Part shown: positions 1-64,000 of the stretch, in pieces
Layout: every line of letters begins with the position of its first letter
Numbering within the stretch: position 1 is the stretch's first letter
Source of the DNA: Pseudonocardia humida
Lineage (GTDB): Bacteria > Actinomycetota > Actinomycetes > Mycobacteriales > Pseudonocardiaceae
Reading direction: 5' to 3'
NCBI RefSeq assembly: GCF_023898865.1
Contig: NZ_JAGSOV010000010.1
Coordinates: forward strand, 62,001 to 126,000
Length of the DNA stretch: 64,000 nucleotides
Program-made: the position numbers and the translations under genes
The notes under the pieces: model-generated
Seen by the model: the letters and a program-made list of their open reading frames with translations, nothing else
What the model was told of the DNA's origin: nothing
Database searches by the model: none

Positions 1-424
1 GGAGACGCTGTCGCTGGTGGCGTTCGTGTTCGTGCTGCGCAGGCTGCCCTCGCACTTCACCGAGCGGCGGGCCACCCTGCGCTCGCGGCTGCCCCGGCTC
101 GTCATCGCCGCCGTCGGCGGCCTCACCGTCGCGGGCATCGCCGTCGTGCTGTCCGCGGCGCGCGTCGGGCCGGCGGCGGTCAGCGCGGAGTTCGTCCGGT
201 TGGCCCCGGCCGAGGCCGGGGCGACCAACGTGGTCAGCGCCATCATCGTCGACTTCCGGGCCCTGGACACCGTCGGCGAGATCGGGGTGCTGTTCATCGC
301 CGCGGCCGGGGTGAGCAGCCTGGTCCTGGCCACCCGGTACGACACCCGGCGCAAGCGCCGCTCCGGCGGCGACGAGGTCCGCAGCGGCCAGAACGACCCG
401 GAGCACGAGCGGGAGGTGTTGTGA
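1..424 (+). CDS. mnhA: Mrp/Mnh Na+/H+ antiporter subunit A, C-terminal part (5' truncated by window)
   Basis: The reading frame is open from the first base, so this is only the last ~140 residues of a much larger subunit. Two hydrophobic segments are visible, one after RLPRLVIAAVGG and one near GEIGVLFIAAAG. The signature NVVSAIIVDFRALDT matches the MrpB-like domain at the end of MrpA proteins. MrpA is the largest integral membrane subunit of the multi-subunit Na+/H+ antiporter and resembles complex I NuoL. The tail is basic and charged. The stop overlaps the next start, and mnhB to mnhG follow in order, which fixes the identity. The start lies outside the window. Confidence 0.9.
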   Translation, partial: ETLSLVAFVFVLRRLPSHFTERRATLRSRLPRLVIAAVGGLTVAGIAVVLSAARVGPAAVSAEFVRLAPAEAGATNVVSAIIVDFRALDTVGEIGVLFIAAAGVSSLVLATRYDTRRKRRSGGDEVRSGQNDPEHEREVL

Positions 425-975
425 TGGCCGAGCCCGACCGGGCCGACCCCGACCCGGAGCAGGCCTGGGACGGGCCGCGCCAGCCGTGGCTGCTCAACGG
501 CGACTGCCGGGGCCCGCGGCACCGCTCGCTGCTGCTGGAGATCACCACGCGGGCCGTCTTCCCGACCGTGCTGGTGTTCTCGGTCTACCTGCTCCTGGTC
601 GGCCACTACGGCCCCGGCGGCGGGTTCTCCGCCGGGCTGGTCGCCGGGCTGGCGTTCGTGCTGCGCCACATCGCCGGCGGCGGCGGCGACCTGGGCTCCG
701 GCCGGGCGGTGCGCCCGCCCACGGTCATCGGCGCGGGCATGGCGGTGGGCGTGGTCAGCGCGCTGCTGCCGCTGGCGTTCGGCCTGCGGGTGCTGGAGTC
801 GGCCAAGCTCGGCGCGGCGCTGCCGGTGCTCGGCGCGGTCGAGGTGCAGACCAGCCTGTTCCTCGAGGTCGGGGTGTACCTGCTGATCGTCGGGGTGGTG
901 CTCGAACTGCTGCGCTCGCTGGGTTCGGGCATCGAGCGCGACCTCGAGGAGTCGGGGGAGCGGGCCAGGCAATGA
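424..975 (+). CDS. mnhB: Na+/H+ antiporter subunit B
   Basis: This 183-residue membrane protein has the MnhB hallmark run HYGPGGGFSAGLVAGLAF after a ~40-residue polar N-terminus, followed by further hydrophobic helices. It is one of the small subunits required for assembly of the Mrp antiporter in the cytoplasmic membrane. ATG at 424 was chosen because GGGAGG at 411-416 sits 7 nt upstream and the codon overlaps the mnhA stop. GTG at 421 would add one residue but is only 4 nt from the Shine-Dalgarno. The C-terminal tail is acidic. Confidence 0.95.
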   Translation: MAEPDRADPDPEQAWDGPRQPWLLNGDCRGPRHRSLLLEITTRAVFPTVLVFSVYLLLVGHYGPGGGFSAGLVAGLAFVLRHIAGGGGDLGSGRAVRPPTVIGAGMAVGVVSALLPLAFGLRVLESAKLGAALPVLGAVEVQTSLFLEVGVYLLIVGVVLELLRSLGSGIERDLEESGERARQ

Positions 976-1466
976 TCATCATCCCGACCATCAACCTGAC
1001 CATGGCCGCGACGATCGCCGTGCTCTACGCCGTGGGCTTCTACCTGCTGCTCTCGCGGTCGCTGATGCGCGTCCTCATCGGCGTGGTGGTGCTCGGCCAC
1101 GCCAGCAACCTGCTGCTGCAGCTGGCCGGGGGCCCGCCCGCGCGCCCGCCGATCATCGGCACCGACCCGGCGGCGATGGCCGACCCGCTGCCGCAGGCGC
1201 TCGCGCTGACCGCCATCGTGATCACCTTCGCGCTGACCACCTTCCTGCTCGCGCTGGGCTACCGCTCGTTCGTGCTGGTCGGCCACGACGAGGTGCAGGA
1301 CGACGTGGAGGACCGCCGCATCGGCGGGCAGAAGGCCGACCCGGTGGCCCTGGAGTCCGCCGACGACGACCCGCCCGACGACTCCGACGACCCCTCGTCC
1401 GACCGCATCGCGAGCACCGACGACGACGTCGAGGCCGCCGCCACCGGCGAGCGGGAGCGGCCGTGA
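972..1466 (+). CDS. mnhC: Na+/H+ antiporter subunit C
   Basis: A 164-residue NuoK-like subunit. Three transmembrane helices occupy about the first 110 residues and include GHASNLLLQLAGG and PLPQALALTAIVITFALTTF, the conserved region of MnhC/NuoK. The start ATG overlaps the mnhB stop (ATGA). The last ~55 residues form a very acidic tail rich in Asp and Glu (DDDPPDDSDDPSSD), longer than in typical MnhC and probably a disordered cytoplasmic extension. It works with subunits A and D in the membrane antiporter complex. Confidence 0.95.
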   Translation: MIIIPTINLTMAATIAVLYAVGFYLLLSRSLMRVLIGVVVLGHASNLLLQLAGGPPARPPIIGTDPAAMADPLPQALALTAIVITFALTTFLLALGYRSFVLVGHDEVQDDVEDRRIGGQKADPVALESADDDPPDDSDDPSSDRIASTDDDVEAAATGERERP

Positions 1467-3001
1467 GCGCGGGGATGAGCACCGTCATCACGCTGCCGGT
1501 GCTGCTGCCGATGCTCGGCGCCGCGGTCACCGTCGTCTTCGCGCGCTCGCCGGTGCTGCAGCGCGTCGTCGGCGTGGTGGTGCTGGCCGTGGTGGCCGCG
1601 CTGGCCGGGGTGCTGCTCGTGGTGGCCGATGGGTCCGGACCCGTGGTCGCCGAGCTCGGCGGCTGGGCGGCCCCGGTGGGCATCGCGCTGGTCGCCGACC
1701 GGCTCTCCGCGCTGCTGCTGCTGGTCTCGACGCTGGTCACGCTGGCCGTGCTGGTGTACGCGATCGACCAGCGCATCGCCGACTACGGCCGCGGCACCGC
1801 CAGCACCACGTTCCACCCGATGTACCTGATGCTCTCGGCCGGGGTGTCGCTGGCCTACCTCACCGGCGACCTGTTCACCCTGTTCGTGGCGTTCGAGGTC
1901 ATGCTGACCGCCTCCTACGTGCTGATCAGCCGGCGCACCACGGCCACCCGCGTCCGCGCCGGGATGACCTACGTGACGGTCAGCCTGATGTCCTCGCTGC
2001 TGTTCCTGACCGCCATCGCGATGGTCTACGCGGCCACCGGCACGGTGAACCTGGCCGACCTGGCCGGCCGGATGGACGCGCTGCCCGCCGAGCTGCGCAC
2101 CGTCCTGGGCCTGATGCTGCTGGTCGTCTTCGGGATCAAGGCGGCGATCGTGCCGCTGCATTTCTGGCTGCCCGACAGCTACCCCAACGCGCCCGGCCCG
2201 GTCGCCGCGCTGTTCGCCGGACTGCTCACCAAGGTCGGCTTCTACGCGATGCTGCGCACCCAGACGCTGCTGTTCAGCCGCGACGAGCCGTGGACGCTGA
2301 TGCTCGTGCTCGCGGTGGCCACCATGCTGATCGGGGCGCTGGGCGCGCTGGCCCAGAACGACCTCAACCGGTTGCTGTCGTTCCTGCTGGTCAGCCACAT
2401 CGGGTTCATGCTGTTCGGGCTGGCCGTGTTCGACGCCGAGTCGGTGGGGGGCGCCGCGCTCTACGCCGCCCACCACATCACGGTGCTGGCCACGCTGTTC
2501 CTGGTCAGCGGTCTGATCACGCGCCGGACCGGCACCGTGGCGCTCGACCAGATGGGCGGGCTCGTGGGCACCGCGCCCGGGCTGGCGGTGCTGTTCGTGA
2601 TCCCGGCGCTGACCCTGGCCGGCATCCCGCCCACCGCCGGGTTCGTGGCCAAGCTCGCCCTGCTGGAGGCCGGGGTCGGCGCCGGGTCCGGCCCGGTCGC
2701 GGTGGCCGGCGTGGTGATCGTGGCCAGCCTGCTCACCCTCGTCGCGCTCGTGCGGGTGTGGGTGCGGGTGTTCTGGGGCGAGCCGCGCCCCGCGCTGCCC
2801 GACGACGACCCCGACGACGAGGTCGTGGTCGGCACCGCGGCGACGGCGGCCCCGATGTACGCCGCCACCGCGGGTCTGGTGGCGGTGAGCCTGGCGATCT
2901 CGGTGTTCGCCGGACCGCTCACCGCGATGACCGACCGGGCGGGCGTCGACCTGCTCGACCGCGGGCCGTACCGCGTCGCCGTGCTGGGGGACGCGCCGTG
3001 A
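1463..3001 (+). CDS. mnhD: Na+/H+ antiporter subunit D
   Basis: A 512-residue polytopic protein of the NuoL/M/N-like proton-translocating family. Diagnostic stretches are LTGDLFTLFVAFEVMLTASYVL, the lysine-bearing helix FGIKAAIVPLHFWLPDSYP, and TKVGFYAMLR, which matches the conserved Lys and Pro features of ion-pumping subunits. The GTG start overlaps the mnhC stop. A charged loop DDDPDDEVV lies before the last helix. With subunit A it probably forms the ion pathway of the antiporter. Confidence 0.95.
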   Translation: MSAGMSTVITLPVLLPMLGAAVTVVFARSPVLQRVVGVVVLAVVAALAGVLLVVADGSGPVVAELGGWAAPVGIALVADRLSALLLLVSTLVTLAVLVYAIDQRIADYGRGTASTTFHPMYLMLSAGVSLAYLTGDLFTLFVAFEVMLTASYVLISRRTTATRVRAGMTYVTVSLMSSLLFLTAIAMVYAATGTVNLADLAGRMDALPAELRTVLGLMLLVVFGIKAAIVPLHFWLPDSYPNAPGPVAALFAGLLTKVGFYAMLRTQTLLFSRDEPWTLMLVLAVATMLIGALGALAQNDLNRLLSFLLVSHIGFMLFGLAVFDAESVGGAALYAAHHITVLATLFLVSGLITRRTGTVALDQMGGLVGTAPGLAVLFVIPALTLAGIPPTAGFVAKLALLEAGVGAGSGPVAVAGVVIVASLLTLVALVRVWVRVFWGEPRPALPDDDPDDEVVVGTAATAAPMYAATAGLVAVSLAISVFAGPLTAMTDRAGVDLLDRGPYRVAVLGDAP

Positions 3002-3576
3002 GCGACAGCCCGAACGGCCGCCCGAACGGTCGCCCCGCGCGCGCAGGCTGGCGCGACCGGCTGCCCCGGATCGGCTGGTTGACGCTGGTGTGGGTGCTGC
3101 TGTGGGGCACCTTCACGGTGCAGACGGTCGTCGGCGGGGTGCTCGTGGCGCTGGTCGTGACCCTGCTGTTCCCGATGCCCCCGGCCACCGACCCGATCCC
3201 GGTGCGCCCGCTGCGCGTGCTCGGCCTCGTCGTCTTCCTGGCCTACGACCTCGTGGCATCGACACTCGGGGTCAGCTGGCAGATCCTGCGCTACGGCCCG
3301 CGGGCGCGCGGGACGATCCTGGAGGTGCCGTTGTACAGCTCGTCGGACCGGGTGGCGACGGTGCTGGCCAGCGCGGTGACGCTGTCGCCCGGCACCGCGG
3401 TCCTGCACTTCGCCCCCGACCAGGGCGTCTGGTACGCCTACTCGCTCGGTCCGCGCGACGAGGCCGGCGTCGAGCGGGCCCGGCGCCAGGCGCTCGACAT
3501 GCAGCGGCGGGTGCTGGCGGCGTTCGGCACGCCCGAGGAGCAGGCCCGCGCCGCGGCCGGGGAGGGGGAGCGGTGA
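2998..3576 (+). CDS. mnhE: Na+/H+ antiporter subunit E
   Basis: This 192-residue protein has two N-terminal membrane helices (around WLTLVWVLLWGTF and VVGGVLVALVVTLLF) followed by the cytoplasmic MnhE domain. That domain contains YDLVASTLGVSWQIL, ILEVPL and ASAVTLSPGTAVLHF, where the T-L-(S/T)-PGT segment is characteristic. The GTG start overlaps the mnhD stop. It is an accessory subunit needed for Mrp complex stability. Confidence 0.93.
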   Translation: MSDSPNGRPNGRPARAGWRDRLPRIGWLTLVWVLLWGTFTVQTVVGGVLVALVVTLLFPMPPATDPIPVRPLRVLGLVVFLAYDLVASTLGVSWQILRYGPRARGTILEVPLYSSSDRVATVLASAVTLSPGTAVLHFAPDQGVWYAYSLGPRDEAGVERARRQALDMQRRVLAAFGTPEEQARAAAGEGER

Positions 3577-3839
3577 ACGCCGTCTACGTCGTCGTGCTCG
3601 GGGTGCTCGCGGCGGCCGGGGCGCTGACCCTGGTCCGACTGCTGCGCGGGCCCGACGCCCTCGACCGGATCGTCGCGCTCGACGTGTTCATCGTGCTGAT
3701 CGTGGCCGCGGCCGCGGTCTACACCGCCTTCTACCGCGACGGGTCGAACATCCCGCTGCTGGCGGCGGTCGCGCTGATCGGGTTCGTCGGCTCGATCACC
3801 GCGGCCCGGCTGATCGAGCGGCGGGAGTGGCACCGGTGA
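3573..3839 (+). CDS. mnhF: Na+/H+ antiporter subunit F
   Basis: A small 88-residue subunit with three transmembrane helices. The family motif LLRGPDALDRIVALDVF (R-GP-x-x-x-DR) lies after the first helix. The GTG start overlaps the mnhE stop by 4 nt, consistent with translational coupling throughout this operon. MnhF is an integral part of the Mrp antiporter and has been linked to cholate and Na+ efflux in some bacteria. Confidence 0.93.
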   Translation: MNAVYVVVLGVLAAAGALTLVRLLRGPDALDRIVALDVFIVLIVAAAAVYTAFYRDGSNIPLLAAVALIGFVGSITAARLIERREWHR

Positions 3840-4192
3840 CCGGGGTGGCCGACATCGTCTCGGCCTGCCTGCTGCTGCTCGGGGCCCTGTCGTGCCTGCT
3901 CGGGGCGATCGGCCTGGTGCGGCTGCCCAGCATGCTCTCCCGGCTGCAGGCCGCCACCAAGCCGCAGACCCTCGGGCTGTTCCTGATACTGGCCGGCACG
4001 GCGATGCGGGTGCCCACCGACAGCGCGGTGACCCTGCTGCTGGTGGCGCTGTTCCAGGTGATCACCGCGCCGGTGATCTCGCAGCTGGTGGGGCGCTCGG
4101 CCTACCGCAGCGGAGCCGTGCGCCCCGAGGTGCTGGTCGTCGACGAGCTGGCCGAGCGGGGTCGCCGCGCCCCGGAGCCGCCGCCCCAATAG
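3836..4192 (+). CDS. mnhG: Na+/H+ antiporter subunit G
   Basis: A 118-residue protein with three hydrophobic helices and the MnhG/PhaG motif GAIGLVRLPSMLSRLQAATKPQT (L-R-x-P-D/S-x-x-x-R-x-x-A-x-T/K). GTG at 3836 was preferred over GTG at 3827 because it gives the same 4-nt overlap with the preceding stop as elsewhere in the operon. It is the last gene of the mnhA-G operon. Its stop codon region (TAGGCT at 4190) doubles as the -10 of the next gene. Confidence 0.93.
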   Translation: MTGVADIVSACLLLLGALSCLLGAIGLVRLPSMLSRLQAATKPQTLGLFLILAGTAMRVPTDSAVTLLLVALFQVITAPVISQLVGRSAYRSGAVRPEVLVVDELAERGRRAPEPPPQ

Positions 4193-4203
4193 GCTGCCCT
4201 GCC

Positions 4204-4728
4204 GTGCCCGTCTACGCGCTCGGCGACGACGAACCCGACATCCACCCCGACGCCTACGTCCACCCGGACGCCGTGGTGATCGGCAACGTGCGGATCGGGG
4301 CCGAGTCGTCGGTGTGGCCGACCGCCGTCCTGCGCGGTGACGAGGGCCGCATCGAGGTCGGCGAGCGGACCAGCATCCAGGACGGCACGATCGTGCACTG
4401 CACCCGGCGCGAGCCGACGATCATCGGATCGCGGGTGACCGTCGGGCACAACGTGCACATCGAGGGCGCCACCATCGGCGACGACGCGCTGATCTCGTCC
4501 GGGTCGGTGGTGCTCAACGGGGCCAGCGTCGGCGCGGGCGCGGTGGTCGCGGCCGGCGCGGTGGTCGCGCCCGGCTTCGAGCTGCCCGCCCGCCGGATGG
4601 CGCTGGGCGTGCCGGCGCGGGTCCGCGAGGGCCACGAGGTCGCCGAGGGCCGCAGCGCCGGGGCCGTGGCGTCCTACGTCGCCCGCGGCAAGCGGTTCCG
4701 CGCCGAGCTGCGCCGGCTGCCCGACTGA
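4204..4728 (+). CDS. Gamma-class carbonic anhydrase-like hexapeptide-repeat protein
   Basis: This 174-residue protein is built of left-handed beta-helix hexapeptide repeats ([30 protein letters not shown]). Histidines in the IVHCT and [11 protein letters not shown] segments sit where gamma carbonic anhydrases and PaaY/YrdA-type proteins bind metal. An activity (CO2 hydration or acyl transfer) cannot be assigned from sequence alone. GTG at 4204 follows TAGGCT (4190-4195) by 8 nt, which suggests a leaderless transcript separate from the antiporter operon. The C-terminal helix ([15 protein letters not shown]) is typical of the family. Confidence 0.85.
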
Positions 4729-4772
4729 CCGTTCCGCTCCCTGCTCCAGACCGAACGACCCGAGGAGATCCC

Positions 4773-5450
4773 ATGGCCCGTCCGTTGCACGAGGTGGTCG
4801 AGGCGGGGTGGGCCCAGGCGCTGGAACCGGTCGCCCCGGTCATCGCCGAGATGGGCGAGTTCCTGCGCGCCGAGATCGCCGCCGGCCGCCGCTACCTGCC
4901 GGCGGGCAAGAACGTGCTGCGCGCCTTCACGCAGCCCTTCGACCAGGTCCGGGTGCTGATCGTCGGTCAGGACCCGTACCCCACCCCGGGCCACGCCATC
5001 GGGCTGTCGTTCGCGGTGTCGCCCGAGACCCGCCCGGTGCCCCGCTCGCTGGCCAACATCTTCCGCGAGTACTGCGACGACCTCGGCCACCCCATGCCCT
5101 CCAACGGCGACCTGACGCCGTGGACCGAGCAGGGGGTGCTGCTGCTCAACAGGGTGCTCAGCGTCGAGCCCGGCAAGTCGGGCTCGCACCGCAACAAGGG
5201 CTGGGAGGCGGTCACCGAGCAGGCGATCAAGGCGCTGGTCGCGCGCGACGCCGAACCGCTGGTGGCGATCCTGTGGGGCCGCGACGCGGCCAACCTCACC
5301 CCGTGGCTGACCGACGTGCCGATCGTGGCCTCGGCGCACCCGAGCCCGATGTCGGCCGACCGCGGGTTCTTCGGCTCGCGCCCGTTCAGCCGGGTCAACG
5401 CGATGCTGGAGGAGATCGGCGGCGACCCCGTCGACTGGAAGCTCCCCTGA
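4773..5450 (+). CDS. ung: Uracil-DNA glycosylase (family 1)
   Basis: This 225-residue enzyme excises uracil from DNA in base-excision repair. Motif [16 protein letters not shown] carries the catalytic Asp and the uracil-contacting residues. [18 protein letters not shown] carries the catalytic His and the minor-groove loop. The length equals typical Ung. The ATG has AGGAGA upstream at 4760-4765. It is transcribed toward rpmB, with a shared hairpin terminator between them. Confidence 0.97.
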
Positions 5451-5462
5451 CGGGGGTGGACG

Positions 5463-5503
5463 CCGAAGAGCCCGGGGCGGCGAGGCCGGCCCGGGCTCTT
5501 CGG
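5463..5503. terminator. Bidirectional hairpin terminator between ung and rpmB
   Basis: A 14-bp perfect inverted repeat (CCGAAGAGCCCGGG at 5463-5476, its complement at 5490-5503) encloses a 13-nt loop. It lies exactly between two convergent stop codons, so it can serve both strands. Confidence 0.8.
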
Positions 5504-5512
5504 GGTCTGCGG

Positions 5513-5704
5513 TCAGGCGCGGGCGACCTTGCCCGCCTTGAGGCAGGAGGTGCACACGTTCATGCGGCGGCGGTTGCCCCCACCAGCCGCGGCGCGCACG
5601 GTCTGGATGTTGGGGTTCCACCGGCGGTGGGTACGGCGGTGCGAGTGCGAGACGGACATGCCGAAGCCCGGACCCTTGCCGCAGACGTCGCAAACGGCAG
5701 CCAC
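5513..5704 (-). CDS. rpmB: 50S ribosomal protein L28 (zinc-binding, C+ form)
   Basis: This 63-residue ribosomal protein begins [15 protein letters not shown] and contains [16 protein letters not shown]. The two CxxC pairs mark the zinc-ribbon C+ version. GTG at 5704 was chosen over GTG at 5713: it gives the canonical L28 N-terminus, with GAGGAG 8 nt upstream, while the longer form would leave no spacing. It is divergent from the DAK-domain gene. In actinobacteria C- paralogues often replace C+ L28 under zinc limitation. Confidence 0.96.
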
Positions 5705-5840
5705 GTCGGACACTCCTCGGGATAGACGATCTAGAATGCCGGGCCGCCCCGGTCGCGATGCCAGGGAACCCGTGTCGACTGGTCAGAGTACCCGCGCCGC
5801 CGTGGGGCCCGCACACCGCCCGGTCGCTACCCTCGCCGAC

Positions 5841-7502
5841 GTGCCCCCGACCCTGGATTCCGCGCTGCTCACCGGCTGGGTGCGGGCCGCCACCCAGGCC
5901 CTGGAGCGGCACCGGGCCGAGATCGACCGGATCAACGTCTTCCCGGTCCCCGACGGCGACACCGGGACGAACCTGCTGCTCACCATGCGCTCGGCGGCCG
6001 ATGCCGTGCCCCCCGCGGCGGCCGCCCGGCCGCCCTCCGGCGACCCCGAGCGCACCAGCACGGTGGCCGACGCGCTGGCCGCCGGCGCGCTGCGGGGGGC
6101 ACGGGGGAACTCCGGGATCATCCTGTCCCAGGTGCTGCGCGGGGTCGCCGAGGCGGTCGCCGCCGTCGGCGGGCAGGCGGGTGGGGGCGGGGTGCTGGCC
6201 GACGCCCTCTGCCGGGCGCACCTGCTGGCCACGGCCGCGGTCACCCGGCCCCGGCCGGGCACGGTGCTGTCGGTGCTGGCCGCCGCGGCCCGGGCCGCGG
6301 TGACGGCCGGGGCGAGCCGGCTCGACGCGGTCGCCGAGGCGGCCGCCGGGGCCGCGGCCGGGGCGCTGCGCGCCACCACCCGCCAGCTGCCCGAGCTGGC
6401 CAGGGCCGGGGTCGTCGACGCCGGCGGGCTGGGCCTCTACGTGGTGCTCGACGCGCTGGCGGCGCTGCTGGGCGGGCGGCCGGGGACCGTCGAGCTGCCG
6501 GCCGCAGCGGGCGGGGCGGGCGGGGGCGGGGCGACCTGCCGCGTTCCGGCCCAGGCGACCCCGCGCGAGGCCGACGAGTACGAGGTCATGTTCCTGCTCG
6601 ACGGCACCGACCAGGCCCGCGTCGACGACCTGCGCGCCGCGCTCGACGGCATCGGCGACTCGGTCGCCGTCGTCGGCGACGGGGTGCCGGGGGGCACCTG
6701 GAACGTGCACGTCCACTGCGCCGACGTCGGGGCCGCGATCGAGGCGGGGGTGGCGGCCGGGCGCCCGCACCGGATCAGCGTGGTGCGCTTCGCCGACCCG
6801 CCCGCGGCGCCCGCTGCGCGGCCGGCGGGGGCGTTCGAGCGGGAGCGGGCGGTGGTCCTGGTCGTCGGGGCGCCGGAGGTGGCCGAGCTGGCCCGCTCGG
6901 CGGGGGCGCACGTCGTCGAGCGCGAGCACGACGGGCCGGTCGAGGTCGAGGTGCTGCGCGCCGCGCTGGCCGGCACCCGGGCCCGCCACGTCGTGCTGCT
7001 GCCCGACGACGCCGATCTCACCGAGCCCGCCGAGCGGGCCGCCTCGCTGGCCCGCAAGGAGGGCCAGGAGGTGCTGGTGGTCCCCACGGCCTCGGTGCTG
7101 CAGGGGCTGGCCGCGCTGGCGGTTCACGATCCCGACCGCCGGGCGGGCGAGGACGTCGTGGCGATGGCGGAGGCGGCCGCTGGCACCCGCACCGCGGGCC
7201 TGCTGGTCGCCGAGTCCGAGGCGCTCACCTGGGTGGGGCGCTGCGAGCCCGGCGACGTGCTCGGCATCTCCGACGGCGAGGTGGTGCTGATCGCGCCCGA
7301 CCTCGCTGTCGGTGCCCTGTGGTTGGCTCACCGCATGCTCACCGCGGGTGGCGAGATCGTGACCGCGCTGCTCGGCGCCGACGTGGACGACGCCCTGGGC
7401 GAGGGGCTGGCGGCCGACCTGCGCCGCACCCACCCCGAGGTCGACGTCGTGGTACACCGGGGCGGTCAGCGCGACTACCCGCTGGTGCTCGGAGTGGAAT
7501 GA
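5841..7502 (+). CDS. DAK-domain protein, FakA/YloV-like (putative fatty acid kinase ATP-binding subunit)
   Basis: A 553-residue two-part protein. The N-terminal DhaL domain (~1-195) has the ATP/Mg motif NVFPVPDGDTGTNL, then ARGNSGIILSQ and VDAGGLGLYV. The C-terminal part resembles the DegV-like/EDD-linked region of FakA proteins (EVMFLLDG, GDGVPGGTWNVHVH, AVGALWLAHRML). FakA phosphorylates a fatty acid presented by a FakB (DegV) partner, but no fakB is in this window. GTG at 5841 follows TACCCT (5828-5833) by 7 nt, a leaderless arrangement. The rpmB-yloV-recG order is conserved in Gram-positive bacteria. Confidence 0.88.
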   Translation: MPPTLDSALLTGWVRAATQALERHRAEIDRINVFPVPDGDTGTNLLLTMRSAADAVPPAAAARPPSGDPERTSTVADALAAGALRGARGNSGIILSQVLRGVAEAVAAVGGQAGGGGVLADALCRAHLLATAAVTRPRPGTVLSVLAAAARAAVTAGASRLDAVAEAAAGAAAGALRATTRQLPELARAGVVDAGGLGLYVVLDALAALLGGRPGTVELPAAAGGAGGGGATCRVPAQATPREADEYEVMFLLDGTDQARVDDLRAALDGIGDSVAVVGDGVPGGTWNVHVHCADVGAAIEAGVAAGRPHRISVVRFADPPAAPAARPAGAFERERAVVLVVGAPEVAELARSAGAHVVEREHDGPVEVEVLRAALAGTRARHVVLLPDDADLTEPAERAASLARKEGQEVLVVPTASVLQGLAALAVHDPDRRAGEDVVAMAEAAAGTRTAGLLVAESEALTWVGRCEPGDVLGISDGEVVLIAPDLAVGALWLAHRMLTAGGEIVTALLGADVDDALGEGLAADLRRTHPEVDVVVHRGGQRDYPLVLGVE

Positions 7503-7518
7503 GGATGGCAGTCCGGCG

Positions 7519-9732
7519 ATGACCGCGATCGACGCGCAGATCGACATGGACACGTCGCTGGTCGACGTGATCGGCAAGAAGTCGGCCGACCTGCTGGCCG
7601 CCCAGCTGGAGATCGCCACGGTGGGCGACCTCGTGCGCCACTACCCCCGCCGCTACGTCGACCGCGGCAAGCTCACCGACATCGCGGGCCTGGAGCTGGG
7701 CGAGCACGCCACCGTGGTCGCCGAGGTCGAGCAGGCCACCCTGCGCCCGATGCGCTCGCGGCGGGGCAACCTGCTGGCCGTGGTCATCCGCGACGACCGC
7801 GGCGGCCGGCTGGACTGCACGTTCTTCAACGGCCACAGGCTCAAGAACCTGATCGTGCCCGGCACCCGGGCGCTGTTCGCGGGCAAGGTCGGCACGTTCA
7901 ACAAGAAGCTCCAGCTCACCCACCCGCAGTTCGAGCCGCTGGACGACGAGGAGTCCATCCGCCCGTTCATCTCGGTCTACCCGGCCACCGGCAAGCTCAG
8001 CTCCTGGATCATCGCCCGCTGCGTGCGCCAGGTCCTCGACGTCCTCGACGACCCGACCGACCCGCTGCCCGAGACGCTGCGCCGCCGCGAGGGGCTGGCC
8101 GAGCTCGGCAGGGCGCTGCGGCGCATCCACGTCCCGGAGACCGAGGCCGACATCCACGCGGCCAAGCACCGCCTGGTCTGGGACGAGGCGCTGGGCGTGC
8201 AGCTGGCCCTGGCGCTGCGCCGCCAGGCCACGGTCTCCCGCCCCGCCCCCGCCTGCCCCCCGGTGCCCGGCGGCCTGCTCGACGCCTTCGACGCGATGCT
8301 GCCCTTCACGCTGACCGACGGCCAGCGCGCCGTGGGCGCCGAGGTCTCCGCCGACCTGTCCCGCGACCACCCGATGAACCGCCTCGTGCAGGGCGACGTC
8401 GGCGCGGGCAAGACGATCGTCGCGCTGCGGGCGATGCTGCAGGTCGTCGACGGCGGCCAGCAGGCCGCCATGCTGGCGCCGACCGAGGTGCTGGCCGCCC
8501 AGCACGCCCGGTCGCTGCGCACCATGCTCGGCGGCCTCGGGCGGGCCGGGGAGCTCGGTGCCGCCGAGCTCGCCACCAAGGTCACCCTGCTGACCGGGTC
8601 CCTGGGGGCCAAGGCGCGCCGCGCGGCGCTGCTGGAGGCGCAGTCCGGGGAGGCCGGGATCGTCGTCGGCACGCACGCCCTCATCCAGGACCACGTCGGC
8701 TTCGCCGACCTCGGCCTGGTGGTCGTCGACGAGCAGCACCGCTTCGGCGTCGAGCAGCGCGATGCGCTGCGCGGGCGGGGTGAGCGCGCGCCGCACATGC
8801 TCGTCATGACGGCCACCCCGATCCCGCGCACCGTCGCGATGACCGTCTACGGCGACCTGGAGGTCTCCACGCTCAGCGAGCTGCCGCGCGGGCGCTCCCC
8901 GGTCGCCACCACCGTCGTGCCGCTGGCGGAGAAGCCGCAGTGGTTCGAGCGGGTGTGGCGGCGGGTCCGGGAGGAGGTCGCCGCCGGGCACCAGGCCTAC
9001 GTGGTGTTCCCGCGGGTGGGCGGCGGCGACAAGGCCGCGGACCTCGACCCGGACGCCGACCTGGTCGACCTCGACACCCCCGACGAGGGCGCCGACGCCG
9101 AGGAGGCCGGGCGCCGCGCGCCCCTCGCGGTCCTGGACATCGCGCCGAAGCTCACCGAGGGCGCCCTGGAGGGCCTGCGGCTGGGCATCCTGCACGGCAA
9201 GCTGCCGCCCGACGAGAAGGACGCGGTGATGCGGGCCTTCGAGGCCGCCGAGCTCGACGTGCTGCTGGCCACCACCGTCATCGAGGTCGGGGTCGACGTC
9301 CCCAACGCCACCGCCATGGTCATCCTCGACGCCGACCGGTTCGGCCTCTCCCAGCTGCACCAGCTGCGCGGTCGGGTCGGCCGCGGCTCGGCGCCGGGGG
9401 TGTGCCTGCTGGTCACCGACGTGCCCGAGGGCACCACCACCCGCGAGCGGCTCGACGCGGTCGCCTCCACCACCGACGGCTTCGAGCTGTCCCGGATCGA
9501 CCTGGAGCTGCGCCGCGAGGGCGACGTGCTCGGGGCGCTGCAGTCCGGGCGGCGCTCGGGGCTGCGGCTGCTCAGCCTGCTCCGCCACGAGGACGTCATC
9601 CGCAAGGCGCAGGTCTACGCCACCGACATCGTCGGGCACGATCCCGGCCTGGTCGAGCACCCCGGGCTCGCCGCGCTCGTGGGCGAGACGGTGGGCGACG
9701 AGGAGCGCGCGGCCTACCTCGACAAGGTCTGA
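7519..9732 (+). CDS. recG: ATP-dependent DNA helicase RecG
   Basis: This 737-residue SF2 helicase acts on branched DNA, regressing stalled forks and processing recombination intermediates. The N-terminal wedge/OB domain occupies about residues 1-250. Walker A GDVGAGKT is near residue 295 and the DEQH box (VVVDEQHRFG) near 404. Motif III TATPIPRT, motif V TTVIEVGVDVPNA and motif VI QLRGRVGRG all follow. The ATG lies 16 nt after the DAK gene stop, implying co-transcription. Its stop is only 4 bp from the stop of the convergent downstream gene. Confidence 0.97.
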   Translation: MTAIDAQIDMDTSLVDVIGKKSADLLAAQLEIATVGDLVRHYPRRYVDRGKLTDIAGLELGEHATVVAEVEQATLRPMRSRRGNLLAVVIRDDRGGRLDCTFFNGHRLKNLIVPGTRALFAGKVGTFNKKLQLTHPQFEPLDDEESIRPFISVYPATGKLSSWIIARCVRQVLDVLDDPTDPLPETLRRREGLAELGRALRRIHVPETEADIHAAKHRLVWDEALGVQLALALRRQATVSRPAPACPPVPGGLLDAFDAMLPFTLTDGQRAVGAEVSADLSRDHPMNRLVQGDVGAGKTIVALRAMLQVVDGGQQAAMLAPTEVLAAQHARSLRTMLGGLGRAGELGAAELATKVTLLTGSLGAKARRAALLEAQSGEAGIVVGTHALIQDHVGFADLGLVVVDEQHRFGVEQRDALRGRGERAPHMLVMTATPIPRTVAMTVYGDLEVSTLSELPRGRSPVATTVVPLAEKPQWFERVWRRVREEVAAGHQAYVVFPRVGGGDKAADLDPDADLVDLDTPDEGADAEEAGRRAPLAVLDIAPKLTEGALEGLRLGILHGKLPPDEKDAVMRAFEAAELDVLLATTVIEVGVDVPNATAMVILDADRFGLSQLHQLRGRVGRGSAPGVCLLVTDVPEGTTTRERLDAVASTTDGFELSRIDLELRREGDVLGALQSGRRSGLRLLSLLRHEDVIRKAQVYATDIVGHDPGLVEHPGLAALVGETVGDEERAAYLDKV

Positions 9733-9736
9733 CCGG

Positions 9737-10579
9737 TCAGGCCGGCAGCTGGCCGCGGGCGGCCTCGTCCAGGGCGGCCTGGGCGGGCAGCGGCACGTGC
9801 AGCACGCCCGTGGCGTCGAGCTTGGTGAGTTCGGCGCGGGCGCGGGTGTAGGCGGCGAGGCGCTCGGGCTCGATGTCGGAGTCGCGGGCCGTGGTCAGCA
9901 GCTTGATGATCCGTTCGACGGCGGCCCGCTCGGCGGGGTCGAGCCCGGAGAGCCGGATCCGCTCGGCGGCCTCGCGGGCGGCCCGCCAGGCCCGCTCGGC
10001 GCGGTCGACCGCGGCGACGAAGCGGCGGCCGTGCTCGGGGCCGGGGAACGCGTCGGTGTCCAGGGCCTGGGCCTCGGCGAAGGCGTCGACGAACCGGCCG
10101 GTGCTGGGCACCGTCACGTCGGCCAGCGCGGGCAGCCGCAGCACCCGCATCGCGTCGCACTCGAAGGCGGCGTACTCAGCGCGCAGCTGCTGGAAGCGTT
10201 GCTGGGCGTGGGCCCAGACCCGGTCCGGTCGGGGGAGGGCGGCCGGTCGGCCGGGAACGGGCGCGAGCCCGGCCGCGCCGCGGCGCAACTCGCGGCGGCG
10301 CCGGGCCCGGTGCCTGCCGACGCCGATCGCGATGGCCGCCACCATCAGCAGGGGTATCACGTTGATCAGCAGGAAGAGCCCGGCCATCGCGATGGCCAGC
10401 AGGCCCGCCGTCACGCCGAACACGATGGCCGCGGGCACCAGCATCGCCACGGCCACCGGGTACATCCGGCGGGAGCGCCCCGCGACCCTCGTGGACCGCC
10501 GGTGCGGCTCGCGGGCCCGGCGACCACCGGGCACACGGGCGTCGGTCGGGACGGGGCGGTTCACCGGTCGTCGGCGCAC
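9737..10579 (-). CDS. Unrecognised membrane-anchored helical protein (paralogue copy 1)
   Basis: I do not recognise this 280-residue protein. An Arg-rich N-terminus (~40 residues) leads into two hydrophobic segments (YPVAVAMLVPAAIVFGVTAG and LLAIAMAGLFLLINVIPLLM). A long helical cytoplasmic domain follows, with FVDAFAEAQALDTDAFPGP, ERIIKLLTTARDSD and a terminal LPAQAALDEAARGQLP. Copies 2 and 3 lie upstream on the same strand. GTG at 10579 was chosen because it sits at the end of a 19-bp element shared by all three copies, although its AAGGAGG is closer to the start than usual. ATG at 10465 is an alternative that drops the basic N-terminus. Confidence 0.72.
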   Translation of the reverse strand: MRRRPVNRPVPTDARVPGGRRAREPHRRSTRVAGRSRRMYPVAVAMLVPAAIVFGVTAGLLAIAMAGLFLLINVIPLLMVAAIAIGVGRHRARRRRELRRGAAGLAPVPGRPAALPRPDRVWAHAQQRFQQLRAEYAAFECDAMRVLRLPALADVTVPSTGRFVDAFAEAQALDTDAFPGPEHGRRFVAAVDRAERAWRAAREAAERIRLSGLDPAERAAVERIIKLLTTARDSDIEPERLAAYTRARAELTKLDATGVLHVPLPAQAALDEAARGQLPA

Positions 10580-10593
10580 CCCTCCTTGGTACC
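10575..10593 (-). promoter_or_regulatory. Shared 5' element of paralogue copy 1
   Basis: Read on the minus strand this is GGTACCAAGGAGGGGTGCG. It contains a near-perfect Shine-Dalgarno (AAGGAGG) running directly into the GTG start. It is identical to the element at 11456-11474. Confidence 0.6.
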
Positions 10594-10620
10594 TGAACAC
10601 CGGTGCCGCGCGCAGCGTCC

Positions 10621-11460
10621 TCAGGAGGGCAGTTGGCCGCGGGCGGCCTCCTCCAGCGCGGCCTGAGCGGGCAGCGGGACGTGCAGCACGCCGGTCTGGT
10701 CGAGCTTGAGCAGCTCGGCGCGGGCACGGGTGTAGGCGGCGAGGCGCTCGGGCTCGCTGTCGGAGTCGCGGGCGGTGGTCAGCAGCTTGATGATCCGCTC
10801 CACGCAGGCCCGCTCGCCCGGCGACAGCGTGGAGAGCCGGATCCGTTCGGCGGCGTCGCGCGCGGCGCCCCAGGCCCGCTCGGCGCCGTCCACGGCAGTG
10901 GTGAACCGCTCGGCGTGGCCGGGGCCGGGGAACGCGTCGGTGTCCAGGGCCTGGGCCTCGGCGAAGGCGTCGACGAACCGCGCGGTGCTGGGCACGGTGA
11001 CGTCGGCCAGCGCGGGCAGCCGCAGCACCTGCATGGGGTCGCACTCGTAGCCGGCGTAGGCGCCGCGCAGCTGCGCGAACCGCTGCTTGGCCCCCAGCCA
11101 CGCCCGGTCGGGCGGCGGGGCCGGCGGGGCGAGCGGGGGCACCTGCACGGCGGGGGAGGCGGTGAGCATTCGCCAGGCCAGGACGCGGTTGAGCACGACG
11201 AGCGCGAACAGGATGCCGATCAGGCCGAAACCGGGCGTGAGGGGCCCGGCCGTGGCCGCCGAGACGACCGCGAGCAGCGCGAGGAGCCCCGCGGCGTGCA
11301 CGACCGGTGCGGCCCGCGCGCCGCCGCGCCCCGGCCCGGGACGCCGTGCGCGCACCCGGTGCCGCTGGCGCCTGCGCCGCGCGGCCTCCTCGCGCAGCCT
11401 GCGTCCGTCCTCGAACGCGCGGAGGTCCCGGGGGCGGAACCGGGCCGGGTCGTGGCGCAC
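10621..11460 (-). CDS. Unrecognised membrane-anchored helical protein (paralogue copy 2)
   Basis: A 279-residue paralogue of copy 1 with the same layout: an Arg-rich N-terminus, two hydrophobic segments (HAAGLLALLAVVSAATAG and FGLIGILFALVVLNRVL) and the same C-terminal helical domain (FVDAFAEAQALDTDAFPGP, ERIIKLLTTARDSDSEPERLAAYTRARAEL). DNA over about 10925-11035 is nearly identical to copy 1 at 10045-10150, which suggests recent duplication or gene conversion. The membrane segments are diverged. The GTG start at 11460 abuts the shared 19-bp element. Function unknown. Confidence 0.72.
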   Translation of the reverse strand: MRHDPARFRPRDLRAFEDGRRLREEAARRRRQRHRVRARRPGPGRGGARAAPVVHAAGLLALLAVVSAATAGPLTPGFGLIGILFALVVLNRVLAWRMLTASPAVQVPPLAPPAPPPDRAWLGAKQRFAQLRGAYAGYECDPMQVLRLPALADVTVPSTARFVDAFAEAQALDTDAFPGPGHAERFTTAVDGAERAWGAARDAAERIRLSTLSPGERACVERIIKLLTTARDSDSEPERLAAYTRARAELLKLDQTGVLHVPLPAQAALEEAARGQLPS

Positions 11461-11474
11461 CCCTCCTTGGTACC
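11456..11474 (-). promoter_or_regulatory. Shared 5' element of paralogue copy 2
   Basis: Identical 19-bp copy of the element at 10575-10593, again ending on the predicted GTG start. Both are preceded on the minus strand by a CCGGTGT-like heptamer. Confidence 0.6.
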
Positions 11475-11524
11475 CGACACCGGCCGTGATCGGCACCCGT
11501 TCGGGGTGGCGGAACGAGCCCTCG

Positions 11525-11767
11525 TCAGCCGCGCTGGCGCGCGATCCCGCGCGCACGTCGGCCGGATCGGGCGAACTGGACGTGGCGGACCACCACGAGC
11601 GCCGTCGCCGCCCCCACCACCAGCAGCATCACCACGCCTGCCTTGGCCTGCACCGCCAGCGACAGGACCACCACCAGCGTGAGCACCAGCAGCACGTCGG
11701 CCGCGATGAGCAGCGCGAGCGTCGTGGCCCTGCTGCCTGCGTCGTCGACCTGGTGCGGGTCACTCAC
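11525..11767 (-). CDS. Small two-helix membrane protein, unknown function
   Basis: This 80-residue protein has two hydrophobic helices (ATTLALLIAADVLLVLTLVVV and GVVMLLVVGAATALVVV) and a basic C-terminus (RSGRRARGIARQRG). It lies between paralogue copies 3 and 2 on the same strand and could be co-transcribed with them. The GTG start at 11767 precedes SDPHQVDD. No family is recognised. It is short and high-GC, so confidence is moderate, but the hydrophobic pattern is clean. Confidence 0.6.
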   Translation of the reverse strand: MSDPHQVDDAGSRATTLALLIAADVLLVLTLVVVLSLAVQAKAGVVMLLVVGAATALVVVRHVQFARSGRRARGIARQRG

Positions 11768-11847
11768 GCGTCATTCGTACCGTCCCGCCCGGAACGGGTG
11801 ACGGCCACCCCTCCCACCGCGCCGTCCGGCTCGCTCCGACCGGTGCG

Positions 11848-12336
11848 TCAGGGCGGCAGCTCGCGCCGCGCGGCCGCGTCCAGAGCGGCCTGCGCGGGCA
11901 TCGGCACGTGCACGACGCCGGCGGCGTCGAGCCGCCCCAGCTCGGTGCGCGCCCTGGCGTAGGCGAGGCGGCGCTCGGGCTCGTTGTCGGAGTCGCGGGC
12001 GGTGGTGAGCAGCTTGACCACGCGCTCGACGGCCGCCCGTTCCGCCGGGTCGATGCCCTGCAGCCGGATGCGCTCGGCGGCGCCCACGGCGGCGCGCCAC
12101 GCCCGCCGGGCGGCGTCGGCGGCCTCGGTGAACGCCTCCCCGGTCCCCGGGCCGGGGAAGTGGTCGGTCAGCAGGGCCTGCGCCTCGGCGAAGGCGTCGA
12201 CGAAGCGCGCCGTGCCGGGCACCGAGACGTCGGTCAGCACGGGCAGCCGCAGCACCTCCACAGGCGGGGATCGCGGCGCGGACCCCGGTCGGCCGGTCGT
12301 TCCGCCGTCGGGCTCCTCGGCCGCTCCGCTCCGCAC
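11848..12336 (-). CDS. Shortened soluble paralogue (copy 3) of the tandem helical protein family
   Basis: This 162-residue protein aligns only to the C-terminal domain of copies 1 and 2: VEVLRLPVLTDVSVPGTARFVDAFAEAQ, VERVVKLLTTARDSDNEPE and MPAQAALDAAARRELPP. The two membrane helices and the linker are missing. The first ~25 residues are unrelated and low-complexity, so it looks like an internal deletion of an ancestral full-length gene. GTG at 12336 follows a one-mismatch copy of the shared 19-bp element. It is divergent from pyc. Function unknown; it may act as a soluble partner of the membrane-bound copies (inference). Confidence 0.7.
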   Translation of the reverse strand: MRSGAAEEPDGGTTGRPGSAPRSPPVEVLRLPVLTDVSVPGTARFVDAFAEAQALLTDHFPGPGTGEAFTEAADAARRAWRAAVGAAERIRLQGIDPAERAAVERVVKLLTTARDSDNEPERRLAYARARTELGRLDAAGVVHVPMPAQAALDAAARRELPP

Positions 12337-12350
12337 CCGTCCTTGGTACC
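12332..12350 (-). promoter_or_regulatory. Shared 5' element of paralogue copy 3
   Basis: Third copy of the 19-bp element, with one substitution in the Shine-Dalgarno part (AAGGACG). It lies at the same position relative to the predicted GTG. Confidence 0.55.
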
Positions 12351-12439
12351 GGAAGCGTGACGCGCTTCGCGCGGACCGGACGCGGCACCGCCGGTAACGT
12401 TCCCGCTGCCGCTCGTCCCACACCTGGTCAGGAGCCCGT

Positions 12440-15400
12440 GTGTTCCAGAAGTTGCTGGTAGCCAACCGCGGGGAGATCGCCATCCGCGCGTTCCGCGCCG
12501 CCTACGAGCTGGGCGTCTCGACGGTGGCGGTGTTCCCCTACGAGGACCGCAACTCCCTGCACCGGGCGAAGGCCGACGAGTCGTACCTGATCGGGGAGCG
12601 CGGCCACCCGGTGCGCGCCTACCTCGACGTCGACGAGGTCATCCGGGCCGCGCGCAAGGCGGGCGCCGACGCCGTCTACCCCGGCTACGGGTTCCTCTCC
12701 GAGAACCCCGACCTCGCCCAGGCCTGCGAGGACGCCGGGATCACGTTCGTCGGGCCGCCGCCGCGGGTGCTCGACCTGACCGGCAACAAGGCCAGGGCGA
12801 TCGGCGCGGCCCGCGAGGCCGGGGTGGCGGTGCTGCGCTCCTCGGAGCCGTCCACGGACGTCGAGACGCTGCTCGACGCCGCCTCCGACATCGGCTTCCC
12901 GGTCTTCGTCAAGGCGGTGGCCGGCGGCGGTGGGCGCGGGATGCGGCGGGTGGGCCAGTCCGACGAGCTGCGCGACGCGGTCGAGGCCGCGATGCGCGAG
13001 GCGGAGTCGGCGTTCGGCGACCCGACCGTCTACATCGAGCAGGCCGTGGTGAACCCGCGCCACATCGAGGTGCAGATCCTGGCCGACGGGCAGGGCGGCG
13101 TGTCGCACCTCTACGAGCGCGACTGCTCGGTGCAGCGCCGCCACCAGAAGGTGATCGAGATCGCCCCGGCGCCCAACCTGGACCCGGCGCTGCGCGAGCG
13201 CATCTGCGCCGACGCGGTGGCCTTCGCCCGGCACATCGGTTACGTCAACGCCGGGACCGTCGAGTTCCTGCTCGACGAGCGCGGCCAGCACGTGTTCATC
13301 GAGATGAACCCGCGCATCCAGGTCGAGCACACCGTCACCGAGCAGGTCACCGACCGCGACCTGGTGATCGCCCAGCTGCGCATCGCCTCGGGCATGAGCC
13401 TGCCCGAGCTGCGCCTCACCCAGGACGAGGTGCGGCTCAACGGCGCGGCCATGCAGTGTCGGGTGACCACCGAGGACCCGTCGAACGGGTTCCGCCCCGA
13501 CACCGGGACGATCTCGGCCTACCGCTCGCCCGGCGGTCCGGGCGTGCGCCTGGACGGCGGTACGACGCACACGGGCGCCGAGGTCAGCGCGCACTTCGAC
13601 TCGATGCTGGTCAAGCTGACCTGCTACGGCCACGACTTCCCGAACGCGGTGCGCCGGGCGCGGCGGGCGATCGCGGAGTTCCGGATTCGCGGGGTCTCGT
13701 CGAACCTGCCGTTCCTGGCCGCGGTGCTCGACGACCCGGACTTCCAGGCCGGCCGGGTGACCACGTCGTTCATCGACGAGCGCCCGGAGCTGCTGCGCGC
13801 GCGCCAGTCCGCCGACCGGGGCTCGCGCATCCTGAGCTACCTGGCCGAGGTCACGGTGAACCGGCCCAACGGTGAGCGCCCGCAGGTCATCGAGCCGGTG
13901 GACAAGCTGCCCGCCATCGACCTCTCGGCCGAGGCCCCGCCCGGGTCGCGCCAGCTGCTGCGCGAGCTCGGCCCGGAGGGGTTCGCCCGGCGGCTGCGCG
14001 AGCAGGTCCCGGTGGCGGTCACCGACACGACCTTCCGCGACGCCCACCAGTCGCTGCTGGCCACCCGGGTGCGCAGCCGCGACCTGCTGGCCGTGGCGCC
14101 CTACGTCGCGCGGTCGGTGCCCCAGCTGCTCAGCCTGGAGTGCTGGGGCGGGGCCACCTACGACGTGGCGCTGCGCTTCCTGGCCGAGGACCCGTGGGAG
14201 CGGCTGGCCGCGCTGAGCGAGGTGGTGCCCAACATCTGCACGCAGATGCTGCTGCGCGGGCGCAACACCGTCGGCTACACGCCCTACCCGACCGAGGTCA
14301 CCGACGCCTTCGTCTCCGAGGCCGCGCAGACGGGGATGGACATCTTCCGCATCTTCGACGCGCTCAACGACGTGGCCCAGATGCGCCCGGCCATCGACGC
14401 CGTAAGGGCGACCGGGACGGCCGTCGCCGAGGTCGCCCTCTGCTACACCGCCGACCTCTCCCACCCCGGCGAACGGCTCTACACGCTCGACTACTACCTG
14501 CGCCTGGCCGAGCAGATCGCCGAGGCGGGCGCGCACGTGCTGGCGATCAAGGACATGGCCGGGCTGCTGCGCCCGCCCGCGGCGCGGCGCCTGGTCACCG
14601 CGCTGCGCGAGCGCTTCGACCTGCCCGTTCACCTGCACACCCACGACACCGCGGGCGGCCAGCTCGCCACGCTGGTGGCCGCGATCGACGCCGGCGTCGA
14701 CGCCGTGGACGGCGCAGTCGCGTCGATGGCCGGCACGACCAGCCAGCCGTCGCTGTCGGCGCTGGTCGCCGCGACCGACCACACCGAGCGGGCCACCGGC
14801 CTCGACCTGCAGGCCGTGGGCGACCTGGAGCCGTACTGGGAGGCCGTGCGCAAGGTCTACGCCCCGTTCGAGTCCGGGCTGGCCTCGCCGACCGGGCGCG
14901 TCTACCACCACGAGATCCCCGGCGGGCAGCTGTCCAACCTGCGCCAGCAGGCCATCGCGCTGGGCCTGGGCGACCGCTTCGAGCTCATCGAGGACCTCTA
15001 CGCCGCCGCCGACCGGATGCTCGGCAGGCTGGTGAAGGTCACCCCGTCGTCGAAGGTCGTCGGCGACCTGGCGCTGCACCTGGTGGGCGCGGGCGTCTCG
15101 GCCGAGGACTTCGAGGCCGAGCCGGGCAAGTTCGACGTCCCGGACTCGGTGATCGGGTTCCTGCGCGGCGAGCTGGGCGACCCGCCCGGCGGCTGGCCGG
15201 AGCCCTTCCGCACCCGCGCCCTGGAGGGCAGGCCACCGGAGAAGGACGAGCCGGAGCTGAGCATCGCCGACCGCCGCGGTCTGCGCGACGACCGCCGCGC
15301 CACCCTGAACCGGCTGCTGTTCCCCGGCCCCACCAAGGAGTTCCTCGAGCACGTCGAGGCCCACGGCCGGACGTCGGTGCTGTCCACGAAGGACTTCCTC

Positions 15401-15826
15401 TACGGGCTGGAGCCGGAGACCGAGCACATCGTCGAGCTGGAGCCCGGGGTCATCCTGCTGATCACCCTGGAGGCCATCTCCGAGCCCGACGAGCGCGGCT
15501 ACCGCAACGTCATGGCCACCCTCAACGGCCAGATGCGCCCGGTGTCGGTGCGCGACCGGTCGATCGCCACCGACGTCAAGGCCGCGGAGAAGGCCGACCG
15601 CACCGACCCGCGCCACGTCGCGGCCCCCTTCGCCGGCGTGGTCACCCTGCAGGTCGCCGAGGGCGACGCGGTGCAGAGCGGGCAGACCGTGGCCACCATC
15701 GAGGCGATGAAGATGGAGGCCTCGATCACCGCCCAGCAGGGCGGGAAGGTCGCCAGGGTGGCGATCGGCAAGGTCCAGCAGGTCGAGGGCGGCGACCTGC
15801 TCCTGGAGCTGGCCGCCGAGGGCTGA
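12440..15826 (+). CDS. pyc: Pyruvate carboxylase
   Basis: This 1,128-residue biotin enzyme carboxylates pyruvate to oxaloacetate, replenishing the TCA cycle. The N-terminal biotin carboxylase domain (about 1-450) starts FQKLLVANRGEIAIRAFRA and has the glycine-rich ATP-grasp loop GGGGRGM and the HIEVQIL segment. The carboxyltransferase domain (about 530-800) has DTTFRDAHQSLLATR and the metal-binding HTHDTAGGQ. The biotinyl domain at the C-terminus has EAMKME with the target lysine at about 1091. GTG at 12440 has GGAG 5 nt upstream. It is divergent from paralogue copy 3. Confidence 0.97.
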   Translation: MFQKLLVANRGEIAIRAFRAAYELGVSTVAVFPYEDRNSLHRAKADESYLIGERGHPVRAYLDVDEVIRAARKAGADAVYPGYGFLSENPDLAQACEDAGITFVGPPPRVLDLTGNKARAIGAAREAGVAVLRSSEPSTDVETLLDAASDIGFPVFVKAVAGGGGRGMRRVGQSDELRDAVEAAMREAESAFGDPTVYIEQAVVNPRHIEVQILADGQGGVSHLYERDCSVQRRHQKVIEIAPAPNLDPALRERICADAVAFARHIGYVNAGTVEFLLDERGQHVFIEMNPRIQVEHTVTEQVTDRDLVIAQLRIASGMSLPELRLTQDEVRLNGAAMQCRVTTEDPSNGFRPDTGTISAYRSPGGPGVRLDGGTTHTGAEVSAHFDSMLVKLTCYGHDFPNAVRRARRAIAEFRIRGVSSNLPFLAAVLDDPDFQAGRVTTSFIDERPELLRARQSADRGSRILSYLAEVTVNRPNGERPQVIEPVDKLPAIDLSAEAPPGSRQLLRELGPEGFARRLREQVPVAVTDTTFRDAHQSLLATRVRSRDLLAVAPYVARSVPQLLSLECWGGATYDVALRFLAEDPWERLAALSEVVPNICTQMLLRGRNTVGYTPYPTEVTDAFVSEAAQTGMDIFRIFDALNDVAQMRPAIDAVRATGTAVAEVALCYTADLSHPGERLYTLDYYLRLAEQIAEAGAHVLAIKDMAGLLRPPAARRLVTALRERFDLPVHLHTHDTAGGQLATLVAAIDAGVDAVDGAVASMAGTTSQPSLSALVAATDHTERATGLDLQAVGDLEPYWEAVRKVYAPFESGLASPTGRVYHHEIPGGQLSNLRQQAIALGLGDRFELIEDLYAAADRMLGRLVKVTPSSKVVGDLALHLVGAGVSAEDFEAEPGKFDVPDSVIGFLRGELGDPPGGWPEPFRTRALEGRPPEKDEPELSIADRRGLRDDRRATLNRLLFPGPTKEFLEHVEAHGRTSVLSTKDFLYGLEPETEHIVELEPGVILLITLEAISEPDERGYRNVMATLNGQMRPVSVRDRSIATDVKAAEKADRTDPRHVAAPFAGVVTLQVAEGDAVQSGQTVATIEAMKMEASITAQQGGKVARVAIGKVQQVEGGDLLLELAAEG

Positions 15827-15832
15827 GCCGCG

Positions 15833-15904
15833 GTCGTCGCAGAGGCGGCCTGCTCGTCGCAGGGTCCACGGCCTCTGCGACGAGCACGGAGACTCTGCGA
15901 CGAC
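15833..15904. repeat. Nested palindromic element downstream of pyc
   Basis: Outer arms GTCGTCGCAGAG (15833-15844) and CTCTGCGACGAC (15893-15904) enclose inner arms GCTCGTCGCAG (15852-15862) and CTGCGACGAGC (15875-15885). The four blocks are variants of one ~11-bp motif. It could form a cruciform or a long hairpin and may terminate pyc. A family of mobile palindromes is an alternative. Confidence 0.6.
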
Positions 15905-15963
15905 GGCCTGGACCAGGACGGGGAGGCAGGCGGGGGCTGACCGGGTGGCAGACTCGGCGCACC

Positions 15964-15993
15964 ATGCCCGTCCCCGCCCCCCGCCCCCGATGA
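15964..15993 (+). CDS. Nine-codon leader ORF overlapping the rsmD start
   Basis: ATG at 15964 follows CAGACT (15949-15954) by 9 nt, so it could be the first codon of a leaderless transcript. It encodes MPVPAPRPR and ends in TGA overlapping the rsmD ATG (ATGA). It would allow translational coupling of rsmD, which lacks a good Shine-Dalgarno. Inference from position only. Confidence 0.4.
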   Translation: MPVPAPRPR

Positions 15994-16553
15994 CCCGGAT
16001 CGTGGCCGGGGTGGCCGGCGGGCGCCGGCTGGCCGTCCCGCCGAAGGGCACCCGCCCCACCTCCGACCGGGTCCGGGAGGCGCTGTTCTCGGCGCTGGAC
16101 GCCGACCCCGGCCTGGACGGCGCCGCGGTCCTCGACCTGTGCGCGGGCTCGGGAGCGCTCGGGCTGGAGGCGCTGTCGCGGGGGGCCGCGCACGCCCTGT
16201 TCGTGGAGTCCGACCGGCGCGCCGCCGACGTCCTGCGGCGCAACGTGGTCGCGCTCGGGCTGCCCGGTGCGGTCGTGCGGGTGGCGCCGGCGGCGGCGGT
16301 GCTGGCCGGCCCGGCCGAGCGCCGCTACGACGTCGTGCTGGCCGACCCGCCCTACGACCTGCCCGACGCGGAGGTGACCGGCTGGCTGGTCGCGGCCGAG
16401 GCGCACGGCTGGCTCACCGAGGATGCCGTCGTGGTCGTCGAGCGCCGGTACGCCCGGCGACCGTTCGGCTGGCCCGCGCCGCTGGCCGCGGTCCGCGACC
16501 GCCGCTACGGCGACACCGTGCTGCACGTGGCCCGCCGCGGCGCGGACGACTGA
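15990..16553 (+). CDS. rsmD: 16S rRNA (guanine(966)-N(2))-methyltransferase
   Basis: This 187-residue Rossmann methyltransferase modifies G966 of 16S rRNA during 30S assembly. MTRIVAGVAGGRRLAVP is the family N-terminus, LDLCAGSGALGLEALSRG is the SAM-binding motif and LADPPYD is the catalytic N/D-PPY motif. ATG at 15990 was chosen because the family begins TRIVAG. An upstream GTG at 15945 would add a Pro/Arg-rich stretch. It is followed by coaD, the usual actinobacterial pairing. Confidence 0.95.
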   Translation: MTRIVAGVAGGRRLAVPPKGTRPTSDRVREALFSALDADPGLDGAAVLDLCAGSGALGLEALSRGAAHALFVESDRRAADVLRRNVVALGLPGAVVRVAPAAAVLAGPAERRYDVVLADPPYDLPDAEVTGWLVAAEAHGWLTEDAVVVVERRYARRPFGWPAPLAAVRDRRYGDTVLHVARRGADD

Positions 16554-16607
16554 CATCACACGGCGATCACCCGGGACGGGCGCTCCCGGCTGTTACCGTC
16601 GGCGCCC

Positions 16608-17090
16608 ATGAGGCGTGCGGTGTGCCCCGGCTCCTTCGACCCGCCCACCAACGGCCACCTCGACGTCGTCGGACGGGCCGCGCAGCTGTTCGACGAGGTG
16701 GTCGTCGCCGTGCTGGTGAACAAGAGCAAGAAGAGCCTGTTCACCGTGGACGAGCGGATCGAGATGCTCACCGAGGTCGTGCAGCCGTGGCCGAACGTCA
16801 CGATCGGCTCCTTCCACGGGCTGCTGGTCGACTACTGCCGCGACCACGACATCCGGGCGATCGTGAAGGGCCTGCGCGCGGTCACCGACTTCGACTACGA
16901 GCTGCAGATGGCCCAGATGAACCAGCGGCTCTCCGGGGTGGACACGCTGTTCATGTCGACCAGCCCGGAGTACAGCTTCGTGTCGTCCTCCCTGGTGAAG
17001 GAAGTCGCCACGTTCGGTGGCGACATCGCCCACCTGCTGCCCGACACCGTGCACCGCAGGCTGCGCGAACGCATCGCCGAACGGGGCTGA
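16608..17090 (+). CDS. coaD: Phosphopantetheine adenylyltransferase
   Basis: A 160-residue nucleotidyltransferase that makes dephospho-CoA from 4'-phosphopantetheine and ATP, the fourth step of CoA synthesis. The T/HxGH motif appears as CPGSFDPPTNGHLDVV, with KGLRAVTDFDYELQMAQMN and the ISSS-like SFVSSSLVKEVA. ATG at 16608 lies 8 nt after TACCGT (16594-16599), consistent with a leaderless promoter. Length matches the family. Confidence 0.97.
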   Translation: MRRAVCPGSFDPPTNGHLDVVGRAAQLFDEVVVAVLVNKSKKSLFTVDERIEMLTEVVQPWPNVTIGSFHGLLVDYCRDHDIRAIVKGLRAVTDFDYELQMAQMNQRLSGVDTLFMSTSPEYSFVSSSLVKEVATFGGDIAHLLPDTVHRRLRERIAERG

Positions 17091-17163
17091 GCCGCGCGGG
17101 CGGCGGACACGCTGAAAGGCGCGCAATCCGACGTCCCGTGCGCCGCGGTGACAGAATGGCGGC

Positions 17164-17895
17164 GTGTACCGGGTCTTCGAGTCGCTCGACGCGCTCGTCA
17201 CGGTCGTCGAGGAGGCCCGCGGCGTCCCGATGACGGCGAACTGCGTCGTGCCCCGCGGCGACGTCCTCGAGCTGCTCGACGACGTCCGCGAGGCCCTGCC
17301 CGGCGAGCTCGACGACGCCCAGGACGTCCTCGACCGGCGCGACGAGCTGGTCGACGACGCCGCCCAGGAGGCCGAGCAGACCCGCTCCAGCGCCCGCTCC
17401 GACGCCGAGCAGATGGTCGCCGAGGCCCGCGCGGAGGCGGAGCGGACGGTCGCCGAGGCCCGCGCCGAGGCCGAGCAGCTGCTCGCCCACGCCCGCCACG
17501 ACGCCGAGCGCAACATCGCCGAGGGCCGCCGCCAGTACACCGAGCTGACCGACCGCGCCACCGCCGACGCCGAGCGGATCGCCCAGGCGGGCCGGGCCGC
17601 GCACGACCGCTACATCGCCGACGGCCAGGCCGAGCAGGCCCGCCTCGTCGCGCAGACCGAGGTCGTGCGGGCCGCGCAGGCCGAGGCCACCCGCCTCGTC
17701 GACGAGGCCGACGCCGAGGCCGACCGGCTGCGCCGCGAGTGCGACGGCTACGTCGACGCCAAGCTGGCCGAGTTCGAGGAGACGCTGACCAAGGCCCTGC
17801 GCACGGTCACCCGCGGGCGCAGCCACCTCTACCGCGGACACCCGGCCCCCGTCCCCAACGGCCGCACCGGCACCGGGATGGACCTGATCGACTGA
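17164..17895 (+). CDS. sepIVA: SepIVA-type septation protein (DivIVA-like coiled coil)
   Basis: This 243-residue coiled-coil protein strongly resembles the mycobacterial septum factor SepIVA (Rv2927c), with a YRVFE-LD start, EEARGVPMTANCVVPRGDVLELLDD, LPGELDDAQDVLD, and then long Ala/Glu-rich heptads ending ECDGYVDAKLAEFEE. In mycobacteria SepIVA is needed for septation and works near the inner membrane. Its position after coaD matches the mycobacterial order, although there yceD follows, whereas here ~8 kb of other genes intervene. GTG at 17164 lies 6 nt after CAGAAT (17152-17157), so it is probably leaderless. Confidence 0.92.
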   Translation: MYRVFESLDALVTVVEEARGVPMTANCVVPRGDVLELLDDVREALPGELDDAQDVLDRRDELVDDAAQEAEQTRSSARSDAEQMVAEARAEAERTVAEARAEAEQLLAHARHDAERNIAEGRRQYTELTDRATADAERIAQAGRAAHDRYIADGQAEQARLVAQTEVVRAAQAEATRLVDEADAEADRLRRECDGYVDAKLAEFEETLTKALRTVTRGRSHLYRGHPAPVPNGRTGTGMDLID

Positions 17896-17924
17896 TCACG
17901 GAGTGGTCGCGGCGTGTACCGGCA

Positions 17925-17961
17925 GTGACCGATCCGTACCCGATCGGGGTACGCTCCCGAC
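17925..17961 (+). promoter_or_regulatory. Candidate promoter and dyad before the first MinD-like gene
   Basis: The sequence GTACCCGATCGGGGTAC (17936-17952) has 6-bp inverted arms around a 5-nt centre. Its last three bases begin TACGCT (17950-17955), a -10-like hexamer that ends 6 nt before GTG 17962. GTGACC at 17925-17930 could be a weak -35. The layout implies a leaderless transcript with an operator over the promoter. Confidence 0.5.
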
Positions 17962-19089
17962 GTGGTGCGGCAACAGCCCGAGCCGGATCCGTCGTCCTGG
18001 TGGGACCGCTACGGCCATCGGGTCGTCGCCGGGCGCGACCGCGCGGGGACGGGACTATTCGGGGGCACTGTGCACGAGACGGGCTCGGCCGCGGCCGACG
18101 GCGGCGGAGACCCCGCCACCGACACGACGACGGCCACGGCCGTCAGCGCCGACAGCGGGTCCGACCCGGCCGACGAGACCGCCCGCGAGGAGCTGACCGG
18201 CGAGAGCATCCTGCGCGTCCGCCCCGACGAGCCGTCCTTCGGGTGGCGCCGCGCGCTGCTGCGGGCCACCGGGGGACTGGTGAACCCCGGGCCCGGCGCC
18301 GAGGAGCTGCGCCGCCGCGAGGTCCTGCACCGCATCCGCCGACCGCTCGTGCGCTCGCACCGCATCGCGGTCACCTCCATCAAGGGCGGCGTCGGCAAGA
18401 CGACCGTGTCGACGCTGCTCGGCCTGGTCATGGCCGAGCACCGGGGCGACCGGGTCATCGCGCTGGACGCCAACCCCGACGCCGGCACCCTGGCCGACCG
18501 GCTCACCGGCGAGTCCTCGGTCACCGTCCGTGAGCTGCTGCGCGACCTGCACCGCATCGACTCCTGGACCGAGGTCTCGCGCTACACGAGCCTGGCCGGG
18601 CGGCTGCAGGTGCTGGCCTCCGAGCAGGACCCGGCCGCCGGCGACGCCTTCAACCGCCAGGAGTACGAGCAGATCTGCGCCCTGCTCGACCGCTTCTTCA
18701 ACGTCATCATCACCGACTCGGGCACCGGGCTGGTGCACTCGGCGATGGAGGGCACGCTGAAGCTGGCCGACAGCGTGATCATCGTCGGGGCGCCCACCGT
18801 CGACGGCGCGGGCCGCGCGGCCAAGACGCTGGACTGGATGCACGCCCACGGGCACGGCCCGCTGGCCGCCGAGGCCGTCGCCGTGCTGTCGTGCGACCGC
18901 ACCAGCGTCGAGGTCGACCTGCCCCGCATCCGCGAGCACTTCGCCTCCCGGTGCCGGGCGGTCATCGAGATCCCCCACGACCCGCACCTGGCCACCGGCG
19001 GCCGGGTCCACCTCGACCGGCTCCGCCCCCGCACCCGCGACGCCGCCTACGAGCTGGCCGCCGCCATGGCGGACCGGTTCGTGCCGTGA
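17962..19089 (+). CDS. EspI-like MinD/ParA-family ATPase A
   Basis: This 375-residue P-loop ATPase has a ~130-residue low-complexity N-terminus and a GWRRALLRATGGLVNPGPG motif. The deviant Walker A KGGVGKTT follows (about 141-148), then RGDRVIALDANPDAGTLADRL and TDSGTGLVHSAM. The combination of the GWRR motif, RGDRV-A-DA-PDAGTLADR and DSGTG resembles the MinD-like ATPases linked to type VII (ESX) loci, such as mycobacterial EspI, rather than plasmid ParA or septum MinD. There is no amphipathic MinD tail. GTG at 17962 is probably leaderless. The stop overlaps the start of ATPase B by 4 nt. Role unknown. Confidence 0.82.
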   Translation: MVRQQPEPDPSSWWDRYGHRVVAGRDRAGTGLFGGTVHETGSAAADGGGDPATDTTTATAVSADSGSDPADETAREELTGESILRVRPDEPSFGWRRALLRATGGLVNPGPGAEELRRREVLHRIRRPLVRSHRIAVTSIKGGVGKTTVSTLLGLVMAEHRGDRVIALDANPDAGTLADRLTGESSVTVRELLRDLHRIDSWTEVSRYTSLAGRLQVLASEQDPAAGDAFNRQEYEQICALLDRFFNVIITDSGTGLVHSAMEGTLKLADSVIIVGAPTVDGAGRAAKTLDWMHAHGHGPLAAEAVAVLSCDRTSVEVDLPRIREHFASRCRAVIEIPHDPHLATGGRVHLDRLRPRTRDAAYELAAAMADRFVP

Positions 19090-20069
19090 CCGGCGGCCCC
19101 ACCGCCCCCGACCAGCCCACCACCAGCGCGGCCGCCCTCGCCGAGGACGCCATCGTCCGGTTCCGCGGCGACCGCCCCCGCCACGGCTGGCGCCGGGCGG
19201 TGCTGCGGCTGTCGGGCGGGCTGGTCAACCCCGGGGTCGGGCCCGAGGAGGAGCTGCGCCAGCAGTACCGGGCGCGGATCCGCGGACCGCTGCCCGGACC
19301 GCACCGCATCGCCGTCGGGTCGATCAAGGGCGGGGTCGGCAAGACGACCGTCGCCGCCTGCCTGGGGCTGGTGCTGGCCGAGAACCGCGGCGACCGGGTC
19401 GCCGTGCTCGACGCCGACACCGACGCCGGCACCCTGGCCGACCGCCTCGGCGTCGACACCGCCGAGTCGATCCGCGGGCTGGTCGACTTCGTCGCCGCGC
19501 AGCCCGGCCCGGTCACCGCGCTCACCGACGTGGCCCCCTACCTCGGGCTCTCCGGGCGCCTGCACGTGCTGGCCTCCGACCAGAGCCCGACGGTGAGCGA
19601 AGCCCTCGGGCCGGCCGACTACGAGCTGGCGAGCGAGGTGCTCACCCGCTTCCACGACATCGTGATCACCGACTCGGGCACCGGCATGGTGCACCCGGTC
19701 ATGCGCGCCACCCTGCGGGGGGCCGACGGCCTGGTCGTGGTGGGCAGCCCCACCGTGGACGGCGCCAGCCGGGCCGCCCAGACCCTGGACTGGCTCGACG
19801 CCCACGACCACGGCGACCTGGCCGCCGACGCGGTGGTCGCGCTGTCGATGGACCGCAGCAGCGACGCGGTGGACGTGCGGCGGGTGCGCGAGCACTTCGC
19901 CCGCCGCTGCCGGGCGGTCGTCGAGGTGCCCCACGACCCCCACCTGGCCACCGGCGCCGTGATCGAGCCCGCCCGCCTGGCCCAGCCGACGCTGGACGCG
20001 TTCCTGGAGATGGCGGCGCTGCTGGCCGACCGGTTCGGCCGCGCGGCAGCCCCGCCCGCCCGCGCCTGA
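19086..20069 (+). CDS. EspI-like MinD/ParA-family ATPase B
   Basis: A 327-residue paralogue of the upstream ATPase with a short N-terminus (~30 residues), HGWRRAVLRLSGGLVNPGVG, Walker A KGGVGKTT (81-88), RGDRVAVLDADTDAGTLADRL, DSGTGMVHPVM and a conserved tail region VPHDPHLATG. The GTG overlaps the ATPase A stop (GTGA), so A and B form a coupled pair. Like A it lacks DNA-binding and membrane segments. Two different MinD-type subunits could form a heterodimer (inference). A strong hairpin follows the stop. Confidence 0.82.
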   Translation: MTGGPTAPDQPTTSAAALAEDAIVRFRGDRPRHGWRRAVLRLSGGLVNPGVGPEEELRQQYRARIRGPLPGPHRIAVGSIKGGVGKTTVAACLGLVLAENRGDRVAVLDADTDAGTLADRLGVDTAESIRGLVDFVAAQPGPVTALTDVAPYLGLSGRLHVLASDQSPTVSEALGPADYELASEVLTRFHDIVITDSGTGMVHPVMRATLRGADGLVVVGSPTVDGASRAAQTLDWLDAHDHGDLAADAVVALSMDRSSDAVDVRRVREHFARRCRAVVEVPHDPHLATGAVIEPARLAQPTLDAFLEMAALLADRFGRAAAPPARA

Positions 20070-20115
20070 CACGGCCCGGGAGCCCTCCTGGAGCAGGCGC
20101 GAGCCCACCGGAACG

Positions 20116-20151
20116 GCGACCGCCGCGCACCCGGAGGTGCGCGGCGGTCGC
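20116..20151. terminator. Bidirectional terminator between ATPase B and the repeat membrane protein
   Basis: A perfect 16-bp stem (20116-20131 with 20136-20151) closes a CGGA tetraloop between convergent stops. It is one of the strongest hairpins in the window. Confidence 0.85.
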
Positions 20152-20185
20152 GGAGCGGTCCGCGGCGGGGGCGGACGGTGCTGGT

Positions 20186-22888
20186 CTAATCGTCGCCGGA
20201 CTTCTCCGACTTCTTCTCCTTGGACTCCGACTTCTCGGACTTGGAGTCCTTGTCGTCCGACTTGCTGCCCTTGTCGTCGGACTTGCTGCCCTTGTCGTCG
20301 GACTTGGAGTCCTTGTCCTCGGACTTGCTGCCCTTGTCGTCGGACTTGGAGTCCTTCTGCTCGGACTTGCTGCCCTTGTCGTCGGACTTGGAGTCCTTCT
20401 GCTCGGACTTGCTGCCCTTGTCGTCGGACTTGGAGTCCTTCTGCTCGGACTTGCTGCCCTTGTCGTCGGACTTGGAGTCCTTCTGCTCGGACTTGCTGCC
20501 CTTGTCGTCGGACTTGGAGTCCTTCTGCTCGGACTCGCTGCCCTTGTCGTCGGACTTGGAGTCCTTGTCCTCGGACTTGCCGCCCTTGTCGCCCGCCTTG
20601 CGGTCCTTGTCCCCGGACTTGTCCTGCTGGGCGGGCTTCTTGACGTCCTGCTTGTCGCCGGGCTTCTTGACGTCCTGCTTGTCGCCGGGCTTGTTGTCGG
20701 GCTTCTTGACGTCCTGCTTGTTGTCGGACTTGTTGTCGCCGGCCCCGGGCTTCTCGTTGTCGGCGGGCTTGGCGTGGCCGCCGCGCTTGTCGTCGCCGGG
20801 CTTCTGGTCGCCGGGCTTCTGGTCGCCGCCGGGCTTGCCGTGGTCGCCCGGCCCGCCGTGGCCCTTGTCGCCGTGGCCCTTGTCGCCGTCCACGTCGCCG
20901 GGCTTGTCGTGGCCCTCGTCCTCGGACTCGTCGCCGCCTGGGTTCAGGACGCCGTCGTGACCGCCGGACTCGTCGCCGCCCTCGTCGCCAGGCCGGTCGT
21001 CGCCCTTGTCGCCGGGTCGGTCGTCGGACTTGTCGCCACCGGGGCTCAGGATGCCGCCGAGGTGGCCGTCGTGACGGTCGGACCTGTCGTCGGAATCGTC
21101 GTCGTCCTCGTCGCCCGGCTTGTCGCGACCCTCGTGCTCGTCCTTCTCGTCGGACCTGTCTGCGCCCTTGTCGTCGGACTCGTCGTCCCTGTCGCCACCC
21201 GGGTTCAGGATGTCGTCCAGGTGATCGCCCAGGCCGCCGCGGTCGCGGTCGGAGTCGTCGTCCGACCCGCCGTGCTCCGAATCCCGGTCGTAGCCACCGT
21301 CGTCGGAGCGCGAGTCGGACCCGTGGTCGTCGGACTCGTCGCGGTCGGAGCGGTCGTCGTCGCGCGAGGAGTCGTCGCCGACGCGGTCGAACCACTGCGC
21401 ACCGTCGCCGTCGGACCGGTCGTCGGACCCGTCGCCGCCCAGGACCTGCGCGGCCAGCCGCTCGGCCTTGCCCATCGGGCGGGCCGACTCGCCGCCCTCG
21501 GCCGGCGCGAGGCCGGCCGGCATGGCGAGCACCGAGACGTCGCCCCGCTCGCCGCGGGACTCCCGGGACTCCTCGCGGTCCCGGTCCCGGTCGCGGTCCC
21601 GGTCGCCACCGGCGGCCAGCACCTCGCGCGACGGGTCGGGCGGGGCGGTGCGGCCGACGTCCTGGCGCTCGCGCTCGTGCGAGCCCCGGCGCGGCAGCGT
21701 GGCCTCCGGGTGGTGCGGCCGGTCGACCTTCGACGGCGGGGGCGTCGGGTCGGGGAGCCCCTCGATGACCTGCTTGACCCGCTGGACCACCGGGCTGGTG
21801 TGGTCCTCGACGTCGGGCATGGGCATGGCGAGCATCTTGTCGACGCCGTCGCGCAGCTGCTCGAGCTCGCGCTGGTTGCGCTCGTGCTGCTGCTCCTGCA
21901 GCTTGCGCTGCTGCTCGAGCTGGCGGCTCGCCTCGACCTGGTCGATCGAGGACGTCGCCGGGGCCGTGCTGAGCGCGCGCTCCATCGAGTCCAGCTCGGC
22001 CTGGGTGGCGGTCAGCTCGGCGCTGACCTCGGGCAGCGACCGCACCGTCGCCAGCTGCGACTCCAGGGTGACCCGCTGCTGCTCGAGCAGGGACTTGCGG
22101 TCGAGCAGGGCCTGCACGGCCGCGGGCGGCCGGTTGCCGCGGCGCGCCTCGGGGATCTGCAGCCAGCCGGCCTCGGCCTGGGCCGCGGCGTCGAGCTGCT
22201 TGTTGATGGAGGCCAGCGCGACCTCGGCGCGGGTCTCCCACTGGCTGGCGGCCAGCGCCGGGTCGGGCGCCGGCGGGACGGTGGTCGACGGCTGGTCGGG
22301 AGCCAGGTCGGTGGTCAGGATGTAGCTCCCGCCACCGGCGATCAGGCTCACCACGGCGAGGCTGGCCACGGCGCGCCTGCGCAGCAACGGACCGGCCGTG
22401 TCGCGCTCGAGCGGCTTGCGCGTGCGCGGCACCCGGCGGCTGGTCAGCCGGCGCGGCGTGGCGCGCCCCTTGCCGTCCGCACCGAGCGCGCCCGCACCCG
22501 CCGCGGCACCGCCGGTCGACGCCGCCGCGGCCGCGGGGCGCTCCTCGTCGGAGTCCGGCTCGGGGACCGGCTCGGGGACCGGCGCCTCGACCGGCGCCTC
22601 GTCGGGGCGGGGACGGACGGGTGTCGCGTCGCGAGCGGTGTCGTCACCGGTGGTGTCGGCGGGGACCACGTCGGGCGCCGCGCCACCGGCGGCCGGCGCC
22701 GCGACCGCGGCCACGTCGGTCGTCGGATGGGGTGTCGGATCGGTCGACGTGCGCGCCACCTGGCGCTGCTTGCGGGCGGCGGCGCGGTGCGCCGCCGAGC
22801 AGTACAACCGCCTGGGTCCGCCGTCGGCGGATTGTTCGATGGCTTCTTCGCACCCGTCCAGTGCGCACCGCATCGGTTCATTGCTCAT
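20186..22888 (-). CDS. Zinc-finger, single-pass membrane protein with coiled coil and long KDSKSDDKGSKSEQ-repeat tail
   Basis: I do not recognise this 900-residue protein as a known family. Residues 1-42 hold a likely treble-clef zinc finger (C8, C13, Y29-C30-S and H34). Residues ~45-165 are Pro/Ala/Asp-rich. One transmembrane helix lies at ~173-192 (AVASLAVVSLIAGGGSYIL). Residues ~211-350 are predicted coiled coil (ALASINKQLDAAAQAEAGW, QLEQQRKLQEQQHERNQREL). The remaining ~500 residues are low-complexity Asp/Ser/Lys/Gly, ending in eight near-identical 14-residue repeats. Topology suggests the zinc finger inside and the coiled coil and polyampholyte tail outside (inference). A candidate GntR site lies 19-34 bp upstream of the ATG. 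Confidence 0.75.
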   Translation of the reverse strand: MSNEPMRCALDGCEEAIEQSADGGPRRLYCSAAHRAAARKQRQVARTSTDPTPHPTTDVAAVAAPAAGGAAPDVVPADTTGDDTARDATPVRPRPDEAPVEAPVPEPVPEPDSDEERPAAAAASTGGAAAGAGALGADGKGRATPRRLTSRRVPRTRKPLERDTAGPLLRRRAVASLAVVSLIAGGGSYILTTDLAPDQPSTTVPPAPDPALAASQWETRAEVALASINKQLDAAAQAEAGWLQIPEARRGNRPPAAVQALLDRKSLLEQQRVTLESQLATVRSLPEVSAELTATQAELDSMERALSTAPATSSIDQVEASRQLEQQRKLQEQQHERNQRELEQLRDGVDKMLAMPMPDVEDHTSPVVQRVKQVIEGLPDPTPPPSKVDRPHHPEATLPRRGSHERERQDVGRTAPPDPSREVLAAGGDRDRDRDRDREESRESRGERGDVSVLAMPAGLAPAEGGESARPMGKAERLAAQVLGGDGSDDRSDGDGAQWFDRVGDDSSRDDDRSDRDESDDHGSDSRSDDGGYDRDSEHGGSDDDSDRDRGGLGDHLDDILNPGGDRDDESDDKGADRSDEKDEHEGRDKPGDEDDDDSDDRSDRHDGHLGGILSPGGDKSDDRPGDKGDDRPGDEGGDESGGHDGVLNPGGDESEDEGHDKPGDVDGDKGHGDKGHGGPGDHGKPGGDQKPGDQKPGDDKRGGHAKPADNEKPGAGDNKSDNKQDVKKPDNKPGDKQDVKKPGDKQDVKKPAQQDKSGDKDRKAGDKGGKSEDKDSKSDDKGSESEQKDSKSDDKGSKSEQKDSKSDDKGSKSEQKDSKSDDKGSKSEQKDSKSDDKGSKSEQKDSKSDDKGSKSEDKDSKSDDKGSKSDDKGSKSDDKDSKSEKSESKEKKSEKSGDD
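20241..20597 (-). repeat. 42-bp tandem repeat array coding the polyampholyte tail
   Basis: On the plus strand the block starting TTGGAGTCCTT recurs at 20241, 20304, 20346, 20388, 20430, 20472, 20514 and 20556. All intervals are 42 bp except the first, which is 63. Central units are essentially identical at the DNA level. Each codes 14 residues on the minus strand, alternating Ser, Asp and Lys. An array like this should vary in length between strains. Confidence 0.9.
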
Positions 22889-23303
22889 GCCGGACCCCCC
22901 GTCCGACTGTGCAATCGCACTGCAACTCGCTCACTCCGACCCCCCGTTTCCGCCGTGCCCGGGCAGGCCACAATCAGGTGGAGCGACCTGCGCGGAGGAG
23001 AGCCGGGTGATCACGGGCCGTGCGCATCGTCCCCAGGACGGGACCTGCGCGGCGTCACCGGACCGGTGGTGCACCGTGGCTCTCCGTATCGCAACCTACG
23101 GGTCTTGTGCAAGGGCGTGCAAGCCGACGGACCTTAAATACAGTCGAAGCCTTCACGTTCGCCGCGCGACTCCTGAGGTATTTGATTGCGCATTCACGAA
23201 GATCCGTCCGATCGTACGCAGCTGCTGGTCCGCATGCGTAGGATCCGTCGGGACGCCGAGCCGTCGGCCCCTGTCGGCGATCCCTTGTCCGTCTCCTGTC
23301 AAG
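22889..23303. other. Intergenic region between divergent repeat protein and ATPase C
   Basis: These 415 bp hold no convincing gene. They contain a candidate operator (22907-22922), a GACCCCCCGT decamer repeated at 22893 and 22948, and GGAGAGCC/GGCTCTCC complementary blocks ~85 bp apart (22995 and 23078). A stretch from ~23090 to 23240 is visibly lower in G+C than its surroundings and includes TTAAATACAGT. It must contain both divergent promoters. I could not assign a riboswitch or sRNA. Confidence 0.5.
22907..22922. promoter_or_regulatory. Candidate GntR operator upstream of the repeat membrane protein
   Basis: CTGTGCAATCGCACTG carries the dyad GTGC-AATC-GCAC. It shares TGnGCnATCGCAC with the dyad inside the gntR promoter (24375-24390), matching 11 of 13 core positions. 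It lies just upstream of the ATG at 22888 on the minus strand. Confidence 0.45.
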
Positions 23304-24416
23304 ATGGGTGGTCCAGTCGTGCCCAAGCGGTCCTTCGCGCCGAACGGTGACGACGAGCCGGCGAGTGCGCCGCCGGTCGCGCCGCGGTTGCCGGTCCGTG
23401 CGGTCCCGCCCGCCGACGCTGTGGTCCCCGCCCGCGGATCGGCCTCCGACCTGACCGACCGCAGCATCGTCACCCACCGCGAGCGGGCGCCGCGCTCGGG
23501 CTGGCGGCGGCTGCTGCACCGGATCAGCGGCGGAGCCGTGCGGGTCGCCGACACGCCGGCCGAGCCGGCGCGCCGCGAGCGGGAGGCGCGGATCCGCCGC
23601 CCCCTCGCCGCCCCGCACCACATCGCGGTCGTCTCGCTCAAGGGTGGAGTCGGCAAGACGACCGTCACGGCCGCGGTCGGGCTGGTGCTCGCGGAGCTGC
23701 GCGGCGACCGGGTCGCCGTGCTGGACGCCGACCCCGACGGCGGCACGCTGGCCGACCGGCTCTCCGGCGAGTCCACCGTGTCGGTGCGCGACCTGGCCGC
23801 CCGGGCCGAGCGGATCCGGGCGCTGCCCGAGCTGGCCCGGTTCACCAGCCTGTCCGGGCGGCTGCAGGTGCTGGCCTCCGACCAGGACCCCCGCCGCCAC
23901 GACGCGCTCGACCGGGCCGGCTACGAGGCGGCCCACGCCACCCTGAGCCGGTTCTGCGACATCGTGGTCACCGACTCGGGCACCGGCATGGTCCACCCCG
24001 TGGTCGGCGGCACCCTCGACGCGGCCGCCTCGGTCGTCGTGGTCGGTTCGCTCACCGTCGACGGAGCCAGTCGGGCCGGGCGCACCCTGGACTGGCTCGA
24101 CGCCCACGGCTACGGCGAGCTCGCGGCACGGGCCGTCGTCGTGCTCTCCGCCGACCGGTCCAGCCCCGACGTCGACGCCGCCCACCTGCGCGAGCACTTC
24201 GCCCGCCGCAGCCGGGCCGTCGTGGTCCTCCCGCGCGACCCGCACCTGGCCGCGGGCGACCGCATCCGGCTCGCCGCGCTGCGACCCGACACCCGCGCGG
24301 CCGTCCTGGAGGTCGCGGCCCTGCTGGCCGACGAGTTCGACAGCGTCCCGCCGAGCCGGGCGAGCGGGGGATTGTTGAGCGATCGCACAAGCGGCGGAGT
24401 AGAGTTCGGCGGGTGA
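23304..24416 (+). CDS. EspI-like MinD/ParA-family ATPase C
   Basis: A third, 370-residue paralogue with SGWRRLLHRISGGAVRV, Walker A KGGVGKTT (about 113-120), RGDRVAVLDADPDGGTLADRL, TDSGTGMVHPVV and LPRDPHLAAGD. The GW-RR motif is kept but the NPG part seen in A and B is replaced by VADTP. The ATG at 23304 has little Shine-Dalgarno. GTG at 23319 (VPKRSF), with GGTGG 7 nt upstream, is an equally possible start. The last ~20 codons overlap the gntR promoter, and the stop overlaps the gntR GTG. Confidence 0.8.
   Translation: MGGPVVPKRSFAPNGDDEPASAPPVAPRLPVRAVPPADAVVPARGSASDLTDRSIVTHRERAPRSGWRRLLHRISGGAVRVADTPAEPARREREARIRRPLAAPHHIAVVSLKGGVGKTTVTAAVGLVLAELRGDRVAVLDADPDGGTLADRLSGESTVSVRDLAARAERIRALPELARFTSLSGRLQVLASDQDPRRHDALDRAGYEAAHATLSRFCDIVVTDSGTGMVHPVVGGTLDAAASVVVVGSLTVDGASRAGRTLDWLDAHGYGELAARAVVVLSADRSSPDVDAAHLREHFARRSRAVVVLPRDPHLAAGDRIRLAALRPDTRAAVLEVAALLADEFDSVPPSRASGGLLSDRTSGGVEFGG
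24375..24405 (+). promoter_or_regulatory. gntR promoter with internal dyad operator
   Basis: A -35 TTGAGC (24375-24380) and a -10 TAGAGT (24400-24405) are 19 bp apart. The -10 ends 7 nt before GTG 24413, a leaderless layout. The 16-bp dyad TTGAGCGATCGCACAA (24375-24390, 14 of 16 symmetric) overlaps the -35 and spacer, where an autorepressor would bind. Confidence 0.55.
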
Positions 24417-25108
24417 TCGCGGCCGACGCGGGTGACGTGCTCTCCGGGCTCCCGGCGCTGCCGAGGAGGTCGAGCACGGCCGAGTACGCGGCCGACGAGC
24501 TGCGCCGCCAGATCGCCGACGGCAAGCTGCCCCCGGGCACGAAGCTGCGCGAGGAGTCGGTGTCCGAGGCGTTCGGCATCTCCCGCAACACCGTCCGCGA
24601 GGCGTTCCGGCTCCTGGCCCACGAGCAGCTGGTCGAGCACGAGCTGCACCGCGGGGTGCACGTGCGCACCCTGTCCGCGGCCGACGTCCGCGACCTCTAC
24701 GCCACCCGCCGGCTGGTGCAGCCGCTCGGCGTCGACACCGTCATCGCCGACCCCGCGCGGTTGAGCGCGCTGCGCGAGCGGGTGGACACCGCCGTCGCCG
24801 CGGCCGCCCGCGGGGACTGGCACGCCGTGGGCACCGCCGACATCGACTTCCACCGCGTGCTGGTGGCCGGCTGCCGCAGCACGCACATCGTGGCGATGTT
24901 CGAGCGGGTGCTCGCCGAGCTGCGGCTGGCGTTCCTGCAGCTGCCCGACCGGCGCGAGCTGCACCTGCCCTACGTCGAGCGCAACCGGCGCATCGCCGAG
25001 CTGCTCTCCGCGGGCGACCGGGCCGGCGCGCTCTCCGAGCTGCGGGACTACCTCGACACCGCCGAACGCCACATCCTCGGCGTCCTCACCGCCGAATCCG
25101 CGGGCTGA
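24413..25108 (+). CDS. GntR-family transcriptional regulator (FadR/FCD subfamily)
   Basis: This 231-residue regulator has an N-terminal winged helix (AADELRRQIADGKLPPGTKLREESVSEAFGISRNTVREAFRLL in pieces, residues ~25-75) and an all-helical FCD ligand domain (~90-225). Conserved histidines appear in DIDFHRVLVAG and HLPYVERN-like positions, typical of metal or carboxylate sensing FadR members. It probably controls itself through the dyad in its own promoter and possibly the repeat membrane protein gene, whose upstream region has a matching site. Its ligand cannot be told from sequence. Confidence 0.9.
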   Translation: MIAADAGDVLSGLPALPRRSSTAEYAADELRRQIADGKLPPGTKLREESVSEAFGISRNTVREAFRLLAHEQLVEHELHRGVHVRTLSAADVRDLYATRRLVQPLGVDTVIADPARLSALRERVDTAVAAAARGDWHAVGTADIDFHRVLVAGCRSTHIVAMFERVLAELRLAFLQLPDRRELHLPYVERNRRIAELLSAGDRAGALSELRDYLDTAERHILGVLTAESAG

Positions 25109-25230
25109 TCGGGCGTCGGGTCCCGACCGGGGGTCCGCCCGGGCGGTCCGGGCAGCATCATGGGCGCGCCGACGCGCACCGGCCCCGCCGGGCCGGTCCG
25201 GCCCGACCCCGAACGACAGGAGCCCGCAGC

Positions 25231-25716
25231 ATGCGCACTCCCGCCCGTCCGTCGCCGTCGAGCACCGTCACGGCCGCGCTCGTCGCGCTCGCCGCGGGTG
25301 CTCTGCTGGCCGGTTGCGCCGGCAGCCCCATCCCCGGCAGCGCCCTCCCGTCCGCCGGGGGTGGCACGTCGCCCACCGCGGAACCCGGGCCCGACGGCGG
25401 CCCCGGTCCGACCGGGCCGGCCGAGGCGCGCGACCGGGAGGGCGCGTGCGAGGTGACGCTGTCGGGCCGGGGCAACATCCAGGTCAGCGGGGGCGGCACC
25501 CGGGCGGTCACCCGCAACGGCGCCACCTCGCTGGGCTGCGGCGACGGCCCGCTGCTCGGCGTCGAGGTCCAGGACGGCGGGGTCACCTTCACCCCGGAGG
25601 GCGGCCGGGCGGTGCGGATCGACTCCGGGCAGACCGCCCAGGTCGGCGACTACGAGATCACCGTCGACGAGGCCGCGGGCGACCGCGCCGAGTTCGTCGT
25701 GGTCCCGGCCGCGTGA
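25231..25716 (+). CDS. Small secreted lipoprotein, unknown function
   Basis: A 161-residue protein with a lipoprotein signal peptide: basic start, hydrophobic core ALVALAAGALLAGC and a lipobox LLAGC, with the modified Cys at about 29. A Pro/Gly/Ser linker leads to a compact beta-rich domain (CEVTLSGRGNIQVSGGG ... GDYEITVDEAAGDRAEFVVVP) with two cysteines. GACAGGAG upstream gives a good Shine-Dalgarno. It may be the last member of the accessory island or an independent gene. No family recognised. Confidence 0.72.
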   Translation: MRTPARPSPSSTVTAALVALAAGALLAGCAGSPIPGSALPSAGGGTSPTAEPGPDGGPGPTGPAEARDREGACEVTLSGRGNIQVSGGGTRAVTRNGATSLGCGDGPLLGVEVQDGGVTFTPEGGRAVRIDSGQTAQVGDYEITVDEAAGDRAEFVVVPAA

Positions 25717-25777
25717 GCGGTCGGGTGCGGACCGCGCCCGGCCGGGGCGAGTCGGTGGGGCGGCCTATCCTGGAGGG

Positions 25778-26359
25778 GTGAGCAGTTCCCGTTCCACCCC
25801 GACCGCGACCGGCCCGTGGGTCTTGAGCACCCGTGAGCTGGGCCGCGGTCCGGGCGCCATGCGCCAGTACACCCGCTCGATCCCGGCGCCCCCCGAGCCG
25901 GAGCGCTTCGGGGCGGAGACCATCGTCGTCCCGCCGGGTCGGCCCATCGAGCTCGATGTGCGCCTGGAGGCGGTCACCGAGGGCGTCTACGTCTCCGGCA
26001 CCGCCCGCACCGAGCTGGTCGGGGAGTGCGCGCGCTGCCTCGACGAGATCACCGAGGACGTCGAGGTCCGGATCGGTGAGCTGTTCGCCTACCCCGACAG
26101 CGTCACCGACGAGACCACCGACTCCGACGAGCTGCCGCGCGTCGTCGACGACCGCGTCGACCTGGAGCAGACCGTCCGCGACGCGCTCGTGGTCGACCTC
26201 CCGATGGCCCCCCTGTGCCGCGACGACTGCCCCGGTCTGTGCCCGGAGTGCGGCGAGCGCCGGGCCGACCTCCCGGCCGACCACGGGCATGAGACACTGG
26301 ACCCCAGGTGGGCTGCTCTCCGTGAGCGCTCGTCGTTGAACGACGCCGTCGCAGACTGA
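25778..26359 (+). CDS. YceD/DUF177 family protein (23S rRNA accumulation factor-like)
   Basis: This 193-residue protein has the YceD arrangement: [15 protein letters not shown] in the middle, [32 protein letters not shown] towards the end. The CxxC pairs are typical of the Gram-positive form. YceD family members act in 23S rRNA or L32-linked ribosome biogenesis and lie next to rpmF, as here. GTG at 25778 follows TATCCT (25766-25771) by 6 nt, indicating a leaderless start. Its synteny with rpmF-rnc-mutM is the resumption of the conserved block after the island. Confidence 0.93.
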
Positions 26360-26403
26360 CCGGATTCCGGTCGTCGCACCCGAACTTAGCTAGGAGATCT
26401 ACC

Positions 26404-26586
26404 GTGGCTGTGCCCAAGCGCCGGATGTCGCGGGCGAACACGCGCATGCGTCGGTCGCAGTGGAAGGCCACTGCCCCCACGCTCGTGGCCTGCTCGAACC
26501 GCGCCTGCCGCGCGACCAAGCCCCCGCACGTCGCGTGCCCGACCTGCGGCACCTACGACGGCCGCCAGGTCGTCAACCCGGCCTGA
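26404..26586 (+). CDS. rpmF: 50S ribosomal protein L32
   Basis: A 60-residue ribosomal protein: [21 protein letters not shown] is split between the basic N-terminus and a zinc ribbon made of CSNRAC and CPTCG. The four cysteines mark the zinc-binding form. GTG at 26404 follows TAGGAGATCTACC, with AGGAG 8 nt upstream. It is co-directional with yceD and rnc. Confidence 0.97.
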
Positions 26587-26600
26587 CCGTCGGGAGCCCC

Positions 26601-27347
26601 GTGGCGGAACGTGGCGTCAAGGGTCCGGCGGCCGACCGCGGTCCGCTGCTGGACTCCCTCGGGATCGGGGTGTCCGAGGACTTGCTCACGCTCGCGCTGA
26701 CCCACCGCTCATACGCGTACGAGAACGGCGGTCTGCCGACCAACGAGCGGCTCGAGTTCCTCGGCGACTCGGTGCTCAGCATCGTGGTCACCGAGCGGCT
26801 CTACCGCGAGCACCCCGGCCTGCCCGAGGGCCAGCTGGCCAAGCTCCGGGCCAGCGTGGTCAACATGCACGCGCTGGCCGGGGTGGCCGCCGCCCTCGGC
26901 GACGGCGGCCTGGGCGCCTACCTCTACCTGGGGCGCGGCGAGGAGCTGACCGGTGGTCGGTCCAAGGCCAGCATCCTGGCCGACGCGACCGAGGCGCTGA
27001 TCGGCGCGGTCTACCTGGAGCACGGGCTGGAGCCCGCGCGCGGGCTGGTGCACCGCCTGTTCGAGGCCCTGCTGACCAGCGCGCCCCTGCTGGGCGCCGG
27101 CCTGGACTGGAAGACCAGCCTGCAGGAGCTCACCGCGGCCGCCGAGCTCGGCGTGCCCGAGTACCGGATCACCGAGGCCGGCCCCGACCACCTCAAGGTC
27201 TTCACCGCCACCGCGGTGGTCCGCGGGCGCGACCTGGGCAGCGGCGAAGGCCGCACCAAGAAGGAAGCCGAGCAGAAGGCCGCCGAGCTGGCCTGGCGCA
27301 CGCTCACCGCGGAGGCCGCCGCGGGCTCCGAGCACGCCACCTCCTGA
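26601..27347 (+). CDS. rnc: Ribonuclease III
   Basis: A 248-residue double-strand-specific endoribonuclease that processes rRNA precursors. The signature [13 protein letters not shown] and the second acidic site [15 protein letters not shown] form the catalytic domain. A C-terminal dsRNA-binding domain ([16 protein letters not shown] ... [16 protein letters not shown]) follows. GTG at 26601 has GGGAG 5 nt upstream and is just downstream of rpmF, the usual order. Confidence 0.97.
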
Positions 27348-27356
27348 AGGAGTCCC

Positions 27357-28265
27357 GTGCCCGAGCTGCCCGAGGTGGAGGTCGTCCGGCTGGGCCTGGC
27401 CGACCACGTGCTCGACCGCAAGATCGCCGAGGTCGAGGTGGCCCACCCGCGGGCCGTGCGCCGCCACGCCGAGGGCGGTCTCGACTTCGCCGCCCGGCTG
27501 GCCGGTCGCACCATCACCGGTGCCCGCCGCCGCGGCAAGTACCTCTGGCTCGACCTGGACGGCGGCGCCGCAGGCGACGACGCGGTGCTGGCGCACCTGG
27601 GCATGAGCGGGCAGATGCTGGTCGCCGACGCGACCCGGCCGGACGAGAAGCACCTGCGCATCCGGTTCCGCTTCGCCGACGACGGCTCCGAACTGCGCTT
27701 CGTCGACCAGCGCACCTTCGGCGGGCTGTCGGTGCACCCGCTGGTCCCGGCCACCGGCGGCGGGCTGCTGCCCGGCCCGGTCGCGCACATCGCCCGCGAC
27801 CCGATGGACCCGTTGTTCGACCTCGACGCCGCCGTCGCCGCGGTCCGCCGCAGGCGCACCGAGCTCAAGCGCGCCCTGCTCGACCAGACCGTCGTCTCCG
27901 GGATCGGCAACATCTACGCCGACGAGGCGCTGTGGCGGGCGAAGCTGCACTCGCTGCGCCCGACCGAGGCGCTCACCCGCGCCCAGGGGCGAGCGGTCCT
28001 GGAGGCCGCGACCGAGGTGATGGCCGAGGCCCTACGGGCGGGCGGCACCTCGTTCGACGCGCTCTACGTCAACGTCAACGGCGCCTCGGGCTACTTCGAC
28101 CGCAGGCTGGACGCCTACGGGCAGGCCGACCGGCCCTGCCGGCGCTGCGGCACGCCGATCCGCCGCGACGCGTTCATGAACCGCAGCAGCTTCAGCTGCC
28201 CGCGCTGCCAGCCCCGGCCCCGGCACCGGGCGACCGGCGGGATCACAGCCAGCCGCGGCGCTTGA
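27357..28265 (+). CDS. mutM: Formamidopyrimidine-DNA glycosylase
   Basis: A 302-residue bifunctional glycosylase/AP lyase that removes 8-oxoguanine. The mature N-terminus [13 protein letters not shown] carries the catalytic Pro and Glu. The GISRRGKY-equivalent is [12 protein letters not shown]. The helix-two-turn-helix segment is [14 protein letters not shown], and the zinc finger is [13 protein letters not shown] ... CPRC. AAGGAG at 27347-27352 supports GTG 27357. The 3' end overlaps the convergent corA by 23 bp. Confidence 0.96.
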
Positions 28266-29283
28266 ACAGCACGAACAGCAGCACGGCCAACCCCACCATC
28301 AACGCGAAGGCCATCGGGTAGCCCAGCGGCCAGCTCAGCTCGGGCATGTGGGTGAAGTTCATGCCGTAGACCCCGGTGATCAGCGACGGGGCGAACAGGA
28401 TCGCCGCCCAGGACGACACCCGCTTCATCTGCTCGTTCTGCTGGTAGCCCGCCTGGGTCATGCGGGCCATCTCCTCGTTCTGCCGCTGGCCCACCAGCGC
28501 CGCGTTGACCTGCAGGATGTTGGTCAGCAGCTGGCGGTAGCCCTCGATGCGCTCGAGCGCCCGGGTGGCGTGGTCGGCGACGTCGCGCAGCAGCCGGCGC
28601 AGTTCCAGGTCGTCCTCGCCGGCGAGCTCCTTGAGGTGGCCGCGGATCACCGAGAAGACCTCGTCCAGCGGCTCGACCGCCCGCTGGAACTCGATCACCT
28701 CGCGGCTGAGCTGGTAGATCCGCCGCGACACCCCGGGGTCGCCACCGAAGACCTGCACCTCGATCTCGTCGATGTCGTCCTGCAGCCCGTCGAGCACCGG
28801 GGCGTAGTCGTCGACGACCACGTCCATGATCGCGTAGAGCACCGAGAACGGGCCGCGGGCCAGCAGCTCCGGGTCCTGCTCCAGGCGCTGGCGCACGGTG
28901 GCCAGGTCGGGGCGCTCGGAGTGCCGGACGGTGATCACGAAGTCGGGGCCGACGAACAGGTGCAGCTCCTCGACCTCGACGACCTCGACGGGGTCGACGT
29001 AGCGGGCGGGGCGCAGCACCACGAACAGCACGTCGCCGTAGCGCTCCAGCTTGGGCCGCTGGTGCTGGGTGACGGTGTCCTCGACGGCCAGCGCGTGCAG
29101 GCCGAACTCCTCGGCGACCGAGCGGACCTCGTCCTCGTTCGGGCGCAGCAGGCCGATCCAGCAGAACCGGTGCGCGCGCTCGGGCTCCGGGCACGCGCGC
29201 AGCTCCTGGAAGGTGGAGTCGAGCGAGTCGGGGACGACGGCCCGCTTGCCGTCCACGTAGATGACGTTGTCGACCACCGACAT
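28243..29283 (-). CDS. corA: CorA-family Mg2+/divalent cation transporter
   Basis: A 346-residue channel with a long cytoplasmic alpha/beta and coiled domain, then two C-terminal helices. The signature GVYGMNF closes the first helix ([20 protein letters not shown] in parts), followed by the periplasmic loop [16 protein letters not shown] at 29283 was chosen for AGGAG 5 nt upstream. An upstream GTG at 29310 would add nine residues without a ribosome site. It is divergent from padR, whose operator lies in the shared intergenic region. Confidence 0.93.
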
Positions 29284-29361
29284 GAGTGCTCCTGCTCGAT
29301 CGGGTCGCACGCCCCGCGGCGGCCGCCCAGATCGTATCCGCGCGCCGTCGAGGGGTGCGAT

Positions 29362-29392
29362 GCACAGTACTGCGGTATGCGTAGTACTGTGC
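29362..29392. promoter_or_regulatory. 31-bp dyad operator between corA and padR
   Basis: Arms GCACAGTACT (29362-29371) and AGTACTGTGC (29383-29392) are perfect inverted repeats around an 11-nt centre that has two further matching pairs. The site sits in the padR promoter region, the usual place for PadR autoregulation. Confidence 0.7.
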
Positions 29393-29441
29393 GACGCGTC
29401 GGTCGGACCGCGGGGATCCGGGGCCGGGAGGAGGGGGTGCG

Positions 29442-29762
29442 GTGGACACCAGCCAGTTGCTCAAGGGGGTGCTCGACCTGGCCGTGCTGGCGGTGCTCGA
29501 CCGCGCGGACGGCTACGGCTACGAGGTGCTGCGCGGGCTGCGCGCGGCCGGCCTGGAGGAGGTCGGCGACGCCTCGGTGTACGGGACGCTGCGCCGGCTC
29601 TACAACGCCGGGCTCCTGACCTCCTACGTGGTGCCCAGCGACGAGGGACCGCACCGCAAGTACTACAGCCTGAACGAGCCCGGCCGGGAGCGACTGCGGG
29701 AGACCGCCAAGGTGTGGCGGGGGTTCGCCGAGACGATGGAAGGCCTGGTGGGGGCGGCGTGA
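29442..29762 (+). CDS. PadR-family transcriptional regulator
   Basis: A 106-residue winged-helix regulator: LLKGVLDLAVLAVLDRADGYGYEVLRGL, VYGTLRRLYNAGLLTSY and GPHRKYYSLNEPGRERL are the three core PadR segments. It is the short form with almost no C-terminal dimerisation extension. The GTG has GGGAGGAGG upstream. Its stop overlaps the start of the HAAS membrane protein, a standard PadR partner, so it probably represses that operon through the dyad at 29362-29392. Confidence 0.92.
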   Translation: MDTSQLLKGVLDLAVLAVLDRADGYGYEVLRGLRAAGLEEVGDASVYGTLRRLYNAGLLTSYVVPSDEGPHRKYYSLNEPGRERLRETAKVWRGFAETMEGLVGAA

Positions 29763-30982
29763 GCGGGGACGACGAGAAGGGTCGAGCGCAGGAGCCTGCG
29801 GTGCAGGTCGTCGACGGCGCCGCGCGGGAGTTCCTCGACGGGGTGCGCGCCGCGCTGTCCGACCTACCGCCCGGTGAGGTGGACGAGATCCTCGACGACG
29901 TGCGCGCGCACCTCGCCGAGCTGTCCGGCGAGCTCGGTGTCCGGCCCGACCGGGCGGCGCTGGCCGCCCGGCTCGGCACTCCGCAGGCCTACGCAGGCGA
30001 GCTGCGGGCGGCCGCGGGCTACCCGCCCGCGCCGCCGGCCGCGGAGCCGGCCGCGCCGCCCAACCGGACCGCGGCCCGGCTGGCGGTGCTCGGGCTGGTC
30101 GCCGGCACGCTGCTGATCGTGGTCGGGCTGCTGGGCCGGTCGGCGCCTGTCGTCCTGCTCGCGATCCTGGTCGCGCTGCTCGGGCTGGCCGGGTTGGCCG
30201 GGCAGAGCTCGCGGCTGGCCGCGGTGGCCGAGCTCCCCGAGCTCCGCAGGCCCCTGGCCCAGCTGCGGCGGGCCCGGTCGGGGTTCCTGGGTGAGCTGCA
30301 GCCCGCCTGGTGGGTGCTGCGCGCGGTCGTCGCCGCCGCGGTCGTCGCGATGGTGGTCGGCAGCGCCGATCCGCTCCCGGTGCTCCTGCTGGCCGTGCTG
30401 GCCGTCCCGCTGTCGGTGTGGCTCGGGCGGCACAGCCGCGCCGACCGGCGCTGGCTGTGGCTGGTGGCGCCGCTGAACGCGCTGGCCGCGTGCCTGCTCG
30501 TGATCGCGGCGCTGAGCTGGACCAGCGCCGCCCCGTCCCCGGCGATCGACACCGCGGACTACTACCCGGGCCCGTCCGGGCTCCAGCAGAACGGCGAGCT
30601 GATCCGGGACATCCGCCCGGTCGACGCCGCCGGGAACCCGCTGACCGGCGTCTACCTGTTCGACCAGGACGGTCGCCCCATCGAGGTCAACCCGGAGAGC
30701 TGCTACGACGGCTACGGCGGCGACCCCTACGACTCCTACGACTCGGGCGACCCGTCGGCGGGGGCCGCTCAGCCCTACCCGCGCGGGACCTGGGAGGTGG
30801 ACCCGGACACCGGCCGGTGCGTGCTCGTCCCGCCCGTCCCGCTCGTCGTGGCGGTGCCGACGGCGACCGCCGCGGCGGCCCCCACGTCCGTGCCACCGGG
30901 CGCCGTGGCGCCGACGGGCCCGGCCGTGCCCCCGGCCCCGCCGACGGCGCTCGTCCCCGCGCCGGTCACCCCGACCGGCTGA
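29759..30982 (+). CDS. HAAS (DUF1700-like) domain membrane protein
   Basis: This 407-residue protein has an N-terminal HAAS-type helical domain ([39 protein letters not shown]). About five transmembrane helices follow (around [82 protein letters not shown]). A ~150-residue outer tail, Tyr/Asp-rich then Pro/Ala/Val-rich, closes the protein. PadR-HAAS pairs are thought to sense envelope stress. Translationally coupled to padR (GTGA). Confidence 0.85.
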
Positions 30983-30987
30983 GACCC

Positions 30988-31033
30988 GCCCGGTCGGTCG
31001 CGCGTGCTCGGGGGAGCCCGCGACCGACCGGGC
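30988..31033 (+). terminator. Hairpin terminator after the HAAS gene
   Basis: A 15-bp perfect stem (GCCCGGTCGGTCGCG at 30988-31002, its complement at 31019-31033) with a 16-nt loop begins 5 bp after the stop. A second 10-bp hairpin (31102-31111 / 31119-31128) lies further down. Confidence 0.75.
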
Positions 31034-31185
31034 CCGCCCCGGTCCCGGGGGGCGCGGGGCCGGGGGCCCGCCCGCCCCGAGCGGGCCCCGCCCCGGCCCG
31101 GGCCGGCGGTCCCAGTGCGACCGCCGGCACGGATCGACACCGGATCGACGCCGGGGCGACCCCGGCCCGGTACCGTCCGCGGATC

Positions 31186-31476
31186 ATGTCGACGGATCAG
31201 GACGCCCCCGTCCGACTCATCGCTTGGGTGAGCGGACGCGTGCAGGGCGTGGGTTTCCGCTGGTGGACGCGCTCGCGCGCGTTGGAGCTGGGGTTGGCCG
31301 GCTCGGCGCGCAACCTGCCCGACGGGCGGGTCGCGGTGGTCGCCGAGGGCCCGCGCCGGGCGTGCGCCGCCCTGCTGGAGGCGTTGCGCGGCGGCGCGAC
31401 GCCCGGCCGCGTCGACGACGTCGCCGAGCAGTGGACCGCCCCCCGGGGCGACCTGACCGGCTTCCTCGAAGCCTGA
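31186..31476 (+). CDS. acyP: Acylphosphatase
   Basis: A 96-residue alpha/beta hydrolase that splits acyl phosphates. The signature [16 protein letters not shown] has the catalytic Arg, and [15 protein letters not shown] has the catalytic Asn. ATG at 31186 lies 9 nt after TACCGT (31171-31176), consistent with a leaderless promoter. It sits upstream of smc as in mycobacteria. Confidence 0.95.
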
Positions 31477-31700
31477 CCCGGCAGGCGCTTGCTTCGGCCA
31501 CCCCGCGGCCTTGTCCTGGCGTCTCGCAGCCCTGGGGTGCTCAGCGCAGCCTGCCTGCACGCTGCGAGGATTCAGCCGGCGCTGCGAGACCGCCTCTGCT
31601 CTGCGAGGACTCCCGCCGCGAGCTGGGTCGATCGGGGGTCGCCGACCGGGAGGCCGGTAGTGTCACACGCCCGCCTCCCGCCACCCGGAGATACCACCCC
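31477..31700. other. acyP-smc intergenic with CTGCGAG repeats
   Basis: This 224-bp gap has GTCTCGCAGC (31521-31530) and its exact complement GCTGCGAGAC (31581-31590), plus two CTGCGAGGA copies (31562 and 31601). The blocks resemble those downstream of pyc. TAGTGT at ~31658 may be the smc -10. Confidence 0.5.
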
Positions 31701-34700
31701 GTGCACCTGAAGAGCCTGACGCTCAAGGGCTTCAAGTCCTTCGCCTCGGCGACGACGCTGCGCCTGGAGCCGGGCATCACGTGCGTGGTCGGGCCGAACG
31801 GGTCGGGCAAGTCGAACGTGGTCGACGCGATCAGCTGGGTGCTCGGCGAGCAGGGCGCCAAGGCGCTGCGCGGCGGCAAGATGGAGGACGTCATCTTCGC
31901 CGGCACCTCCGGGCGGGCACCGCTGGGACGCGCCGAGGTGACCCTGACCATCGACAACTCCGACGGCGCCCTGCCGATCGACTACTCCGAGGTCTCCATC
32001 ACCCGCCGGATGTTCCGCGACGGCGCGGGCGAGTACGAGATCAACGGCTCGGCCTGCCGGCTGCTGGACATCCAGGAGCTGCTCAGCGACTCCGGCATCG
32101 GCCGGGAGCTGCACGTCATCGTCGGGCAGGGCCAGCTCGACTCGGTGCTGCAGTCCAAGCCGGAGGACCGCCGCGCCTACATCGAGGAGGCCGCGGGCGT
32201 CCTCAAGCACCGCAAGCGCAAGGAGAAGGCGCTGCGGAAGCTGGACGCGATGCAGGCCAACCTGACCCGGCTCACCGACCTCACCGCTGAGCTGCGCCGC
32301 CAGCTCAAGCCCCTGGGCAGGCAGGCCGAGATCGCGCGGCGCGCCCAGTCCGTGCAGTCCGAGCTGCGCGACGCCCGGCTGCGCCTCGCCGCCGACGACC
32401 TGGTCACCCTGCGCGACCAGCTGGCCCGCGAGGAGGCCGACGAGTCGTCGGCGCGGGCCCGTCGCGCGGAGGTCGAGGAGCAGCTCTCGGTGGCCAGGGT
32501 CGAGCAGGAGAGGCTGGAGGCCGCGCTCGCCCAGGACGCCCCGCGGCTGGCCGCGGCCCAGGACACCTGGTACCGGCTCTCCGCGCTGGCCGAGCGGCTC
32601 GACGGCACCGTGCGGCTGGCCGAGGAGCGCACCCGCCACCTCGCCGAGCCGATCGAGCGCATCCCCGGCCGCGACCCCGACGAGCTGGACGCCGAGGCCG
32701 AGGCGGCGGCCGAGGAGGAGGAGCTGCTGGTCGAGACGCTGTCGCAGGCCCGCACCCGGCTCTCCGAGATCATGGACGCGCGCACCGAGCACGAGCGCAC
32801 CCTGGCCGCGGCCGAGCGCGCCCACCTGGCCGCGGTGCGCGCGCTGGCCGACCGCCGCGCCGGGCTGGCCACCCTCTCCGGGCGGGCCGAGGCGCTGCGC
32901 AGCGGGGCCGCGGCCACCGCCGACGAGATCGAGCGGCTGTCCGAGGCCATCGCCGAGGCCCAGGAGCGCACCGACGCCGCCCAGGAGGAGCTGGTGGCCG
33001 CCCAGGACGAGCTGGGCGCCTTCACCGGTGAGCAGGGCTCGGTGCGCGAGCTGGAGGACCGGGCGGGCCTGGCCGCGGAGGCGCACGCCGCCGCCACCGC
33101 CCGGGTCGGCGAGCTGGTGGCCCGCGAGCGCGAGCTGGAGCAGCGCCGGGCGCACTGGCGGGCCCGGGTCGACGCGCTGGGCGTGGGCATGGCCCGCAAG
33201 GACGGCTCCGGCGAGCTGGTCGACACCGACGGCGTCCTGGGCGCCCTCTCCGGCCTGGTCACGGTGGACCCGCCGGCCCGCACGGCCGTCGCCGCCGCCC
33301 TCGGCGAGCTCGCCGACGCCCTCGTCGTCGCTGGCCCGGACGCCGCGCTCGCGGCCCTGCGCCTGCTCCGCGACCGCGACGCCGGCCGCGCCGCCCTCGT
33401 CGTCGCCCCCGCCCGCGAGCCCGCCCCCGAGGGTCAGGAAAGCCACGTTCAGGTCGCCACAGGACAGGAACGTGGCTTTCCTGAACCCGGGGGAGGGGGG
33501 CGCTGGGCCGGCGAGGCGATCACCGGCGGCCGGCTCGCCCCGACCGTGCGGGAGCTGCTGCGCGGCGTGGTGATCGTCGACGACCTCGACGCGGCGCGCG
33601 CGGTCGTGGAGGCCGACCCCCTGCTCACCGCCGTCACCAGCGGCGGCGACCTGCTGGGCGCGCACCGGGCGAACGGCGGGTCCGGCGTCGCGTCCACCGC
33701 GCTGGACGTGCAGGCGGCGCTGGACGAGGCGCACGCCGAGCGGGAGTCCGTCGAGCAGGAGCTGGCCCGGCTGCGCCCCGCGCTGGAGGGCGCGCGGGCC
33801 GAGGAGGCCGCCCGCCGGAGCGAGGTCGAGGCGGCCAAGCGCGACCAGGGGGCCGTCGAGCAGCGCCGCAGCGCCGCGTCGGCGCAGCTGGGCCGCTACG
33901 AGCAGGCCGTGCGCTCGGCCGCGGCGGAGGCGCAGCGGCTGCGCGAGCGCCGCGACGGCGTCGAGGACCGCCGGGCCGAGGCGCTGGTCGCCCTGGAGGC
34001 GGCCGAGCGGCAGCTCGCCGTGGCCGAGGACGAGCCCGTCGACGACGAGCCGGACACGGAGATCCGCGACACCGCGGCCGAGGCGCTGGCGGCCGCGCGG
34101 GCCGAGGAGCTGGAGGCCCGGCTGGCGGTGCGCACCGCCGAGGAGCGGTCGCGCGCCGTCGGGGGCCGCTCCGACGTGCTCCGCCGCCAGGCCGCGTCCG
34201 AACGCCAGGCCAGGGCCCGGGCCGAGGCCGCCCGCGCCGCCCGCGAGGAGGCCGCCGGGATCGCCCGGCTGGTCGTCGGGGCCGGCCGGGTGGCGGGGGA
34301 GCGGATCGCCGTCTCGCTGGCCGCCGCGGCCGCCGAGCGCGACGCCGCGGCCGCCGCCCGCGACGCCCGCGAGCGCGCGCTGGGCGAGGCCAGGGTGACC
34401 ACCGGGCGGCTGACCGCGCTGCTGGACAAGCTCACCGACACCGTGCACCGCGACGAGGTCCTGCGCGCGCAGAACCGGCTGCGCCTCGAACAGCTCACCG
34501 AGAAGGTGCTCGCCGAGCACGGCCTGGCCGTCGACGACCTGGTCGCCGAGTACGGCCCGCAGTGCCCGGTGCCGGCGTCGGCGGCGGAGGTGGCCGAGTA
34601 CGAGACCGCCCGCGAGCGCGGCGAGGAGGTCACCGCGCCCCCGCCGATGCCGTTCGACCGGGCCACCCAGGAGCGCCGGGTGCAGCGCGCGGAGAAGGAC

Positions 34701-35312
34701 CTGGCCCTGCTGGGCCGGGTCAACCCGCTGGCGCTGGAGGAGTTCGCGGCGCTGGAGGAGCGCTACCGGTTCCTGTCGACCCAGCTCGAGGACCTCAAGA
34801 ACACCCGCCGCGACCTGCTCACCGTGGTCCGCGAGGTGGACGACAAGATCCTGGAGGTCTTCACCACCGCCTACCACGACGTCGCCCGCGAGTTCGAGAT
34901 CGTCTTCGCGACGCTGTTCCCCGGCGGCGACGGCCGGCTGGTGCTCACCGACCCCGACGACATGCTCACCACCGGCATCGAGGTCGAGGCCCGCCCACCG
35001 GGCAAGAAGGTCAAGCGGTTGTCACTGCTGTCGGGCGGCGAGCGCTCGCTGACCGCGATGGCGCTGCTGGTGGCGATCTTCCGGGCCCGGCCCTCGCCGT
35101 TCTACGTGCTCGACGAGATCGAGGCCGCCCTCGACGACGTCAACCTGCGCCGGCTCATCAGCCTGATGGAGGAGCTGCGCGCGACCAGCCAGCTGATCGT
35201 CATCACCCACCAGAAGCCGACGATGGAGGTCGCCGACGCGCTCTACGGCGTGTCCATGCGCGGCGACGGCATCACGACGGTGATCAGCCAGCGGCTGCGC
35301 GCGGCGAGCTGA
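31701..35312 (+). CDS. smc: Chromosome segregation ATPase SMC
   Basis: A 1,203-residue SMC protein that organises and helps segregate the chromosome with ScpA/ScpB. VHLKSLTLKGFKSFA starts the N-terminal ATPase half; Walker A GPNGSGKS is near residue 32. Coiled coils flank a hinge (about 500-670). The signature LLSGGERSLTAMALL (~1109) and Walker B YVLDEIEAALDD (~1135) close the head. GTG at 31701 gives the standard N-terminus; CGGAG lies 10 nt upstream. An in-frame 51-bp palindrome lies inside the hinge at 33434-33484. Confidence 0.96.
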   Translation: MHLKSLTLKGFKSFASATTLRLEPGITCVVGPNGSGKSNVVDAISWVLGEQGAKALRGGKMEDVIFAGTSGRAPLGRAEVTLTIDNSDGALPIDYSEVSITRRMFRDGAGEYEINGSACRLLDIQELLSDSGIGRELHVIVGQGQLDSVLQSKPEDRRAYIEEAAGVLKHRKRKEKALRKLDAMQANLTRLTDLTAELRRQLKPLGRQAEIARRAQSVQSELRDARLRLAADDLVTLRDQLAREEADESSARARRAEVEEQLSVARVEQERLEAALAQDAPRLAAAQDTWYRLSALAERLDGTVRLAEERTRHLAEPIERIPGRDPDELDAEAEAAAEEEELLVETLSQARTRLSEIMDARTEHERTLAAAERAHLAAVRALADRRAGLATLSGRAEALRSGAAATADEIERLSEAIAEAQERTDAAQEELVAAQDELGAFTGEQGSVRELEDRAGLAAEAHAAATARVGELVARERELEQRRAHWRARVDALGVGMARKDGSGELVDTDGVLGALSGLVTVDPPARTAVAAALGELADALVVAGPDAALAALRLLRDRDAGRAALVVAPAREPAPEGQESHVQVATGQERGFPEPGGGGRWAGEAITGGRLAPTVRELLRGVVIVDDLDAARAVVEADPLLTAVTSGGDLLGAHRANGGSGVASTALDVQAALDEAHAERESVEQELARLRPALEGARAEEAARRSEVEAAKRDQGAVEQRRSAASAQLGRYEQAVRSAAAEAQRLRERRDGVEDRRAEALVALEAAERQLAVAEDEPVDDEPDTEIRDTAAEALAAARAEELEARLAVRTAEERSRAVGGRSDVLRRQAASERQARARAEAARAAREEAAGIARLVVGAGRVAGERIAVSLAAAAAERDAAAAARDARERALGEARVTTGRLTALLDKLTDTVHRDEVLRAQNRLRLEQLTEKVLAEHGLAVDDLVAEYGPQCPVPASAAEVAEYETARERGEEVTAPPPMPFDRATQERRVQRAEKDLALLGRVNPLALEEFAALEERYRFLSTQLEDLKNTRRDLLTVVREVDDKILEVFTTAYHDVAREFEIVFATLFPGGDGRLVLTDPDDMLTTGIEVEARPPGKKVKRLSLLSGGERSLTAMALLVAIFRARPSPFYVLDEIEAALDDVNLRRLISLMEELRATSQLIVITHQKPTMEVADALYGVSMRGDGITTVISQRLRAAS
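33434..33484. repeat. Palindromic element inserted in frame in the SMC hinge
   Basis: Arms TCAGGAAAGCCACGTTC (33434-33450) and GAACGTGGCTTTCCTGA (33468-33484) are perfect 17-bp inverted repeats around a 17-nt loop. The element is exactly 17 codons and lies in a Gly/Glu/Gln-rich loop (near residues 578-595). Its base composition is clearly lower in G+C than the surrounding gene. Confidence 0.85.
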
Positions 35313-35329
35313 GCGCCCGCTCCGCCGAG

Positions 35330-35360
35330 GGCGCCCCGCCGGGCCCGGCGGACGGGCGCC
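35330..35360 (+). terminator. Hairpin after smc
   Basis: Outer arms GGCGCCC (35330-35336) and GGGCGCC (35354-35360) surround the perfect palindrome CGCCGGGCCCGGCG (35337-35350). It lies 17 bp after the smc stop. Confidence 0.5.
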
Positions 35361-35399
35361 GCCGGGCGCTGCGCCGGGGGCACGTGACAGGCTGGGCGG

Positions 35400-37079
35400 G
35401 TGACCACACAGACCCTGTGGATCGTCATCGCGGTGGTGGTGGCGGTCCTGATCGTCGCCGTCGGGCTGGGCCTCTGGCTGCGGAGCAGGCGCCGGATCAG
35501 CCTGCGGGAGTCCGACCGTCCCGGCCTCGGCAGCGGCACCGGCACGACCGCGGCACCGCCGCGCCGCGGCGGCACCTACACCGCCTCCGGCGGCTTCGAC
35601 TTCGCCGCGGGCGGGGCCGCCGACACCGAGCCGCCACCGGTCGGGGAGCGCCCGGCGGGGGCCACCCGCGAGGACGTGGCCCGCCCGGCCGAGGCCGCCG
35701 CCGCGCCGACGGACGTCGCGCCGGTCGACGAGGCCCGGGTCGAGACCGCCCCCGCCGACACGGCTCCTGCCGATGCCGCCCCCGCCGACACCGCAGCGGT
35801 GGACGCGAGCCGCAACGGAGCCGCCCCGGTCGACGTCCCGCCGCTCGACCCGGCCCGCGTCGACGTCGCCCCGACCGGCACCGTCCCCGCCGAGACCGCG
35901 CCCGCGGGCACCGAGACCGCGCCCGCGGGCACCGAGACCGCGCCCGCGGGCACCGAGACCGCGCCCGCGGGCACCGAGACCGCGCCCGCGGACACCGAGA
36001 CCGCGCCCGCCGAGGCAGCCCCGGTGGACGTCGTCCCACCGGCCGCGCCGCAGGACGCGCCCACCGACGGCACGCCGTTCCCGAGCACCTCCACCGCTCC
36101 CGAGGTGGACCCGGACGTCGTCGCCACCGGGCGGACCGCCCCGCCGGAGGAGATCCCCCCGGCCGAGGGCAGGCTGGAGCGGCTGCGCGGGCGGTTGGCC
36201 CGGTCGCGGTCGGGCTTCGGGCAGGGCCTGCTGGGCCTGTTGGGCGCGGGCGAGCTCGACGAGGAGTCCTGGGAGGACGTCGAGACGATGCTCCTGCAGG
36301 CCGACCTCGGCCCGGAGATGACCATCGAGCTGGTCGAGACGCTGCGCACCGAGCTGGCCCGGCGGGCCGTGCGGACCACCGAGCAGGCACGCACGCTGCT
36401 GCGCGAGGTGCTGACCGACGCCCTGCGCACCGACCTGGACCGCCGCGTGCGGGCGCTGCCGCACGACGGCCGTCCCGCCGTCATGCTGGTCGTCGGCGTC
36501 AACGGCACCGGCAAGACCACCACCACCGGCAAGCTGGCCCGGGTGCTGGTCGGCGGCGGGCACCACGTCGTGCTGGGCGCGGCCGACACGTTCCGCGCCG
36601 CCGCCGCCGAGCAGCTCGCCACCTGGGGCGAGCGCGCCGGGGCCACCGTCGTGCGCGGCGCGGAGGGCGCCGACCCGGCCAGCGTCGCGTTCGACGCCGT
36701 CAAGCAGGGCACCGAGGAGGGCGCCGACGTCGTCCTGCTGGACACCGCCGGGCGCCTGCACACCAAGACCGGCCTGATGGACGAGCTGGGCAAGGTCAAG
36801 CGGGTGGTCGAGCGCCAGGCCGAGGTCGACGAGGTGCTGCTCGTGCTCGACGCCACCACCGGGCAGAACGGCCTCACCCAGGCCCGCGTCTTCGGCGACG
36901 TGGTCAAGGTGACCGGCATCGCGCTCACCAAGCTCGACGGCACCGCAAAGGGCGGGATCGTGTTCCGGGTCCAGCGCGAGCTGGGCGTGCCGGTGAAGCT
37001 CGTCGGCCTCGGCGAGGGCCCGGACGACCTGGCCCCGTTCGAGCCCGGGGCGTTCGTCGACGCCCTGCTGGCGACGTGA
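35400..37079 (+). CDS. ftsY: Signal recognition particle receptor FtsY
   Basis: A 559-residue SRP receptor GTPase that docks ribosome-SRP at the membrane. A true N-terminal transmembrane helix (LWIVIAVVVAVLIVAVGLGLW) precedes a ~220-residue acidic, Ala/Pro-rich A region with five TETAPAG repeats. The NG domain follows: GVNGTGKTTTTGKLAR, DTAGRLHTK, TKLDGTAKGGI. GTG at 35400 lies 6 nt after CAGGCT (35388-35393), so it is probably leaderless. Mycobacterial FtsY also follows smc. Confidence 0.96.
   Translation: MTTQTLWIVIAVVVAVLIVAVGLGLWLRSRRRISLRESDRPGLGSGTGTTAAPPRRGGTYTASGGFDFAAGGAADTEPPPVGERPAGATREDVARPAEAAAAPTDVAPVDEARVETAPADTAPADAAPADTAAVDASRNGAAPVDVPPLDPARVDVAPTGTVPAETAPAGTETAPAGTETAPAGTETAPAGTETAPADTETAPAEAAPVDVVPPAAPQDAPTDGTPFPSTSTAPEVDPDVVATGRTAPPEEIPPAEGRLERLRGRLARSRSGFGQGLLGLLGAGELDEESWEDVETMLLQADLGPEMTIELVETLRTELARRAVRTTEQARTLLREVLTDALRTDLDRRVRALPHDGRPAVMLVVGVNGTGKTTTTGKLARVLVGGGHHVVLGAADTFRAAAAEQLATWGERAGATVVRGAEGADPASVAFDAVKQGTEEGADVVLLDTAGRLHTKTGLMDELGKVKRVVERQAEVDEVLLVLDATTGQNGLTQARVFGDVVKVTGIALTKLDGTAKGGIVFRVQRELGVPVKLVGLGEGPDDLAPFEPGAFVDALLAT
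35898..36002 (+). repeat. 21-bp tandem repeats in ftsY
   Basis: Five units of GCGCCCGCGGGCACCGAGACC begin at 35898, 35919, 35940, 35961 and 35982 (the last has GAC for GGC). They encode repeated APAGTET in the disordered A region. Confidence 0.9.
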
Positions 37080-37130
37080 CGTTCGTCGCGCCGGTGGCGC
37101 CCGTTCCGACGTCACACCGGTAGCGAAGCG

Positions 37131-37162
37131 GTAACGGCCGGGACACGTAATCCCGTTGTAAC
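37131..37162. promoter_or_regulatory. Candidate GlnR-binding boxes upstream of amt
   Basis: GTAAC-n6-GACAC (37131-37146) is followed directly by GTAAT-n6-GTAAC (37147-37162). The 5-6-5 spacing fits the actinobacterial GlnR pattern GTnAC-n6-GAAAC. The location before an amt-glnB-glnD cluster is where GlnR sites are expected. Confidence 0.5.
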
Positions 37163-37296
37163 TGCTCGCGCCCGCTCGTTCACCTGCCGGAAACAGCCGC
37201 ACACGATGCCCGAAACACGGCGATCCGATAGTTCCCGGCGACTGCCGCACCATCGGACCGACTTCGGACCAGCGGCGTGAACGGGAGGGAGTAGGA

Positions 37297-41901
<4,605 letters not shown>

Positions 41902-41955
41902 GCGGGCCACCCACTAGGCTCGCCGCACTGGGGCCGCCTACAGGGAAGCGATCCG

Positions 41956-42609
41956 GTGACTACGGAACGAAACGGGCGGATCGTACGTTCCACCCACGTG
42001 ACCACGCTCGCCCTGCCGGGCCGAGCCCTGTTGCTCGTCGCCGGGATGCCGGGCGCGGGCAAGTCGACGCTGCTGCGCGGGGTCGCCGCCCGGCCGGGCC
42101 TGCGGGTGCTGGACTCCGACACCTACCGCTCCCGGATGGCGGCCGTGATGGGCCCGGTGCCCTACGCCTCGTACCGGCCGGTCGTGCACGCGTGGCACCG
42201 GCTCGCGGTGCTGGCCGCGGCCGCGTCGAGGGCGCGCACGGTCGTCGTCCACCTGCCGGCCACGGCCCCCCGGATGCGCGCCGCGGTGCTCGGGCTGGCC
42301 GCGCTGACCGGGCGCGACCCGCACCTGGTCTGGCTGCACGTCGACCCCGAGCAGGCCCTGCGCGGCCAGCGCGAGCGCGGCCGGGTGGTGCCGAGCTCGT
42401 CGTTCCTCGCGCACGCCCGCCGCGCCGCCGCGACGACGGCCGAGCTGCGCGCCCCCGGAGGTGCCCGGGGCTGGCGGTCGGTGACCGTGCTCGACCGCGA
42501 CTCCGCCCGCGAGGGCCTGCACCTCGACACCGGGGCGTGCCCGGTGCCGTCGCGCCCGCAATCGGCGCCGAAGGCGCCGGTGGAGCGCGCCCGGAGCACA
42601 CCCCAGTAG
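41956..42609 (+). CDS. P-loop ATPase/kinase (AAA_33-like), unknown substrate
   Basis: A 217-residue protein with Walker A LLVAGMPGAGKSTLLRGV, DSDTYRSRMA after strand 2, a helical lid and LVWLHVDPEQALRGQRERGR typical of zeta-toxin/AAA_33-like small kinases. The C-terminal ~35 residues are low-complexity. It sits between glnD and ffh. Its TAG stop is also the start of the ffh -10 TAGGCT. The substrate cannot be inferred. It has no antitoxin-like neighbour, so a toxin role is not supported. Confidence 0.78.
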   Translation: MTTERNGRIVRSTHVTTLALPGRALLLVAGMPGAGKSTLLRGVAARPGLRVLDSDTYRSRMAAVMGPVPYASYRPVVHAWHRLAVLAAAASRARTVVVHLPATAPRMRAAVLGLAALTGRDPHLVWLHVDPEQALRGQRERGRVVPSSSFLAHARRAAATTAELRAPGGARGWRSVTVLDRDSAREGLHLDTGACPVPSRPQSAPKAPVERARSTPQ

Positions 42610-42619
42610 GCTGAGAAGG
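42607..42619 (+). promoter_or_regulatory. Leaderless ffh promoter -10
   Basis: TAGGCT (42607-42612) ends 7 nt before GTG 42620, and includes the stop of the preceding gene. Several other genes here have the same layout. Confidence 0.55.
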
Positions 42620-44167
42620 GTGTTCGACACCCTCTCCGAGCGCCTCGGCGCCACCCTCGCCAACCTGCGAGGCAAGGGTCGGCTGTCCGACGCCGACATC
42701 GACACGACGGCGCGCGAGATCCGCATCGCGCTGCTGGAGGCCGACGTCGCCCTCCCGGTGGTGCGCGGGTTCATCGCCCGGGTCAAGGAGCGGGCCAAGG
42801 GCGTCGAGGTCTCGGGCGCGCTGAACCCGGCCCAGCAGGTCGTCAAGATCGTCAACGACGAGCTGGTCACGGTCCTGGGCGGCGAGACCCGCCGCATCCG
42901 GTTCGCCAAGGAGCCGCCGAGCGTCGTCATGCTGGCCGGCCTGCAGGGCTCGGGCAAGACCACCCTGGCCGGCAAGCTGGCGCACTGGCTCAAGGGCCAG
43001 GGCCACGCCCCGCTGCTCGTCGCCTGCGACCTGCAGCGCCCCAACGCCGTCACCCAGCTGCAGATCGTCGGCGAGCGGGCGGGCGTCACCACCTTCGCGC
43101 CCGAGCCGGGCAACGGCGTCGGCGATCCGGTCGACGTCGCCCGCCGCGGCGTCGCGCACGCCCGCGAGAAGATGTTCGACATCGTCATCATCGACACCGC
43201 GGGCCGGCTCGGCGTCGACGAGGAGCTGATGCGCCAGGCCTCCGACATCCGCGAGGCCACCCGGCCCGACGAGACGCTGTTCGTCGTCGACGCGATGATC
43301 GGCCAGGACGCCGTGGCCACGGCGGAGGCCTTCCGCGACGGCGTGGGCTTCACCGGCGTCGTGCTCACCAAGCTCGACGGCGACGCCCGCGGTGGTGCCG
43401 CGCTGAGCGTGCGCGAGGTGACCGGCCAGCCCATCCTGTTCGCCTCCTCCGGCGAGAAGCTGGCCGACTTCGACGTCTTCCACCCCGACCGGATGGCCTC
43501 GCGCATCCTGGGCATGGGCGACCTGCTCACCCTGATCGAGCAGGCGGAGAGCGCCTTCGACCAGGAGCAGGCGGCCGCCACGGCGGCCAAGATGTCCACC
43601 GGCGAGCTGTCGCTGGAGGACTTCCTCGAGCAGATGCTGGCCATCCGCAAGATGGGCCCCATCGGCAACATCCTCGGCATGCTGCCGGGCGCGAACTCCG
43701 GGCAGATGAAGGAGGCGCTGGCCCAGGTCGACGACAGGCGCCTGGACAGGTTGCAGGCGATCATCCGCGGCATGACCCCCGCCGAGCGGGCCGACCCGAA
43801 GATGATCAACGGGTCCCGCCGGCTGCGCATCGCCAACGGCTCGGGCGTGAGCGTCAACGAGGTCAACGAGCTGGTCAAGAACTTCTTCGAGGCCCGCAAG
43901 CAGATGAAGCAGATGGCCGGGCAGTTCGGCTTCGGGGGCGCGGCGCGCAGCGCCACCCGCAAGCAGGCCAAGGGGCGCAAGGGCAAGAAGGGCGCCAAGC
44001 GGCCCACCGGGCGCGGACCCGCCCGCGGCGCCCTGCCCACCGGCTTCGGCGGCATGCCCGACCTGTCCGGCCTGCCGCCGTCGCTGCGCGAGCTGCCCCC
44101 CGGCATGGACCAGCTGCCCCCCGGCTTCGACCCCAGCAAGCTCAAGTTCCCGAAGAAGGACGGCTAG
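42620..44167 (+). CDS. ffh: Signal recognition particle protein Ffh
   Basis: A 515-residue SRP54 GTPase. The N domain starts VFDTLSERLGATLANLRGKGRL, the G domain has GLQGSGKTTLAGKLA, IDTAGRL and TKLDGDARGGAAL, and the M domain carries the Met-rich RNA/signal-binding helices (FLEQMLAIRKMGP, ARKQMKQMAGQFG). A ~75-residue basic, Gly/Pro-rich tail follows. It binds 4.5S RNA and signal sequences and docks on FtsY. Confidence 0.97.
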   Translation: MFDTLSERLGATLANLRGKGRLSDADIDTTAREIRIALLEADVALPVVRGFIARVKERAKGVEVSGALNPAQQVVKIVNDELVTVLGGETRRIRFAKEPPSVVMLAGLQGSGKTTLAGKLAHWLKGQGHAPLLVACDLQRPNAVTQLQIVGERAGVTTFAPEPGNGVGDPVDVARRGVAHAREKMFDIVIIDTAGRLGVDEELMRQASDIREATRPDETLFVVDAMIGQDAVATAEAFRDGVGFTGVVLTKLDGDARGGAALSVREVTGQPILFASSGEKLADFDVFHPDRMASRILGMGDLLTLIEQAESAFDQEQAAATAAKMSTGELSLEDFLEQMLAIRKMGPIGNILGMLPGANSGQMKEALAQVDDRRLDRLQAIIRGMTPAERADPKMINGSRRLRIANGSGVSVNEVNELVKNFFEARKQMKQMAGQFGFGGAARSATRKQAKGRKGKKGAKRPTGRGPARGALPTGFGGMPDLSGLPPSLRELPPGMDQLPPGFDPSKLKFPKKDG

Positions 44168-44171
44168 CCGG

Positions 44172-45248
44172 GTGTACCGCCTGCGCGGCGTCCTGCTGCC
44201 CGACGAGGAGACCGTCGAGCTCTTCGTCGGGGCCGACGGGCTGATCGCCGCGGAGCCGCTGCCCGGCGCCGAGACCCTGGTCGACTCCGGGTTCCTGGTG
44301 CCGGGGCTGGTCGACGCGCACTGCCACGTCGGGCTCGGGTCGAACGGCGGCGCGGTCGACCTGGCCACCGCCGAGGAGCACGCGACGACCGACCGCGACG
44401 CCGGCGCGCTGCTCCTGCGCGACTGCGGCTCCCCGACCGACACCCGACCCCTGCAGGGCCGCGCCGACCTCCCGGAGATCGTCCGGGCGGCGCGGCACCT
44501 GGCCCGGCCCAAGCGCTACGTCCCCGGGCTCGCCCTGGAGCTGGACGACCCGGCGCTGCTGCCCGACGCGGTGGCCGAGCAGGCCGCCGCCGGCGACGGC
44601 TGGGTCAAGCTCGTCGGCGACTGGATCGACCGCGGCGTCGGCGACCTGGCCCCGCTCTGGCCCGACGACGTGCTGGTCGCGGCGATCGACGCGGCGCACG
44701 CGGCGGGCGCCCGGGTCACCGCGCACGTCTTCGGGACCGAGGCGCTGCCCGGGCTCGTCCGCGCCGGCATCGACTGCATCGAGCACGGCACCGGCCTCAC
44801 CGACGACCTCATCGCGGAGATGGCCGAGCGCGGCACCGCGCTGGTCCCCACCCTGATCAACATCGACACGTTCCCGGACATCGCAGGCCGGGCCACCCGC
44901 TACCCGGCCTACGCCGGGCACATGCGCGAGCTGCACGCCGGCGCGCGCGACGTCGTGCGCCGGGCCGTCGAGGCCGGGGTACCGGTCTACGCGGGCACCG
45001 ACGCGGGCGGGGTCATCGCGCACGGGCGCATCGCCGACGAGGTCGTGGCCCTGCACGCCGCGGGCCACCCGGACGCGCTCGGCGCGGCCAGCTGGGCGGC
45101 CCGGGAATGGCTCGGCCGTCCCGGTCCCGTCCCAGGGGCCCCGGCCGACCTCGTGGTCTACCCGACCGACCCGCGCACCCACCCGGACGTCCTGCACCGC
45201 CCCACCCTGATCATGCTGCGCGGGCGGGTCCTGCCCGGTCGCGGCTGA
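44172..45248 (+). CDS. Metal-dependent amidohydrolase
   Basis: A 358-residue TIM-barrel amidohydrolase. The HxH metal motif is GLVDAHCHVG, the bridging lysine is GWVKLVGDW, histidines occur in VTAHVFG and CIEHGTGL, and the catalytic Asp in YAGTDAGG. Small beta-sandwich parts at both ends are typical of imidazolonepropionase/prolidase-like enzymes. Substrate unknown. The gene lies directly after ffh, as in mycobacteria (Rv2915c). GTG at 44172 is 5 nt after the ffh stop. Confidence 0.88.
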   Translation: MYRLRGVLLPDEETVELFVGADGLIAAEPLPGAETLVDSGFLVPGLVDAHCHVGLGSNGGAVDLATAEEHATTDRDAGALLLRDCGSPTDTRPLQGRADLPEIVRAARHLARPKRYVPGLALELDDPALLPDAVAEQAAAGDGWVKLVGDWIDRGVGDLAPLWPDDVLVAAIDAAHAAGARVTAHVFGTEALPGLVRAGIDCIEHGTGLTDDLIAEMAERGTALVPTLINIDTFPDIAGRATRYPAYAGHMRELHAGARDVVRRAVEAGVPVYAGTDAGGVIAHGRIADEVVALHAAGHPDALGAASWAAREWLGRPGPVPGAPADLVVYPTDPRTHPDVLHRPTLIMLRGRVLPGRG

Positions 45249-45295
45249 TCGACGACACGCGGCGTCCGGCCCCCCGGGCCGGTAGCGTCGTGCGG

Positions 45296-46402
45296 GTGGG
45301 ACCTGCGGACAACGACGAGCGGCCCGGCGAGACGGGCCCGGAGGACGAGGGGTCCCGCGCGGGAGGCACGCCCTCCCCGAGCGCCGAGCCCGCCGAGCAC
45401 GCGGCCCCGGCCGACGCACCGCCCGACGCGATGGCGCGCCCCGTGGAGGAGCCGATCGCGGTGGCGAAGGGCACCCCGTCCCACGGCGCGGCGGCCAACG
45501 GCTCGGGCAACGGCTCGGGCAACGGTCACGGCGAGGGCGCCGCGGCGGCCCTGTGGTCCGCGCCGGACTGGGACCCGGCCGCCCAGGATCCGCGTCCGGC
45601 CGCCCTGTCCGCGGCCGCCCCGTCCGCGACCGCCCCGTCGGTCGGTCCGCCGCCCGTCGGCCCGCCCCCGCCGCATCCGCCGACCCCGCGGTCCGGGCCG
45701 TCCGCGCCCGCCCCCCGCACGCACCGCTGGGGGCTCGGCGCCTACCTGCTCGTCGAGGCCATCTTCCTCGGCGCCTCGCTGCTGATCAGCCAGCTGCTGG
45801 CCACCGACGGCCCGCCCCAGGCCAGCAGCCTGGCCATCGCGCTGGCCACGCCGACCGTGCTGGCCGCGGCCACGGCGCTGCTGATCACCCGGCTGCGCGG
45901 CAACGGCCCGGTCGCCGACCTGGGGCTCACCCCGACCTGGCGCGACGTCGGGCTCGGGGTCGCCTTCGGCGTCGGCGGGCTGGTGGTCACCATCCCGGCC
46001 TCGGTGCTCTACGTCGCCGTCGTCGGCGAGGACGCCAGCTCCGCGGTCGGCGACGTCTTCGGCGACGTCTCGGCGTCGGTGCCGTGGGCGCTGGTGGTGT
46101 TCGTGATCGTCGTGCTCGTCGCGCCGCTGTGTGAGGAGATCGTCTACCGCGGGCTGCTGTGGGGCGGGGTGGAGCGGCTGGCCGGGCCGCGGGCGGCGTT
46201 CGGGGTCTCCACCCTGCTGTTCGCGCTGGCCCACTTCGAGTTCGCCCGCACGCCGTTGCTGCTGGTGGTGGCCCTGCCGATCGCCGTGGCGCGGTACTAC
46301 ACGGGCAGGCTGACGGCCAGCGTGATCGCCCACCAGATCAACAACCTGCTGCCGGGCGTCGCCCTGCTGCTGGGCCTGCTGGGCTTCGTGCCGCTGGCCT
46401 GA
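45296..46402 (+). CDS. CPBP-family intramembrane metalloprotease
   Basis: A 368-residue protein. The first ~145 residues are a disordered Ala/Pro/Gly/Asn-rich region (NGSGNGSGNGHGEG). About seven transmembrane helices follow, containing the Abi/CPBP active-site motifs: LCEEIVYRGLLWG (Glu-Glu-x-x-x-Arg), FALAHFEF and VIAHQINN. GTG at 45296 lies 7 nt after TAGCGT (45283-45288), indicating a leaderless start. Substrate unknown; family members include prenyl-protein processing and bacteriocin-immunity proteins. Confidence 0.88.
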   Translation: MGPADNDERPGETGPEDEGSRAGGTPSPSAEPAEHAAPADAPPDAMARPVEEPIAVAKGTPSHGAAANGSGNGSGNGHGEGAAAALWSAPDWDPAAQDPRPAALSAAAPSATAPSVGPPPVGPPPPHPPTPRSGPSAPAPRTHRWGLGAYLLVEAIFLGASLLISQLLATDGPPQASSLAIALATPTVLAAATALLITRLRGNGPVADLGLTPTWRDVGLGVAFGVGGLVVTIPASVLYVAVVGEDASSAVGDVFGDVSASVPWALVVFVIVVLVAPLCEEIVYRGLLWGGVERLAGPRAAFGVSTLLFALAHFEFARTPLLLVVALPIAVARYYTGRLTASVIAHQINNLLPGVALLLGLLGFVPLA

Positions 46403-46597
46403 GCGGCCCGGGGCGGTCCGCACGGACGCCGCCGTGCACGACACGCCGGTGCGTCTGGCAGAATGGTCGATCGACCCGCGGCGGGCCCTCTACCGTGCCG
46501 CGGCCAGCACACGTCGAGCGAGCGCTGCCCGTAACCCCACGCGAGCCGCGCGGGCTCACCCGTAGCACCACCAGATCCGCGAGGAGCACCAGACAGC
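46403..46597 (+). promoter_or_regulatory. rpsP promoter and leader
   Basis: The motif GCGTCTGGCAGAATGG at ~46450-46465 carries a CAGAAT -10. A ~130-nt leader runs to GAGGAG before rpsP. A very similar GCGTCTGGCATCATGG precedes rplS. Confidence 0.5.
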
Positions 46598-47059
46598 GTG
46601 GCCGTCAAGATCAAGTTGATGCGGTTGGGCAAGATCCGTCAGCCCTACTACCGCATCGTCGTCGCCGACGCTCGCAGCCGCCGCAGCGGCCGGGCCATCG
46701 AGACCATCGGCAAGTACCACCCGAAGAACGAGCCGAGCCTGATCGAGGTCGACTCCGACCGCGCGCAGTACTGGCTGGGCGTGGGCGCGCAGCCGACCGA
46801 GCCGGTCCAGCACCTGCTCGAGATCACCGGCGACTGGCAGAAGTTCAAGGGCCTGCCGGGCGCCGAGGGCACCCTGAAGCCGCAGGCCGAGAAGGTCGAC
46901 AAGCTGGCCCGCTTCCAGGCCGCGCTGGCCGCCGCGGGCGAGGAGCCCACCACCGAGGCGACCACGCCGCGCAAGCGGGGCGACCGCCGGCCCAAGGCCG
47001 GCGACGGCGCCGAGGGCGCCGGCGAGGGTGAGGCCGCCGGGGCCGCAGACAAGTCGTGA
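46598..47059 (+). CDS. rpsP: 30S ribosomal protein S16
   Basis: The S16 domain occupies the first ~85 residues ([31 protein letters not shown] in parts, [14 protein letters not shown]). The total of 153 residues includes a ~65-residue Ala/Glu/Gly-rich tail, as in other actinobacteria. GTG at 46598 has GAGGAG upstream. It is first of the rpsP-khpA-rimM operon. Stop overlaps the khpA GTG. Confidence 0.97.
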
Positions 47060-47295
47060 GTGTCCTGGCTGACGCTCTCGACCACCTCGTCCGCGGCATC
47101 GTCGACCACCCGGACGAGGTCCAGGTGGAACTGGTGACCACCCGGCGCGGGCGCACGCTCGAGGTCCGGGTGCACCCGGAGGACCTGGGCAAGGTGATCG
47201 GCCGCGGCGGGCGCACGGCGACCGCGCTGCGGACCGTCGTCGGCGGCATCGGTGGCCGGGGCGTGCGGGTGGATGTCGTCGACACCGACCGGTAG
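47056..47295 (+). CDS. khpA: KH-domain RNA-binding protein KhpA
   Basis: A 79-residue single KH domain: [16 protein letters not shown], then the GxxG loop in [16 protein letters not shown]. KhpA binds RNA, often with KhpB/Jag, and influences translation and cell size in Gram-positives. Coupled to rpsP (GTGA). The 3' end overlaps rimM by 23 nt. Confidence 0.95.
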
Positions 47296-47818
47296 CGGCA
47301 CCGAGGTCCTGGTGGGGGTCGCCGTGCGGGTCCACGGCCTGCGCGGCGAGCTCGCCGTCGACCTCCACACCGACTCGCCCGACGAGCGGTTCGCTCCCGG
47401 CGCCGTGCTCCGCGCGCGCCGGGACGGCGCCGCCGACCGCCTCCTCACCGTGGAGGCGGCCCGCCGCCACAGCGGGCGGCTGCTCGTCCGGTTCGTCGAG
47501 GTGCCCGACCGGGACGCCGCCGAGGCGGTCCGCGGCGTCCGGCTGCTGGTCGACACCGGTTCGCTGCCGCCGCCGGACGACCCGGACGAGTTCCACGTCC
47601 ACCAGATCGAGGGCCTGCGGGCCGAGCTGGCGGACGGGACCGCCGTCGGCACCGTCCACGAGGTCGTGCACGGCCCGGGCGGCGAGCTGCTCGTGCTGCG
47701 CAGGCCCGACCTGCCCGACGCGCTGGTGCCGTTCGTGCGGGCCATCGTGCCGACCGTCGACCTGGCGGGCGGCCGGGTCGTGCTGACCCCTCCGGAGGGA
47801 CTGCTCGACCCGGAGTGA
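47273..47818 (+). CDS. rimM: Ribosome maturation factor RimM
   Basis: A 181-residue protein with an N-terminal RimM domain (VLVGVAVRVHGLRGELAVDLHTD) and a C-terminal PRC-barrel (EFHVHQIEGLRAELADGTAVGTVHEV, VPFVRAIVPTVDLAGGRVVL). It helps 30S maturation by binding S19. ATG at 47273 was chosen, with GGGTGG just upstream, over ATG at 47252; both overlap khpA. A terminator follows, so trmD is separated from it here by the HTH/Clp-N pair. Confidence 0.94.
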   Translation: MSSTPTGSGTEVLVGVAVRVHGLRGELAVDLHTDSPDERFAPGAVLRARRDGAADRLLTVEAARRHSGRLLVRFVEVPDRDAAEAVRGVRLLVDTGSLPPPDDPDEFHVHQIEGLRAELADGTAVGTVHEVVHGPGGELLVLRRPDLPDALVPFVRAIVPTVDLAGGRVVLTPPEGLLDPE

Positions 47819-47831
47819 CACCTCCTCGTGG

Positions 47832-47861
47832 AACGGGGCGCCACACGTGGCGCCCCGTTTT
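47832..47861 (+). terminator. Intrinsic terminator after rimM
   Basis: A 13-bp GC-rich stem (47832-47844 with 47847-47859) followed by TTTTC. The minimal loop is 2 nt, so the top pairs probably open. Confidence 0.85.
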
Positions 47862-47873
47862 CGTGCCCGACAC

Positions 47874-47918
47874 GTCAACTTGGGTTGACAGGCCCGAGAC
47901 GTCAACGTAGGTTGACGT
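47874..47918. promoter_or_regulatory. Two matching dyad operators before the HTH/Clp-N pair
   Basis: GTCAAC-n4-GTTGAC occurs at 47874-47889 and again at 47901-47916. The second extends to the palindrome ACGTCAACGTAGGTTGACGT (47899-47918) and ends 1 nt before the ATG. The 27-bp centre spacing is about 2.5 helical turns. Confidence 0.75.
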
Positions 47919-47919
47919 C

Positions 47920-48135
47920 ATGACGGATGCGACGAAGGTCGCGGCGGCGGCGTCCAGCAGGGACCCGGCCGTCGGCCTGGCGGCGGTGGCGTCCCTGCGG
48001 GGACTGCTGGAGTCGCTGGAGGAGCTGCAGGTGAGCAACGCCAGGGCGCAGGGCTGGTCCTGGCAGCAGATCGCGGACGTGCTGCGGGTGACCCGGCAGG
48101 CCGTCCACAAGAAGTACCGCCGGTTCGGGCTGTAG
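47920..48135 (+). CDS. Small helix-turn-helix regulator
   Basis: A 71-residue protein with a C-terminal HTH: ARAQGWSWQQIADVLRVTRQAVHKKYRR, similar to sigma-70 region 4 or Hin-like recognition helices. The N-terminus is a short helix (LAAVASLRGLLESLEELQV). The ATG abuts a perfect 20-bp palindrome, one of two matching operators, suggesting autorepression. It lies 10 bp from a Clp-N domain gene; this HTH/Clp-N pairing recurs in actinobacteria. Confidence 0.85.
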   Translation: MTDATKVAAAASSRDPAVGLAAVASLRGLLESLEELQVSNARAQGWSWQQIADVLRVTRQAVHKKYRRFGL

Positions 48136-48145
48136 AGGGGGAGCG

Positions 48146-48721
48146 ATGTTCGAGAGGTTCACGACGAAGGCCCGCGACACCGTGATCGGCGCCCAGGAGG
48201 TGGCGCGCCGGTTCGACGCCGACACCGTCGGGTCCGAGCACCTGCTCGCGGCCCTGTACGAGCAGCGGGGGAACCTGGCCCTCACGGTGCTCGAGGCGCT
48301 CTCCGTGCCGCGCGAGGAGGTCGAGGCCGAGCTGGAGCGGATCCGCACCGGCGGCGTCGCCACCCCGTCGGACGCCGAGGCCCTGGCCACCCTGGGCATC
48401 GACCTCGACGAGGTGCGCCGCCAGGTCGAGGAGGCGTTCGGGCCCGGTGCGCTCGACCGCACCCGCAGCGGCATGAGCAGGCGGTGGGGGTGGCGCAAGG
48501 GCCACCTGCCCTTCGGTCGGGACGCCAAGAAGGTGCTGAACCTGGCCCTGCGCGAGGCGCTGCTGCTCAAGCACAACTACATCGGCTGCGAGCACATCCT
48601 GCTCGGGATGCTGCACGAGGGCACCGGGGCGGCGGGGGTGTTCCTGCGCAGCCGCGGGGTGCGCCAGGACGCCACCCGGATCATCGTCGAGGAGCTGCTC
48701 AAGCGGCGCCGGGCCGGCTGA
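48146..48721 (+). CDS. Clp N-terminal (R) domain protein without ATPase
   Basis: A 191-residue protein made of two Clp-N repeats: FERFTTKARDTVIGAQEVARR, VGSEHLLAALYEQ and, in the second half, AKKVLNLALREALLLKHNYIGCEHILLGMLHEG. It lacks AAA+ modules, so it is a stand-alone substrate/adaptor-binding domain of the ClpC type, perhaps modulating ClpC or binding unfolded or arginine-phosphorylated proteins (inference). AGGGGGAG precedes the ATG. It is probably co-regulated with the HTH gene. Confidence 0.88.
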   Translation: MFERFTTKARDTVIGAQEVARRFDADTVGSEHLLAALYEQRGNLALTVLEALSVPREEVEAELERIRTGGVATPSDAEALATLGIDLDEVRRQVEEAFGPGALDRTRSGMSRRWGWRKGHLPFGRDAKKVLNLALREALLLKHNYIGCEHILLGMLHEGTGAAGVFLRSRGVRQDATRIIVEELLKRRRAG

Positions 48722-48754
48722 GCCCGACCGGGTGGGGCTGGGACGATCGGCGCC

Positions 48755-49504
48755 GTGCGCATCGACGTGGTGACGATCTTCCCGGGCTACCTGGCGCCGC
48801 TGCGCGAGGCGCTGCTCGGCCGGGCGATCGAGGCCGGGCTCGTCGAGGTGGCGGTGCACGACCTGCGCGACTGGACCCACGACGTCCACCAGGCCGTCGA
48901 CGACGCGCCCTACGGCGGCGGCCCCGGCATGGTGATGAAGCCGCAGGTCTGGGGGGAGGCGCTGGACGCCGTGCTGGCCGCCGACGAGCGCCCGGCCCGG
49001 TTGGTCGTGCCGACCCCGGCCGGGCGCCCGTTCCGGCAGTCCACCGCGCAGGCCTGGGCGGGCGAGCAGCGCCTGGTCTTCGCCTGCGGCCGCTACGAGG
49101 GGATCGACCAGCGCGTGGTCGACGAGGCCGCCGCGCGGATGCCCGTCGACGAGGTGAGCATCGGCGACTACGTGCTGGTCGGCGGCGAGGTGGCGGTGCT
49201 GGTGATGGTGGAGGCGGTGGCCCGGCTGCTGCCCGGGGTGCTGGGCAACCCCGTCTCCGCCGAGCAGGACTCGTTCTCCGACGGGCTGCTGGAGGGCCCG
49301 GCCTACACCCGCCCCCTGACGTGGCGCGGGCTGTCGGTGCCCGAGGTGCTGCGCAGCGGCCACCACGGCGCCATCGCCCGCTGGCGGCGCGACCGGGCGC
49401 TCGAGCGCACCGCCGACCGCCGACCCGACCTGCTCGCCGCGCTGCCCGCCGACGCGCTCGACGCCGCCGACCGGGCCTTCCTGGAGTCCCTGCGGGACGG
49501 GTGA
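48755..49504 (+). CDS. trmD: tRNA (guanine(37)-N(1))-methyltransferase
   Basis: A 249-residue SPOUT (trefoil-knot) enzyme that makes m1G37. [16 protein letters not shown] starts it. [32 protein letters not shown] and [31 protein letters not shown] are the conserved SAM-knot segments. GTG at 48755 lies 7 nt after GACGAT, again a leaderless-like layout. Followed by rplS as usual. Confidence 0.97.
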
Positions 49505-49652
49505 TGTCACCCGTCCCGAGCGCGTCTGGCATCATGGACGGGTTGCTGGCGCCCGGCGGACCTGCGCCGGGCAGGCCCGGCGCCTCCCACCCCGTGGCGA
49601 CGGCGCCCCCGCACGATCTCTATCACGCACGCACCGAGGACGGATCTTCGCG

Positions 49653-50012
49653 ATGAACACCCTGGACGCCCTGGACGCGCAGAGCCTGCGCTCCGACATC
49701 CCCGCCTTCCGGCCGGGCGACACGCTCAAGGTGCACGTGAAGGTCATCGAGGGCACCCGCTCCCGCGTCCAGGTGTTCCAGGGCGTGGTGATCCGCCGCC
49801 ACGGCGCGGGCTCCCGGGAGACCTTCACCGTCCGCAAGATCTCGTTCGGCGTCGGCGTCGAGCGCACCTTCCCGGTGCACTCCCCGAACATCGACAAGAT
49901 CGAGGTCTTCACCCGCGGCGACGTCCGCCGGGCGAAGCTGTACTACCTCCGTGAGCTGCGCGGGAAGGCCGCGAAGATCAAGGAGAAGCGCGAGACCCCG
50001 TCCGCGTCCTGA
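49653..50012 (+). CDS. rplS: 50S ribosomal protein L19
   Basis: A 119-residue protein: [65 protein letters not shown] and ARLYYLR-like [17 protein letters not shown]. The ~148-nt upstream region has GCGTCTGGCATCATGG, similar to the rpsP promoter. It forms intersubunit contacts at the 30S-50S interface. Confidence 0.97.
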
Positions 50013-50045
50013 CCGCGGCTCCGGCCTTCCCGTAGCCTCATGGGC

Positions 50046-51872
50046 GTGGCCCCACCCGAGCTCCCCGACGATCGGCGGGCGACCCCGCGGCGGTACCCGC
50101 CCGCGGAGACCCCGGTCCCGGTCCGTCATCGAGCGGACGGCGGGGCACCCCTCCCGGGGCACCCCCCGGCAGCGCCCGGCGAGCCGGTAGCGGGGCCCGG
50201 GGGGTTCCCCGCGGCCACCGGCCACCCCAACGGGAACGGCGCCCCGGCCAACGGGGCGCCCCCCACCGGCGCGCCCGGCAACGTCGCCCCGAACGGCCGC
50301 GGTCCGCACGGCGGCCCCCACGGCCACCCGCCCCACGGCGCCCCCGACGGCCACAGCCGCAACGGGAGCGCGCCACCGCCCGCCGGGCGCCCCCTGCCGG
50401 TCAACGGCTCCGGCCCCGGCCGGCCCGCGGGCGCCGTGAACGGCCACCCCCATGGCGATCCCCGTCGTCCCGGCCCCGGGCACCCCGACGGCGCGTTCCC
50501 CGGCGGCCCCCGTCGGCCGGAGGCGGCGCGGCGCGGCCCGGCGGAGCCCGGCGGCGGCGCCCGCGCCATCCCGCCGCCCACCCCGCTGCCGCCCACCCAA
50601 CCGCCACCCGGTCAGCTGCCCGCGCCCCGGTACGCCGGCGACGCCCGCCCGCAGCCCGGTGGCCCCCGCGCCCCGGAGCGCACCGGAGCCGTCCGGCCCC
50701 CGGCCCCGCCGTCCGGCCCCGGCGGCTTCCCGTCCGACGAGCCGACCGAGGCCCTGCGCGTCGACGGCGCCGGCCCGGGCAGGCGCTCGGCCGACGGGTC
50801 CGACCCCGACGCCACCGAGGTCATCGCCAGGGCGGGCCGCGACTCGTCCGACCCCGCCGCCGACCTCGACGCCGACGCCGGCGTCGACCTCGACGCCGAC
50901 GACCTCGACGACCTCGACGACGACCGCCGCGCCAGCCGCCGCGACCGGCGCCGCTCCGGCGACACGGCGGGCAGCCGCCCCGCCGCCGAGTACAAGAAGC
51001 AGGCCGAGGCGCTGGCCCGCAAGAAGCCGCGCACCGGCCGCAGGCGCCGCCCCGCGTTCTGGCGGGAGCTGCCGCTGCTGGTCGTGGTCGCCCTGCTGCT
51101 GACCTTCCTCATCCAGACGTTCCTGGCCAAGGTCTACGTCATCCCGTCCGGGTCGATGGAGCTCACGCTGCACGGCTGCACGGGCTGCAACAACGACCGC
51201 GTCCTGGTCGACAAGGTCACCGGCCGCTTCGCCGACCCGGAGCCCGGCGACGTCGTGGTGTTCCGCGGGCCCGACAGCTGGAGCAGCGAGGTCTCCGTGG
51301 CCCCGCCGAGCAACGCGCTGGTCGCCGGCCTGCAGCAGCTCGGCTCGCTGATCGGCATCGCACCGCCCGACGAGAAGGACTTCGTCAAGCGGATCATCGC
51401 GGTGGGCGGCCAGACCGTGCAGTGCTGCGACAGCCGCAACCGGGTCATGGTCGACAACCAGCCCCTCGAGGAGCCCTACGTCTACTACCTCCCCGAGGCC
51501 GGCCCGCCGCGGCAGGAGGCCTTCGGGCCGGTCACCGTGCCGCAGGGCCAGCTCTGGATGATGGGCGACAGCCGCAACAACTCCTCGGACTCGCGCGTGC
51601 CCGGCCACGGCCCGGTGCCGGTGGAGAACGTGATCGGCGAGGCCCGCCTGGTCGTGCTGCCGATCGACCGCTTCGGCTGGATCGACTCGGTCGACCCGCG
51701 GAGCACCACGGCGGTCGGCATGGGCGCGACCGGGGCCGGGGGCGTTCCGCTGGCGCTGGGCGCGCTGTTCGCGGTGCCGCTGCTGCGCCGCGGCCGCCGC
51801 TCGTTCGACCCCCGCGCCCACCGGCGCGACCGCCTCGACGGCTTCCTGCCGGACCGACGACGGTGGCGCTGA
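50046..51872 (+). CDS. lepB: Signal peptidase I with long disordered N-terminus
   Basis: A 608-residue type I signal peptidase. The first ~335 residues are Pro/Gly/Asn/Asp-rich low complexity, far longer than typical LepB. A transmembrane helix ([20 protein letters not shown], ~338-358) precedes the catalytic Ser in [10 protein letters not shown] (~370) and Lys in [11 protein letters not shown] (~448). [13 protein letters not shown] is box E. A C-terminal hydrophobic segment before RRGRRSFD may be a second helix. GTG at 50046 was preferred to ATG 50040 because TAGCCT (50033-50038) ends 7 nt before it. Confidence 0.93.
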
Positions 51873-52912
51873 CCACGGCTCCTCCGCCGCCGGCCGGTCC
51901 GGGCGACGGGCCCGCCGGGCCGGATGCGGCCCCCGGCGCGCGTGCGGCATCGTGGTCCTCCGACCCCGCCCCGCCGCACCCCGCTCCCGAGATCGCCGCT
52001 CCCGAGATCGCCGCCCCCGAACACGCCGCCCCGCCGGAGACCGCCCTCCCGATGCCCGCTCCCCGCCGCACCGCGGCCCACGCACGACCCCGCCGACCCG
52101 CTCGGCCGATCCTGCCGCCGGAGTTGCGCCCCGCCCGCGCCGTCGTCCGGCGCTCGGCCGGCACCTGGACCCTGCAGACCACGCTCGACCGCCACGGGCT
52201 CGGCCCGGTCGCCGGTGTCGACGAGGCCGGTCGGGGAGCGTGCGCCGGCCCGCTCGTCGTGGCGTCCTGCGTGCTGCGCAGCGGCGACGCCAAGCGCCTG
52301 GCCGGCCTGACCGACTCCAAGCTGCTGACCGCGCCCGCCCGCGAGGAGTACTACGAGCTCATCCTGCGCTGGGCCGCCGACCACGCGGTGATCGTCATCC
52401 CGCCGGAGGAGATCGACCGCCGCGGCGTGCACGTGGCCAACATCGAGGGCATGCGCCGCGCCGTGGCCGGTCTGGCCGACCGGCCCGGCTACGTCCTCAC
52501 CGACGGTTTCGCCGTGCGCGGCTTCGGCGCGCCCGCGCTGGCCGTGCCCAAGGGCGACCAGGCGGCCGCCTGCGTGGCCGCGGCGTCGGTGCTCGCGAAG
52601 GTCACCCGCGACCGGATCATGGTGGCGCTGGACGCCGAGCACCCGGAGTACGGGTTCGCCGAGCACAAGGGCTACTGCACCCCCGTGCACGACGCCGCGC
52701 TCGCCGCGCACGGACCGAGCCCGGTGCACCGCTTCTCCTTCGTCAACGTCCGGGCCGCCCGCGCCGCGCGCCCCGCGTCCGGCGCGGTCGACCCGGCGGT
52801 CAACCCGGTGGAGGACCCCGCCGATGTGGGGCCGACCGGGGTCAGGGTCCACAATGGGTCGCCCACCGACGGGTTGTCCGAGGTGGGTTCCGGAGGGGGA
52901 ATGCGACTGTGA
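51863..52912 (+). CDS. rnhB: Ribonuclease HII
   Basis: The RNase HII domain ([62 protein letters not shown]) removes ribonucleotides from DNA. The full 349-residue frame includes a ~100-residue Pro/Ala-rich N-terminus with repeated PEIAAPE and a ~45-residue tail. GTG at 51863 overlaps the lepB stop; internal starts (for example ATG at 52051) are also possible, so the exact N-terminus is uncertain. Confidence 0.92.
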
Positions 52913-52980
52913 GCGTGATCGTGGGCTCACCGCCGGGCGCCGCGGACCGGTGCCCCGGCGGCGGCGAGGAGGTGTCGTGA
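52909..52980 (+). CDS. 23-codon ORF coupling rnhB to the DUF2469 gene
   Basis: GTG at 52909 overlaps the rnhB stop, and the TGA at 52978-52980 overlaps the next start (GTGA). It contains the Shine-Dalgarno GAGGAGG of the next gene. It could relay ribosomes between the two genes, or be chance in a stop-poor genome. Confidence 0.3.
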
Positions 52981-53300
52981 GCGCCGAGGACCTCGAGAAG
53001 TACGAGACCGAGATGGAGCTCACCCTCTACCGGGAGTACCGGGACATCGTGTCCCAGTTCTCCTACGTGGTGGAGACGGAGCGCCGCTTCTACCTGGCCA
53101 ACTCCGTGGACGTCGCGGCGCGCAACGCCGACGGCGAGATCTACTTCGAGGTCCGGATGTCCGACGCGTGGGTGTGGGACATGTACCGGCCCGCCCGGTT
53201 CGTCAAGAACGTCCGGGTGCTGACGTTCAAGGACGTCAACGTCGAGGAGCTGGACAAGCCGGAGCTGCGCCTGCCCGAGGGCAACCAGTTCGGCAGCTGA
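52977..53300 (+). CDS. DUF2469 family protein
   Basis: A 107-residue conserved actinobacterial protein: EDLEKYETEMELTLYREYRDIV, FSYVVETERRFYLAN, YFEVRMSDAWVWDMYRPARFVKNV. The family is nearly always next to rnhB and yraN (Rv2901c in M. tuberculosis); its role is unknown. GAGGAGG lies upstream of GTG 52977. Composition is acidic and aromatic-rich, consistent with a small soluble cytoplasmic protein. Confidence 0.93.
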   Translation: MSAEDLEKYETEMELTLYREYRDIVSQFSYVVETERRFYLANSVDVAARNADGEIYFEVRMSDAWVWDMYRPARFVKNVRVLTFKDVNVEELDKPELRLPEGNQFGS

Positions 53301-53417
53301 GCGCGCCGACTACCGCGCAGCACCGACGAAACGGCCCGCCGCGGGCCCGGCTGTCCCCAACCGGGGAGTTGTCCACAGCCTCGTCGAAAGCCGTCCCCGG
53401 GCCCGGTCCGCTCGCGG

Positions 53418-53789
53418 ATGGTGGTCGCCATGGCAGCCAAGGACGTGCTCGGGCGCCGCGGCGAGGATCTCGCGGCGCACCACCTGCAGCAGCAGGGGTT
53501 GGTGATCCTCTCCCGCAACTGGCGGTGCCGCGAAGGTGAGCTCGACCTGGTCGCCACCGACGGGTCGAAGCTCGTGGTGGTCTGCGAGGTGAAGACGCGG
53601 TCGGCGGCCCGGTTCGGGTCGCCGGCCGAGGCGGTCACCCGGGTGAAGGCCCAGCGGATCCGCCGGGTCACCCAGGTCTGGCTGGCGACCCACCAGGTGC
53701 GCTGGGTCCAGCTCCGCTTCGACGTCGTGGGCGTGGTCGCCGAGCCGGGGCACCCGGTCGAGATCACCCACTACCGGGGTGCGTTCTGA
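53418..53789 (+). CDS. YraN/UPF0102 nuclease-like protein
   Basis: A 123-residue protein with an endonuclease-like fold: LGRRGEDLAAHHLQQQGLVILSRNWRCREGELDLVATDG and VVVCEVKTRSAARFGSPAEAV carry the E-D-ExK-type acidic residues. ATG at 53418 or 53430 are both possible; neither has a clear Shine-Dalgarno. The function is unproven, but the neighbourhood with comM and dprA suggests DNA processing. A DnaA-box-like TTGTCCACA lies 40 bp upstream (53369). Confidence 0.9.
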   Translation: MVVAMAAKDVLGRRGEDLAAHHLQQQGLVILSRNWRCREGELDLVATDGSKLVVVCEVKTRSAARFGSPAEAVTRVKAQRIRRVTQVWLATHQVRWVQLRFDVVGVVAEPGHPVEITHYRGAF

Positions 53790-55291
53790 TGGGCCTCGCG
53801 CGCGCCTGGTCGGTCGCCCTGGTCGGGGTCGAAGGCAGGCTGGTCGAGATCGAGGCCGACGTCGGCGGCGGGCTGCCCGGCTTCCACCTGGTCGGGCTGC
53901 CCGACGCCGCGCTGAACGAGTCGCGCGACCGGGTCCGCGCGGCCATCGTCAACTCCGAGCGCGACTGGCCCAACGAGCGCATCGTGCTCGCGCTGTCGCC
54001 CGCCGACCTCCGCAAGGCGGGCAGCGGGTTCGACGTCGCACTGGCCTGCTGCCTGCTGGCCGCGGGCGGCACGGTCGAGCAGAACGCCCTCGACGGCACG
54101 GTGCTGCTGGGCGAGCTCGCGCTCGACGGCAGGCTGCGCCCGGTGCGCGGGGTGCTGCCCAGCCTGCTGGCCGCGCGCCGCGCCGGGATGCGCCGCGCGG
54201 TGGTGCCCGAGGCGGCGCTCGACGAGGCCTCGCTGGTGTCGGGCATCGAGGTGTTCGGCGCCGGTGCCCTGGACGACGTGCTCGCGTTCCTGTGCGAGGG
54301 CCGGGCGCTGGCCCGGCCGGGACCGGTGGCCGCGCCGCCCGAGCCCGACCCACCCGACCTCGCCGACGTCGTCGGCCAGGACGACGCCCGCCACGCCCTG
54401 GAGGTGGCCGCGGCGGGCGGGCACCACCTGCTGCTGGTGGGCCCGCCCGGCACCGGCAAGACCATGCTCGCCCAGCGGCTGGTCGGGCTGCTGCCCCGGC
54501 TCGACGCCGCCGAGGCGCTGGCGCTGGCCGCGGTCCGGTCGGTGGCCGGCAGGCTCCCGCCCAGCGGCGCGGTGAGCACGCTGCCCCCGATGATCGCCCC
54601 GCACCACTCCAGCTCGATGGCGGCGCTGATCGGCGGGGGCAGCGGGACGGCCAAGCCCGGTGCCGTGTCGCTGGCCCACCGCGGCGTGCTGTTCATGGAC
54701 GAGGCCCCGGAGTTCGGGCCCAAGCTGCTCGACGCCCTGCGCACCCCGCTGGAGGACGGCCAGGTCCGGCTGGCCCGGGCCGACGGCACCGCCTGCTACC
54801 CGGCCCGGTTCCAGCTGGTCCTCGCGGCGAACCCGTGCCCGTGCGCTCCCGCGCACGACCGCGACTGCGTCTGCCCGTCCCTGGCCCGTCGCCGCTACCT
54901 GGGCCGGCTGTCCGGCCCGCTGCTCGACCGGGTCGACCTGCGCGCCCGGATGGTCCCGGTGACGGGGCTGTCCGGCGCGGTGGGGGAGGCCGAGGCCACG
55001 GCGGTGGTGCGGGCCAGGGTGCTCGCCGCCCGGGCCGCGGCCGCGCGGCGGTGGGCCGGGCGCTGGCGCACGAACGCGGAGGTACCCGGCCCGGTCCTGC
55101 GGACCGCGTTCGCGCTCCCGCGGGCCGTGGTCCGGCCGATCGACGCCGGTCTGGCCGCGGGCGACCTCACGGCCAGGGGTGCGGACCGCGCACTGAGGGT
55201 GGCGTGGACGCTCAGCGACCTGGCCGGCCGCGACCGACCCGACCGCGAGCACGTCGAGACGGCGCTGTTCTTCCGGGACCGGGGGGCGTGA
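53789..55291 (+). CDS. comM: ComM/YifB-family Mg-chelatase-like AAA+ ATPase
   Basis: A 500-residue AAA+ protein. LARAWSVALVGVEGRLVEIEADVGGGLPGFHLVGLPDAA in parts marks the N-terminal S5-like domain. Walker A is GPPGTGKTMLAQRL (about 220-233), the Mg-chelatase insert is HRGVLFMDEAPEFGPKLLDALR, and FQLVLAANPCPC with four cysteines follows. ComM/RadM-type helicases promote branch migration in transformation. The ATG overlaps the yraN stop, and its own stop overlaps dprA. Confidence 0.95.
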   Translation: MGLARAWSVALVGVEGRLVEIEADVGGGLPGFHLVGLPDAALNESRDRVRAAIVNSERDWPNERIVLALSPADLRKAGSGFDVALACCLLAAGGTVEQNALDGTVLLGELALDGRLRPVRGVLPSLLAARRAGMRRAVVPEAALDEASLVSGIEVFGAGALDDVLAFLCEGRALARPGPVAAPPEPDPPDLADVVGQDDARHALEVAAAGGHHLLLVGPPGTGKTMLAQRLVGLLPRLDAAEALALAAVRSVAGRLPPSGAVSTLPPMIAPHHSSSMAALIGGGSGTAKPGAVSLAHRGVLFMDEAPEFGPKLLDALRTPLEDGQVRLARADGTACYPARFQLVLAANPCPCAPAHDRDCVCPSLARRRYLGRLSGPLLDRVDLRARMVPVTGLSGAVGEAEATAVVRARVLAARAAAARRWAGRWRTNAEVPGPVLRTAFALPRAVVRPIDAGLAAGDLTARGADRALRVAWTLSDLAGRDRPDREHVETALFFRDRGA

Positions 55292-56469
55292 TGAGCGAGT
55301 GTGCGGGCGGATCGGCGTCATTTCCCCACCCGGCGGGGCCGAGCCGGGAGGTCCTGCTCGCCCGGGCCTACCTGTCGCGGGTCGCCGAGCCACCGGCCAG
55401 CGGGCTGGTCGCGCTGGTGGCCGAGGTGGGCCCGGTCGAGGCCGCCGAGCGGGTCCGCTCGGGCCACGTCGACCAGCGCGTCGCCACCGAGACGAGCGCC
55501 CGGCGCGACGTGCACCGGGCCGCGGCCGACCTGGCCGCGGCCGAGGTGGCCGGGCTGCGCCTGGTCACCCCGGAGCACGCCGAGTGGCCGGGCGAGGCGC
55601 TCGCCGCGTTCTCCGCGGACGGGCCGGGGGAGCTCACCGCGCCGCTCGCGCTGTGGGTGCGGGGCCGCGGCCGGCTCGACCGGATGTGCGGGCGGGCCGT
55701 CGCGGTCGTCGGCTCCCGGGCGGCCACCCGCTACGGCACGCAGCTGGCCGGGGAGCTGGCGGCGGGGGTGGCCGAGCGGGGCTGGACGGTGGTCTCCGGG
55801 GCCGCCATCGGGATCGACGGCGCCGCCCACCGCGGCGCGCTGGCCGTCGGCGGGCCGACGATCGCCGTGCTGGCCTGCGGGGCCGACCGCGCCTACCCGG
55901 CCGCCCACCAGGCCCTGCTGGAGCGGATCCTCGACGGCGGCGCGGTGCTCAGCGAGTACCCGCCGGGCTGCGTGCCGGGCCGGCACCGGTTCCTGGTCCG
56001 CAACCGGCTCATCGCCGGGCTCACCACGGGCACGGTCGTGGTCGAGGCGGGCCTGCGCAGCGGGGCCCAGCGCACCGCGGCCGACGCCACCGCACTGGGT
56101 CGCGACGTGCTGGCCGTCCCCGGCCCCGTCACCTCGGGCGTCTCGGCGGGCTGCCACCGGCTGATCCGGGAGGGTGCCACGCTCGTCACCCGGGCCGACG
56201 AGGTGCTGGAGGCGGTGGGTCGCATCGGCGCCGACCTGGCCGCCCCGCCGGTCCCCGGCCTCGACCGGGCCACCGACGGGTTGTCCGCGGCAGCTGCGCT
56301 GGTGCACGACGCGTTGCCGGCCCGCGCGGCCCGCGAGGCGGCGTGGTTGGCCCTGGAGGCGGGGGTACCGGTGGCGGCGGTGCGCGCCGCGCTGGTCGAG
56401 CTGGAGCGGCGCGGGCTGGTCCAGCACTTCGCGGGCCACTGGCAGCGCGCCGCGGGCTCCCGGCCATGA
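55291..56469 (+). CDS. dprA: DNA processing protein DprA
   Basis: A 392-residue protein that binds ssDNA and loads RecA. The N-terminal helical region is followed by the Rossmann DprA core: VAVVGSRAATRYGTQLAGEL, VVSGAAIGIDGAAHRGAL, AVLSEYPPGC, RFLVRNRLIAGLTTGTVVVEAG. A C-terminal winged helix (AAVRAALVELERRGLVQHFAG) resembles DprA domain 3. ATG 55291 overlaps the comM stop. The first codons (ATGAGCGAG) match a short repeat also found before pyrH. Confidence 0.95.
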   Translation: MSECAGGSASFPHPAGPSREVLLARAYLSRVAEPPASGLVALVAEVGPVEAAERVRSGHVDQRVATETSARRDVHRAAADLAAAEVAGLRLVTPEHAEWPGEALAAFSADGPGELTAPLALWVRGRGRLDRMCGRAVAVVGSRAATRYGTQLAGELAAGVAERGWTVVSGAAIGIDGAAHRGALAVGGPTIAVLACGADRAYPAAHQALLERILDGGAVLSEYPPGCVPGRHRFLVRNRLIAGLTTGTVVVEAGLRSGAQRTAADATALGRDVLAVPGPVTSGVSAGCHRLIREGATLVTRADEVLEAVGRIGADLAAPPVPGLDRATDGLSAAAALVHDALPARAAREAAWLALEAGVPVAAVRAALVELERRGLVQHFAGHWQRAAGSRP

Positions 56470-56587
56470 CGCCGCGGGCGGTTCGGCGCGGGCCCTCCGC
56501 GCCCGCCGATCCCGATCGGGGCCGACGCGGTGACGGACACGCGCGACGGAGCTTGACCCACCGGCCCGGCTCCAACACCGTCGAGCG

Positions 56588-57565
56588 ATGGACCCCCGCC
56601 CCGGCCCCCGCTCGTCCCGCCGCGCCGGCGATGCCGCGGTGGGCGGCGGCGGGGACGCGCCCGCCGGGCTCGCGCCCGCGGTCGCCGAGCAGCTCGACCG
56701 GTTCCTGCGCCACCTGGAGCTGGAGCGCGGGCGGTCGCGGCACACCGTGCGGGCCTACCGGGGCGACCTCACCACCCTGCTCACCGGGCTGGCCGACCTC
56801 ACCGAGCTCGACCTGCGCGCCCTGCGCGGCTGGCTGACCGCCCAGCACACCGCCGGGGCGGGGCGCTCGACCCTGGCGCGGCGCGCGGCGGCCGCCCGCA
56901 CGTTCACCGCCTGGGCCCGCCGCGACGGCCTCATCGAGACCGACCCCGGGGCCCGGCTGGCCTCGCCCCGCCCGCACCGCACGCTGCCCGCGGTGCCCGA
57001 CGCCGAGCAGACCGCCGAGGTGCTCACCGCCGCCGAGTCCGGGTCCGCGCAGGGCGATCCGGTCGCCCTGCGCGACCGGCTGGTCCTGGAGCTGCTCTAC
57101 GCGACCGGCGTGCGGGTCGGCGAGCTCTGCGGCCTCGACCTCGCCGACGTCGACCTCGACCGGCGCACCCTGCGCGTCGTCGGCAAGGGCGACCGGGAGC
57201 GCACGGTCGTGTTCGGCGTCCCGGCCGCGGCCGCGCTGCGCCGCTGGCTCGACGACGGGCGCCCGGCCCTCGTCCGCCCGACCTCGCCGCGGGCGCTGCT
57301 GCTCGGCGCCCGCGGGGGCCGCCTCGACCCGCGCGTCGCGCGCACGGTCGTCCACCGCGCGCTGGCCGCGGTGCCCGGCGCGCCCGACGTCGGCCCGCAC
57401 GGTCTGCGGCACGCCGCCGCCACCCACATGCTCGAGGGAGGTGCCGACCTCCGCTACGTACAGGAATTGCTCGGTCACGCTAAGCTAGCCACCACTCAGC
57501 TCTACACGCATGTCACCGTCGAGCGGCTGAAGGTGGTCCATGAGCAGGCGCATCCCAGGGCATGA
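56588..57565 (+). CDS. xerC: Tyrosine recombinase XerC
   Basis: A 325-residue tyrosine recombinase for dimer resolution at dif. The N-terminal SAM-like domain ([23 protein letters not shown]) precedes catalytic [12 protein letters not shown] (Arg), KGDRERTV (Lys), [12 protein letters not shown] (His-x-x-Arg), [16 protein letters not shown] (His, then nucleophile Tyr). It has ~30 extra low-complexity N-terminal residues. TTGACC at 56553 may be part of its promoter. The 3' end overlaps whiG by 26 bp. Confidence 0.94.
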
Positions 57566-58430
57566 GCTGCGACTCCCTGGTGCGGCGCACGCCGGCGCGG
57601 TCGCGGCGCCCGTCCGGCTGGTCGGCGTGCCGACCGGCGCGGCCGCGGTCACGGACGGCCCCGCCGAGGTCGGGCCGGTGGTCGGCGCGGTGGCGCCGTC
57701 GGTCGACGAACTCTGGACGCGCTACCTCGCCCAGCCCACCCGGGACGTGCGCGACCACCTGGTCGTGCACTACACGGCCCTGGTGAGCGCGGTGGCCCAC
57801 CGGGTGGCCGCCGGGCTGCCCGCGCACGTCGAGCTGGCCGACCTCGTGCAGTCGGGCGTGTTCGGGCTGATCGACGCGGTCGAGCGGTTCGACCCGGAGC
57901 GCAGCCCCCGCTTCGAGAGCTACGCGGCCCAGCGGATCCGCGGGGCCATCCTCGACGAGCTGCGCGCCCAGGACTGGGTGCCGCGCAGCGTCCGCGGCCG
58001 GGCTCGCGAGCTGGAGCGGGCCCAGGAGCGGCTGGAGGCGCGCTTGCTGCGCGCGGCGACCGACCGCGAGCTGGCCGGCGAGCTGGGGGTGCCGGTGCAC
58101 GAGCTGCGCGGGCTCACCCGTCAGGTGCAGGTGGTCAGCGTGGAGGCGCTCGACGAGAGCAGCGGCGGGGCCTCGGAGCTGTTCGCCGACCACCACACCC
58201 CCGACCCGATGGCCACCGTGCAGGCCCGCGAGACGCTGCGCCAGCTGGCGATGGTGGTGGCCCAGCTGGGCGAGCGCGACCGCACCGTCGTCCGGCTCTA
58301 CTACCTGGAGAACCGCACCCTGGCCGAGATCGGCCGGATGCTCGGCGTCACCGAGTCGCGGGTGTGCCAGCTGCACTCGCGACTGGTCGGCAGGCTGCGC
58401 GGGCGGCTGGAGGAGCTGGCCGCGGGCTGA
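57540..58430 (+). CDS. whiG: FliA/WhiG-type RNA polymerase sigma factor
   Basis: A 296-residue group-3 sigma factor. Region 2 ([42 protein letters not shown] in parts), then [16 protein letters not shown], region 3 ([16 protein letters not shown]) and region 4 ([24 protein letters not shown]) are all present. The match to the Streptomyces sporulation sigma WhiG is close and its position near dprA/xerC and rpsB is the same. It would direct early aerial-hypha or sporulation genes. No flagellar genes are present nearby. Confidence 0.92.
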
Positions 58431-58445
58431 GCGCCCGCGCACCCG

Positions 58446-59276
58446 TCAGAGCTCGCGCACCGGCCACGGCTCGGGCACCGGCAGCAGCCGCACCCGCGGC
58501 GGGCGCAGCAGGACCAACGGGTCGAGGTACTCGCCCGGGCCGCGGCGCACGCCCCAGTGCAGGCAGGCCGGGTCGGGGCAGCCGGCGTGGCCGGGGTCGA
58601 GCCGCCCCACCGGTTGCCCGGCGGCCACGGCGGCGCCCGTCGCGACCAGCGGCCGGACCGGCTGGTAGGTCGTGCGGAGGCCGTCGTCGTGCAGCACCGA
58701 GACGACCCCGGGCCCGCCGACGGGCCCGGCGAACACCACCGTGCCCGCCCTGGCCGCCAGCACCTCCGCGCCCGGCGCGCCGGCGAGGTCGACGCCGCGG
58801 TGGCCGGGTCCGTAGGGGTGCGCGGGCGGCCGGAACGGCGTGCGCACCGCGGGGACCGGGTGCAGCGGCCAGCCGTAGCGGGCCCCGGGGGCCGGACCGG
58901 GGGCCGGCGGGGTGCCGCGCGCGTCGGCGTCCGGCGATGGCGGGGGCGGGGGAGTGGGCCCGGGCTGGGCGGGCCGCACGGGTGGGCCGGGCGTCGTCGC
59001 CGCGGGTGCCGGAGCCGGCGCCCCGGCCGGCAGCGCCGCGGCCGCCGCGCAGACCGCGACCACGGCCAGGCAGGCGAGGACGGCCGCGGCCCGGGCCCGG
59101 CGCCGGTCCGGCCCCGGCGGCCCGGGTGGCTCGGGTGGCGGGGGTCGTTCAGGTGGAACGGGCGCCGGCTCCGGCTCCGTGAGCAGGCACGTCCGCATCG
59201 CGCGCTCGGTCAGCCGGCTCGGTCGCCGCCGGCGGGACCGGGTGGCGGTGGGCCGGCGCAGGGGCGGTTCGGTCAT
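58446..59276 (-). CDS. M23-family peptidase (LytM-like)
   Basis: A 276-residue protein: a basic N-terminus, one transmembrane segment (AAAVLACLAVVAVCAAAAALPAG in parts), a Pro-rich linker and a C-terminal LytM domain. HRGVDLAG gives the first His and Asp ligands. The expected HxH is CLHWGVR, so the first His of that pair is Cys; I recall the same CLHWG in mycobacterial relatives, so it may be a family variant. It may cleave or bind peptidoglycan. It is convergent with whiG (stops 16 bp apart). Confidence 0.88.
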   Translation of the reverse strand: MTEPPLRRPTATRSRRRRPSRLTERAMRTCLLTEPEPAPVPPERPPPPEPPGPPGPDRRRARAAAVLACLAVVAVCAAAAALPAGAPAPAPAATTPGPPVRPAQPGPTPPPPPSPDADARGTPPAPGPAPGARYGWPLHPVPAVRTPFRPPAHPYGPGHRGVDLAGAPGAEVLAARAGTVVFAGPVGGPGVVSVLHDDGLRTTYQPVRPLVATGAAVAAGQPVGRLDPGHAGCPDPACLHWGVRRGPGEYLDPLVLLRPPRVRLLPVPEPWPVREL

Positions 59277-59623
59277 GCCCGCCAGGGTGCGTCCGCCCGC
59301 GTCGCGGCGGGGCGCGGATCGTCGCGGCTGTGGACGGCCGGCCCCGATGTGGACAACTCGGGGCACCGGATGAGCTGCGACCCGCCCGCGGCGTAGACTC
59401 GTGCTGCGGCTCGACGCAAGTCGGGCCGACTTCGCGTGCTCGCCATCCTCGCCCGCGGCCATCCGGCCCCGGGGTACGGGTAACGGCGGACGGGCGGTCC
59501 CGGGTTCGGACAACCGGGTCCGGTCGCCGACGCGAGCACCAGGGCGGTGTCGCCGACCGGCGCCCGCACAACCGCACGCGTGGCCGCCGGGCGACCACGC
59601 CGAACGAAGGGTGAGCACCGGCC
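59277..59623 (+). other. rpsB upstream region
   Basis: These 347 bp hold the rpsB promoter (TAGACT at 59394-59399) and a ~220-nt leader. A DnaA-box-like TGTGGACAA lies at 59348-59356. The first ~70 bp must also contain the start region of the divergent M23 peptidase. I see no leader gene or clear autoregulatory fold. Confidence 0.5.
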
Positions 59624-60517
59624 GTGGCCGTCGTCACCATGAAGCAGTTGCTGGACTCGGGTGTGCACTTCGGGCACCAGACCCGCCGCTGGAACCCGAA
59701 GATGAAGCGCTACATCCTCACCGAGCGCAACGGCATCTACATCATCGACCTGCAGCAGACGCTGTCCTACATCGACCGCGCCTACGAGTTCGTCCGCGAG
59801 ACCGTCGCGCACGGCGGGACGATCATGTTCGTCGGCACGAAGAAGCAGGCGCAGGAGGCCATCGCCGACGAGGCGGGCCGGGTCAACATGCCCTATGTCA
59901 ACCAGCGCTGGCTGGGCGGCATGCTGACCAACTTCCAGACCGTGCACAAGCGGCTGCAGCGCATGAAGGAGCTGGAGTCGATGGAGCAGACGGGGGGCTT
60001 CGAGGGTCGCACCAAGAAGGAGATCCTCATGCTCACGCGCGAGAAGACCAAGCTCGAGAAGACCCTCGGCGGCATCCGGGACATGAGCAAGGTCCCGAGC
60101 GCGGTCTGGATCGTGGACACGAAGAAGGAGCACATCGCCGTCGGTGAGGCCCGCAAGCTGGGCATCCCGGTCGTGTCGATCCTCGACACCAACTGCGACC
60201 CCGACGAGGTCGACTACCCGATCCCGGGCAACGACGACGCGATCCGCTCGGCCGCGCTGCTGACCAAGGTCATCGCGCGCGCCGCGGCCGACGGCCTGAT
60301 GGCCCGCTCGGCGCGCCGCGGCGAGGGCGAGGACAAGCCCGCCGAGGGTGCTCCGGCCGAGCCGCTGCCCGAGTGGGAGCAGGAGCTGCTGACCAGCGGC
60401 GCCGGCTCGGACGGCGCGAGCCTGGCCGCGCCCGGGGCGACCGGCGAGGGCCCCAACCCGACCGCCGAGGCCGCCCCCGCCACCACCAGCAACGGCACCC
60501 AGCAGACCGCGAGCTGA
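59624..60517 (+). CDS. rpsB: 30S ribosomal protein S2
   Basis: A 297-residue S2: [79 protein letters not shown]. About 60 residues beyond the usual core form an Ala/Pro/Thr-rich tail. GTG at 59624 is preceded by AAGGGTGAG. The conserved rpsB-tsf-pyrH-frr-cdsA order follows. Confidence 0.97.
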
Positions 60518-60525
60518 CCGGAGTC

Positions 60526-60642
<117 letters not shown>

Positions 60643-60691
60643 GCCACCCCTCGCGACCAGCCCCCACGAGAACGGACGAGAAGGCACCACG

Positions 60692-61507
60692 ATGGCGAAC
60701 TACACCGCCGCCGACGTCAAGAAGCTCCGCGACCTCACCGGTTCCGGGATGATGGACTGCAAGAAGGCTCTCGAGGAGTCCGACGGCAACATCGAGCAGG
60801 CCGTCGAGCTGCTGCGCATCAAGGGCGCCAAGGACGTCGGCAAGCGCGCCGGGCGCGACACCGCCAACGGGCTCGTGGCCGCCGCGGGCGGCACGATGGT
60901 CGAGCTGAACAGCGAGACGGACTTCGTCGCCAAGAGCGAGGACTTCCAGAACCTGTCCGACCGCATCCTGCGGGTCGCGGTCGAGGAGAAGCCCGCCGAC
61001 CTCGAGGCCCTCAAGGCGACCAAGCTCGACGACGGCACCGTGCTCGACGCCGTGCAGTCGCTCTCGGCCCGCATCGGCGAGAAGCTCGAGCTCAAGCGCT
61101 ACGTCCACGTCGACGGCCCGGTCGCGCTCTACCAGCACCGCCGCGCCTCCGACCTGCCGCCGGCCATCGGCGTCCTGGTCGCCTACGACGGCTCCGACGA
61201 GGAGGCGGCCAAGGGCGTCGCGATGCACATCGCCGCGGCCCGCCCGCAGTACCTCACCCGCGACGAGGTCCCCGGCGACGTGATCGAGAACGAGCGTCGC
61301 ATCGCCGAGGCCACCGCCCGCGAGGAGGGCAAGCCCGAGCAGGTCCTGCCGCGCATCGTCGACGGCCGGGTCAACGGCTTCTACAAGGACGTCGTGCTGC
61401 TCGAGCAGGCATCGGTGCAGGACTCCAAGAAGACCGTCAAGGCGCTGCTGGACGACGCCGGCGTCTCGGTCAAGGAGTTCGTGCGCTTCGAGGTCGGCCA
61501 GGCCTGA
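60692..61507 (+). CDS. tsf: Elongation factor Ts
   Basis: A 271-residue nucleotide-exchange factor for EF-Tu: [26 protein letters not shown] is split over the UBA-like N-domain, then [22 protein letters not shown] and [16 protein letters not shown], with a coiled-coil and C-terminal module ending [14 protein letters not shown]. The ATG has GAGAAGG upstream. Immediately preceded by the homopolymer block. Confidence 0.97.
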
Positions 61508-61531
61508 CGGCCGGGTTGGCGCGACGACGCG

Positions 61532-61609
61532 ATGAGCGAGCCTGCGAGCGGATCATTCGACACAGCGCCCGCGCAGCGCCGACCGAGCGCCAGCGAGGGA
61601 GGACGATGA
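61532..61609 (+). CDS. 25-codon leader ORF overlapping the pyrH start
   Basis: ATG at 61532 opens a 25-codon frame (beginning MSEPASGSF) whose TGA overlaps the pyrH ATG (ATGA) and which includes the pyrH Shine-Dalgarno. No Shine-Dalgarno of its own is visible. It may be a coupling leader or a by-product of the ATGAGCGAG repeat also seen at the dprA start. Confidence 0.35.
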
Positions 61610-62442
61610 GCGACCTGAGGATCGGCCTCGACGGCACCCGCCCCGGCTTCCGCCGCGTGCTGCTCAAGCTCGGTGGTGAGATGTTCGGCGGCGGTGCCGT
61701 CGGGGTCGACCCGACGGTCGTCGAAGCCGTCGCCCGCCAGATCGCCGACGTGGTGAACGACGGCGCGCAGGTCGCCGTGGTCATCGGCGGCGGCAACTTC
61801 TTCCGCGGCTCCGAGCTGCAGCAGCGCGGCATGGACCGGGCCCGCGCCGACTACATCGGCATGCTCGGCACCGTGATGAACTGCCTCGCCCTGCAGGACT
61901 TCCTGGAGCGCGAGCACCACATCGACACCCGCGTGCAGACCGCCATCACGATGGGGCAGGTCGCCGAGGCCTACATCCCGCGCCGAGCCATCCGGCACCT
62001 GGAGAAGGGCCGCGTCGTGATCTTCGGCGCCGGTGTCGGGATGCCGTACTTCTCCACCGACACCGCGGGCGCGCAGCGCGCCCTGGAGATCGGGGCCGAG
62101 GTACTGCTGCTGGCCAAGGGCGTCGACGGTGTCTTCACCGCCGATCCGAAGATCCACGCCGACGCCAAGCTCTACGAGGAGATCTCCCATCGCGAGGTCC
62201 TCGAGCAGGGTCTGAAGGTCGCCGACGCGACGGCGTTCAGCCTCTGCATGGACAACAAGATGCCGATCATCGTGTTCAACCTGCTGCTGGAGGGGAACAT
62301 CGCGCGGGCGGTGCGCGGTGAGAGGATCGGGACCCTCGTCAGCACGCCCGACTGGGCGGACGGTGCGGGGCCCGGCCCCGGACCGGGCGAAGCTTCGAGC
62401 ACAGCACCGGGCACAGGGCAGGAAGGTAGGGAGCAGCCGTGA
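61606..62442 (+). CDS. pyrH: UMP kinase
   Basis: A 278-residue hexameric amino-acid-kinase-fold enzyme phosphorylating [89 protein letters not shown] in parts and the C-terminal [10 protein letters not shown] are family blocks. The ~30-residue Gly/Pro tail is extra. GAGGGAGG lies upstream of ATG 61606. Its stop overlaps frr. Confidence 0.97.
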
Positions 62443-62996
62443 TCGACGAGGCGCTGTTCGACGCCGAGGAGAAGATGGAGAAGGCCGTCTCGGTGGCCAA
62501 GGACGACCTGGCCAGCGTGCGCACCGGCCGGGCGACGCCCAACATGTTCTCCCGCGTCGTGGTCGACTACTACGGCGCGCCGACGCCGATCAACCAGCTG
62601 GCCTCCATCAACGTGCCGGAGGCCCGGATGGCGGTGATCAAGCCGTACGACGCCAGCCAGCTCCGGCAGCTCGAGAAGGCCATCCGCGACTCCGACCTGG
62701 GCCTCAACCCGAGCAACGACGGCCAGATCATCCGCGTGGTGATCCCGCCGCTGTCGGAGGAGCGCCGCCGGGAGATGGTCAAGGTCGCCCGCGGCAAGGG
62801 CGAGGACGCCCGGGTCACGGTGCGCAACATCCGCCGCAAGGCGATGGACGAGCTGCACCGCATCGTCCGCGACGGCGAGGCCGGCGAGGACGAGGTCTCC
62901 CGCGCGGAGAAGGAGCTGCAGGGCACGACCGACAAGTACGTGCACCAGATCGACGACCTGGTCAAGCACAAGGAAACCGAACTGCTCGAGGTGTGA
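62439..62996 (+). CDS. frr: Ribosome recycling factor
   Basis: A 185-residue tRNA-mimic that splits post-termination ribosomes with [56 protein letters not shown] in parts, [24 protein letters not shown] and [19 protein letters not shown] are conserved. GTG at 62439 overlaps the pyrH stop (GTGA), so they are coupled. Confidence 0.97.
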
Positions 62997-63006
62997 GACA
63001 CCGTCC

Positions 63007-63882
63007 GTGACCGCTTCATCCTCCGACCACCTGCCCGCGGTCGTGCCGCCGGCCCGACGCGCATCGCGCGCCGGGCGGAACCTGGGTGCGGCGGTCGCCG
63101 TCGGGGCCGGGCTGGGCGCGGTCATCATCGGCTCGCTGCTGATCGAGCGGCACGTCTTCATCGGAGTGCTGGCGCTGGCCACGCTGGTCGCCACCTGGGA
63201 GCTCGCCGGGGCGATGCGGCGCGGGGTGGGCATCGAGGTCCCGTTGCCGGTCCTGCTCGTCGGCGGCCAGGCGATGGTTTGGCTGGCCTGGCCGTTCGGC
63301 GCGGCCGGGCAGGCGGTCTCGTTCGCGCTCACCGCCATCGCGGTGATGCTGTGGCGGATGCGGGCGGGTGCGGCGCACTTCGTCCGCGACGTCACGGCGG
63401 GTCTGTTCGTCGCGGCCTACGTGCCGCTGTTCTGCTCGTTCGCCACCCTGATGACGGTGCCCGAGGACGGCGTGGGCCGGGTGCTCACGTTCATGATCTG
63501 CGTGGTCGGCTCCGACATCGGCGGCTACGTGGCCGGGGTGACCGCGGGGCGGCACCCGATGGCCCCCACGATCAGCCCGAAGAAGTCCTGGGAGGGCTTC
63601 GCCGGCTCGCAGATCGCGGGCATGGCCGCCGGGGCGCTCTCGGTGTGGCTGCTGCTCGGCGGGCAGTGGTGGGCCGGTGCGCTCACCGGCGCGCTGCTCG
63701 TGGTCACCGCCACCCTCGGCGACCTGGTCGAGTCGATGATCAAGCGCGACCTCGGGATCAAGGACATGGGCAACATCCTGCCCGGCCACGGCGGGCTGAT
63801 GGACCGGATGGACTCGCTGCTGCCCACGGCCGTGGTCAGCTGGGCGGTGCTGGGCCTGCTGGTGCCCGTCCCCGTCGGGTGA
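63007..63882 (+). CDS. cdsA: Phosphatidate cytidylyltransferase
   Basis: A 291-residue membrane enzyme making CDP-diacylglycerol from CTP and phosphatidate for phospholipid synthesis. About eight helices are visible. The signature SMIKRDLGIKDMGNILPGHGGLMDRMDS (in two parts) is near the C-terminus. GTG at 63007 is 10 nt after the frr stop. Its own stop overlaps the next gene. Confidence 0.96.
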   Translation: MTASSSDHLPAVVPPARRASRAGRNLGAAVAVGAGLGAVIIGSLLIERHVFIGVLALATLVATWELAGAMRRGVGIEVPLPVLLVGGQAMVWLAWPFGAAGQAVSFALTAIAVMLWRMRAGAAHFVRDVTAGLFVAAYVPLFCSFATLMTVPEDGVGRVLTFMICVVGSDIGGYVAGVTAGRHPMAPTISPKKSWEGFAGSQIAGMAAGALSVWLLLGGQWWAGALTGALLVVTATLGDLVESMIKRDLGIKDMGNILPGHGGLMDRMDSLLPTAVVSWAVLGLLVPVPVG

Positions 63883-64000
63883 GGTCGTTCCGCCGGGCCG
63901 CGGCCGAGCGGCCCATCCCCAGCCCGAACATCTGGCACTGGCCGGAGGTGTACGAGCGGGAGAACGAGGCCCAGGACGCCGACGGCGCGCTGTGGGCCGC
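63879..64000 (+). CDS. SAM-dependent methyltransferase, N-terminal part (3' truncated by window)
   Basis: GTG at 63879 overlaps the cdsA stop (GTGA) and the frame stays open to the window end (~40 codons). The residues SPNIWHWPEVYERENEAQD and DGALWAA match the start of class I methyltransferases commonly found after cdsA in actinobacteria. Only the pre-core segment is visible, so the SAM motif cannot be checked. Confidence 0.65.
   Translation, partial: MRSFRRAAAERPIPSPNIWHWPEVYERENEAQDADGALWA

Follow-up and report, generated by a model that had tools for sequence, protein, structure and literature searches.

The insert between sepIVA and yceD in Pseudonocardia humida encodes three MinD/ParA-type ATPases (A, B, and C), a membrane protein (M), a GntR regulator, and a lipoprotein. 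We favor, at about even probability, reading this island as a MinD-type switch module, duplicated and specific to the genus, whose cycle is controlled by the cytosolic zinc finger of M. Coordinates refer to the window, the whole 64,000-nucleotide stretch of DNA that was analysed. The upstream neighbour (17164..17895, + strand) encodes a DivIVA-like coiled-coil protein with weak DivIVA/Wag31 matches, which we take to be SepIVA by synteny. It is followed by ATPase A (17962..19089, +), ATPase B (19086..20069, +), M (20186..22888, −), ATPase C (23304..24416, +), the GntR/FCD transcription regulator (24413..25108, +; PF00392, 59.7 bits; PF07729, 51.8 bits), and the small lipoprotein (25231..25716, +), whose signal peptide and lipobox ending LLAGC were recognized by sequence reading; yceD follows at 25778..26359 (+; PF02620, 97 bits). 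The preliminary description held that a conserved gene order is interrupted here, and comparison with relatives confirmed the order coaD-sepIVA-insert-yceD-rnc-mutM. This arrangement is not due to chance, since it recurs in other Pseudonocardia.

The reading frames and a codon-usage gene caller agree with the six genes at about the positions first described, and the caller, whose training set was this locus with A, C, and GntR among it, found nothing further in the insert. It begins A, M, C, and the lipoprotein later; ATPase A possibly begins downstream at GTG 18070, the caller's top score, and 23319 is favored for ATPase C. The translational coupling proposed for A/B and for C/gntR fits the sequence, since the second gene of each pair overlaps the stop codon of the first by GTGA.

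The ATPases are paralogues, as had been proposed, with pairwise identities of 53–59%, matches to Pfam CbiA/AAA_31, and the shared motifs GWRR...GG, KGGVGKTT, and DSGTG. The Walker motifs are complete in all three, KGGVGKTT being a deviant Walker A motif with the signature lysine, and the CbiA matches are above cut-off (38 bits for A, which also matches AAA_31 at 34 bits; 44.8 bits for C). Structure matches to the modelled fusion protein of a close relative point to a MinD/ParA fold. All three miss the cut-off of the MinD equivalog TIGR01968 (212.9 bits; A 38, B 46.3, C 37) and that of the ParA partition family NF041546 (180; 32.4–34.5 bits), and neither MinC nor MinE is encoded among the insert's six genes. 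The branch to which they belong is large, comprising 3046 of the 7996 proteins scored (E 1e-10). A pseudo-ATPase with asparagine in place of the signature lysine is conserved and present in most islands with four ATPases. The GWRR segment of A has an amphipathic score (muH) of 0.48, rank 53 of 365 windows; this score was not useful, and we therefore build no claim of membrane binding on it.

M is a 900-aa predicted single-pass membrane protein whose finger is expected to face the cytosol and whose outer domain is helical, as judged from hydropathy, composition, an AlphaFold2 model, and family alignments. The zinc finger (about aa 8–35) is followed by a Pro/Ala-rich linker and a single hydrophobic segment (about aa 173–191), which is preceded by RRR and for which an N-in orientation is expected. 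Long helices are predicted within aa 210–375, and a charged tail rich in D/G/K/S follows. In the model of aa 1–400, pLDDT was about 82–94 for the finger, mostly >90 for the helices, and low for the membrane segment. These features bear out the earlier account of a zinc-finger/coiled-coil/charged-tail membrane protein. Neither M nor the lipoprotein matched a Pfam family at E 0.1, and searching the PDB with the model of M returned generic helical matches only, none at E 0.001. M can be aligned to other Pseudonocardia copies across the zinc finger, membrane segment, and coiled coil at 30–50% identity (alignments A2 and A4). The island M is a diverged copy of a core M family encoded beside moeZ ("hypothetical protein"), which shares these three elements but has another tail and no neighbouring ATPase in the three loci fetched whole (L150–L152).

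Related genomes suggest how M and the ATPases are connected. Eight complete fusions of an M-type zinc finger to such an ATPase occur in seven other Pseudonocardia genomes, one of them also carrying a membrane span and a beta-propeller; in the fusion-protein model, the finger is placed at middling confidence. In addition, proximity of finger and ATPase in Pseudonocardia is far commoner than under random placement. Since the finger is fused to switch ATPases in related genomes, M and the ATPases probably cooperate at the inner membrane face. The fusions and the clustering also back the earlier proposal that the ATPases may contact M at its N-terminal zinc-finger region. M's finger is present in all 11 loci that have three or four sepIVA-linked ATPases. 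The preliminary description had raised the possibility that the ATPases are scattered without M; this holds by half: M is absent from 37 of the 51 sepIVA-linked ATPase loci, some of whose contigs end nearby, but 60 of the 62 Pseudonocardia genomes have at least one M-type finger match somewhere. The finger also occurs beyond M and the ATPases: among 40 random matches from the 82 remaining, 17 belonged to neither group under the test applied (contig ends cut 3 of them, and 4 were judged spurious on reading), and their hosts include some small proteins as well as a third large family. One genome (G018; assembly 88% complete) has an M-type finger without any A-type ATPase at E 1e-20. The linked loci lacking M, the further finger hosts, G018, the core M copies with no adjoining ATPase, and the differences in gene order and GntR content among M-bearing loci all count against the favored reading. 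The Pseudonocardia genomes and copies are related, and neither these counts nor the correlation between finger and ATPase are therefore independent.

In the favored module, ATP-bound dimers of A, B, or C would bind M via its N-terminal zinc finger and perhaps also use the basic GWRR segment to contact the membrane. Such binding would cluster or position M, together with the envelope machinery touched by its external coiled coil and charged tail. By analogy, the zinc finger of M with its basic tail would trigger ATP hydrolysis and release; the N-termini of MinE, ParB, and McdB do so in their ATPases. Control over the level of the C branch would fall to the GntR protein. The weakest step is that the module might act at growth or septation sites marked by SepIVA. 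Overall, the earlier idea of MinD-type switches acting on a membrane scaffold is supported as plausible. A bolder version, which we hold only tentatively and consider rather improbable, is a new type of MinD switch working across the membrane: M adaptors would gather the paralogous ATPases, joined in most four-ATPase islands by the Lys-to-Asn pseudo-ATPase, into mixed arrays beside SepIVA, and one relative has finger, ATPase, span, and beta-propeller in one protein.

The junction itself was compared across genomes. A sepIVA relative is present in all 62 Pseudonocardia genomes and in 149 of 150 family genomes, and outside Pseudonocardia sepIVA lies directly before yceD in 23 of 23 fetched family loci; this comparison of gene orders supports the island as an insertion relative to the family's order. 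Gene adjacency alone does not imply the participation of SepIVA. The position may have no meaning: the ATPases would have landed beside sepIVA in Pseudonocardia, multiplied by tandem duplication, and would work elsewhere, with M or with other partners, unrelated to SepIVA. We consider this possible, though somewhat doubtful. It agrees with the many unrelated loci occupied by ATPases of the same family and with genomes G003 and G016, in which yceD directly follows sepIVA. However, a sepIVA-linked ATPase is found in at least 51 of the 62 Pseudonocardia genomes, 25 of these have a gap of only 46–246 bases after sepIVA, and most first-position copies, A included, form one clade (sep1; 36 rows, support 96/90), with those of G010, G012, and G206 grouping with the fusions. 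SepIVA has been described as a septation factor in mycobacteria and as tip-associated and dispensable in Streptomyces venezuelae (PMC11571769).

The unrelated places of same-family ATPases include a cytochrome c maturation/menA locus, plasmids, element-like loci, an lnt-type locus, and a biotin locus, with names assigned by reading the sequences. The ATPase of the first (host C3:25107-26153), presumably of the Rv0530 type by synteny, is 48% identical to A and shares GWRR and KGGVGKTT, but carries DCGTG and adjoins resABC/ccsA-like and menA-like genes. This setting was found in the host genome and in one genome of another family (L064, L078), and no zinc-finger protein was seen with the ATPase in L064. 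Plasmids and elements raise the question of whether the island is a domesticated mobile-element module, in which the ATPase/finger pair once served DNA partition or conjugation, the finger attaches to DNA, and M holds it at the membrane. A-type or related ATPases are present on 367 of 72,556 plasmid records, and ATPase and M-type genes occur together in the element-like L158–L161 with ParB-like, ImmR/ImmA-like, and VirB4-like genes, named from reading, the VirB4-like protein having a Pfam score just below the cut-off. We nevertheless regard this origin as unlikely, since residues 1–600 of a core M match no plasmid record at E 0.01, seven element-type ATPases form their own clade (100/93; L161 joins at 87/88) outside the sepIVA clades, and none of the six island genes is a ParB by Pfam.

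The island ATPases had also been likened to ESX-associated MinD proteins; distant homology stands, but ESX/EspI membership does not. A MinD/ParA protein of the Mycolicibacterium arabiense plasmid ESX locus is 48% identical to A over 268 residues and has KGGVGKTT and DCGTG, which favors an EspI-like regulator of a type VII (ESX) secretion system. We consider this highly improbable. Both MinD-like proteins of that locus, the one ESX locus sampled in a tree with long branches, fall in a separate clade with the res-locus proteins (11 rows, 98/99), and the nearest relatives of the island ATPases are Pseudonocardia paralogues, not ESX proteins. In the ESX protein, >300 residues precede the ATPase domain. 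A Pfam search of the six genes found no ESX gene, in line with the absence of core genes originally reported; the ESX genes of the host lie elsewhere, with EccB on contig C78 and an EccC/EccD locus on C27. The latter has a different MinD-like protein of its own, in which the P-loop is degenerate (CGGAGRST) and which was outside the tree. EspI membership was thus rejected on the separate clade of the sampled ESX relatives and the location of the ESX genes.

B and C are unusually diverged in this lineage, on branches of 1.45 and 1.46 common only to P. lacus. In P. lacus, the locus is split over two contigs, one with A and B, the other with C, GntR, the lipoprotein, yceD, and an M truncated by the contig end. 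Against these counterparts, dN/dS was 0.26 for A, 0.23 for B, 0.37 for C, 0.25 for GntR, and 0.32 for the lipoprotein, indicating that the compared genes are under purifying selection. Strain-specific debris was rejected on the counterparts and this range of 0.23–0.37. Gene order varies among M-bearing loci. A GntR counterpart is present in 6 of the 10 compared and missing from 4, one ending at a contig end, and lipoprotein counterparts (38–51% identical) lie near later ATPases in other islands.

In the titles and abstract openings of the open-licence papers returned by our searches, we found no paper describing such a module or a study of a partner for this branch. The natural fusions to the zinc finger of a membrane adaptor offer a concrete, testable partner for a large ATPase branch. 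Whether MinD-type switches organise growth at the pole or the septum could be asked in a soil actinomycete with such an island next to sepIVA, and the recurring Lys-to-Asn copies would provide a natural experiment on mixed dimers. MinD/ParA ATPases position division sites, flagella, plasmids, and carboxysomes. With MinD, FlhG, ParA, and McdA the island ATPases share the fold, as judged from the model of a close relative, and the deviant Walker A motif with its signature lysine, and a partner-controlled cycle is expected. In contrast, identity to them is about 20%, the island ATPases add the N-terminal GWRR...GG segment, and the island, without MinC, MinE, or ParB, combines several paralogues per locus with a candidate transmembrane zinc-finger partner.

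Between sepIVA (17164-17895) and yceD (25778-26359), the window carries the genes for ATPases A and B, protein M, ATPase C, a GntR regulator and a lipoprotein, the content given in the preliminary description, with GTGA overlaps at the A/B and C/gntR junctions; the genome itself is 8.29 Mb in 129 contigs. The three ATPases belong to the CbiA/AAA_31 MinD-ParA group, are 53-59% identical in pairs, and none of the three passed an NCBIfam cut-off. Relatives of ATPase A that bear an organism name all come from Pseudonocardia, the nearest from P. lacus (91%; six loci). The N-terminal zinc finger of M (C-x4-C...YC-x3-HR) is followed by a Pro/Ala-rich linker, a single hydrophobic segment (aa 173-191) preceded by RRR, predicted long helices within aa 210-375 (pLDDT mostly >90) and a D/G/K/S-rich tail.

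The finger and the ATPases also lie close together outside this island. The 48-residue finger query gave 133 matches in 60 of 62 Pseudonocardia genomes, and 30 of these had one of the 193 ATPase matches no more than 10 kb away, against an average of 1.5 and at most 7 such matches in 2000 trials of random placement. Twelve of the 30 were in sepIVA islands, 3 on island contig pieces and 15 elsewhere; eight of the last group were finger-ATPase fusions. In three fusions (G010, G012, G206) a Pro-rich linker connects the finger to a canonical ATPase; the other five (G014, G140, G207 and two in G208) carry a diverged ATPase (DCGP), each followed by a gene for a canonical ATPase. Among 239 public ATPase proteins listed, 16 further fusions were found, all from the search queried with a fusion and none from the other ATPase listing. 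An additional G206 protein (L226, G206:C1, 819 aa) combines finger, A-type ATPase, transmembrane segment and beta-propeller in one chain, and the public protein P0279 (749 aa) has ATPase and propeller domains.

As a control, 40 of the 82 finger matches yet to be examined were drawn at random, giving 22 M-like proteins, 1 ATPase fusion and 17 others. Three of the 17 were truncated where their contigs stop, and one of these three is evidently a fusion; 4 more look spurious. Small finger proteins are among the remainder, as is a third large zinc-finger family (L224, L228, L232), whose members are 54-56% identical over a shared C-terminal half of some 415 residues. The finger thus shows some promiscuity as a domain, with M as its principal carrier within this sample.

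Among the matches listed for the core M query were 44 proteins, none with an assigned function, and all organism-named ones were from Pseudonocardia. A core M copy adjoins a moeZ-like gene in L150-L152; in the own genome it is apparently split between contigs C9 and C67, at their ends. In 150 family genomes, the M profile matched all 7 Pseudonocardia, one of them the own genome. In a different genus, two genomes matched its coiled-coil part (E 1e-22 to 1e-25), and nine more genomes matched only weakly; as scoring was limited to 12 candidates per genome, absence elsewhere is not firm.

SepIVA was present in 149 of the 150 family genomes, and yceD directly followed it in all 23 fetched loci of other genera, the best-scoring ones among the 142 matching genomes outside Pseudonocardia. 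All 62 Pseudonocardia genomes had sepIVA, and at least 51, a lower bound as the weakest matches went unlisted and some contigs end at the locus, had a same-strand A-type ATPase up to 10 kb downstream of it (one in 29, two in 11, three in 4, four in 7). In G003 and G016, sepIVA adjoins yceD with no ATPase between. At every locus with three or four ATPases (11 of 11), the M finger lay inside the island. Among the 40 that have one or two, the finger was on the same contig in G034, on a separate piece resembling the remainder of the island in P. lacus (G213) and G220, and not seen at the other 37. GntR occurred in 6 of 10 M-bearing loci examined (one of the four without it stops at a contig end), always before the third ATPase; the window differs in having it after C.

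In the 118-row ATPase tree, most first-position sepIVA-linked copies formed one clade (36 rows, support 96/90) and most second-position copies another (20 rows, 92/92), third- and fourth-position copies forming additional groups. First-position copies of G010, G012 and G206 grouped with the finger fusions instead. Window B and C sit on long branches common only to P. lacus, and the deep order is unsure because, as the program warned, several long branches meet. Between the window and P. lacus, dN/dS was 0.26, 0.23 and 0.37 for A, B and C, 0.25 for GntR, 0.32 for the lipoprotein, 0.14 for coaD, sepIVA and pyc, and 0.19 for yceD. Of the 7 fourth-position ATPases of four-ATPase islands, 6 (L044, L045, L048, L050, L051, L177) have asparagine in place of the Walker A signature lysine (SINGGVGKTT) and DSGSG in place of DSGTG; judging from these motifs, this copy is likely a conserved pseudo-ATPase.

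A-type ATPases also lie near genes that read as VirB4-like, ParB-like or ImmR/ImmA-like in element-like loci (L158-L161, L083), with an M-type gene in L158-L161. In a different family of this order (L074, L075), the neighbours read as Hsp70-like genes and paired genes for dynamin-like GTPases.

Most simply, the ATPases would run a MinD-type cycle with M as their membrane partner, contacting it through its finger. We infer the contact, the cycling and the cellular place alike. The earlier label "EspI-like" holds as distant homology and no further; two MinD proteins encoded in a single plasmid-borne ESX locus fall in a separate clade (11 rows, 98/99) with the ATPase of the own-genome cytochrome c maturation (res) locus, relatives from elsewhere in the order, outside the family, and a Rhodococcus plasmid protein. 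The own genome also encodes, in an EccC/EccD-type locus on contig C27, a MinD-like protein (L212 7636-8451, minus strand) with a degenerate P-loop (CGGAGRST). For the septal role also proposed earlier, gene order is the one basis; in Streptomyces venezuelae, SepIVA is tip-associated and dispensable (PMC11571769).
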